Origin: Euryarchaeota archaeon TMED99
Lineage (GTDB): Archaea; Thermoplasmatota; Poseidoniia; Poseidoniales; Poseidoniaceae
Assembly: GCA_002170315.2 (NCBI GenBank)
Contig: NHFA02000044.1
Coordinates: 1 to 36,492 of the forward strand
Direction of reading: 5' to 3'
Length of the DNA stretch: 36,492 bases
Shown: piece by piece, positions 1-36,492 of the stretch
How positions within the stretch are numbered: position 1 is the first letter of the stretch
How the letters are laid out: each line of letters starts with the position of its first letter
Made by a program: the position numbers and the translations under genes
The notes under the pieces: model-generated
Databases searched by the model: none
Told to the model about the DNA's origin: nothing
Seen by the model: only the letters and a program-made list of their open reading frames with translations

Positions 1-2532
1 CAAGCCTCTGAAGCACCCACGCCTCCAGAAGTAGCCGGTCAGCCGGCAACGGAGACCAAAATAGTCACAACCACTGCGGGAGACGGCTCAGGTTCAGCAG
101 TTTTCGGAGTTGACCTCTCGATGGCGAATGAAAATGACCGCAATCAACAATGGGCTGGAGAATCGGTTATCGAATACGATATCGTAGTCGAGAATACCGG
201 ACAGACAAATGAAACAATTGCCCTCTCTGTAGACGAAGCTGATGGAAGTGGCTGTCAAAATGCAGACGACCTCACCGTAGAACTGGATGAAGACACAGTC
301 ACATTAGACCAAAATGAAACTGAAACAGTTACCGTTTCAGTCGAAGTTCCAGCAGGTCAAGAAGCGAACAAGTACTGTTGGGAAATCACTGGCACTGTTA
401 CCAGTGACCCTTCCCAAGAGGCATCAGATGTCGAAGAATTTGATTTGACAGTTCCTGAATTACACGAATGCACGATGGTTTTGTCAAAAACCAGTATGAC
501 GGTTGATCCAGATGACGAAGCCAGTTTGACCGCTACTCTTTCGAATACTGGAAACAGCGACTGGTCCGTTTCAATGGGGAAAGCAGGTAGTCGTTCGGGC
601 TGGGTGAACTACGATGGAACGTCTTCTGGCATCTTGCCGTATTCTGATGGAGATGGGACCAAAGCATTTGACCTTACAGTAACTCCTGATGATTCGGTTA
701 CAGCAGGAGACGAATCTGTGATTCAAATCATTGCTAAAGATGGAAACACAGTCAAATGTTCTCAAGAATTGAGAGTCATTGTTGGCCAATCCTTTGGAGC
801 GAGCCTTTCCCTTTCCACCTCGATGCTTTCGAATATTGAGCCAGGGTTTAACGGCACTGCCACGCTCACTGTTACGAACCAAGGAAACGGTCCAGACAAC
901 CTGCGAATTTCCTCTTCTGCTCCACCTTCTGGATGGAGTGTTCAACTTGATTCAAGCACTGTATCTGTCGGCTCAAAGCATGGTTCGGAAAAGAGCGAGA
1001 ACGTCGGTGTTGTCGTCAATGTCCCAAGTAATGCATTGGCTACTGAGCAAATTGAAATCGCATTTTCAGTCTTGCCAGCAGGTGGCGGAGTTGCCTATGC
1101 TGAAGTCACACTCACCGTTACTGTAAAAGCGATACATGGGATTGAAGCTCAAGCGACTGCTCTTGAACAAACTGGACGTTCAGGCTCTCTTGTGAAGTTC
1201 CCAATTACCATTCAAAACACTGGGAATACGCAAGACAACTACCGGTGTATAGAACAAGACCAAACCGCTTCACCTGAGTGGAGTGTCTATTGTGAAGACA
1301 GCGAGGGGAATATCATTTCTTCATCACAAGGCATTGCCATTGCTCCGCAGAGTTCAACACAAGTCTTCATGGTCGTCAGTATTGATGGAGAGGAAGAACT
1401 CTCGTCCAGTCGACTGACTGTCAGGATTATCAACAAAGACGACTCCTCAAATTCAGGAGATGAAAATGGCGATGGTCTACCAGATAATCAGAGAGAGTTC
1501 ATTTTCCTTGCGATTCTTTCCGACCGCGTATTTTCGATGGATGTCCGTCTTGTTGACGGCGGCCTTGATCAGCGTTCAGGCAACGCAATTCTTCCACCAT
1601 CAGGCACGCAAACATACGGCTTCTGGGTTCAAAATACTGGTGATGGAAAGGACCAAGCAGTGTTCGACATTTCAGGTCTCGAAGGACTTGCGACTCGCGA
1701 AATAACACTTCGCGGGCTTCCAGTCGAGGGCGAATTTTCGGTTCCAGTCGGTTTCGGCATTTGGGACCAAAACAACAGTCGCTTCCTCGTTGATGCTTCA
1801 GGTGAGCCGATTATTGGTTCAACGAAGGATGCAGCGGAAACTCAAATGTGTGGGCTTGGACACTGTGCTGGTGGATACGATGCACGACCATTTGAACTGT
1901 ATTTCGAACTGGAAATCATTGTCAATCCAAGCGCATCGACAGGCGATGGTGGCCTCCTTGAACTCGTTGTATTGAGTACGAAGAACGCTGCAAATCGTTC
2001 TGGTCACTTTGATATTTCTCTGGACGTTCAGATTATCTATGAGTTTGAATTTGACCGTGAGCAAACAGTAACCGAATTCGATGTTGAATATTCAGTCGAA
2101 GAAGAGTTTACAGTTAACATTACCAATACTGGAAACATCGATGCTGAAGTTCTTATCTTCACTTCCGAAAGTTTCCGAGGATGGAATGTGGTTTTGGAAG
2201 AGCCAAACGGACAAGACTCTTGTGAGATGGACATTACTGAATTCAGCTGTGACGTGGATGTGGGTCAAACTCTCCAGATTGTTGTAACTATTCGAACCCC
2301 TGTTGGGGCAGAAGTTGCAGACACATACAAGTTCACACTTTCAGCTGAACCTGTCGAAACTGGAGTTGTTGACCGAGTAAACATCGAATTTACTGTTAAC
2401 GGAGATGTTCCAGCAGGGCTCTTTGGTCTTGGAATTCAAGAACAGACGATGTATAACGGAATTGCCGCGTTTGCCCTGATTTTCATCTTCGCTTTGGCAT
2501 ATCGAACTTTATCCGGACAGCGTCGCTCTTGA
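1..2532 (+). CDS. Large NEW3-type repeat cell-surface protein, 5'-truncated by window edge
   Basis: The reading frame is open from base 1, so the ATG at 121 is almost certainly internal and the true start lies outside the window (843 residues visible). The chain is built from Ig-like modules of the NEW3/alternative-adhesion type. Each has an NTGN-like strand: near bases 190 (ENTGQTN), 541 (SNTGNSDW), 874 (NQGNGPDN), 1213 (QNTGNTQDN), 1630 (QNTGDGKDQ) and 2122 (TNTGNIDAE). At least six repeats are therefore visible. A single hydrophobic helix (about bases 2458-2508) followed by a short basic tail ending GQRRS anchors the C-terminus in the membrane, with the repeats outside. Paired cysteines within modules could form disulfides. 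Role inferred: adhesion, envelope or anchor for an extracellular enzyme whose catalytic part may lie upstream. No catalytic domain is visible here. Confidence 0.75.
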   Translation, partial: QASEAPTPPEVAGQPATETKIVTTTAGDGSGSAVFGVDLSMANENDRNQQWAGESVIEYDIVVENTGQTNETIALSVDEADGSGCQNADDLTVELDEDTVTLDQNETETVTVSVEVPAGQEANKYCWEITGTVTSDPSQEASDVEEFDLTVPELHECTMVLSKTSMTVDPDDEASLTATLSNTGNSDWSVSMGKAGSRSGWVNYDGTSSGILPYSDGDGTKAFDLTVTPDDSVTAGDESVIQIIAKDGNTVKCSQELRVIVGQSFGASLSLSTSMLSNIEPGFNGTATLTVTNQGNGPDNLRISSSAPPSGWSVQLDSSTVSVGSKHGSEKSENVGVVVNVPSNALATEQIEIAFSVLPAGGGVAYAEVTLTVTVKAIHGIEAQATALEQTGRSGSLVKFPITIQNTGNTQDNYRCIEQDQTASPEWSVYCEDSEGNIISSSQGIAIAPQSSTQVFMVVSIDGEEELSSSRLTVRIINKDDSSNSGDENGDGLPDNQREFIFLAILSDRVFSMDVRLVDGGLDQRSGNAILPPSGTQTYGFWVQNTGDGKDQAVFDISGLEGLATREITLRGLPVEGEFSVPVGFGIWDQNNSRFLVDASGEPIIGSTKDAAETQMCGLGHCAGGYDARPFELYFELEIIVNPSASTGDGGLLELVVLSTKNAANRSGHFDISLDVQIIYEFEFDREQTVTEFDVEYSVEEEFTVNITNTGNIDAEVLIFTSESFRGWNVVLEEPNGQDSCEMDITEFSCDVDVGQTLQIVVTIRTPVGAEVADTYKFTLSAEPVETGVVDRVNIEFTVNGDVPAGLFGLGIQEQTMYNGIAAFALIFIFALAYRTLSGQRRS

Positions 2533-2605
2533 AATAGATTCAATGCTCCGCAGTGGCCTTGTTTATGCGGCTCAATATCAATCGTTTTCTATTGGTTGAT
2601 TTGGG

Positions 2606-2616
2606 AATACTTATGG
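2606..2616 (+). promoter_or_regulatory. Possible TATA box of the nuo operon
   Basis: The AT-rich element AATACTTATGG is centred near 2611 in the 139-base gap before nuoA. It would place transcription start near 2637, about 35 bases before the chosen ATG. No clear BRE is seen. A second weaker candidate is GTTTATG at 2561. This is pattern matching only. Confidence 0.3.
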
Positions 2617-2661
2617 GGGACCTTCAAGTCGGAAAGATTGCCGAGCGTATGCTTTGCACAT

Positions 2662-2667
2662 GGGTGA
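2662..2667 (+). promoter_or_regulatory. Ribosome binding site that sets the nuoA start
   Basis: GGGTGA lies 4 bases before ATG 2672. The earlier in-frame TTG 2654 and ATG 2660 have no such signal, and ATG 2660 overlaps the site itself, so 2672 is preferred. Confidence 0.55.
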
Positions 2668-2671
2668 AATT

Positions 2672-3145
2672 ATGTCCGGTCTCGAATCCGTCCCAAGTGC
2701 GTATTTGTCAATTGGTTTTTTGACAGTTCTTGGAATCATTATGCCCTTGACAAATTTCGTGATAACTTGGGTAGTTCGACCACGAGTCGATCCAGCTCGC
2801 CCACACATCACTCGCTCCTATTTACTCGAAGGCTATGAGCGTGACCACAGTCTCTATCCTCGGCGTTTAACAACGTTTGAGTGCGGCAGTGAGCCGGTTG
2901 GAGATGCGATGATACAATTCCACTTCCAGTATTATTGGTATGCCATTATTTTCCTTGTTTTCGATGTAGCATTCATGTTCCTTGTCCTTGGAGGGATGGT
3001 TGCTTCTGAAGCGACATCCCCAGGTGCTTCTGCTGGAGCAGTTGAAGAGGCAAAGAGCGCTCTTCTATTGCTTGGTCTTTTCTTTGCCATCATGTCGTTA
3101 GGCGTATGGTACGTATTCCGAAAGCGAGGACGCATTTACATTTGA
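2672..3145 (+). CDS. nuoA: Complex I subunit NuoA (NdhC/FpoA type)
   Basis: Small membrane subunit at the junction of the peripheral and membrane arms of complex I, next to the quinone site (157 aa from ATG 2672). The family hallmark is clear: FECGSEPVGDAMIQF, followed by a YYWYAIIFLVFDVAFMF helix that matches the conserved ECG.EP.G.....F.....Y..AI.F..FD motif. Three membrane helices are expected and seen: N-terminal, about 85-110, and about 125-147. The N-terminus is longer than in many homologues. It is the first gene of the nuo operon. Its stop codon (3143-3145) overlaps the ribosome binding site of nuoB. Start chosen from GGGTGA at 2662-2667; TTG 2654 or ATG 2660 would add 6 or 4 residues. 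Confidence 0.93.
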   Translation: MSGLESVPSAYLSIGFLTVLGIIMPLTNFVITWVVRPRVDPARPHITRSYLLEGYERDHSLYPRRLTTFECGSEPVGDAMIQFHFQYYWYAIIFLVFDVAFMFLVLGGMVASEATSPGASAGAVEEAKSALLLLGLFFAIMSLGVWYVFRKRGRIYI

Positions 3146-3155
3146 GGTGGTTATG

Positions 3156-3746
3156 ATGGCAGAAGGAGATAATTTCGCAGCATTCAACAGTCGCGCTTTG
3201 GTTGAGATGGTCGGTGGAGTTACCGACGAGGCACTCAAAGCAACCCGCATCAAGAAGTTCCTCAGCGTTCTTGCTGGACGTTACTTCAATTGGGCAGGCC
3301 GTAAATCTCTGTTTACGCTCCACTTGGGAATTAAGTGCTGTGCCATTGAGATGGCTGCTGCTGCAACACCTCGTTTTGACGGGGACCGGTTTGGAGTATT
3401 GTTCCGTTCTTCTCCTCGCCAATCGGATGTTTTGCTCATCAACGGCCCGATTTCAAAGAAATTCGCTGACAAAGTTGTTCGCCTATGGGAGCAAATGCCT
3501 GAGCCGAAGTACTGTATTGCAATGGGCGAATGTGCAATTTCTGGCGGCCCTTACTTCCAATCATACAATATCCTTGAGGGCGTTGACACGGTAATTCCAG
3601 TTGACGTCTATATCCCCGGTTGTCCACCTCGCCCTGAGGCACTGATTGACGGATTTGGATTATTGCGTGAAAAAATCATTCGGATTGGCGGCGCCCCTAG
3701 CCTTGAGCGTGCAAGCGACAAGCCAGTTATTGTAGGAGAGGACTGA
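3156..3746 (+). CDS. nuoB: Complex I subunit NuoB, N2 iron-sulfur cluster
   Basis: Peripheral-arm subunit that holds cluster N2, the last electron donor to quinone. All four ligands are visible (numbering from ATG 3156): Cys61-Cys62 (IKCCAIEM), Cys126 (MGECAISGGP) and Cys156 (IPGCPPRPEALIDG). At 196 aa the length is usual for the family. GAGGTGG at 3144-3150 lies 5 bases before ATG 3156. ATG 3153 and GTG 3147 are in frame, but the GTG lies inside the binding site. The N-terminal 50 residues are less conserved. Part of the nuo operon between nuoA and nuoC. Product certain; start good to within three codons. Confidence 0.95.
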   Translation: MAEGDNFAAFNSRALVEMVGGVTDEALKATRIKKFLSVLAGRYFNWAGRKSLFTLHLGIKCCAIEMAAAATPRFDGDRFGVLFRSSPRQSDVLLINGPISKKFADKVVRLWEQMPEPKYCIAMGECAISGGPYFQSYNILEGVDTVIPVDVYIPGCPPRPEALIDGFGLLREKIIRIGGAPSLERASDKPVIVGED

Positions 3747-3747
3747 G

Positions 3748-4401
3748 ATGGTTGGTTCAATTACTCCCGAGCAAAACTCTACAGCTGCTGAAGCATGTAT
3801 GGAAGCGGTCAATGGCCGATTTGGTGGAAGCGGAATTGAAGTGACGGTAGAACGACACTCGAATGCAAAAAAGTATGCATTTGTGAGAATTGTTTGCCCT
3901 CCACAGCATTGGATTGCTCTTGCGAAGTGGATGAAATATGACCTTGGAGTCAATTATTGTTCAATGGTTACAGGAACACATTTCCCAGAAGGCACTCCGG
4001 AAAGAGGCTGGGAAGTCGCCTACCATTTCCTACGTCAACCGGTCCAAGATCAAAAGCCGAACACCTGCACTGTTCACGATGTTGAAACCCTCACTGGCCT
4101 TGACATCCCAATGGAATTTGAAGTATTCATGCCACTGCCTCAAGGCGATTCACCGACTGTTCCATCTGTTCAGAGCATTTGGATCGGAGCAGATTGGAAT
4201 GAAAAGGAAACTTGGGACTTGGTCGGAATCAAATTTGAAGGCCACGACAACATGCATCGTGTACTGAATCCAAACGACAGCCCTGAAGGCTTCCACCCAC
4301 TGCAAAAGCAGCACAAAATACGCTATCACGATTATAACGAAATGTACGATGATCCACAAGGATTCATTCGTAAACCTGCGGACGAGGGCCGCGTTAAGTG
4401 A
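3748..4401 (+). CDS. nuoC: Complex I subunit NuoC (30 kDa)
   Basis: Peripheral-arm structural subunit packed against NuoD (217 aa), not fused to NuoD as in some bacteria. Typical features are WMKYDLGVNYCSMVTGTHFP (the family's L..D.GF..L....G) and, near the C-terminus, GIKFEGHDNMHRVLNPND followed by GFHPLQKQHKIRY, matching the family signature G..F.GH..L.R.L....W.G.PLRKD. ATG 3748 follows the nuoB stop by one base, with purine-rich GGAGAGG just upstream inside nuoB, so translation is probably coupled. No unusual residues were noted. Confidence 0.93.
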   Translation: MVGSITPEQNSTAAEACMEAVNGRFGGSGIEVTVERHSNAKKYAFVRIVCPPQHWIALAKWMKYDLGVNYCSMVTGTHFPEGTPERGWEVAYHFLRQPVQDQKPNTCTVHDVETLTGLDIPMEFEVFMPLPQGDSPTVPSVQSIWIGADWNEKETWDLVGIKFEGHDNMHRVLNPNDSPEGFHPLQKQHKIRYHDYNEMYDDPQGFIRKPADEGRVK

Positions 4402-4410
4402 GGGATTTTC

Positions 4411-5550
4411 ATGGCACAAATGTGGATTACAATGGGGCCTCAGCACCCAATGACGCACGGATTGTGGACGCTGCGCGTCAAAGTTGACGGAGAGACAGTT
4501 GTCGATACCGAGGCTGAACTTGGATACATCCATCGGGGCGTTGAGAAAATTTGTGAAGCTCGAGACTTCACTCAAATCACGCCTTACTGCGACCGTCTTT
4601 GTTACGTAAGCGCAATGACTTGGGCAAATTCCTATATTTATGCGGCAGAAGATTTGCTGGAAGCAGATGTTCCTGCTCGTGCAGAATATATCCGTTTGAT
4701 TTCTGCTGAACTTCAACGACTTGCCTCCCACTTGATGTGGCTCGGTGCTTTTGGACCCGATATTGGAAACTTAACGCTCATGACATGGTGCATGCGTGAC
4801 CGCGAAATGTTCCTCGATTTGCTTCAAGAACTCGGTGGTTCTCGAATGCACTACAATTATCCACGAATAGGTGGAGTAAAGCGAGATATGCCGATTGGAT
4901 TCGCAGATCGTGTTATCGCCAAGACCAAGTTGTTTGAGAAGCGATTAGATGAATACGAAATGATGCTTGACGAATCGACTATCTGGCTCGTCCGTCTTCA
5001 AGGCGTTGGATACGCAAACGCTGAATCGATGGTTGATGCTGGCGTATCTGGCCCGAATGTTCGGGCTGCTGGAGTCAATTATGACGTTCGCTGGGCACAC
5101 CCCTATTCTGTTTACGATGAAGTCGATTGGGAGCCTGCTGTGGAAAAGCCAACTTCGGTCAAAGGCGCAGATTGTTATGACCGATATCGAGTGCGAATGG
5201 AAGAAATGCGTCAGTCGTGCCGAATGGTTCTTGACGCCCTCAACAAAATACCAGGTGGTAAGAATACGAACTATGCCAATGGTGACGAGATGATTCTGAC
5301 CAAGGCGCCGACCCGAGCGCCAGAAGGTGCTACTGGATTCAGTAACTATGAATGCACTCGAGGTGCATCACAATTCTACATACAAGGTGGCGGCGATAGC
5401 CGAGGTAAGAATCCTTACCGAGTATCGATTCGCTCGCCAATGTTCATCACCATTCCTTATGTTGCAAAAACAATGATTGGATATAAAATCGCAGATATTC
5501 CTGCGATAATGGGTAGTTTCGACCCGTGTATTGGAGAGACTGACCGTTGA
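4411..5550 (+). CDS. nuoD: Complex I subunit NuoD (49 kDa)
   Basis: Peripheral-arm subunit related to the large subunit of NiFe hydrogenases; it forms the quinone pocket with NuoB (379 aa). The N-terminus MGPQHPMTHG contains the quinone-pocket histidines (usual form GPQHPSTHG). Further hallmarks are GYIHRGVEKICEARDFTQ, PYCDRLCYVSAM, RIGGVKRDMP and the C-terminus GSFDPCIGETDR (usual form GS.D...GEVDR). The C-terminal cysteine-containing DPC.. is not a hydrogenase nickel-ligand pair. ATG 4411 has GAGGGA (4400-4405), which is fused to the nuoC stop codon. Length is normal. Standalone NuoC and NuoD plus absence of NuoEFG match the archaeal/Fpo-like 11-subunit form. Confidence 0.96.
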   Translation: MAQMWITMGPQHPMTHGLWTLRVKVDGETVVDTEAELGYIHRGVEKICEARDFTQITPYCDRLCYVSAMTWANSYIYAAEDLLEADVPARAEYIRLISAELQRLASHLMWLGAFGPDIGNLTLMTWCMRDREMFLDLLQELGGSRMHYNYPRIGGVKRDMPIGFADRVIAKTKLFEKRLDEYEMMLDESTIWLVRLQGVGYANAESMVDAGVSGPNVRAAGVNYDVRWAHPYSVYDEVDWEPAVEKPTSVKGADCYDRYRVRMEEMRQSCRMVLDALNKIPGGKNTNYANGDEMILTKAPTRAPEGATGFSNYECTRGASQFYIQGGGDSRGKNPYRVSIRSPMFITIPYVAKTMIGYKIADIPAIMGSFDPCIGETDR

Positions 5551-5555
5551 GGTGA
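5549..5555 (+). promoter_or_regulatory. Ribosome binding site that sets the nuoH start
   Basis: GAGGTGA, fused to the nuoD stop codon (TGA 5548-5550), sits 5 bases before ATG 5561. It decides against the TTG at 5531 inside nuoD. The same stop-plus-site pattern TGAGGTGA recurs before nuoI (7067-7074) and nuoL (8907-8914). Confidence 0.75.
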
Positions 5556-5560
5556 TTGCT

Positions 5561-7069
5561 ATGGATGACATCTATGACTTACGCAGCCTTTTCCTCGGTA
5601 AAGACAGCCTCATTTCGTCGCTAATTACGACTGCAGTCGAAGGAACTCCTCTTGAGGACAGCGCTTCTGATTTGTCCTTTTTAGTCGGAACCTTCGCGGT
5701 TGTTAACATCGTATTCCTCATGTTGTTTTTCAGTCAATTCGCCATTCTGTGGATTGAGCGGAAGGCAGTTGCCCGAATGAACGACCGCCGAGGCGCAACG
5801 ACTGCTCTTCGCTCACTATGGGTCGGGGAAAACGGCGTGACAGCAGGTGAATGGTGGAAGATGCTACCGTTCGGCGGAGGCATTGTTGGTGCGATTAACA
5901 AATTCCTCAACAAGCGATTCGGTAACCGTGATGAGAAGTTTGCAACCGTCGATCGTGTCAACAACAGGTCATGGATGGGCTATTCAATCCTTCCTGGTTT
6001 CTTCCAAAACGTCGCTGATGGAATGAAGTTTTTACTCAAGGAACACATGGTTCCTCGTCGTGCCGATAAACTCATTTTCGAAGTATCGCCTTTCCTTATC
6101 GTCTCTTCAACTCTCCTCATTCTCGGCATCATCCCCCTGTCAAGTGGAATCTATGCAACCAATCCTGATTTGTCAATTCTCTATGCTATCGCAATTTTCG
6201 GCATCGCTCCAATCGGTGTCTTCTTTGCTGGTTGGTCTTCCAATAACAAATACACATTGATTGGCGGTATTCGTTCAGCAGCTCAACTGACTGCATATGA
6301 AATCCCTCTACTTCTCACACTCCTTTCTGTTGCCATTCTTTCAGGCACCTTCAACATCATTGAAAGTATTCATTTCCAACACGCAGCAGGCTCTTGGAAT
6401 CTGTTTTTGATGCCGTTGGGCGCCGTTTTGTTCTTGGTGACCATGATTGCTGAAGTCGAGCGCGTTCCGTTCGACATGCCCGAGGCTGAAGCCGAATTGG
6501 TCGAAGGCTGGTGGACCGAATACGGAGGCATGCGATTCGGAATGTTGTTTATGGCAGAATATATTCGAACCTATGCTGCATGTTTCTTGTTTACTCATTT
6601 CTTCCTTGGAGGATGGCATCTTCCTTTCCAAGGCACAATTAGCCAAATTCCAGTAATCGGAGAACTCTACGTTTTGATCCCAGGTGCAATCGTCGTTCTC
6701 TTGAAAACATGGCTTGTGTTCTTGGTCGTCTTCGTTTGGGCCCGCTTTTCTCTTGCCCGAATCCGAACCGACCAGATTTTAGAATTCGGCTGGAGAATGT
6801 TGTTACCACTTTCAGTGGTCCAAGTCGTTCTTTCAGTCTTGTATCGTCTCTATCTTTTCACGCCAGAAAACCTGTCGTATACTGCTGAAGGTGGAAATGC
6901 TTGGGATGCATTCGGGATTCCAATGCTCGTCCCACTCCTAACAACGCTTCTTTGGCTCGGCGTTTTCTATGTGCTTCTCAATGATGAAGACAAAGATGCT
7001 GCACCAGACAGAATGTATCACGTTTACACATTACAGCCCGCGGGAACGCATACTCCGGGCAAGGACTGA
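5561..7069 (+). CDS. nuoH: Complex I subunit NuoH with an extra insertion
   Basis: Membrane subunit that forms the quinone tunnel and couples it to the pumps (502 aa; E. coli NuoH has about 325). Conserved parts: WIERKAVARMNDRRG (65-78), NVADGMKFLLKEHMVPRRADK (150-170), the signature around PFDMPEAEAELVEGWW followed by TEYGGMRFGMLFMAEY, and basic WARFSLARIRTDQ. About 65 residues (roughly 79-144) are inserted between the ERK..ARM..R.G motif and the KLL.KE motif, which are normally about 20-25 residues apart. The N-terminus and C-terminus are also extended. The conserved GPN after the R.G motif is missing (GATTALRS). Start ATG 5561 set by GAGGTGA. Product sure; role of the insertion unknown. 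Confidence 0.95.
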   Translation: MDDIYDLRSLFLGKDSLISSLITTAVEGTPLEDSASDLSFLVGTFAVVNIVFLMLFFSQFAILWIERKAVARMNDRRGATTALRSLWVGENGVTAGEWWKMLPFGGGIVGAINKFLNKRFGNRDEKFATVDRVNNRSWMGYSILPGFFQNVADGMKFLLKEHMVPRRADKLIFEVSPFLIVSSTLLILGIIPLSSGIYATNPDLSILYAIAIFGIAPIGVFFAGWSSNNKYTLIGGIRSAAQLTAYEIPLLLTLLSVAILSGTFNIIESIHFQHAAGSWNLFLMPLGAVLFLVTMIAEVERVPFDMPEAEAELVEGWWTEYGGMRFGMLFMAEYIRTYAACFLFTHFFLGGWHLPFQGTISQIPVIGELYVLIPGAIVVLLKTWLVFLVVFVWARFSLARIRTDQILEFGWRMLLPLSVVQVVLSVLYRLYLFTPENLSYTAEGGNAWDAFGIPMLVPLLTTLLWLGVFYVLLNDEDKDAAPDRMYHVYTLQPAGTHTPGKD

Positions 7070-7080
7070 GGTGATTTATT

Positions 7081-8067
7081 ATGCCAATGCATCCACACGC
7101 AAAACCGAATTTCAGAAACCTGTTCTGGTATCCGTTTAAGATTACACTCATTACTGCACTCCGTACGTTTCCATTCTTTGGAAAGTGGTTTGGAAAGAAA
7201 TTGGATTGGGGCTATCACAACTCCGAACATCCAGAATTCCTCGACGCTGGCAGTAAATCGCGCGCTTCGAAAACTTCTGAATTCAACGACATCAGCGTTC
7301 AAACTTTTGCACCTGACCGAGTTACATCGGATTTGTTCCCAACGCTCTGGAAGCCTCAAACTGTTCAGTATCCTTACGAACGACTTGAAGAAATGGAACC
7401 TTGGCTGTTTGTTCCAGGTAATTACAACGGAAGAATCGGCGTTATTTGGGAGACATGCACCGCGTGTAAACTCTGCGTGACGGCTTGTCCTAATGATTGC
7501 CTTCACATGACGACTGAACTGCGCGTTGACGTTTTAGACGGAGCAGATGGCGAACACGGCGGAATGGGTGGCGAACTGGAAGTGGGCGGTCATGCTGCTC
7601 AACTCCTTCCAGAAGTTGCTGCAACGCTCGAAGATTTCAATCACGTTACAGCTCACAGCGACACACCAAACGAGTGGCGTTTTGCTGAAGTGCTCGACCT
7701 CTCTGGTAGCACGGCGACAGTTCGCTGGAATGATTCCGGTGAAGAAGCGGTCATGGAGCAATCCGAACTCCGAGTTGCAGATGACCAAATCGTTTCAGGA
7801 CGCATAGACTTGGGACGCTGTATGTTCTGCGGACTTTGCATGGAAGCATGTGGCTTCACCTCCTTCTTCATGACCAATGAATACGACGGAATGTCTGGTT
7901 TCTCTCGACAAGAGTTGTGGTTTGATGCAAGTCGAACCCGTGTTCTCCCGTCGCTTCATCAAGAAGCAGTCGATACTGAACTTGCCAAGCGTGCGACCAA
8001 AGAACGCACCAAGCGTGAGAAGAAAGCAGCAAAGGCAGCAAAGGCAGCAGCGGAAGAGGGTGCTTGA
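7081..8067 (+). CDS. nuoI: Complex I subunit NuoI, two 4Fe-4S motifs split by a large insertion
   Basis: Ferredoxin-like subunit that passes electrons to NuoB (328 aa, about twice the usual 160-180). Cluster motif 1 is CTACKLCVTACP (Cys126, 129, 132, 136). Motif 2 is CMFCGLCMEACG (Cys247, 250, 253, 257), with Gly in place of the usual Pro after the fourth Cys. The motifs are normally 25-30 residues apart. Here about 90 residues are inserted (roughly 147-236), ending in a piece (197-233) that reads like a small Tudor/SH3-type barrel: EWRFAEVLDL, TATVRWND, EEAVMEQSELRV. A further insertion lies at 40-93 before YPYERL. The tail is Lys/Ala-rich (AKAAKAAKAAAEEGA). GAGGTGA lies 6 bases before ATG 7081. 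Electron donor is not encoded nearby; reduced ferredoxin is likely. Confidence 0.94.
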   Translation: MPMHPHAKPNFRNLFWYPFKITLITALRTFPFFGKWFGKKLDWGYHNSEHPEFLDAGSKSRASKTSEFNDISVQTFAPDRVTSDLFPTLWKPQTVQYPYERLEEMEPWLFVPGNYNGRIGVIWETCTACKLCVTACPNDCLHMTTELRVDVLDGADGEHGGMGGELEVGGHAAQLLPEVAATLEDFNHVTAHSDTPNEWRFAEVLDLSGSTATVRWNDSGEEAVMEQSELRVADDQIVSGRIDLGRCMFCGLCMEACGFTSFFMTNEYDGMSGFSRQELWFDASRTRVLPSLHQEAVDTELAKRATKERTKREKKAAKAAKAAAEEGA

Positions 8068-8068
8068 A

Positions 8069-8344
8069 ATGGATATTGCAAGCATCGCTGAAACTGGCGT
8101 TTTCTTTTTATTCGCTACAATCGCTATCCTTGGTGCTCTTGGCTTGGTCCTTGCGCAACGGGTAGCGCACTCGATGCTTTCGCTGATTTTCTCGTTCATG
8201 GCTGTCTCAGGAATTTTCATCCTTCTTGGAGCAGAATTTTTGGCCGCGATTCAAATTCTTGTATATCTGGCAAGTGTCGGTTTAGTGGTGCTGTTTGGTA
8301 TCATGCTCACTCGTCGTCAAATTTTAGAGGAGGACTTTGAATGA
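8069..8344 (+). CDS. nuoJ: Complex I subunit NuoJ, N-terminal half
   Basis: Small membrane protein of 91 aa covering the first three helices of NuoJ: a helix around VFFLFATIAILGALGLVLAQ, then RVAHSMLSLIFSFMAVSGIF, then GAEFLAAIQILVYLASVGLV. The last segment is the conserved family stretch (L...F.a..Qi.vYaGav.vL), which contains the pi-bulge helix. The frame stops after TRRQILEEDFE. The gene continues as a second ORF overlapping by ATGA (8341-8344). ATG 8069 follows the nuoI stop by one base, with GAGGGTG just upstream. A two-gene NuoJ is known in Methanosarcina (FpoJ N and C), so this is a genuine split rather than a broken gene. Confidence 0.9.
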   Translation: MDIASIAETGVFFLFATIAILGALGLVLAQRVAHSMLSLIFSFMAVSGIFILLGAEFLAAIQILVYLASVGLVVLFGIMLTRRQILEEDFE

Positions 8345-8610
8345 AACTCGTATCCCTGTTCACCCGTATGGGTTTGCTTGCACTCGGTATGATTCTTGTT
8401 TCTGTTCTCAGCGCTGACAGCGTTTGGGCAAACAGCAGCGAGGAGTACCCAACAACAAGTGGCCTTGCTGATTCACTTTTGTCAGACTGGATTTTGCCGC
8501 TCCTCATTCTCGGTGTTCTCATGTCGCTTGCTATGATTGGTGCGGCATATCTCGTTCGGGATGAACGGATGGAAAACCTTCTTTGGGAATTTGGAGGTGA
8601 AGAAGAATGA
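8341..8610 (+). CDS. nuoJ: Complex I subunit NuoJ, C-terminal half
   Basis: An 89-aa membrane protein with two helices: RMGLLALGMILVSVLSADS (also readable as a signal anchor) and SDWILPLLILGVLMSLAMIG. The second corresponds to the last helix of NuoJ (the yl.pFeiasvlLl.a.iGA segment), and IGAAYLVRDE resembles the NuoJ end IGAv.lark. By itself it has weak family identity. The call rests on position between NuoJ-N and NuoK, on size, and on the four-base ATGA overlaps at both ends (8341-8344 and 8607-8610), which suggest coupled 1:1 translation. The acidic tail FGGEEE is unremarkable. Confidence 0.8.
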   Translation: MKLVSLFTRMGLLALGMILVSVLSADSVWANSSEEYPTTSGLADSLLSDWILPLLILGVLMSLAMIGAAYLVRDERMENLLWEFGGEEE

Positions 8611-8909
8611 TTGATCCGGCGTTAGTTTCTGGCCTTTCCGCACTGATGTTCGTCATCGGTCTTGGTGGTGCTTTCACTCGAAAGAACGCTATTATTGTCC
8701 TTATGTGCATTGAATTGATGCTCAATGCTGCGAACATGCAATTTGCAGCAGCAGCAGTTCATCACGGTGATACAACCGGATGGGTTTACACACTTTTTGC
8801 CATTGCAATTGCGGCCAGTGAGGTTGCGATAGGTTTGGCTATTTTCCTTGCCGTTTATGGGCAACACGAAACGATATCTTTGGACGATGTGGATGTCCTG
8901 AAGAACTGA
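8607..8909 (+). CDS. nuoK: Complex I subunit NuoK
   Basis: A 100-aa antiporter-like small subunit with three membrane helices. The conserved acidic residues in the proton path are both present at the family's standard positions: Glu36 (LMCIELMLNAANMQF) and Glu72 (ASEVAIGLAIFLAVY). The GLGGAFTRKNAI turn matches G..G...RrN.i. Length is exactly typical. Starts in an ATGA overlap with NuoJ-C. Its stop codon is fused to the ribosome binding site of nuoL. Nothing unusual. Confidence 0.95.
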   Translation: MIDPALVSGLSALMFVIGLGGAFTRKNAIIVLMCIELMLNAANMQFAAAAVHHGDTTGWVYTLFAIAIAASEVAIGLAIFLAVYGQHETISLDDVDVLKN

Positions 8910-8918
8910 GGTGATTGA

Positions 8919-11189
8919 ATGGCAAGTAAAGAATCCGCACCACTTGTTCACTCGGAATGGATGCAATATGCACCGTTGATTATTCTCCTACCAATGATGG
9001 CTTTTGCCGTCATCTTGTTCCTCGGTCGTGTCTTTAATGGGCATCCGTTTTGGAAGAAGACCCTCAAGGAAGGAGGCCTCATTGCTTTGCCTGTTATGGG
9101 AGCAAGCCTAATCCTCTCATTGTTGCTGATCTCTGAATTTTTGAAAGGCAACTCAGGTGTTGACCAGATTTTTGAACAAATTGCCTGGATAAACACCGGT
9201 ATTTGGAATGGTGGTAGCACAACTGAACCGGTCTCTTTTGGTTTTGGAATATATGTTGACCACGTCACCGTAATGCTACTCTTTGTTGCATCCTTCTTGT
9301 GTTTACTCATCAACATGTTCAGTATTGGTTACATGAATACTGACCCGATTAATGATAACCGCAATCATCGATTCTATGCAGAGTTCGTATTGTTCTGTGC
9401 GGGAATGCTTGGAATGGTTCTCGCAGATTCGTTCCTTTGGCTTTTCATCTTCTGGGAAATAATGGGGCTTTGTTCTTATCTGTTAATTGGGTTCTATTAT
9501 GAACGCCCAAGTGCAGCATCTGCCGCAAAGAAAGCATTCTTGACCACTCGTATCGGTGACGTCTTCTTGATGATCGGATTGGTTATGCTTTGGGACTTGT
9601 TTGGTTCTCTTGATTATGCAGTCGTCTTTGCTACAGAAAACATCGATGCAGTCGCAGCAAATTCCGCTGGAACGCTTCAATGGGCTCTCGGTTTGATGTT
9701 CATTGGCGCAGTTGGTAAATCTGCTCAATTCCCACTTCACGTTTGGTTGCCAGACGCAATGGAAGGTCCTACGCCCGTTTCAGCTCTCATTCACGCAGCA
9801 ACAATGGTTAACGCTGGATTGTATCTGGTCGCCCGTATGTTCCCATTCTTCGGAGCAGAATCACTTCACGGAGATTTGGACGACCTCGCCTTCATCATTG
9901 CTTCCATCGGTGGTATCACTGCAGTTATGGCAGCAGCAATCGCCTTTGTTCAAATGGATTTGAAGAAAGTGTTAGCGTATTCGACCATGAGTCAACTCGC
10001 TTACATCTTTACTGGACTTGGATGCGCCATGTATCTTGCCAACACACTCGACTGGCACCATGACAGTGATGCACATTACATCGTCATTGTTGCATTCGGT
10101 GCTGCGCTCTTCCATCTATTCAATCACGCCATGGCCAAAGGAATGCTGTTCATGGCCAGCGGTTCAGTGATTCACGAAGTGCATCATGCACATCACCACC
10201 TGCATCATCATGACGACCATGGCGATGGCCACGGTGACGACCATCATGACGATGATTTCGATGCACAGTCAATGGAGAACATGGGTGGTCTTGCCTCAAA
10301 GATGCCAATCACTGCAACGGCAATGTTGGTTGGTTCGGCTTCTATTATGGGATTGCCACTTATCGGTGGATTCTGGTCCAAAGAAGGCATCATAGCCAAC
10401 GCTTGGCGAGTCGCTCAAGATGACCCTCGGTTCCTTTTCCCTGCTATGTGCGTTCTTCTCGGTGCTGCAATGACCGGGTTTTACATGTCGAGAATGTGGT
10501 TCAAGACCTTTGCAGGTAAGCCGAACAACGAGGTTGCAGCACATGTTGGCCCAACCAATATCTGGATTAAGACGCCCTTGTTTATCCTGACTTTTGTCAC
10601 GCTCTCTTCAATCATCTTTGCTGGAATGGGTTTCACTCACTGGGCATCAGATACAGAATACAGTTTCCTTTCTGAAAAGAACCTGCTTGACGGTATTCTC
10701 TATGAAATGGAACACGCCTTTGCAAATTCAGATCCTTTCTTCTTCGTCTTGACATACATTGCTATCTTCATGGGTGCGATTATTGGCCCTGGACTTGCTA
10801 TGGCTCTTTATGGTGGAAAACTCGCTGAAGGTGAAGAAGCCAAGCCTTGGATGCGTCCGGTCATTGCACTCAGTGCATGGGTCAACAAGCGCTTCCATTT
10901 CGATAACACAGCAATTCGAGAATCAACCTTAGCAACCGCTCTTGAGAACCGACTCTACATCGATGAATACTACGATAAAGCGATGCTCAATGTTGTTGCA
11001 GGCTTCTCAAACAAAGTTGCTGAAGCGGATGCTGAAGTCATTGATGGAACCATTAAAGCAATCGAAAGCGGCTCTCAATCTCTTTCGACCATTGTTCGTT
11101 CGATGACGACAGGTTCAGCTCGTGATTACATCCTCATGGTTGCGGTTGGAACATTAGCGATCTTCTTGTTCATCTGGGGGGTGGCCTGA
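8919..11189 (+). CDS. nuoL: Complex I subunit NuoL with a histidine-rich loop
   Basis: Distal proton-pumping subunit of the Mrp-antiporter family (756 aa; usual about 610-650). Key parts: FIFWEIMGLCSYLLIGFYYE (helix-5 Glu), KKAFLTTRIGD, GKSAQFPLHVWLPDAMEGPT (pump Lys and HVWLPDAMEGPTPVSALIHA) and LKKVLAYSTMSQLAY. After the GSVIHEV segment a loop (residues about 419-449, bases 10173-10263) holds 13 His and 9 Asp in about 31 residues, a likely metal-binding or buffering patch. It precedes the conserved MGGLASKMP. The C-terminal third includes a charged stretch that fits the long lateral helix, then a last membrane helix (DYILMVAVGTLAIFLFIWGV). GAGGTGA at 8908-8914 sets ATG 8919. The histidine loop is additional to the normal family core. 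Confidence 0.96.
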   Translation: MASKESAPLVHSEWMQYAPLIILLPMMAFAVILFLGRVFNGHPFWKKTLKEGGLIALPVMGASLILSLLLISEFLKGNSGVDQIFEQIAWINTGIWNGGSTTEPVSFGFGIYVDHVTVMLLFVASFLCLLINMFSIGYMNTDPINDNRNHRFYAEFVLFCAGMLGMVLADSFLWLFIFWEIMGLCSYLLIGFYYERPSAASAAKKAFLTTRIGDVFLMIGLVMLWDLFGSLDYAVVFATENIDAVAANSAGTLQWALGLMFIGAVGKSAQFPLHVWLPDAMEGPTPVSALIHAATMVNAGLYLVARMFPFFGAESLHGDLDDLAFIIASIGGITAVMAAAIAFVQMDLKKVLAYSTMSQLAYIFTGLGCAMYLANTLDWHHDSDAHYIVIVAFGAALFHLFNHAMAKGMLFMASGSVIHEVHHAHHHLHHHDDHGDGHGDDHHDDDFDAQSMENMGGLASKMPITATAMLVGSASIMGLPLIGGFWSKEGIIANAWRVAQDDPRFLFPAMCVLLGAAMTGFYMSRMWFKTFAGKPNNEVAAHVGPTNIWIKTPLFILTFVTLSSIIFAGMGFTHWASDTEYSFLSEKNLLDGILYEMEHAFANSDPFFFVLTYIAIFMGAIIGPGLAMALYGGKLAEGEEAKPWMRPVIALSAWVNKRFHFDNTAIRESTLATALENRLYIDEYYDKAMLNVVAGFSNKVAEADAEVIDGTIKAIESGSQSLSTIVRSMTTGSARDYILMVAVGTLAIFLFIWGVA

Positions 11190-12830
11190 ATGCAAGATTG
11201 GATTTCAATGCCGCTTGTCGGATTCCCGTTGGTTGCAAGCATCGTTTTACTTGCCTTTGTTTCAAATGCTGATGAATCCATGCGAAAGCGGTTATCTGCC
11301 CCAATTCGAATGGCTACCCTCGTCTTTTCACTCGTCCTTCTTACCATCACGACTGGGATGTTCTTCCAATATTTCGGAAACGTTTCGTGGGAAGGAATTT
11401 CATTCAACAGTTATGAGTTCACTCACCGCTACAATTGGATAGAATCACTTGGAATTCATTGGACCGTTGGCCTTGATGCACTTTCATTCCCTATGGTTTG
11501 GTTGACTACTTTCCTTCTCCCAGTGACTATTATCGCAACATGGAACGAGAAGAATGGAGCAGTTTACTTCCCGATTCTCTTGGCCATGGGCGGTGCACTG
11601 ATCGGCGTCTTTGTCGCTCTTGACTTGTTCATGTTCTATGTGTTCTGGGAATTGACACTGATTCCAATGTTCTTCTTGATTCTCAAGTGGGGTGGAAAAG
11701 ACCGAAAGTATGCTTCTCAGAAGTTCTTCATCTACACGTTCACTGCATCGGTTGTCATGCTCTTGGGTCTCATTACTCTCTACTTCTTCCAAGACCCCGT
11801 CAATCCACTGCAGTATGCAGGTTCGATGACAGGCCGAACGTTTGACATTCCAACCATCACTCAACATGCCTTGATTGAGAACAGCAATGGTAACTGGTAT
11901 CTCGGTGCTAATATTCAGAAAATATTGTTCGCAATGTTGATGCTCGGTTTCCTTGTCAAGTTGCCAGCGGTTCCTTTCCACACTTGGCTTCCTGATGCGC
12001 ACGTTCAGGCACCAACAGGCGGTTCTATGCTCTTAGCGGGTGTCATGCTCAAGATGGGTGCTTACGGAATGTTCCGACTTCCAGTCAGTCTTTTCCCACA
12101 CGCTCTGCAGTATTTCCAACTTGTCTTGATGGCTATTGGAATGGTTTCACTGGTATGGGGCGCAGTTGTTTGTCTTGGTCAAACGAACCTCAAGAAGATG
12201 GTTGCTTATTCATCCGTATCTCACATGGGTGTTATCCTCATCGGTATTGCCACCATGCAACCAATGGGATGGGCAGCAGCATTGTTCATGATGTTCGCTC
12301 ACGGAATTATCAGTCCTATGCTGTTCGCAGTTTGTGGTGCATTCAAGCACCATTACCACAGCATGGAAATCGGTGCCATGCGCGGAATGGCAAAACATTC
12401 GCCATGGCTTGCTACTTCGATGATGTTCGCTTGGATGGCCTCTCTCGGCTTACCTCTCTTAGCAGGTTTCGTTGCTGAATTGATGATGCTTATTGCCCTC
12501 TGGTATTTCCTTGTCGCAGAGGGATGGAGTGTCTTCTGGATGGTTGGCCCTGCATTGGTTTTAGCCATCACGGCTGCTTACTATCTTTGGTCGATGCAAC
12601 GAACTATTTTCGAGGGTGGCGATGAAACTCAACCCCCTGAATCATTGCATGGTGAATCTGTTCCGGATATTGCAAACCCAGAGAAGTTGGCAATGATTAT
12701 TCTTGCTTTCTTTACAATCCTCTTTGGTGTCATGCCGTGGATTGCACTCGATATGATGCACGATTGGACCATACAAATCTTTGAAGGCTTGATTTTGCCA
12801 ATCCTTGGCGGTTTTAATGGAGGTGCCTGA
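11190..12830 (+). CDS. nuoM: Complex I subunit NuoM
   Basis: Central proton-pumping antiporter-like subunit (546 aa, about usual). Conserved elements: GLDALSFPMVWLTTFLLP, YVFWELTLIPMFFLILKWGG (helix-5 Glu), LVKLPAVPFHTWLPDAHVQA (Lys and the HTWLPDAH loop), PTGGSMLLAGVMLKMGAYG (second Lys) and TNLKKMVAYSSVSHMGV. The start ATG abuts the nuoL stop (11187-11189) directly, with GGGGTGG five bases upstream in the end of nuoL. The stop overlaps the region that supplies the nuoN ribosome binding site. About 14 membrane helices expected. No odd features. Confidence 0.96.
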   Translation: MQDWISMPLVGFPLVASIVLLAFVSNADESMRKRLSAPIRMATLVFSLVLLTITTGMFFQYFGNVSWEGISFNSYEFTHRYNWIESLGIHWTVGLDALSFPMVWLTTFLLPVTIIATWNEKNGAVYFPILLAMGGALIGVFVALDLFMFYVFWELTLIPMFFLILKWGGKDRKYASQKFFIYTFTASVVMLLGLITLYFFQDPVNPLQYAGSMTGRTFDIPTITQHALIENSNGNWYLGANIQKILFAMLMLGFLVKLPAVPFHTWLPDAHVQAPTGGSMLLAGVMLKMGAYGMFRLPVSLFPHALQYFQLVLMAIGMVSLVWGAVVCLGQTNLKKMVAYSSVSHMGVILIGIATMQPMGWAAALFMMFAHGIISPMLFAVCGAFKHHYHSMEIGAMRGMAKHSPWLATSMMFAWMASLGLPLLAGFVAELMMLIALWYFLVAEGWSVFWMVGPALVLAITAAYYLWSMQRTIFEGGDETQPPESLHGESVPDIANPEKLAMIILAFFTILFGVMPWIALDMMHDWTIQIFEGLILPILGGFNGGA

Positions 12831-12831
12831 T

Positions 12832-14556
12832 ATGTCGAACATAACCACAGTCGAAGCATTTGGTGACGGTTTTATCAGTGCACTTTGCCCTGAATTAATG
12901 CTGTTTGCTGGTCTCTTGTTGTTGATTCTCGTGCCAAATTTGGGACGAGGCACATTCCGTATTCCAGGCACTCAGATTCGTGTTCCTTGGCTTTTAGGAG
13001 GCACACGTTTCAAAATTACAAGTGATCCAAGACTACCTGCTTGGATTGCCTCTCTCACGCTTGGCGGGGCTTTCTTGAATGTAGTTTACACCTTTAGTCA
13101 AGGTCTTGAGCGTGTTGTTATCGTTTCTGAGTCTGGCAAAGAATTACTCCTTGTGAATGGATTCAGTCGAGTTTTCGAGATGATTTTCTTCGGAGCTTTA
13201 GCCTTAGCAGCCTTTTCAAGCATGAATCGACTTCAAGTCAAGGGAATCGGAGCTCGTGTCTCTGAACATGAATTGTATAACAATCGCAGACAAGCAGATT
13301 TCTACATTCTCATGGTGACATGCGCACTTGGTATGTCTGTTGTTGCACTCGCTCAAGACCTGTTTGTTTTATTCATTGGTCTTGAATTAGCATCCTTCTC
13401 GACCTATGTTCTTGTTGCTTTCCTCAAAGAAAGTAAAGTCGGCGTTGAATCTGGAATGAAGTATTTCATCGTAGGTTCGGTCGCATCAGGAGTCGGTCTA
13501 TACGGGCTTTCAATGCTCTATCTATGGGCGGGTTCACTTCAATTCAGCGTACTCTCGGTTGCCTTCGCCGAATCTGGAACCACTGCTTTACCGCTCATCG
13601 GAATCGGTTTTGTTTTGGTTGGTTTTGGATTCAAAGTAAGTGCAGCACCGTTCCACTTTGCCGCTCCTGATGCTTATGCAGGCGCTATTAGTCCAGTTGC
13701 GGGTGTTCTTGCAACAGCCAGTAAAGCAATGGGAATGCTTGGATTGGTTCGAATGCTGCTCATTGTGGCAGCACCTGAATCCAGCGATGGAAGTGCAGTT
13801 TGGCTTGCTTGCTTAGGTGCAATGGCAGCCATCACAATGACGTGGGGTAACCTTGCTGCTCTCGGAAGCGATAATCCAAAGCGAATGCTCGCTTATTCTT
13901 CAGTTGCTCACGCAGGATACATGTTGGCCGCATTGACTGCAGTTGGTGCATGGAACTGGGATGCAACGGTTTCAGGAGATGCTGGTGCGGCTGCAGTAGC
14001 CGTAATGACAGCACTTCTTTTCCATCTTGTTGTTCTCGTTGCTTTCAAACTCGGAGCCTTCCTCGTTCTCTCTGTTCTTGAGTCTGAAGGTGGAGCCTCT
14101 CGACTTTCGTCACTCGGTGGCTTAGCAAAGCGAGAACCACTGCTTGCAGTAGCCATGTTCATCTTCATGATCTCTCTTGCTGGAGTGCCTCCTATGGCTG
14201 GTTTCCTCTCGAAATTATTGGTCATCATGGGTATCGTCCGTATCGCTGTTGGCGATATGGGTGCTGAAATTGCTGATGGTGGCGTTTTCGTCCTGGCAGA
14301 TATGCACTGGGTTTGGTGGCTTGCTTTCCTCATGGTCATCAATTCAGCCATCTCGGTCTTCTATTATCTACGCGTCGTTGTCGTGATGTTCTTTGATGAA
14401 CCCGAAGAAGGACGTGAAGGACCGCTTCCAAGTGGTTGGCAAGTTCGACTAGCAATACTTGCATGTGTGCTCACTACGGTCTTTGTTGGTCTCGCAGGCG
14501 ACGCATTGATTCGCATCTGTGAGATGGCTGCGCAAAGTCTCAACTACAATTGGTAA
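12832..14556 (+). CDS. nuoN: Complex I subunit NuoN
   Basis: Proximal proton-pumping antiporter-like subunit (574 aa from ATG 12832; family about 480). Conserved elements: helix-5 LFVLFIGLELASFSTYVLVA (Glu), GFKVSAAPFHFAAPDAYAGA (Lys and the PFHFWAPDAY-type loop, here FHFAAPDAY) and NPKRMLAYSSVAHAGYM. GGAGGTG lies 6 bases before ATG 12832, so the in-frame ATG earlier at 12817 region inside nuoM is not preferred. Two soluble loops (around residues 36-70 and 375-390) make it longer than bacterial NuoN. Last gene of the operon, followed by a hairpin and T-run. NuoE, F and G are absent, so no NADH or F420 oxidising module is encoded here. Confidence 0.95.
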   Translation: MSNITTVEAFGDGFISALCPELMLFAGLLLLILVPNLGRGTFRIPGTQIRVPWLLGGTRFKITSDPRLPAWIASLTLGGAFLNVVYTFSQGLERVVIVSESGKELLLVNGFSRVFEMIFFGALALAAFSSMNRLQVKGIGARVSEHELYNNRRQADFYILMVTCALGMSVVALAQDLFVLFIGLELASFSTYVLVAFLKESKVGVESGMKYFIVGSVASGVGLYGLSMLYLWAGSLQFSVLSVAFAESGTTALPLIGIGFVLVGFGFKVSAAPFHFAAPDAYAGAISPVAGVLATASKAMGMLGLVRMLLIVAAPESSDGSAVWLACLGAMAAITMTWGNLAALGSDNPKRMLAYSSVAHAGYMLAALTAVGAWNWDATVSGDAGAAAVAVMTALLFHLVVLVAFKLGAFLVLSVLESEGGASRLSSLGGLAKREPLLAVAMFIFMISLAGVPPMAGFLSKLLVIMGIVRIAVGDMGAEIADGGVFVLADMHWVWWLAFLMVINSAISVFYYLRVVVVMFFDEPEEGREGPLPSGWQVRLAILACVLTTVFVGLAGDALIRICEMAAQSLNYNW

Positions 14557-14608
14557 AGCGAGCAATCTCGCTTAAACGCCCTATTGCGCCACTTTAATGG
14601 CATTTTTT
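14556..14608 (+). terminator. Probable end-of-operon terminator after nuoN
   Basis: A perfect 7-bp hairpin (AAGCGAG-CAAT-CTCGCTT, 14556-14573) starts at the nuoN stop codon, and a T6 run (CATTTTTTAG, 14603-14608) follows 30 bases later. Archaeal termination depends mainly on T-runs, so the T6 may be the working part. The hairpin's role is uncertain. Confidence 0.5.
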
Positions 14609-14660
14609 AGGGTGCTGTATTCAAGAAGGGTCGACTGTTGGAGTGATTAGGTGAGGCTGA

Positions 14661-15326
14661 TTGGGTCGACGTTATGAAGAAAAAGTGGACATAGAAGAGC
14701 TTGCTCGTCTTGAGAATCCAGAAGATTCTTCTGGCGGCAAAATCAGAGTCAAAATGCCGAACCGAAAAATCAACGAAATGTTCGCCTTTGCAGAACAAAT
14801 TCTTGGTGGTCGTCGAGTGACTGTTCTGTGTGAAGATGGTGAGACTCGCATGGCACGTATCCCTGGTAAAATGCGTCGTCGTCAATGGGTCCGTGATGGT
14901 GACCTGATCATTGTATGGCCTTGGGATTTTCAAGATTCGAAAGCAGATGTCAAACATCGATATTCCAAAACACAAGCAATGTATCTTTCCCGCAAGGGTG
15001 TCTTGCCAAAAGAACTTGATTTCTTTGGCATGAATACCGCTACTGATGACACCGATGATGAGTTTTCAGATACTTTCGGAGAGGTCGATGAGCCTGAACC
15101 TGAAGCAGAGCTTGCTGAAGACGCTGACGACGAAGATGTTGACGATTTGTTTGGTTCAGATGATGATGACGATGATGATGACTTGTTTGGTTCTGAAGCT
15201 GAAGCAGAAGCAGAGGAAGAAGCTGAAGAAGAAACCCCTCATGTTCCTGTTGAAGAATACCCTGATGAAGAACAGGGTGATGACAGCGATGATGATGACG
15301 AAGACCTCGAATCATTGTTCGGTTGA
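14661..15326 (+). CDS. eif1A: Translation initiation factor aIF1A with long acidic C-terminal tail
   Basis: OB-fold initiation factor that binds the A site of the small ribosomal subunit (221 aa). The core is clear: VLCEDGETRMARIPGKMRRR (55-74), WVRDGDLIIVWPWDFQDSKA (76-95) and RYSKTQAMYLSRKGVLP, matching C.DG..R...I.GK.R...W...GD...V..W..Q..KADI..RY. Archaeal aIF1A is usually about 100-115 aa. Here an acidic tail of about 95 residues (126-221) is added. It contains repeated acidic-LFG motifs: SDTFG (136-140), DDLFG (161-165), DDLFG (173-177) and the very end LESLFG (216-221). An in-frame TGA (14658-14660) directly precedes the TTG at 14661, so that TTG is the only start for the full core. 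GTGAGG is just upstream. Rio1 follows closely. Confidence 0.93.
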   Translation: MGRRYEEKVDIEELARLENPEDSSGGKIRVKMPNRKINEMFAFAEQILGGRRVTVLCEDGETRMARIPGKMRRRQWVRDGDLIIVWPWDFQDSKADVKHRYSKTQAMYLSRKGVLPKELDFFGMNTATDDTDDEFSDTFGEVDEPEPEAELAEDADDEDVDDLFGSDDDDDDDDLFGSEAEAEAEEEAEEETPHVPVEEYPDEEQGDDSDDDDEDLESLFG

Positions 15327-15356
15327 ATCGTATGATGCATGACCCTGGGTGGGCGT

Positions 15357-16364
15357 ATGGCGAAAAAGAAAGATTGGAATGATGAACTCGGTTCCAATAA
15401 ACGTCAGCGTAAGCGTCACCGTCAAAACCGGAACTCATCCAAAAACAAGCATTCAGAACAAGGCAAGGATGAAGATTTTGCCAAGACAGAAGAAGATCAC
15501 TTTTTGAGCAATTTAGAAGCAAAATCAGGTGCTTTTAATTGGATGAAAGAAGACCGCTACAAGCGTATGTTTCGTGATATTGAATCCAAGATTCAAGGTG
15601 CTATGGGTACAGGAACATACGACTGGGTAGACCGTCGAGTGTTTGACCAAGTGTTTGATCGAATGACGTTGATGTCATTGTATAAACTCATGAAAGGCGG
15701 AACCATCGATACACTTGACTTTCCAATTGCTCGAGGCAAAGAAGCGCACGTTTTTCACGCAACCGATATCGATGGTAAGACCGTAGCAGTCAAAATTTTC
15801 CACACCTCGAATGCAGTTTTCAAAAATCTCATTCAATACATCGAAGGTGACCGTCGATTCGGAGGATTACGCCGCCGACATCGTGATCTTGTTGATATTT
15901 GGGTTCGAAAAGAACATCGCAATCTTTCCAGATTAGCTCGGTGGGGTCTGAATGTTCCAAAACCACTTGGAATCCATAAGAATGTCTTGGTTATGGAATA
16001 TCTTGGAACAGAAACCTCAGCATCACCGAAACTCCGTGAAGTTGAAATTGAGAACCCTGAAGTCGTTTTTGAGGAATTACTCGAGTTCTTAGCAACATGT
16101 TGGCAAAAAGCAAACCTCGTTCATGGCGATTTTTCACCGTATAATATTCTCTGGCATAACGGCGGCCCTGTGGTGATTGATGTAGGACAAGCCGTCATTC
16201 AAACGCATCCAAAAGCCCAAGAATTCCTCGTTCGAGATGTCACTCGTCTGGTTGAATGGGCAGTCAAAAATGGAATCGAAATAACGCTTGCTGAAGCCAT
16301 GTATGAAGTTCTTAATATGAATCTCGACCATGTAGAACCTGTTGTTTTTTCAGAAGAAGAATAA
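15357..16364 (+). CDS. rio1: RIO1 family atypical serine kinase
   Basis: Kinase/ATPase of small-subunit ribosome maturation (335 aa). Visible parts: ATP-loop PIARGKEAHVF (123-133), Lys146 (VAVKIF), hinge LVMEYLG (211-217), catalytic loop LVHGDFSPYNIL (Asp258, Asn263), and metal-binding VIDVGQAV (Asp275) followed by HPKAQEFLVRDV, all typical of the Rio1 rather than Rio2 branch (Rio1 usually IDVSQSV). A basic N-terminal extension of about 35 residues (KKKDWNDE, KRQRKRHRQNRN) could bind RNA. ATG 15357 has GGGTGGG just before it; ATG 15339 is the alternative (+6 residues). Follows aIF1A by 30 bases. This neighbourhood with the KH protein is known in other Euryarchaeota. Cytoplasmic. Confidence 0.95.
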   Translation: MAKKKDWNDELGSNKRQRKRHRQNRNSSKNKHSEQGKDEDFAKTEEDHFLSNLEAKSGAFNWMKEDRYKRMFRDIESKIQGAMGTGTYDWVDRRVFDQVFDRMTLMSLYKLMKGGTIDTLDFPIARGKEAHVFHATDIDGKTVAVKIFHTSNAVFKNLIQYIEGDRRFGGLRRRHRDLVDIWVRKEHRNLSRLARWGLNVPKPLGIHKNVLVMEYLGTETSASPKLREVEIENPEVVFEELLEFLATCWQKANLVHGDFSPYNILWHNGGPVVIDVGQAVIQTHPKAQEFLVRDVTRLVEWAVKNGIEITLAEAMYEVLNMNLDHVEPVVFSEEE

Positions 16365-16374
16365 TTATTCTTCT
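16355..16374. repeat. 20-base perfect palindrome at convergent stop codons
   Basis: AGAAGAATAATTATTCTTCT spans the TAA of rio1 (16362-16364) and the abutting TAA of the opposite KH gene (16365-16367). Each half also codes for Glu residues at the C-terminus of each protein. It may act as a bidirectional terminator, or it may simply reflect two similar ends (EEE-stop and GEE-stop). Confidence 0.6.
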
Positions 16375-17117
16375 CCCCAACTGACTTCTTCATCGTCTGC
16401 AAGTTCCATCATGGCTGCGACTGCTTCATCATTTTCGGGATCAACTTGAGATGCCTTCATTCGTCGAGAACGTCGCTGGGAAAGGTCGGAAAGTCCCGGT
16501 ACCAATTCGTCGAACCCTGCGGGAGGAGCAACCATTTCATCACGCAGTTCGATAGATTCCAGTTGGCGGTTTGATAATCGGGAGCGCTTTCGGTCACGCT
16601 CGAGGAAATTGAGAACCGTTCCATGCTCAGCACCACCGGCAATCATTTCCACTGCCTGTCGAGCTGCTGCTAGACCTTCTTCCTCACCTACCAGAACGAC
16701 TGTTGAATTATAGATGGAGATTTGTGTGTCAGTCAGTCCTTCAATCAGTTTACGAATTTTCCCGTCGCTTCCAATAATTCGTCCTCGAATACGGCGCTGC
16801 TGATTCGACCTCTTTCCAACGAATTTACGAATGTCAACCAATTCAAAGAAATTATGATCATCGAGCAACTGAATAGCAGATTTTGGTGCCATCCCTCGCC
16901 CGATTGCCTTAATCACATCAGGTAATTTCATCGCTTTCACGGGGTCGTAAGTTCCTGGTTCTCCCCAGACAACTTCCACATCTCCAGTTTCAGAATCAAT
17001 GTTGAATTCTTTACACCCAGAAGCAAATCTCAATGATTTTGCAGTCGCACCTTTCGCACCAATGAGAACCGCAATTCGGTTCATAGGTACTCGGGGTAGC
17101 GGTTGGCGCATGGCCAT
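16365..17117 (-). CDS. KH-domain RNA-binding protein, archaeal Dim2/Pno1 type
   Basis: Archaeal counterpart of Dim2/Pno1, which binds the 3' end of small-subunit rRNA during maturation (250 aa from ATG 17117). Two KH domains: the first about residues 8-60 with loop IGAKGATAKSL, the second about 105-160 with GRIIGSDGKIRKLIEGLTDT and then ISIYNSTVVLVG. The family hallmark HGTVLNFLERDR (165-176) is present. A C-terminal tail of about 70 residues rich in Arg then acidic residues is longer than in typical archaeal members (about 180-200 aa). Start uncertain: ATG 17111 has AGGA upstream, and TTG 17174 is open but would overlap the preceding gene. Convergent with rio1, stop codons touching. Confidence 0.9.
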   Translation of the reverse strand: MAMRQPLPRVPMNRIAVLIGAKGATAKSLRFASGCKEFNIDSETGDVEVVWGEPGTYDPVKAMKLPDVIKAIGRGMAPKSAIQLLDDHNFFELVDIRKFVGKRSNQQRRIRGRIIGSDGKIRKLIEGLTDTQISIYNSTVVLVGEEEGLAAARQAVEMIAGGAEHGTVLNFLERDRKRSRLSNRQLESIELRDEMVAPPAGFDELVPGLSDLSQRRSRRMKASQVDPENDEAVAAMMELADDEEVSWGEE

Positions 17118-17136
17118 TCCTGTGGCCGGCCTCTTT

Positions 17137-18942
17137 TCAATCTCTTGTTCTGCGTTGAAGTAGAGCAAGTGCAAAACCAGTCAACAAGATGAGGACAATT
17201 GAGGGTGCAAATGAAGGTACTAATCCCGGAGAACCGATTCCTGCACCCGTTACGACCATGTGGTTGAAATTATTTCCTTCATCGTATTCATCGATGACAT
17301 TGACATAATCGATAACCAATCGTAAATCAAATTGTCCAGTTTGGGGCACGGTATAATTCCAAATCAACTCTTCTTGGGCATCAGACAGAGCACCCGAATC
17401 TAATGTTCGGGATTCCATAACCGTCCAACTGACTGATGATGTTCGGTCTGCTGGGGCTGATTCTAATCGAACAACAACACTACCGCCATAATTCTGGTTT
17501 GCTTCTAATAGACTGGTAATCGTGACTGTGCCAGAAGCTTCACCAGGTCGAACAATCAAGCGGTCGAGATTCGTTTGGGTTGCATTCCAATAAAGGTCAA
17601 GTCCTGGAAGGATTTGATAGGAACTTGGACTGGAAGTATATTCATTTCCAGCATTGTCGACTACAACTGCTCTAAACATCAAATATTGACGGGATTTCGT
17701 AGCCCAACTTGCTAATCCAACACTGCCGGACAATCCTGAAGACCCTACTTGCATCCAATTTGATGAAAGGTCTGGAGATTCACCAACACCATTGGAATCA
17801 AAACCAAATTGGATATAGGAATTTGCGGTATCGATTCCAGAACCATCATCAATGGCACTAAAACTTACATTTGCAGGCAGTAAACGACTGGTTGTTAATT
17901 CATCAACAGTCCAACCAATCGCTTCTGGAATTGTTTCATCGACTTGGACAGTCACCTGTATGGTTGCGCCAGTATTCCCTACTCGGTCGACTGAACGAAA
18001 TGACAGTGTGTGGATTCCTTCAGCGAGATTGAGTGTTAAAGAATCTGCAGAGGTCGAACTCCACACTGTTCCATCAAGGGTATATTCAGCGGTCGAAACA
18101 CCACTTCCTTGGCCGTCATCAGCATTATTGATGAGACCGCTCAAGGTCACCTGAGATGATTTTTGCCATGTGGAGCCATCGCCAACAGTAACGCTCGAAA
18201 GCGTAGGGCCGGTGCGATCGATTCCGATGAAAAGTGTCTGTGATGCTGAGAGACTTGAATCATCATACACCGTGATTCGAGAATTCCACGTGCCCTCAGA
18301 CATTGCACCACTGCTCCAATCCCAGCCGTAAGAAAGACTGCTCGGGCCGTCATTGGATGGTGCTCCTGGACCGGGTACATTGGTGATTGAAGCATGACTG
18401 ATGTCGTCATCACTCGCACCCCATCGGTAAGCCAATGTTCCGTCTGTCTCAATGTCAAACCATGCTCTGTCGCTGGCAGAACTTCCCGAACCAACCGCTG
18501 CATTCAGTGCAGTAAAAATGGTAATGACTGGCACTTGGTTTACGATGTTGAAGGTTCCGGAAGAGGCAACAACCGCTTCGTTCACATCGTCATCCCATGC
18601 GGTTGCTCGAAGCGTGTAGGAGTCGTTACTGTAAGCAGTAGAATCGAAATACGTTAGCCAAGGAGCAGATGTAATATTTTTTACCGTAGTCCAAGCATTT
18701 CCATCACTTGAAATCTCAAGAAGCAATGATGAGACATTTGCATCCCCAGTCATGCCAAAAGTCAGGCTGTGAAGGCCAGTAATATCTTCATTTGAACTCG
18801 GCCCATTTGTGAATGAAAGTGTCAAGTTCGATGAGCTATATGCGACTCGTTCGATATCTTCCAACGGGCGTTCTACCAGTGGCGAAGAACTCAATCCGAG
18901 CAGAAGAACGACGAGAAGAAAACTCGACCACCTCTTGCCCAT
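17137..18942 (-). CDS. Secreted surface protein with Ig-like and CARDB modules, C-terminal anchor
   Basis: A 601-aa exported protein. N-terminal signal peptide: MGKRWSSFLLVVLLLGLSSS, with a cleavage-like region before ERPLED. The middle reads as Ig-like modules of the kind found in bacterial and archaeal surface proteins: ISSDGNAWTTVKN, YRWGASDDDIS, then IDRTGPTLSSVTVGDG and FRSVDRVGNTGATIQV (repeated once more as VVVDNAGNEYTSSPSS). A CARDB-like domain (about 480-570) closes with DYVNVIDEYDEGNNFNH. The C-terminus is VPSFAP (575-580), then a hydrophobic helix, then RRTRD. This VPxxxP-helix-basic layout resembles archaeal VPXXXP-CTERM sorting signals (see findings). No enzymatic motif. ATG 18942; no clear ribosome binding site. 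Confidence 0.8.
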   Translation of the reverse strand: MGKRWSSFLLVVLLLGLSSSPLVERPLEDIERVAYSSSNLTLSFTNGPSSNEDITGLHSLTFGMTGDANVSSLLLEISSDGNAWTTVKNITSAPWLTYFDSTAYSNDSYTLRATAWDDDVNEAVVASSGTFNIVNQVPVITIFTALNAAVGSGSSASDRAWFDIETDGTLAYRWGASDDDISHASITNVPGPGAPSNDGPSSLSYGWDWSSGAMSEGTWNSRITVYDDSSLSASQTLFIGIDRTGPTLSSVTVGDGSTWQKSSQVTLSGLINNADDGQGSGVSTAEYTLDGTVWSSTSADSLTLNLAEGIHTLSFRSVDRVGNTGATIQVTVQVDETIPEAIGWTVDELTTSRLLPANVSFSAIDDGSGIDTANSYIQFGFDSNGVGESPDLSSNWMQVGSSGLSGSVGLASWATKSRQYLMFRAVVVDNAGNEYTSSPSSYQILPGLDLYWNATQTNLDRLIVRPGEASGTVTITSLLEANQNYGGSVVVRLESAPADRTSSVSWTVMESRTLDSGALSDAQEELIWNYTVPQTGQFDLRLVIDYVNVIDEYDEGNNFNHMVVTGAGIGSPGLVPSFAPSIVLILLTGFALALLQRRTRD

Positions 18943-19137
18943 GAACTCATGACGGGTGCGGTTATCCTTGAATGCTCCCCTTCATCTCTATCTTTTTGTT
19001 GACTATTTGTGAGAAAAAACCCGTTTCGATTCCCGAGAAGATGTTGCTTTGGAATTGGGAAAAACATCGTCTTGAGGCCAATAATTCATGACATGCAGAG
19101 ATGGGTTCAAGTGCTTTACAAGGTGTCGATTACCTAC

Positions 19138-21942
19138 ATGGCGAGCGCGTGGAAGCCGACAATTGTGATTCTTCTCCTCTGTATCGCGATGGTACCGATG
19201 ACAAATTCCGCTGAGCAGAGTGGTTCAATTCAAGCCTCAGAGAGTACGGTTGCTCTTCAACCTTCAAACCCTGAAGCTGGTGGTTCAGTCACCATCAACC
19301 TTCAGTTATACAACAGCGGTACGTATGCAACCGATGTCGAATATGCTTTCTATCGTAACGGAATTGGGCCAAGCAAATTACTTGAATCTTCAACTGTAGA
19401 CATCGATACTGAATCTACTGCTGAAGTCTCGACGGTTTGGCAGGGCCTCGTTGAAGGCGACCATGAAGTCCACATTACCTTTGAATATCCGCGTAATTCT
19501 GGTAATCAAGCAGAATTTTATGTTGAGTTTACCGTTACTGGTTTACCAAATTTGAAGGTCACAGAGACCCAACTCTCTCCTTCATCAGGTATTCATTCAG
19601 GCGATACAGTGAATCTTTCTTCCTTGGTTAGAAACTTAGGGAGCGAGCCAGCAGATGCGAGTGTACTCCACATTGACCTTCCAGGTGCCAATGATTTGGA
19701 TATCGCTACTCCGCCCATTGCCGCTGGCTCTTCTCAATGGGTCAATACCACGTTTACTGCACCTTCAAGTGGTTCGCATTCATTGATGATCACGCCCGAT
19801 TATCAAAATGCAGTTCATGAATCTTCAGAGATGAATAAAATGGTGGAAGTTCCTTTTGTCGTCGATACTCGAATGGATGTATTCCATGTTGGAGAATTAG
19901 ATGTTGCCATCGAAGAAGGTGCCCTTCAAGGACCGTGGGTGGTCTCCGGAAGGATTGCTCAAACCAACGGTTCAGGAACGTCAGCAGTTCCCCTTCAGTT
20001 GCAGATAGCAAATCCATCGGGTGGAGCGATTTCGATTGCGCCCTTCACCGTTAGCCTCACAGGAACAGGGTATGCAGAAGCCCAATGGAGTCAAGTTCTT
20101 ACCGCTTCGCAATTGGATGCATTGCCTGTAGGAATACATACCATTTCAGCACATATTGATCCTTTTGGAACGGCAGCTTTCACTCAAGAATCGACCTCGA
20201 ATGACGTCATCTCAGCCCCCTTATCAAAATACGCAGTTCCAGACGTTTTTGTTGATTTGAATGCTATTGCTTCGTCACCTTCTGTGAACTCTGGTGATTC
20301 GGTTGAATGGAGTGTAAGTATGATTAATACTGGGGATATTGAAGTCACAGGTCGCCTACACTACACGTGGGAGGATATTGAATCAACATCTCCAATTATC
20401 TATCTCGGTGCAGGTGATGATTTTACTTGGACCGTTGAATTAACGACAGCAATTGGTGCTCATGATGCGACTTTTGACGCTCAATGGGTTGCTTCTGCAA
20501 ACAGTTGGGATGCAGACCTAACCAACAGTGTAGCCTCTGGCATGGTTTCAGTCGAAGCAGAATTACGCTTGTCTTGGGCTCTTTCCACCCTTGAAGTGAC
20601 GGGAGCAGATGGCTCTCCAGTTGTTTTGCCTATGACGCAGGGCGAGTCCTATACTCTCAAAGTTGATTTGACCAGTGTTGAAACTGGAGATTTGACGTAT
20701 GATTGCGTGAATGGAGCTGGCGATATTCTTGCAACAATGGATGCTGAAGTTCTTAATCTTGGAGATAAAGTAACGCTTGAATGTCAATTCAATGCATCAG
20801 CACCGTCGACTGTGGTTCTTCTTATTCCTTCAGATTCGACCATTTCGAATACATTCACACGAACGTTTAGTACGGTAATGAGTGAAGAAGATCTTGATGA
20901 TTTGAAAACAAACTCCGAGTTGGGAACCTTCACGCTTATCGGAATAGGTTCAGCCATATTAATCGCAATCTTAGCAATTTCAATTTATCTTACAAGAGAA
21001 TCAGAAGAAGAAGTTGAACGCGACATCTTTGAGTACTGTCCTGCTTGTGATGGTGAACTTGAAGGTGACGAAGACCGTTGTCCACATTGTTCTTTCAATT
21101 TGAAGAAAGCACGAAACCAATTCCACGAGTGTGAAGAATGCGGTGAATCAATCCCTGATTTGCTTGATAATTGCGTTTATTGTGGTGCACCACAAGATGT
21201 ATCCTCATATTTCGAACAACGTCAACGTAAGGAAAAAGTCGAGAAAGAGGTCGTTGCTCTTCCTGAAGAAATCGATGAAGATGAGATTGTTACCGGAACT
21301 GAGAACTTCGCTGAAGCGGTTCAAGAATTTGGTTATGATGAAGACCAACTGGAAGATGAATGGGATGAGAACATCGAGAGTGCCGAGGCTGAAGTCGAAG
21401 CAGCATATGATCGCAGAAATGCTGATGAATTGTTGCGAGAAGACATGACTGAAGAAGAACTTGAAGCCTATCAAAACACGGTCACTACGACCCTCAAGAG
21501 CATGAAGGACCTCGGTAAGGAATCGAATGATATCGACGCCATTCTCGCATCGAAAGGAGAAATTATCGCTCACAAAGACGATGGTAAAGACCTCTCTGCC
21601 AGCGATGCTGATATCCGTGGAAGATTGTTTGAAATTACAGGCGAAGAAGGAATTATGCCTGGCGATAAGGTCAATGTTGGTATGCAACTCACCGATTCTG
21701 CATTTGCTGGAAACGAAGTCTCTGAGGCGACTTCGGACTTCTCGGTAAAAGACGATGACAAACCTGTTGCCATTATTGACGAATTATCACCTGGTAAATC
21801 GAAACCCGCCCGTCGTCGGAGTGCTCGACGTAAATCTGCAGAACCTGAAGCGAAAGCAGAAGTGGCAGAATGCGGTGCTTGCGGTGCAGAGATCGCAGTT
21901 GATGCAACAGAATGTGGAACCTGCGGCGCGAAGTTTGAATGA
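19138..21942 (+). CDS. CARDB receptor-like membrane protein with three cytoplasmic zinc ribbons
   Basis: A 934-aa protein from ATG 19138, chosen because MASAWKPTIVILLLCIAMVP gives a clean signal peptide ending TNSAEQ. The frame is open up to 19009, so longer forms cannot be excluded. Outside: several CARDB/NEW3-like beta modules, for example LYNSGTYATDVEY, SLVRNLGSEPADA and VSMINTGDIEVTG. One membrane helix follows (about residues 600-620, TLIGIGSAILIAILAISIYL). Inside: three zinc ribbons with identical C-x2-C-x10-C-x2-C spacing: CPACDGELEGDEDRCPHC (634-651), CEECGESIPDLLDNCVYC (665-682) and, at the very end, CGACGAEIAVDATECGTC (912-929). Between them lie about 230 acidic, helical residues, then a basic patch (KPARRRSARRKSAEP). 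Outside-in architecture suggests a sensor or scaffold. No kinase or nuclease motif. Function unknown. Confidence 0.82.
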   Translation: MASAWKPTIVILLLCIAMVPMTNSAEQSGSIQASESTVALQPSNPEAGGSVTINLQLYNSGTYATDVEYAFYRNGIGPSKLLESSTVDIDTESTAEVSTVWQGLVEGDHEVHITFEYPRNSGNQAEFYVEFTVTGLPNLKVTETQLSPSSGIHSGDTVNLSSLVRNLGSEPADASVLHIDLPGANDLDIATPPIAAGSSQWVNTTFTAPSSGSHSLMITPDYQNAVHESSEMNKMVEVPFVVDTRMDVFHVGELDVAIEEGALQGPWVVSGRIAQTNGSGTSAVPLQLQIANPSGGAISIAPFTVSLTGTGYAEAQWSQVLTASQLDALPVGIHTISAHIDPFGTAAFTQESTSNDVISAPLSKYAVPDVFVDLNAIASSPSVNSGDSVEWSVSMINTGDIEVTGRLHYTWEDIESTSPIIYLGAGDDFTWTVELTTAIGAHDATFDAQWVASANSWDADLTNSVASGMVSVEAELRLSWALSTLEVTGADGSPVVLPMTQGESYTLKVDLTSVETGDLTYDCVNGAGDILATMDAEVLNLGDKVTLECQFNASAPSTVVLLIPSDSTISNTFTRTFSTVMSEEDLDDLKTNSELGTFTLIGIGSAILIAILAISIYLTRESEEEVERDIFEYCPACDGELEGDEDRCPHCSFNLKKARNQFHECEECGESIPDLLDNCVYCGAPQDVSSYFEQRQRKEKVEKEVVALPEEIDEDEIVTGTENFAEAVQEFGYDEDQLEDEWDENIESAEAEVEAAYDRRNADELLREDMTEEELEAYQNTVTTTLKSMKDLGKESNDIDAILASKGEIIAHKDDGKDLSASDADIRGRLFEITGEEGIMPGDKVNVGMQLTDSAFAGNEVSEATSDFSVKDDDKPVAIIDELSPGKSKPARRRSARRKSAEPEAKAEVAECGACGAEIAVDATECGTCGAKFE

Positions 21943-22088
21943 TGTCCGTCGGCTTTCATAGGGTTCGTCATCGCTCTTGCTCGGCAACCACTTCACGTCA
22001 TTCGGACAAACATCGCTAAGGCTCGAAGGTATCAAACCCTTGTGTCGTCCAACACTGAATTGATATGGGGGTGAGACTTAGCCCGTCC

Positions 22089-22640
22089 ATGAAGAAGAGT
22101 TGGTGGATGCCAATCCTCATGGTGATGGTTTTTCTTCTCAGTAGTTCTTCTGGATGCTTAGGACTTCTGCAAGCACGTGAGAGCATGGAACATCTTCGCG
22201 GTGAGCCAGAAATTCAATCAGAGACGATTGTTCTCAAACACCAGAAAGTTTTCACGAACCCAACAGACTGGGAAGTCTATGAAAATTCGACGACCTTTTA
22301 CATTGATGAAACAGTATCAGAATTAATCATGTGGAGGCACACGAGAATCACAGGTTCAGAAACTGTTGGTTGTTTTGAGAACTTTACTCGCTACGTTCGT
22401 GCAGAACTCCAGACTCCGAGTGGAAACACAGCATGGGCTATTGACGAGTGTGTCTCTCAAGACCCAATTACTGACGAAATACTCCCTGATATCTCAGGGT
22501 TTGAAACTGGAAACTGGAACTTAATTATCACCGCTCGCGGCGCAGGAACGGCAACTGGGGCGCTGCAAGATTTTCTGAAGATAGATATCACGCTTAAGCG
22601 AACGTGTATTCAATATCCTCTAGAAGACGCTTGTATTTGA
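22089..22640 (+). CDS. Small putative lipoprotein of unknown function
   Basis: A 183-aa protein from ATG 22089. It opens with basic MKKSWW, a hydrophobic stretch (PILMVMVFLLSSSS) and a lipobox-like SSGC (Cys23), so a lipid anchor on the outer face of the membrane is likely. The mature part is predicted beta-rich (EVYENSTTFYIDETVSELIM, FENFTRYVRAEL). It contains four further cysteines (VGCF, DECV, RTCI, DACI), enough for two disulfides. It recalls a jelly-roll/PPC-type or domain-of-unknown-function fold, but no family could be named. ATG 22065 is in frame (+8 residues) but would place GVRLSPS before the signal. Follows the zinc-ribbon receptor on the same strand; convergent with the Cas4-like gene. 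Confidence 0.7.
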   Translation: MKKSWWMPILMVMVFLLSSSSGCLGLLQARESMEHLRGEPEIQSETIVLKHQKVFTNPTDWEVYENSTTFYIDETVSELIMWRHTRITGSETVGCFENFTRYVRAELQTPSGNTAWAIDECVSQDPITDEILPDISGFETGNWNLIITARGAGTATGALQDFLKIDITLKRTCIQYPLEDACI

Positions 22641-22641
22641 G

Positions 22642-23820
22642 TCAAGCAAGCGAGTCATTGCAAGCATAAAGCCGTGAACAGTTTCTGCACTTTCCTGGGC
22701 GCTCATGGTTTCGAACTGCTCCACCTTGGACCATGAGACGCTGAATTTCTTGTACAGCATCCCTCAGTTCTTGCTTTGCAAAGTCATTCCAGGGGATTTG
22801 ATGAAGATTCTTTTCTCCATAACGTAGAACACCATACGGCGAACTTTTGTTGGTATTTTTTTCAACCAGATGGAGATAAGCGAGTAATTGCATTCGATGT
22901 GAAGGGTGAGGATTGACAGGTATTTTTCCGGTCTTTTGTTCGACCGGAATGAACTCTCCATCGACAATGACAATTTGGTCAGGCTTACCTCTTAGACCAA
23001 GTTCTCGGTCGACCAAGAGGTCTGACGTAGCATCTCCATCAGAATAAGCCACTTCATCTTCAGTTTCAAAGTCGATATCATTTTTCATTGACTCGAGCGC
23101 ATTTTCAGATAACAACATTCGTTGAAGCTGCCATGAAGCCGCCAATGTCCATGCCATTGCAGTAATGAAAAGAATGAATGTTGCTTGACTTCGATCGTCT
23201 GCTCCAGCCAGTGCGATTGCATGTAATCCCAAAACAATCGAACCAAAGAGTAGACTTGCTTCAACCCGTCCTGCTTCAAACCAGCCTCCAATGAAGCCTT
23301 TGGGCTCCCAAAAGTGGCTGAAATCATTATTACGTGATAAGAATTTAGATTTTTGGCGCGGGATTGTTTCTCGTAAACCTATCCAAGAACGCCAAGGGAT
23401 AGAGATGGCTATGAAGCCTACAATGAGCATTGCTACGCCCCACATGGCGAGGTATCGTGCCATTTGCAATGGTGTTGTCACCTCATCGATGAAATTGAAG
23501 GCGATAGCGTCAACGGTTAAGGCGATGATCACTGAAAACCACCATGTCCAAATTGTTACTGAACGTCGCATCTGCGTTTGAATGAATTGAAAATCTTTCA
23601 TTTTCTCATGTATTTGCGAGTGTCTTTTGATTCCGGCGACGATTGCCTCGCCTTGGCCAGAATTGCCTTGGCGAGATAATGACCAAGATAAAGGACAATA
23701 TTCATGACGTTCTAAATCGCTTGCACTGACTGGTAGAGCAACTCCCTGTTCGTCACGCCATGTTCCGTCTTCTGAAAGAGTAGCGTTCAGTGGGGCATTT
23801 TCACTCGAATCCTGACCCAT
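22642..23820 (-). CDS. Cas4-like Fe-S PD-(D/E)xK nuclease interrupted by membrane helices
   Basis: A 392-aa protein from ATG 23820 (GGTGG five bases upstream; GTG 23829 is in frame). The outer parts follow the Cas4/RecB-nuclease plan: EYCPLSWSL with Cys42, GIKRHSQIHE (His67, His71), GLRGKPDQIVIVDGEFIPVE with Asp281 and Glu294, then QKTGKI (Lys296), HRMQLLAYLHLVE (Gln311, Tyr315), GVLRYGE, and CRNCSRLYAC (Cys378, 381, 387). The Cys spacing 1-4-10 with one distant N-terminal Cys is the Cas4 [4Fe-4S] pattern. Between the His motif and the D..ExK core, about 150-170 residues are inserted, with four hydrophobic helices (about 88-110, 122-143, 188-208, 214-234). No cas1/cas2, other cas gene or CRISPR array is in the window. 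The gene is convergent with a lipoprotein and divergent from rpsB. A membrane-bound nuclease role is inferred. Confidence 0.8.
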   Translation of the reverse strand: MGQDSSENAPLNATLSEDGTWRDEQGVALPVSASDLERHEYCPLSWSLSRQGNSGQGEAIVAGIKRHSQIHEKMKDFQFIQTQMRRSVTIWTWWFSVIIALTVDAIAFNFIDEVTTPLQMARYLAMWGVAMLIVGFIAISIPWRSWIGLRETIPRQKSKFLSRNNDFSHFWEPKGFIGGWFEAGRVEASLLFGSIVLGLHAIALAGADDRSQATFILFITAMAWTLAASWQLQRMLLSENALESMKNDIDFETEDEVAYSDGDATSDLLVDRELGLRGKPDQIVIVDGEFIPVEQKTGKIPVNPHPSHRMQLLAYLHLVEKNTNKSSPYGVLRYGEKNLHQIPWNDFAKQELRDAVQEIQRLMVQGGAVRNHERPGKCRNCSRLYACNDSLA

Positions 23821-23937
23821 GTTTCCCACCCCAGTAACCTCAACAGAGGCGCTTCAGGTTTTGAGTTCTTTCATGGCTAGCCCGCTCAAATCACCATGAG
23901 CATCAAGAAAAAATCATTCCGCCTCTCTACGAAGCGG

Positions 23938-23946
23938 TTTAATATA
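23938..23946 (+). promoter_or_regulatory. TATA box of rpsB
   Basis: TTTAATATA is a near-consensus archaeal TATA box, centred 38 bases before the ATG at 23980. It predicts transcription start near 23968 and a short leader that still holds the GAGGA ribosome binding site (23969-23973). Confidence 0.65.
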
Positions 23947-23979
23947 GAGTCCAAGTCGGACGACTGCTGAGGAATCACC

Positions 23980-24588
23980 ATGTCCGAGGAAATGAACTTA
24001 CTCTTACCCTTTGAATCCTATGAAGAGAACGCAGTCAACATTGGTACTCAACAAAAGAGTGCAGATATGGCTCGCTTCATTGAGCGTGTGCGTGAAGACG
24101 GATTGTATCTTTTGGACGTCAACATGACCGACTCCCGTATTCGCTCGATTGCAGAGTTCCTCAACAAGTATGACCCTTCTCGAATAATGGTCGTCTCTGC
24201 TCGTCAATACGGCCAACGCCCTGCTCGCCTCTTCTCAGAAGCAATCGGTGCAAATGCAGCTGTCGGTCGATTTATCCCTGGTTCCCTTACCAATCCTGTG
24301 CTCCGTTCTTACGTCGAGCCTGATGTCCTGTTTGTCACCGATCCTGCTGCCGACCAACAAGCCCTACGTGAAGCAGTCAACTCTGGTTTGCCAATCGTCG
24401 GAATTGTTGATGCAAACAACAATCTTCGTAACGTCGATATCGCTCTTCCAGCGAACAACAAAGGTCGCCGTTCTCTCGCTTTGGTTTACTGGCTTTTGGC
24501 CCGTGAAGTTCTCAAGGTCCGTGGGAAAATGACCGATGAAGATTGGGCTGCTTCTCAAGATTTGGAAGAATGGCAATCTACTTTCTGA
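23980..24588 (+). CDS. rpsB: 30S ribosomal protein uS2
   Basis: Small-subunit ribosomal protein S2 of the archaeal/eukaryotic form (202 aa). Recognised by HIGTQ-like VNIGTQQKSADM near the N-terminus, the block with YDPSRIMVVSARQYGQRPAR, RFIPGSLTNPVLRSYVEPDV, then TDPAADQQALREAVNSGLPI, VGIVDANNNLRNVDIALPAN and NNKGRRSLALVYWLLAREVL. All are hallmark archaeal uS2 segments. The start ATG 23980 has GAGGA seven bases upstream and a TATA box at 23938. The gene stands alone here, without the RPO or enolase neighbours seen in many other Euryarchaeota. After the stop there is a T5 stretch (24591-24595) that could end transcription. Confidence 0.96.
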   Translation: MSEEMNLLLPFESYEENAVNIGTQQKSADMARFIERVREDGLYLLDVNMTDSRIRSIAEFLNKYDPSRIMVVSARQYGQRPARLFSEAIGANAAVGRFIPGSLTNPVLRSYVEPDVLFVTDPAADQQALREAVNSGLPIVGIVDANNNLRNVDIALPANNKGRRSLALVYWLLAREVLKVRGKMTDEDWAASQDLEEWQSTF

Positions 24589-24758
24589 AATTTTTCTGAA
24601 ATTGTGGTCTTTCCATATACCTCAACGCTTTTGTTGATGCAACTGATAAACAAGTAGGCTTTGCCATTCTCTAAGGGGGATTCAATCTGTCAGCAATTAA
24701 AAACAAGCGAAGTTTCCCCGTTCGAGCTTTTCTTTATGCTCTTCGAACCCCGGGTCGA

Positions 24759-25589
24759 TTGTTCAATCGTTTTGTTTTTTATCCCATGCTTGACCGAAAA
24801 ATAGCAAGCAGTGATTTGGAACTTTTTGTTCACGACCAAGAGCGCGGCCTTATGCGAGTTTTAAGTTACGGCGAACGTCTTGATTGGAGTTTAAACTCTG
24901 GCAAGGCATGTGACGCTGTACCTTGGCTTGACCGTATTCAACCTTTGATTGATGAAGAGAGTATTGTTTTTGATGTTGGGGCGAATATGGGTGTTGTTAG
25001 CCACTGGTTTGCTGAACGAAGCCGCCATGTTTACGCTTTCGAACCGCATCCGGAAAATGTGTCCACTCTTCAATCTCAAATGAAATTGAGAAACAGCCCA
25101 AACATCACACTTCACCAATATGCGCTCGGCAGAGAAGAAACCCAAATGCAATTGCATGTCAAAGGTTTTCACGGGCACCATTCACTCGGCGATGTCGATA
25201 ACAGCCCAACCGTCGATAAGATTCTGGTCGATGTTCGAACCATGGATACGGTCTTCGAGGAACTCAATCTCAATCGTATTCATTTTCTCAAAATTGATGT
25301 TGAAGGATTTGAATCAGATGTTCTCTCTGGAGCATCCTTGCTTTTGAAAGAGAAAAAAATTGATTACATTCTGTTTGAATTACAAGAAACCCTTCTTCAA
25401 TCCATTCAACGAACCTCTCAAGAGGTGTTCGATATACTGTTTGAATCAGGATATCAAATTATAGATTTAAACGGCCGGATGATGAAGCAAGAATCGCCTC
25501 AACAAATCCCAAATGGAGATTATCTGGCTTGTATCAATGGTGCAGAGGCAGCGAAGAGGCTTGCAAACTCGCCATTTGAACTGATTTGA
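24759..25589 (+). CDS. FkbM family SAM-dependent methyltransferase
   Basis: Methyltransferase of the FkbM family (276 aa from TTG 24759), typically O-methylating glycans or small molecules at the cell envelope. Motifs: SAM-binding VFDVGANMGVVSHWFAERS, acidic VYAFEPHPENVSTLQ, and the family signature HFLKIDVEGFESDVLSGASL near the C-terminal half, then FELQETLL. Start uncertain. The frame stays open upstream to 24675 and carries protein-like sequence (RAFLYALRTPGRLFNRF). An SD-like AAGGGGGA precedes an in-frame CTG at 24687 by 6 bases. TTG 24759 has a TATA-like CTTTATGC 26 bases upstream and could be leaderless. It lies between rpsB and a convergent dus gene. Substrate unknown; the glycosyltransferases nearby suggest surface glycans. 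Confidence 0.85.
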   Translation: MFNRFVFYPMLDRKIASSDLELFVHDQERGLMRVLSYGERLDWSLNSGKACDAVPWLDRIQPLIDEESIVFDVGANMGVVSHWFAERSRHVYAFEPHPENVSTLQSQMKLRNSPNITLHQYALGREETQMQLHVKGFHGHHSLGDVDNSPTVDKILVDVRTMDTVFEELNLNRIHFLKIDVEGFESDVLSGASLLLKEKKIDYILFELQETLLQSIQRTSQEVFDILFESGYQIIDLNGRMMKQESPQQIPNGDYLACINGAEAAKRLANSPFELI

Positions 25590-25595
25590 GCCGTA

Positions 25596-26630
25596 TCATT
25601 CGGATGTATTTGCTGAAAGATAGTCAGAAATGCCGTTGGCAAAGTCTTCTGGAGTCGGAGCACCGTGCATCATATGTCGAATCTTCTTTGCACCTGGTAG
25701 GCCTTTGGTGAAGGCTACTGCATGACGTTGCATCCAGCGCGGTTGAAGACCCATTGTGAGGTGAGAATATTCGATGTATTTGTCCCAGCACCATTTTCGA
25801 GTCGCAAAAGCGCGACCTATTTCTGAACGTTGATACCAATCTTCACCCATCTCTTTTATCCAAGGTAAATCCTCTTCATCCATCCATCCTAATCCTACTT
25901 TGATTTCTCCAAATATTGCTGGACGACCAATTGCGCCACGACCGATCATAAGGCCGGCAGCACCTGTAGTTTCCAAGCATAGTTGAGCGCTTTTTGTATC
26001 GACAACATCTCCATTCGCAATTACAGGCACCTCTACACCGTCAACGATACGGCGTATGGAATTCCAATCTGCTTCTCCTGAATACCGCTGGCGAAGAGTG
26101 CGACCATGAACACAGAGCCGGGAAGTGCCGATTTTTTCAAGCTCTTGGCAGATGTCAAGAGCATTATTGTCACCTTGACCAGTACCCAATCGCATTTTTG
26201 CAGTCACCGGAATATCGACCCGTTGAATAATTCCATCAACCATCGACACGAGATTGTCCGGTTCGCCCATTAAAGCAGCCCCTGCACAGATTTTGGTAAC
26301 TTTTGGAGCAGGACAACCAAAATTCAAATCGATAATATCCGCACTCGGAGCCAACATTTCAGCAGCAGTCGCCATATCTCCCGCATCCCCTCCAAAGATT
26401 TGGGGTATGAAGGGGATTTCTGTAGCATGAGATTCCATCTTTCTCCAAGACATAGCGGCTTCACGCGTGAGTGCGGTGCTGTTGGTAAATTCAGTGATGG
26501 TGACATCGGCACCGCAATCTTTGGCAAGCAATCGAAATGGCAGGTCAGAAACTCCAGCCATTGGGGCGAGAAAGAGGGGTCGAGACTCACCTTCCCACGC
26601 CCCGGGTTTTGCCCCGATATGTTCGCTCAT
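25596..26630 (-). CDS. dus: tRNA-dihydrouridine synthase
   Basis: Flavin enzyme that reduces uridine to dihydrouridine in tRNA (344 aa from ATG 26630, GAGGA 7 bases upstream). It is a TIM barrel plus helical C-terminal domain. FMN-site and catalytic motifs: LFLAPMAGVSDLPFRLLAKD (19-38), PQIFG, DLNFGCPAPKV (catalytic Cys106), VTAKMRLG (Lys145), CVHGRTLRQRYSG (His175), VPVIANGDVVD and GLMIGRGAIGRPAIF. The C-terminal 90 residues (RKWCWDKYIEYSHLTMGL and then KIRHMM) match the helical tRNA-binding part. Which uridine is modified cannot be told. It ends convergently only 6 bases from the FkbM gene and follows the winged-helix gene on the same strand. Confidence 0.95.
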   Translation of the reverse strand: MSEHIGAKPGAWEGESRPLFLAPMAGVSDLPFRLLAKDCGADVTITEFTNSTALTREAAMSWRKMESHATEIPFIPQIFGGDAGDMATAAEMLAPSADIIDLNFGCPAPKVTKICAGAALMGEPDNLVSMVDGIIQRVDIPVTAKMRLGTGQGDNNALDICQELEKIGTSRLCVHGRTLRQRYSGEADWNSIRRIVDGVEVPVIANGDVVDTKSAQLCLETTGAAGLMIGRGAIGRPAIFGEIKVGLGWMDEEDLPWIKEMGEDWYQRSEIGRAFATRKWCWDKYIEYSHLTMGLQPRWMQRHAVAFTKGLPGAKKIRHMMHGAPTPEDFANGISDYLSANTSE

Positions 26631-26691
26631 CAACAAGTCCTCAGAATCCTTGTTTTTCAAGGGTTGGCTGTTTCTTGAAAGTCATCGTCTC

Positions 26692-27801
26692 TTAGGAAAC
26701 CATTGCTTGCTCAAGAAGTTGGGCAACTCGGCGCATCCTTCGAAGGGTTCTGTCAATTCGCACAGCAATTTCCCTGTGAACTTCCTCGGGGCTATAGCCT
26801 GCCATCCTATGACCCAAAGGAAGTCGTCCTCCGAGGAGATTGAGCAAAAGCATCTGTTCATCGATTGAAACTCCTTGTATTGATTTTTCAACATCTTCGA
26901 CTTTTAATTTACCTTTTTTCAAGCTTGAGAGTAGTGAGGATTGTTGTTTTGTATTGAGTATTCTTTGAAACCCACCCTTTTTCAGCATCCAATCTTCACC
27001 TCGTCGTTGATGCTGTGCGGTCATTGCACTCCAGAGAGCTACATTGAGACGATCTATTCGCGGAACCCTGTGAACCATACCGGTACTACGAAAACGCTCC
27101 AAAATCCTGCCTATGCGTGGTTTTTGCTCATTGAGTAGTTCACTGGCTTCATCCAATGAGAGTGGTAAGTCTCTGTTCAAGAGTAATTGAAACAATTGCA
27201 CTGAAATGGATTCAGCATGTGCTTCCTTGCCCGGCCTTTCTCCGAGTAATCCAAAGTCTCCCATCCACTGCGAGAGGAGATTTTCTTTACTTTCAGGAAG
27301 TAAAGGCCTGTGGTCAACTATTCCAATGCAGAGTACGGGCTTTTCGCTTGGAACTGGTTCCGTTCCAAGGTTCGGATTTTCACGATTCCACAGTGATTCC
27401 AGTAAAGCCATACGCTGCTTGACAATGGTTTCACACTGTAAACTGAAAAATTCAATTGCATTCTCAAGTGAGCCTCCTCGCAAAAAATATCTTCTCCATC
27501 CTTTTCCTTCATTGGAGAAACCGATGATTCCTGCTTCAACCAGTCGAGTCAGGTGGTGATTCAAGGAAGCGGGCGTGAGTGCTAATTCATCCGCTAACAT
27601 CTGCGCATCCCAACTGACCTCGGGTTGTGCGAACAAGTAATCCCTCAATAGCCGATGAACAGGGCCCGCTGTACCTTGATCTGCAGTCGCTTCCCCTCTC
27701 TTACGAACCAGGCTCAAGGTATCGATGAACCACCCAACAAGATTGTCGATTTCACGCTCACTTGTTGGTAAGGCGACCTCAGTTAATCGAACACTAAACA
27801 T
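26692..27801 (-). CDS. Predicted transcription regulator with winged-helix domains
   Basis: A 369-aa protein starting at ATG 27801. Residues about 47-110 form an ArsR-like winged helix: VHRLLRDYLFAQPEVSWDAQ, MLADELALTPASLNHHLTRL (recognition helix) and VEAGIIGFSNEGKGWRRYFL (wing). A second possible winged helix lies around LPLSLDEASELLNEQKPRIG then RILERFRSTGMVHRVPRID. The C-terminal third is helical and basic (RIDRTLRRMRRVAQLLEQ). The middle contains VLCIGIVDHRPLLPESKENL with no clear ligand site. It is not a described family to my eye. It sits first of three unrelated winged-helix genes on this strand, upstream of dus. A TATA-like AATAAAACATAG lies about 45 bases upstream. Confidence 0.65.
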   Translation of the reverse strand: MFSVRLTEVALPTSEREIDNLVGWFIDTLSLVRKRGEATADQGTAGPVHRLLRDYLFAQPEVSWDAQMLADELALTPASLNHHLTRLVEAGIIGFSNEGKGWRRYFLRGGSLENAIEFFSLQCETIVKQRMALLESLWNRENPNLGTEPVPSEKPVLCIGIVDHRPLLPESKENLLSQWMGDFGLLGERPGKEAHAESISVQLFQLLLNRDLPLSLDEASELLNEQKPRIGRILERFRSTGMVHRVPRIDRLNVALWSAMTAQHQRRGEDWMLKKGGFQRILNTKQQSSLLSSLKKGKLKVEDVEKSIQGVSIDEQMLLLNLLGGRLPLGHRMAGYSPEEVHREIAVRIDRTLRRMRRVAQLLEQAMVS

Positions 27802-27880
27802 GATACTCAGTCGTCGTTTTGGACGAGGGTCTTTGAAGACTATGTTTTATTTGTCTCTCAAGAGCCGAAAAATAGAGAGT

Positions 27881-28543
27881 CTATCTTCGGTCATCTTGCC
27901 AATCATAATCGATACCTTTGGTTCCATGCCATTCGATATCCATGTCGATATGAGGCATCATTTCGATACGGTCTTCACGAAGTATCCCCCTTCTGCGCAG
28001 CACCTTCACCGCAGAATGGACCGTTGCGCGTGAACGGCCAATACGTCGGGCCAGTGCGGCTTGTGAACGAGGTACGCCTTCTTTTTTGATGTCTTCAATA
28101 ATCAATTTTTGAACCAGAGATAGGCCAATCGGTAAGGCTGAGGCAGCGCGTTGTTCATCAACAGCAATTCCTCGAAGGATTTCAACTTGGCTCGGAGCGC
28201 CAGCAAAATAGCAGGTACGACCATTGACAGGTAAGACCGTTACACTTCTGCGGCTTTGGAGCACATCAAGGTGGTGGCGAAGCGTTCCATTCGCGGCATT
28301 GAGCGTTGTTTGTAACTCTCGATAGCATAATCCTGGATGATGTTCGAGCGTTAGAAGAATTCTTTTTCGTAATGGATGCTCATACGACCTTGCTTTCGTA
28401 GATACACCGCCTATAGCAATTGCACCGACCGCAGAAGCTGCAGCTGCAACTCCGCTTGCAATCCCAACAACGCCTCCTGCCGCACCAGCGAGTCCCGCTG
28501 ACAACCATGGTCGTTGACGGACCCATTGTGCAAGAAGAGGCAT
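27881..28543 (-). CDS. Winged-helix regulator with N-terminal membrane segment
   Basis: A 220-aa protein. Residues 13-47 are a Gly/Ala-rich hydrophobic stretch (PWLSAGLAGAAGGVVGIASG then VAAAASAVGAIAIGG), long enough for one or a tight pair of membrane helices. Two winged helices follow. One is about 55-113: HPLRKRILLTLEHHPGLCYR, ELQTTLNAANGTLRHHLDVL. A second is about 140-190: QKLIIEDIKKEGVPRSQAAL, ARRIGRSRATVHSAVKVLRR. The first resembles archaeal ArsR/MarR-type domains; the second resembles the C-terminal helix-turn-helix common in archaeal tandem winged-helix membrane regulators. A membrane-tethered DNA-binding protein is inferred. The end is Asp/Trp-rich (IEWHGTKGIDYDWQDDRR). Start ATG 28543; no clear ribosome binding site. 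Confidence 0.7.
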   Translation of the reverse strand: MPLLAQWVRQRPWLSAGLAGAAGGVVGIASGVAAAASAVGAIAIGGVSTKARSYEHPLRKRILLTLEHHPGLCYRELQTTLNAANGTLRHHLDVLQSRRSVTVLPVNGRTCYFAGAPSQVEILRGIAVDEQRAASALPIGLSLVQKLIIEDIKKEGVPRSQAALARRIGRSRATVHSAVKVLRRRGILREDRIEMMPHIDMDIEWHGTKGIDYDWQDDRR

Positions 28544-28605
28544 GAGGAGGGCTTGGCTTTCTCCTTTCTTAATCCATCCCTTGCGTGCGTCGAAGATTCA
28601 AAGAA

Positions 28606-29067
28606 TCAATCGTGCGCTTCAACGGAACCTAAATGAATTTTCAAATGGGCTACAAGTGGTGAAAGGAGGCGGCCACATGTACGTCCATGTTCGGTAAGGA
28701 GATAGGTTACTCGAATCGGTGGTCCGTCGGAAACTTGACGTGAAACAAGCCCTTCGTCAGCCAAATAGCGTAATTTGTCTGAAAGTGTACGAGAAGAAAT
28801 TCCTTCAAGTAAATTTTTCATTTGGTTAAATCTTCGAGGTCCTGAGATATAGAGGGCAGAAAGAATTTCAATTGTCCATCGTGAGCCAAAAACACTCAAT
28901 GCTTCACCTGCTCGACAGACTTCATTATGTAAATTATTCATCGGGTTCAACTCTTGCTGTGAACCTAAAACTCCTCGGATATCGCCACCTATTTTGATTG
29001 CGGATTCAATTGAAGATCGAACCATATTATACTCTTCACGCGGAACTTTGAGTGGTGGAATCGACAT
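28606..29067 (-). CDS. HxlR family transcription regulator
   Basis: A 153-aa winged-helix regulator of the HxlR family. The family core runs from about residue 50: CRAGEALSVFGSRWTIEILS (Cys then G.rW...IL), ALYISGPRRFNQMKNLLEGI, SSRTLSDKLRYLADEGLVSR (recognition helix and Glu.Glv.R) and VTYLLTEHGRTCGRLLSPLV (Y.LT..G). Cys51 is in the place where redox- or aldehyde-sensing HxlR proteins carry their reactive Cys, though sensing here is not shown. AGGAG seven bases before ATG 29067 supports the start. Divergent from the GT4 gene, with a 136-base shared control region; autoregulation is possible. About 40 extra N-terminal residues precede the domain. Confidence 0.88.
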   Translation of the reverse strand: MSIPPLKVPREEYNMVRSSIESAIKIGGDIRGVLGSQQELNPMNNLHNEVCRAGEALSVFGSRWTIEILSALYISGPRRFNQMKNLLEGISSRTLSDKLRYLADEGLVSRQVSDGPPIRVTYLLTEHGRTCGRLLSPLVAHLKIHLGSVEAHD

Positions 29068-29184
29068 CGTAATTCTCCTTATTTGAACGCTGACTGCTCA
29101 ACTACTTAATTCCATTTTAACACTGATTCAATTTTTTGGAAAGGACATCCAATCTACACGGATTCATCTCACCTTTCAAGAAGT

Positions 29185-29202
29185 CTCACCGTTACGGGTG
29201 AG
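29185..29202. promoter_or_regulatory. Inverted repeat just before the GT4 start codon
   Basis: CTCACC-GTTACG-GGTGAG is a perfect 6-bp inverted repeat ending one base before ATG 29204. It includes the only SD-like sequence (GGTGAG). It could be an operator of the divergent HxlR regulator or a hairpin that hides the ribosome binding site. This is inferred from sequence alone. Confidence 0.4.
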
Positions 29203-29203
29203 T

Positions 29204-30373
29204 ATGGCCAAACAGGTGTTGCTCGTACGAGGCGGCGCTCTGGGTGTCAATACGGGAATTGGTGGAGCACATCACAACCTCTCGACTTCTCTTGCACAAG
29301 CGGAGATTCAAGGATGGACGAGTTCTACATCGTGCGAGTATCCTGTTAAACGAAGAATGAATCCCTTTTCTCGCATATTCAAACGTTGGTATGCTCACCC
29401 AAAACGCGTCGCTAAACTTCTTAAAAAACAGCACAACTTCAGTGTTTTACACATCACAGACCAAGAACAAGCTCATCTTATTCCAGAACAGTGTTCAATT
29501 CCAGTTGTCGTTACTGTTCATGACCTGTTTCATTTCTTTCCTGAAGTCATCAAAGTCGGCGATGAATCCATTGAGGTTGGAGAACAAAACCCTCGATGGT
29601 ATCGCCGGAGAGACCTCGTAAAACTGCGAGCAGGTCTTGCTCGGGCTGATCTTTTGGTGTGTGACTCAAAAGCGACCTTATCTGCCTGTGAGGCACATTT
29701 TCCCAATGTCAAATCGGTCTGTGTTCCTCTTGGATTGGATGTTCAATCCTTCATTCCTCAAACTCAAGCAAACACCGTTCTCTCAGCACCTGCATCCGGA
29801 TTATCCAAAGGGTGTCATTTGCTCATAGTTGGGAGTCATGCTCCTCGAAAGCGACTCAAATTTATCTGCCAACTCCTCGGTTCTTTGGATGCTGGAATCA
29901 AACAAGATATCACGGTCCACCATGTTGGAAATGAATCGTGTCCTTACGGCGGCCCATCTGCATCTCAACTTGCTGAAAAATATGGTGTCACCAATTGGGT
30001 TTCCCATGGTGGAGAACTTTCCAGTGAGGCTCTGATGGAAATGCGTCATGCAAGTGAGGCCTTATTGTTTCCAAGTGCAAGTGAAGGTTTTGGTTACCCT
30101 CCATTGGAAGCAATGGCCAGTGGAACGCCAGTTTTGTGCTCAAATCTCCCCTCACATAACGAATTAATGCCCGATGAAACATGCCTCCAGGCTGACGACA
30201 AAGAGGCTTGGAATGAAGCGCTTCTCTCTGTCTATTCAAACTGGCAGAGTCGCAGTAAAAACGATGAACACCATGTGTGGCCAAAGCCTCGTTCTGGACT
30301 GATCGAATTTGCATCCCGATTCGACCAAAGTCGATTTTGTCAACGAATGGCAGAAGTTTACGATTCTTTGTAA
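29204..30373 (+). CDS. GT4-family glycosyltransferase
   Basis: Retaining GT-B glycosyltransferase (389 aa) with an N-terminal glycine loop LLVRGGALGVNTGIGGAHHN for the acceptor side. The C-terminal donor-binding domain shows LLIVGSHAPRKRLKFICQLL, the EX7E pair Glu294/Glu302 (SEGFGYPPLEAMASGTPVLC) and then SNLPSHNELM. In between lies VVVTVHDLFHFFPEV. No membrane segment or signal peptide, so it acts on the cytoplasmic side. Sugar and acceptor are unknown. GTG 29198 is two codons upstream; ATG 29204 was chosen. The upstream inverted repeat and the HxlR gene suggest control. The following CmoB-like methyltransferase may share its pathway. Confidence 0.9.
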   Translation: MAKQVLLVRGGALGVNTGIGGAHHNLSTSLAQAEIQGWTSSTSCEYPVKRRMNPFSRIFKRWYAHPKRVAKLLKKQHNFSVLHITDQEQAHLIPEQCSIPVVVTVHDLFHFFPEVIKVGDESIEVGEQNPRWYRRRDLVKLRAGLARADLLVCDSKATLSACEAHFPNVKSVCVPLGLDVQSFIPQTQANTVLSAPASGLSKGCHLLIVGSHAPRKRLKFICQLLGSLDAGIKQDITVHHVGNESCPYGGPSASQLAEKYGVTNWVSHGGELSSEALMEMRHASEALLFPSASEGFGYPPLEAMASGTPVLCSNLPSHNELMPDETCLQADDKEAWNEALLSVYSNWQSRSKNDEHHVWPKPRSGLIEFASRFDQSRFCQRMAEVYDSL

Positions 30374-30411
30374 TCAATATGCTCATATGTAGAAGCAGAG
30401 CGTCGTCGAGC

Positions 30412-31161
30412 ATGGCCGATGAGACATCACCTCAAAGTATGGATTCAATCAAATGGTTTCATTCTATTCCGCTCAATGACGGTGTAGTTACTCCAGGTTT
30501 GGATGCCTCGATGGCGAAACTCGAACAGATATGTCTTCCAAAAGACCTAACTGGAAAAACGGTTCTTGACATTGGTTCTTGGGATGGTTTTTTCTCATTC
30601 CAAGCAGAAAAAGCAGGTGCTAAGAGAGTTCTAGCAACCGATCACTTTTGTTGGAGTGGCCCAGGATGGGGCACGAAAGACGGTTTTAACTTCGCTCACA
30701 AAGCGTTGAACTCAAAGGTCGAATCACTCGACATCGATGCAATGGACGTGTCTCCTGACAATGTGGGTGAGTTTGATGTCGTCATGTTCCTCGGTGTTTT
30801 GTATCATTTACAAGACCCAATGGCTGGTCTTCGTGTTGCAGCAAGTGTCTGCAAAGAATTGCTCATTATCGAAACTGCTGTTGACGATTTGCACCGCTGG
30901 AAGCCTTCGATGGTGTATTATCCTGGTGATTCCTTCAACAGTGATGATACCAATTACTGGGCTCCAAACGTAGGTGCAATGAAAGGTATGCTCAAGGATT
31001 TGGGCTTCTCAAGAGTTGAAGTCGTCTATCCAAAGAACCCGTGGATTCGTTATTCACTCCCCGTTCGATTGTTCTCTTCAATCAAAGGAATGTTCACTGG
31101 GCGTGGTCCTTTCCGACAAACGATTAATCAGGGCCGAATGTCTTTCCATGCGTACCGATGA
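30412..31161 (+). CDS. CmoB-like SAM-dependent methyltransferase
   Basis: A 249-aa Rossmann methyltransferase. SAM loop VLDIGSWDGFFSFQAEKAGA (51-70), then DHFCWSGPGWGTKDGF, FDVVMFLGVLYHLQDPMAGL (121-140). The last is characteristic of the CmoB/DUF1698 group (V.YH...P...L). W15FHSIPLNDGVVTPG resembles the CmoB N-terminal W...i.L..g..T.G. True CmoB makes carboxymethoxyuridine in bacterial tRNA, but in archaea such homologues are usually found near sugar genes, so a glycan or small-molecule substrate is more likely here. Start is uncertain: ATG 30412 (no SD, weak TATA-like element about 26 bases upstream) or ATG 30379. The CDS lies 38 bases after the GT4 gene. Confidence 0.82.
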   Translation: MADETSPQSMDSIKWFHSIPLNDGVVTPGLDASMAKLEQICLPKDLTGKTVLDIGSWDGFFSFQAEKAGAKRVLATDHFCWSGPGWGTKDGFNFAHKALNSKVESLDIDAMDVSPDNVGEFDVVMFLGVLYHLQDPMAGLRVAASVCKELLIIETAVDDLHRWKPSMVYYPGDSFNSDDTNYWAPNVGAMKGMLKDLGFSRVEVVYPKNPWIRYSLPVRLFSSIKGMFTGRGPFRQTINQGRMSFHAYR

Positions 31162-31212
31162 GCGAGAACTTCACTCCGCAGTGTTCTTGAGTCGAGTTTT
31201 GTTGGACGGTTT

Positions 31213-33297
31213 ATGCAACCTATTCAACGCGTAGCCATAGTCGGTGCAGGAAACATGGGCTCTGGTATTGCTCAAAAAACCGCTCAAGAAGAATTTGATG
31301 TTCAAATGGTTGACCGAGAACAACAATGGGTGGATCGTGGCCAAGGTATTATTCGAGATTTCCTTTCTGAAGCAGTCGAGCGACGCATCTTTTCACCTGC
31401 ACAAGTCGAGGCGATTCAAGGGCGAATTACCGGTGTTGTTGGCGTTGAAAATACGGCAACAGATACCGATTTAGTCATCGAAGCGGTGTTTGAAGATTTT
31501 GACATAAAAACTGCAGTTTTCAACACACTTGACAAGGCATGCGGACCTGATACAATTCTCGCATCAAACACGTCTTCGCTCTCGGTCAATGCACTGGCAG
31601 AAGCGACTGGTCGAGCTGACCGTTTTGTTGGTTTGCATTTCTTTTATCATCCGGCGAAAAACAGACTTGTCGAAGTAATTCCAGCGAAGTCTTCCAGTCC
31701 AGAAACGGTTGAAAAGGTCGTTCAATACTGCAAAATGCTCGGGAAAGTCGTCATCGTTTGTGCGGACCGGCCTGGTTTTGTCGTCAATCGGTTCTTCGTA
31801 CCTTGGTTGAATGAGGCTTGCCTTCTTTTGGAAGAAGGCGTTGCTACGGCTGCTCAAATTGATGCAGCGGCTTGCAAAGCATTCCGTATCGGACTTGGAC
31901 CGTTTGGTTTGATGAATCTTACCGGCCCACCGATTGCTCTTCATTCGACCGATTATTTGTCTGAACAGTTGCATACTCCTCGCTACAATGGAGCACAAAA
32001 CCTCCGAGATTTGATCGATGCCAATGAACAATGGAGCATTGAAGGTGAAGAATCCTATTCTGATGAGCAATACGTTACCATTTCGGAACGCTTGTATGGT
32101 GTTGTCTTTGGTGTCGCTGCTCAAATTGTCGATGAAGGTGTTTGTTCGATGGAAGATGTCGATCGAGGGGCGAAAGTTGGACTTCGATGGGCTCGTGGTC
32201 CTTTTGAATTGATGAATAAAGTGGGCGTTGAAGCCTCGTGTCAAATGGCCCAATCCTATGCTGATTTGGCTGCAGAATCAGACCCTTCTCGTGCATGGAA
32301 TGTTCCTGATTTCTTTATCGAACAAGGGAATGAAGATTGGTCTTTCTCAACTGTTGATACATCCATTGAAGATGGCATCGCTACGATTACCATCAACCGT
32401 CCTGAAGCAATGAATGCGCTTAATGAAACAGTGATTTCTCAACTTGGTGTTGCGTTGGATAAAGTCAACGCCAATGATTCCGTTCACACGATTGTGTTAG
32501 ACGGTGCAGGGAAGGCCTTTGTTGCAGGTGCTGATGTCAAATTCTTTGTCGATAAAATACGTGCAGATGCAATACCGGATATTGTTGAATTTACAGCAAA
32601 CGGGCACATCGTGCTCGACAAACTTGAATCGTCAAAGAAAACCACTGTTGCTTTGACGACCGGACTTGCACTTGGTGGTGGTCTTGAATTGGCACTGGCG
32701 TGTGATTATCGCGTTGGAACTCGCAGAACACAATTCCGATTCCCTGAAACTTCGATTGGTATTTACCCAGGACTCGGTGGCTCTCAACGTCCAGCTCGAA
32801 TAAGTGGTATTCCCGCAGCACGGTGGGCAGTTTTGGCTGGCAATTTCATGGATGCCTCCACTGCTGCCGATCTTGGATTACTGACTCATCTGGTCGAAGT
32901 CTCTGGTGTCAATACCTGTGTTTCGCAACTTGCAAAGAGCGGTAAACCCGACAATAAATATCCGGGTCAACCAGCACGAGCAGACAGTGCAGTCGCCACT
33001 TTTGCACGTTCCTTCTTCGCAGATGGGAATATGTCGGATTTGATGGCAGGAAAGTGTCCGGAAGGCTTTGATGCTGAAGACAGGAATGTCGGTCGTCAAC
33101 TCAAATCTCTTTCTCGAACGGCACCTCATGCCTTGAAAATGGCCAGTGGCTTGATTGATGAAAGTGCTCATACAGACCTTTCACAAGGACTGCAATTAGA
33201 GCTTGATGGTCTCACTGAGATATTTTCAACTGCAGATTCGCTCGAAGGTTTGTCGGCACTGATTGAAGGTCGAAGACCAACGTATACCAATGCGTGA
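31213..33297 (+). CDS. 3-hydroxyacyl-CoA dehydrogenase / enoyl-CoA hydratase fusion
   Basis: Bifunctional beta-oxidation enzyme (694 aa): hydration of enoyl-CoA, then NAD-dependent oxidation of the 3-hydroxyacyl-CoA. Residues 1-290 or so form the dehydrogenase: GAGNMGSG (Gly11, 13, 16), ILASNTSSLSVNALAE, GLHFFYHPAKNRLVEVIP (His142, Glu154) and CADRPGFVVNRFFVPWLNEA. A second C-terminal dehydrogenase-like helical repeat (VDRGAKVGLRWARGPFELMN) precedes the hydratase. The hydratase (from about 390) has AFVAGADVKFF (oxyanion hole), LGGGLELALACDYRV with Glu492 and FPETSIGIYPGLGGSQRPA with Glu512, the catalytic Glu pair 20 residues apart as in crotonases. Dehydrogenase-first order is the form seen in archaea; bacterial FadB/FadJ have hydratase first. 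Suggests fatty-acid use. No SD is clear before ATG 31213. Convergent, its stop abutting the next gene's. Confidence 0.95.
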   Translation: MQPIQRVAIVGAGNMGSGIAQKTAQEEFDVQMVDREQQWVDRGQGIIRDFLSEAVERRIFSPAQVEAIQGRITGVVGVENTATDTDLVIEAVFEDFDIKTAVFNTLDKACGPDTILASNTSSLSVNALAEATGRADRFVGLHFFYHPAKNRLVEVIPAKSSSPETVEKVVQYCKMLGKVVIVCADRPGFVVNRFFVPWLNEACLLLEEGVATAAQIDAAACKAFRIGLGPFGLMNLTGPPIALHSTDYLSEQLHTPRYNGAQNLRDLIDANEQWSIEGEESYSDEQYVTISERLYGVVFGVAAQIVDEGVCSMEDVDRGAKVGLRWARGPFELMNKVGVEASCQMAQSYADLAAESDPSRAWNVPDFFIEQGNEDWSFSTVDTSIEDGIATITINRPEAMNALNETVISQLGVALDKVNANDSVHTIVLDGAGKAFVAGADVKFFVDKIRADAIPDIVEFTANGHIVLDKLESSKKTTVALTTGLALGGGLELALACDYRVGTRRTQFRFPETSIGIYPGLGGSQRPARISGIPAARWAVLAGNFMDASTAADLGLLTHLVEVSGVNTCVSQLAKSGKPDNKYPGQPARADSAVATFARSFFADGNMSDLMAGKCPEGFDAEDRNVGRQLKSLSRTAPHALKMASGLIDESAHTDLSQGLQLELDGLTEIFSTADSLEGLSALIEGRRPTYTNA

Positions 33298-33537
33298 TTA
33301 CGCCCATTGGTTTTGAATCTCGGACATCTCTTTGATGAGTGCGACAATGTCAATTGTTTCTTCTTGCCCATGGGCAAGTTCAATTCGATTCCGTACAGCC
33401 TCAACAAACTCTTCATCAGGCTTTTCTTTGAGAGTGTCTTCGATGAAATCTGCTAAAGTACGACCTTTTCCTTGGGCGATAGCAATACGTGCGCGAAGCT
33501 TTTTAGCGTCATCTTTTGGTTTACGAACACCGCTCAT
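33298..33537 (-). CDS. Small helical protein of the E1-JAMM operon, unknown function
   Basis: A 79-aa protein translated from an ATGA overlap (33534-33537) with the JAMM gene. It is basic at the N-terminus (VRKPKDDAKKLRARIAIAQG), then strongly helical-looking (LADFIEDTLKEKPDEEFVEA, VRNRIELAHG, DIVALIKEMSEIQNQWA). It has no Cys and no C-terminal Gly-Gly, and its charge pattern does not suggest a beta-grasp ubiquitin fold. It could be an adapter or a target of the E1/JAMM pair, or a small DNA- or RNA-binding protein. Its tight coupling with the other two genes argues that it works with them. I recognise no family. Confidence 0.7.
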   Translation of the reverse strand: MSGVRKPKDDAKKLRARIAIAQGKGRTLADFIEDTLKEKPDEEFVEAVRNRIELAHGQEETIDIVALIKEMSEIQNQWA

Positions 33538-34085
33538 TGCATCACCTCTTCAGAATTGAAATGGGTGCCATACCAATCTTCCCACTGGATGACTTCTTCT
33601 TCTGACCATTCGCTTAGTGGCCCTGTTTCCGAGATTCGACGAGAACTGGAAGAGACGGGAAGCATGGTTGCATTGTGCGTGCATTTGACTCCGGGAGAAC
33701 CGAGTACCATTGCTTTCTCAACGATTCCTAAACCGATAGACAAACTGTGTGTATCGGTCCCAGACCAATAAGCAGAAAATCCAGGATGGGTATGAACCCA
33801 GAGTTTGAATGGAGCGATACAACCAACAGGTGGTGAGAGCTGAACTTGCCCTGAAGTGCCCCAATCTATCGAAATAACATTCTCGGCATCGATGAGCACT
33901 GAAGTCTCAAGCCCAGCAAGGTAAGAGATTGCATAGACCACGTCCCACCTTCCGAGTTGAGAGGCACGGTGTTGAACATCAAGAAGAACTTCATCATCGA
34001 TTTGACGTTGCTTTGCCATTTCAGTGACGTGGTCCCAAACCTCTTGGGTCACATCCAGTTGCTCTAGAGCAGGGATGAAAATCAT
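33534..34085 (-). CDS. JAMM/JAB-type metalloprotease
   Basis: A 183-aa protein with a complete JAMM motif: HTHPGFSAYWSGTD (His98, His100, Pro101, Ser108, Asp111), fitting H-x-H-P-x6-S-x2-D. The catalytic Glu may be Glu60 (YLAGLETSVLID), located upstream as in JAB proteins. Such enzymes are zinc isopeptidases/peptidases that remove ubiquitin-like tags or trim their C-termini. The N-terminal 45 residues are helical; the C-terminus after CTHNATMLPVSS is acidic and Trp-rich. It overlaps the E1 gene by ATGA (34082-34085) and the 79-aa gene by ATGA (33534-33537), so the three are translated as a unit. The HxH..A.(F/W)S.tD form recalls the JAB protein (protein A) of plasmid PRTRC systems; this is from memory and unverified. 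Confidence 0.85.
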   Translation of the reverse strand: MIFIPALEQLDVTQEVWDHVTEMAKQRQIDDEVLLDVQHRASQLGRWDVVYAISYLAGLETSVLIDAENVISIDWGTSGQVQLSPPVGCIAPFKLWVHTHPGFSAYWSGTDTHSLSIGLGIVEKAMVLGSPGVKCTHNATMLPVSSSSRRISETGPLSEWSEEEVIQWEDWYGTHFNSEEVMQ

Positions 34086-34738
34086 GCCTTCACCTCCGCA
34101 GTCTTCTTCTGCTGTTTCGGAAATTCAAAGCCTCCATAGGTCAAACTGCCCATGGACTGAACAGGGCCACTTCTACCTCGTAGATTCTGAACGAGCCATT
34201 GCGCACCAAACGTTCCAGCAACGGAAAAACCGAACTCAAGATTACCTGCATCCAAAGCCCCCTCGACTTGGCAACTCATGGGCTGATGATCTGGTGTCAT
34301 TTGTTCCACTAATTCTCTATCGGAATCGGAAGAAAGAATCATCCAACCATCACCTGAACATCGCAAATCAATCCAAGGCACATCAAGCGCATGAACCAAT
34401 CTTCGAGGTTCTGGCCTATCAACGCAAACCACGACCAAATCATATCCAAGGAGTTGTTCTGCAGTCCTCAAATTTTCGGTAATTGGAATGAGTTTAACGT
34501 GTCCTCCTCTCTCAGTATGACGGCTTGACAAAGCGGAAACTTTGTACATGCCGATCTGTTCTTGAGTAAAGCGCTGATGTCCAAGGTTTGATGCTTCAAC
34601 AACGTCACCATCCATCAAAGTAATTTCGGTATCTAAGGCTATGCGCTCCAATGCCGGTACAAGCAGGTCAACAAATGTCGTCCCAATGCCGCCTGTGCCA
34701 ACAAGGAGCACCTTTTTCATCAATGATTCTTCTTCCAT
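34082..34738 (-). CDS. E1-like (ThiF/MoeB/UBA) adenylating enzyme
   Basis: A 218-aa protein (from ATG 34738) with the E1 adenylation Rossmann fold: VLLVGTGGIGTTFVDLLV (glycines 14-19), ITLMDGDVVEASNLGHQRF (Asp43, Asp45, Asn51, Arg56), GMYKVSALS (Lys66) and VVVCVDRPEPRR (Asp107). E1-like enzymes activate the C-terminus of a ubiquitin-like or sulfur-carrier protein. It lacks the CxxC zinc pairs of MoeB/UbaA and the catalytic Cys domain of eukaryotic E1. Cys156 (HQPMSCQVEG) or Cys127 (IDLRCSG) are candidates for a thioester. It resembles the short E1 of PRTRC plasmid systems more than MoeB, in my judgement. First gene of the E1-JAMM-79-aa operon. A TATA box 26 bases before ATG 34738 suggests a leaderless message; TTG 34759 and ATG 34720 are alternatives. 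Confidence 0.88.
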   Translation of the reverse strand: MEEESLMKKVLLVGTGGIGTTFVDLLVPALERIALDTEITLMDGDVVEASNLGHQRFTQEQIGMYKVSALSSRHTERGGHVKLIPITENLRTAEQLLGYDLVVVCVDRPEPRRLVHALDVPWIDLRCSGDGWMILSSDSDRELVEQMTPDHQPMSCQVEGALDAGNLEFGFSVAGTFGAQWLVQNLRGRSGPVQSMGSLTYGGFEFPKQQKKTAEVKA

Positions 34739-34760
34739 GAGAGAGGAAGCATTCAACACT

Positions 34761-34767
34761 TAATAAA
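34761..34767 (-). promoter_or_regulatory. TATA box of the E1-JAMM operon
   Basis: On the minus strand TTTATTA lies with its centre 26 bases before the ATG at 34738, the archaeal distance from TATA to transcription start. No SD-like sequence lies between, so the mRNA is probably leaderless. The site is in the 31-base gap after the upstream glycosyltransferase gene. Confidence 0.5.
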
Positions 34768-34769
34768 TC

Positions 34770-36116
34770 TCAAAAGTTCATCATTCGCTCGAGAGCAGCG
34801 ATTTGAACTTCTAAGGTGAAATGCTTCTCGACATAAGGCCGTCCTGCCTCTGCCCAAGCCTTTCGCAGGACGGGGTCTTTGGCGTCTAAGTAGGCTGCTT
34901 TCCATGCTCCCAAGTCGTCACGAGGCAACAAGAGTCCAGAATCAACCGGAGACATTGTGCATGCAAATCCGCCTTCATCGACCATCAATGCCGGAACGCC
35001 AATCGCCATTGCTTCGATGGGTGTGAGCCCAAACGGTTCATGGTGGGCATGACTCACCATGGCGCGTGCTCCTCGAATCAAGCCACATAACTGAATCTGA
35101 GACAAGCGAGGCATGCACACAACTTCAACACCGATCCGTTCTCCTTCAGCTAAAAGTGCTGCTTTATCGCTCTGTTCACCACCACCAACTTGAACCAAAG
35201 CCAATCCTGTATCTTTCAGTGATTGTAATGTTTCCCACGTACCCTTGACATGAGAAATACGACCGACGGTAACCACATAGTGCTCAGGAATACCCTCGAG
35301 TTCTTTGAGAGATTTTGCTTCACTTTTCGGCGGCTTTTCGGGCCAAAGTTGCCAGTCGATAACGTGCATAACGTGGGTTGCTTCAAGCGGCCTTGCCTTT
35401 GAATCGCGTTTTGGAGGTTGACCGTTTTCTTTGGATTCATCACTTGCTATTCCATAGACTGCATTCAAGCGTTTTTGAATCCACATTGAGTTTCCTGAAA
35501 TGGAAGCATTTGGGCGCTGGAGAAGGCGTTGAACCAAAGCTCTATCTCGTCTTCTCTGGCGTGTGAAGAGTATTTTTGTTAGCCACAGTGGCCGCTTTGG
35601 CGTACCATCAATGCGTCGATGAAGCACATCTTCATACAACCACCTTGGCGGTTCAAGGCAGTGGTAATGGACAGGGAGATGAGCGGGGATGAGTGGTAGC
35701 AGTTCGAGCGTACCTCGGCAAACCGACATGTGAACAGCATCAAACTCATCCCAAGGAATGCTGATGCTTTGCCACATTTTTTGTGCAGACGTGCTTGCTT
35801 TTGCCATAATTTCAGCAACTGCTCCTGAAGGCCACTTCATTGCAGTTGCAGGTAAAAGGAGCCGTACATTTGCATCATCGAGTAAATCTTGCGCATCTTT
35901 GGTTAAATCAAGACTTGCCAAACTGACATTCCAGCGCTGAGAGGTTGCACGAATCAGTTGAAGCAGTTCGCGCTCAGCCCCTCCCAGTGAAGCGAATGAA
36001 CCGCGAACAATGAGGACGCGCTTCTCGCCGCCTGCTTTGCCTTTGGTTTCAGCCATTGACCCGTACAGCCGGCGACTCCCCTTCAAATCCTCCCTCACCG
36101 GGTTGATTTGAGCCAC
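34770..36116 (-). CDS. GT4-family glycosyltransferase
   Basis: Retaining GT-B glycosyltransferase (448 aa). N-terminal acceptor-domain loop VLIVRGSFASLGGAERELLQ with the GGAE glycine turn, then AVHMSVCRGTLELLP. The donor domain has YVVTVGRISHVKGTWETLQ, and the EX7E pair Glu360/Glu368 in HEPFGLTPIEAMAIGVPALM, then VDEGGFACTMSPVDSGLLLP. A Lys/Pro-rich linker (ENGQPPKRDSKARPLE; EKPPKSEAKSLKE) between domains is unusual. GTG 36116 has GGTGA four bases upstream and was chosen; ATG 36056 would drop 20 residues. Its donor might be made with GDP-mannose-derived sugars, as the divergent neighbour is a GDP-mannose dehydratase, but this is only neighbourhood inference. Confidence 0.88.
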   Translation of the reverse strand: MAQINPVREDLKGSRRLYGSMAETKGKAGGEKRVLIVRGSFASLGGAERELLQLIRATSQRWNVSLASLDLTKDAQDLLDDANVRLLLPATAMKWPSGAVAEIMAKASTSAQKMWQSISIPWDEFDAVHMSVCRGTLELLPLIPAHLPVHYHCLEPPRWLYEDVLHRRIDGTPKRPLWLTKILFTRQRRRDRALVQRLLQRPNASISGNSMWIQKRLNAVYGIASDESKENGQPPKRDSKARPLEATHVMHVIDWQLWPEKPPKSEAKSLKELEGIPEHYVVTVGRISHVKGTWETLQSLKDTGLALVQVGGGEQSDKAALLAEGERIGVEVVCMPRLSQIQLCGLIRGARAMVSHAHHEPFGLTPIEAMAIGVPALMVDEGGFACTMSPVDSGLLLPRDDLGAWKAAYLDAKDPVLRKAWAEAGRPYVEKHFTLEVQIAALERMMNF

Positions 36117-36172
36117 GATTTCACCATACGAACGCGCGACCGATTCAAAAAGGGAAGAGCCTACGGCAAGTC

Positions 36173-36492
36173 ATGAGCGGAAAGACAGCCATGGTCACAG
36201 GAATCACCGGTCAAGACGGTTCCTACCTAGCAGAACTGTTGTTGGACAAGGGTTACACGGTCTATGGATTGGTTCGACGAGTCTCTCAACCGACCTCTGG
36301 TCGAAGTCTGATTAATCACTTGCTGACAAATGAAAATTTTAACTTGGTCAATGGCGACCTTGCTGATCAAAACTCTATTGATAACGCTGTAGCACAAGCC
36401 CAGCCTGATGAATTTTACAATCTTGGCGCTATGTCTTTTGTTCCAGAATCATGGCGCTCTCCTATGATGACTGCTGACATCACTGGCTTGGG
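36173..36492 (+). CDS. gmd: GDP-mannose 4,6-dehydratase, 3'-truncated by window edge
   Basis: The first 106 residues of a short-chain dehydrogenase-type nucleotide-sugar enzyme, running off the window end. Recognised by AMVTGITGQDGSYLAELLLD (NAD-binding TGxxGxxG with the Gmd-specific ITGQDGSYL), YGLVRRVSQPTSGR, NLVNGDLADQNS and FYNLGAMSFVPESWRSPMMT, then AD..G. The last segment is the Gmd hallmark (YNLAAQSHV..SF..P..TA....G; here GAMSFVPESW). It makes GDP-4-keto-6-deoxymannose, precursor of GDP-fucose, GDP-rhamnose or perosamine. Start ATG 36173; the 56-base space to the divergent GT4 gene holds no strong TATA box. The C-terminal substrate-binding part, including Tyr-x3-Lys, is not in view. 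Confidence 0.88.
   Translation, partial: MSGKTAMVTGITGQDGSYLAELLLDKGYTVYGLVRRVSQPTSGRSLINHLLTNENFNLVNGDLADQNSIDNAVAQAQPDEFYNLGAMSFVPESWRSPMMTADITGL

What the first reader, a model, noticed from the sequence alone, without database searches (positions are those of the whole stretch)
22642..23820. Membrane-embedded Cas4-like Fe-S nuclease
The sequence shows a complete Cas4-style set: the N-terminal Cys, paired His, D..ExK core, Q..xY and a C-terminal Cys triplet with the Cas4 spacing C-x2-C-x5-C. The nuclease is interrupted after the His motif by about 150-170 residues with four hydrophobic helices. Known Cas4/RecB exonucleases are soluble, cytoplasmic and in CRISPR adaptation or DNA repair. 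No cas gene or array is nearby. A nuclease tethered to the membrane next to lipoprotein and surface genes could act on incoming DNA at the envelope, in DNA uptake, or in defence against viral entry. This role is inference.
Basis: partly seen in the sequence, partly recalled or inferred. Interest (0 to 1): 0.82.

Follow-up and report, generated by a model that had tools for sequence, protein, structure and literature searches.

The report
Membrane-interrupted, sometimes split, Cas4-family nuclease
A DNA-cutting enzyme of the Cas4 family in marine archaea is interrupted by membrane-spanning hairpins; the same design runs through its whole archaeal phylum, and in some lineages and bacterial plasmids it is encoded as two genes cut exactly at the membrane turn, so these cells appear to hold a CRISPR-independent DNA nuclease against the inner face of their membrane.

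Summary
The 395-aa ORF at 22642-23829 (-) matches Cas4/PD-(D/E)xK (Pfam E 5e-10; family profile matches Cas4 crystal structures, best 1e-7) and is interrupted between the His and Asp motifs by four hydrophobic helices. Across 38 diverse relatives the four Cys, D, E/D-x-K and Q/Y are kept in all, the His in 36. It is an unrecognised, mostly vertically inherited family: 179/293 genomes of the order, 242/390 of the phylum. Three points go beyond the finding. (1) The insert is a tandem array of one homologous two-helix hairpin, present as 1, 2 or 4 copies. (2) In three families of the phylum, and in Bacillus and planctomycete plasmids, the gene is split in two: an N-half (Cys, His, one helix) followed by a C-half (one helix, D/ExK/Q-Y, three Cys). 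The cut lies at the hairpin turn (23/23). (3) Helix parity and charge put both nuclease halves in the cytoplasm, not outside. No cas1 in 30 Poseidoniales genomes and no ComEC in 51, so neither CRISPR adaptation nor ComEC uptake explains it. Best reading: a membrane-tethered, cytoplasm-facing Cas4-type nuclease trimming DNA ends at the membrane. The substrate is inference.

The parts
22642..23829 (-). membrane-interrupted Cas4-family nuclease gene, 395 aa (GTG start; ATG alternative at 23820)
23566..23733 (-). N-terminal nuclease half (residues 33-88): SASDLERxxYCPxSW ... GxxxH
   Evidence: conserved in all homologs; a separate gene in split forms
23695..23697 (-). C45, N-terminal Fe-S cysteine
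   Evidence: invariant 38/38
23620..23622 (-). H70, motif I histidine (proposed metal ligand)
   Evidence: 36/38 homologs
23485..23559 (-). TM helix 1 (residues ~91-115)
   Evidence: hydropathy over 36 representatives
23392..23460 (-). TM helix 2 (residues ~124-146); the turn before it is where the gene is split in other lineages
23200..23262 (-). TM helix 3 (residues ~190-210), start of second hairpin, homologous to the first
23122..23190 (-). TM helix 4 (residues ~214-236)
22978..22980 (-). D284, motif II (GxPD)
   Evidence: invariant 38/38
22933..22941 (-). E297-x-K299, motif III
   Evidence: E or D, and K, in 38/38
22876..22890 (-). Q314-xxx-Y318 motif
   Evidence: invariant 38/38
22660..22689 (-). 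C381-x2-C384-x5-C390 Fe-S triplet
   Evidence: invariant 38/38

Best explanation
The gene encodes a solo (CRISPR-independent) Cas4-family nuclease that is an integral membrane protein. The RecB-like nuclease fold is interrupted between the metal-binding His motif and the Asp/Glu-Lys core by an even number of transmembrane helices (two hairpins here), so both halves emerge on the same, cytoplasmic side and assemble into one active site and one Fe-S cluster shared between the halves (one Cys from the N-half, three from the C-half). It would bind DNA ends at the inner face of the membrane and cut or resect them as soluble Cas4 does. Shown by sequence: family assignment, intact motifs, hydrophobic helices, duplicated hairpin, natural split at the hairpin turn, broad and mostly vertical inheritance. 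Inferred: nuclease activity, Fe-S cluster, cytoplasmic orientation (helix parity plus charge bias), and the job. My best guess for the job is clearing or trimming of DNA at the membrane, with newly entered plasmid or viral DNA the likeliest substrate (about 40%), ahead of repair of the cell's own membrane-associated DNA (about 30%).
For: Family: Pfam/NCBIfam Cas4 and PD-(D/E)xK; family profiles match Cas4 structures 4ic1 1.3e-7, 4r5q 7e-7, 8d3l 1.2e-6 and 8d3l 1.5e-13 for the split C-halves; Foldseek top hits are Cas4 of Cas4-Cas1-Cas2 complexes, prob 0.89-0.97 although E>0.05. Active-site and Fe-S residues kept across 38 diverse members and in the split halves. Membrane part: 2, 4 or 8 helices; hairpins 1 and 2 homologous, hhalign score 64-68 against 12.8 +/- 3.5 (max 24.9) for permuted controls. 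Split forms in 20 archaeal loci and in Bacillus and planctomycete plasmids; each N-half ends 0-7 aa after its helix, which fits two halves held at one membrane. Positive-inside: 20.5 vs 8.3 K+R per 100 aa inside vs outside across the phylum, 30/36 proteins. Mostly single copy, syntenic, 179/293 genomes of the order. No cas1 in 30 Poseidoniales genomes.
Against: No biochemistry. AlphaFold models are of middling confidence (pLDDT 66 and 62) and do not show how the halves pack. The positive-inside signal is weak within Poseidoniales alone (14.8 vs 12.6, 19/25). Nothing in the neighbourhood points to one pathway. Several genera of family f2 lack the gene altogether, so it is dispensable there.
Confidence: 0.62

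Rival explanations
1. A house-keeping DNA-repair nuclease: it resects ends of the cell's own chromosome, anchored where the nucleoid touches the membrane.
For: Core-like distribution, single copy, conserved synteny; Cas4 proteins are exonucleases for which a role in resection was proposed (PMC3466216); Poseidoniales lack NurA, the usual archaeal resection nuclease (0/20); in one clade it sits downstream of a TPD-family gene on the same strand.
Against: Related genera lack both NurA and this gene, so it is not the sole replacement; no repair helicase or Rad50/Mre11 neighbour seen; membrane anchoring is unexplained.
Confidence: 0.28
2. The membrane part is a sensor: hairpins perceive a membrane event (ion leak, viral entry) and switch the nuclease, as in abortive-infection effectors.
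For: Hairpins are conserved and recur as a repeat, not as mere anchors; Poseidoniales carry invariant charged/polar residues inside helices (D107, E190, H203).
Against: Those residues are restricted to Poseidoniales; vertical, near-universal, single-copy inheritance in f1 is unlike defence islands; PADLOC finds Cas4 models best.
Confidence: 0.15
3. CRISPR adaptation component or ComEC-linked DNA-uptake nuclease.
For: Cas4 homology.
Against: No cas1 in 30/30 Poseidoniales genomes; no ComEC in 51/51 genomes; score below the cas4 equivalog cut-off.
Confidence: 0.03
4. A chance fusion or annotation artefact of a soluble Cas4 with an unrelated membrane protein.
For: None found.
Against: Same architecture in many family-level groups, with invariant motifs on both sides of the insert.
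Confidence: 0.01

Closest known systems
Solo-Cas4 / Cas4 family (PF01930/DUF83, COG1468), e.g. SSO0001, Pcal_0546
   Same: H...D...ExK...QhxxY active site, four Cys Fe-S ligands with C-x2-C-x5-C, stand-alone gene, mostly vertical inheritance (PMC5704561, PMC4176176)
   Different: about 180 extra residues with membrane hairpins between His and Asp motifs; integral membrane; in some lineages two genes
CAS-Cas4 (Cas4-Cas1-Cas2 adaptation complexes)
   Same: best structural and profile matches
   Different: no cas1 in the Poseidoniales genomes tested; no membrane insert in the three ordinary Cas4 read here
AddB / Dna2-type Fe-S RecB nucleases (PF12705)
   Same: same superfamily and Cys arrangement (PMC3466216); weak fold match to Dna2
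   Different: no helicase; membrane helices
Cas4-like nuclease of Synechococcus elongatus that limits RSF1010 transfer or maintenance (PMC10653904)
   Same: functional precedent for a CRISPR-independent Cas4-like enzyme acting against incoming plasmids
   Different: membrane helices not reported; homology to this family not tested here

Membership tests
Cas4 nuclease family (PF01930 / solo-Cas4) | sequence match to the family model above its curated cut-off | tested here: met
   PF01930 40.2 bits vs 22.7 cut-off
[quoted passage not shown]
   D, E/D-x-K, Q, Y in 38/38 and His in 36/38 homologs
Cas4 nuclease family (PF01930 / solo-Cas4) | four conserved Cys (1 N-terminal + 3 C-terminal) | tested here: met
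   38/38 homologs; N-half and C-half of split forms
Cas4 nuclease family (PF01930 / solo-Cas4) | RecB-like fold | tested here: inconclusive
   models of middling confidence; top hits Cas4 with prob 0.89-0.97 but E>0.05
Cas4 nuclease family (PF01930 / solo-Cas4) | metal-dependent DNA exonuclease with Fe-S cluster | not testable with these tools
   needs protein
CRISPR-associated Cas4 (TIGR00372 equivalog) | score above equivalog cut-off | tested here: not met
   55.5 vs 65 bits for the window protein; two of four other members tested pass
CRISPR-associated Cas4 (TIGR00372 equivalog) | cas1 in the genome | tested here: not met
   no cas1 in G000 or 29 other Poseidoniales genomes
ComEC DNA-uptake machinery | ComEC channel (PF03772) in genome | tested here: not met
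   0 of 51 genomes
Known anti-phage defence system | match to a non-Cas4 defence model, or a defence-island neighbourhood | tested here: not met
   best matches are Cas4 models, with a weaker DruK PD-(D/E)XK match at 1e-7; window neighbours are housekeeping or surface genes
Integral membrane protein | true TM helices | tested here: met
   hydropathy, hairpin duplication and split at the turn; no dedicated TM predictor or experiment was available

The most novel reading that the evidence does not exclude
A previously unrecognised family of membrane-integral Cas4 nucleases, old in an archaeal phylum and also on bacterial plasmids, in which the active site and Fe-S cluster are assembled across two membrane-anchored halves (naturally two subunits in several lineages), acting as a general checkpoint for DNA crossing the cytoplasmic membrane.
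Probability: 0.35. Interest if true: 0.88.

Novelty: new variant of a known kind. Interest (0 to 1): 0.73.

Why it matters
Cas4 is known as a soluble helper of CRISPR, and solo-Cas4 as an orphan of unknown role. A phylum-wide Cas4 family built into the membrane gives the orphan a place in the cell and a testable job. The natural split form offers a simple system: two small proteins that should be inactive alone and form one nuclease with one Fe-S cluster only when their helices meet. Bacillus subtilis plasmids carry it, so it can be tested in a tractable host rather than in uncultured archaea. Variable hairpin number (2, 4 or 8 helices) is also an unusual case of membrane-domain repeat expansion inside an enzyme fold.

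Tried and rejected
CRISPR link: rejected (no cas1 in Poseidoniales). ComEC uptake: rejected. Viral origin: no homolog in IMG/VR scans or in phage records. A meaningful operon in the window: rejected, the gene is flanked by a convergent and a divergent gene. One partner gene across the phylum: none; neighbours change between families. NurA replacement: weak, since genera without either exist. Whole-protein phmmer against PDB found nothing solid; profiles were needed. No scan of bacterial genomes was possible, so the bacterial spread is known only from plasmids, and other archaeal phyla were not searched. Paper searches for membrane, transmembrane or split Cas4 found nothing relevant, and the Cas4 phylogenomics paper has no occurrence of 'transmembrane'; subscription literature was not covered.

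Full report
WHAT IS THERE. The ORF at 22642-23829 (-) encodes 395 aa. Pfam Cas_Cas4 (E 4.9e-10) and PDDEXK_1 (E 7e-10) match residues 262-390; the NCBI cas4 equivalog model matches below its cut-off. The genome holds only this one hit to the Cas_Cas4 model.

DISTRIBUTION. A search of 293 genomes of the order found a homolog in 179: all but a few genomes of one family (f1) and four genera of the other (f2); other f2 genera, with smaller genomes, lack it. It is usually single copy, and in all 14 Poseidoniales loci examined the lipoprotein-like gene lies tail to tail beside it. A profile of these found relatives in 242 of 390 genomes across the phylum, and a profile of split forms matched 95 of 120 genomes of the class of G463 (a few of these hits may be ordinary Cas4-like proteins). 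In 38 diverse members (25-67% identical to the window protein, mostly 25-33% outside the order) all four Cys, D, K, Q and Y are identical, E is E or D, and His is kept in 36.

THE INSERT IS A REPEATED HAIRPIN. Most members have four helices, some two (L150, L151, L154, L167, L178), some eight (L155, L157, L173); one complete member (L146) scores only three at the threshold used. In 28 four-helix members hairpin 1 and hairpin 2 align with hhalign score 64-68 (E about 1e-14), against mean 12.8 and maximum 24.9 in 100 controls with columns permuted in blocks, and 12.2 reversed. So the membrane part grew by tandem duplication of a two-helix unit, which keeps both nuclease halves on one side. On the tree the eight-helix form needs three changes and the two-helix form two.

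THE GENE IS NATURALLY SPLIT. In families f16, f27 and f6 the profile matches fell on two short ORFs. Reading them showed an N-half of about 85-120 aa with the Cys and His motifs ending in one helix, followed by a C-half of about 170-180 aa that begins with one helix and carries GxPD, ExK, Q-Y and the three Cys. In 23 of 23 split loci the N-half stops 0-7 aa after its helix. In about two thirds of the archaeal loci the C-half frame can begin at a codon that overlaps the N-half stop by its last two bases (ATG, GTG, TTG, CTG or ATA), and in f16 five loci have a GAGG/GGGG-TG element seven bases before it, which suggests coupled translation. Two planctomycete plasmids show the same with a clean ATGA overlap, and Bacillus subtilis 63-65 kb plasmids have the pair four bases apart. 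Three lineages with the cut at the same place argue that the helices are real, that the hairpin turn is a tolerant site, and that active site and Fe-S cluster are shared between two membrane-anchored pieces. Some of the genomes are single-contig, so sequencing frameshifts do not explain it. In the tree the bacterial forms group with f27 (93/84); the direction of change (fission or fusion) and the number of events are open, and the root rests on only three soluble Cas4.

TOPOLOGY. Counting K+R in loops, the side of the nuclease halves has 20.5 per 100 aa against 8.3 on the other side across the phylum (30 of 36 proteins), weaker within Poseidoniales (14.8 vs 12.6; 19 of 25). One genus (L158) has an extra stretch of about 100 residues in the turn predicted to lie outside. 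Both point to cytoplasmic nuclease halves.

STRUCTURE. AlphaFold models had pLDDT 66 (whole) and 62 (core). Their best PDB matches are Cas4 chains of Cas4-Cas1-Cas2 complexes (probability 0.89-0.97, E 0.4 and 0.09). Profile searches are firmer: 4ic1 1.3e-7, 4r5q 7.1e-7, 8d3l 1.2e-6; 8d3l 1.5e-13 for the split C-halves.

FUNCTION. Soluble Cas4 proteins are metal-dependent ssDNA exonucleases; motif II, III and QhxxY residues are needed (PMC3466216, PMC4176176). All these residues are kept here, so activity is likely but untested. No cas1 in 30 Poseidoniales genomes and no ComEC in 51 genomes remove the two obvious pathways. Neighbours differ between families: a TPD-family gene directly upstream in one clade, a PLD plus lamin-tail-domain protein upstream in two others, housekeeping genes elsewhere. 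On plasmids the split pair lies near a DNA methyltransferase and a MobF relaxase (planctomycetes) or a helicase, thermonuclease and toprim gene (Bacillus). A Cas4-like nuclease limits RSF1010 transfer or maintenance in Synechococcus (PMC10653904). I therefore favour DNA trimming or clearing at the inner membrane face, with incoming DNA the likeliest substrate, over repair of the cell's own DNA; this last step is inference.

NOVELTY. Paper searches found no membrane or split Cas4, within an open-licence library. By sequence it belongs to the Cas4 family, so it is a new variant of a known kind, with an architecture that is new to my knowledge.

Noticed in passing
L213/L216 (Bacillus subtilis plasmid NZ_OX419581.1, 14300-15038), L217 (Paludisphaera plasmid, 30615-31396), L218 (pSINAC03, 25321-26093): Split membrane Cas4 pairs in bacteria, annotated only as 'hypothetical protein' plus 'Dna2/Cas4' or 'PD-(D/E)XK nuclease'.
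   Followed up: partly
L185, L186, L189, L191 (f16); L196, L200, L202-L204: C-half frames that lack ATG/GTG/TTG at the natural start; ATA or CTG overlaps the upstream stop, in f16 with a ribosome-binding-like GAGG/GGGG-TG seven bases before. Non-standard starts or frameshifting are possible.
   Followed up: partly
window residues D107, E190, H203 (23509-23511, 23260-23262, 23221-23223): Charged/polar residues inside membrane helices, invariant in Poseidoniales but absent in the rest of the phylum: may mark an added ion or metal function.
   Followed up: partly
L158 (genus g9), residues ~115-205: About 100 extra residues in the turn between helices 1 and 2, rich in D/G/N like an extracellular domain; no Pfam match.
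   Followed up: partly
L159 (G022:C6, about 85.7-86.9 kb): A second, frame-broken copy of the gene in one genome that also has an intact copy.
   Followed up: no
L145, L147, L149, L161, L168, L171: A gene of the TPD family (PF14811; related to human CDIN1, from memory) directly upstream on the same strand, -11 to 61 bp away.
   Followed up: partly
L179, L180: A large PLD + lamin tail domain + PKD protein (probably secreted) directly upstream on the same strand, 11-24 bp away.
   Followed up: no
L155, C-terminal ~70 residues of the 652-aa frame: A TRAM-like tail after the nuclease in one eight-helix member (by eye, not tested).
   Followed up: no
Poseidoniales genomes (20 tested): No NurA nuclease, so the usual archaeal HerA-NurA resection pair seems to be missing in the order.
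   Followed up: partly
window 19009-21942 (+): 977-aa protein with CARDB repeats, a probable TM helix and several zinc ribbons after it; conserved neighbour in the order.
   Followed up: no
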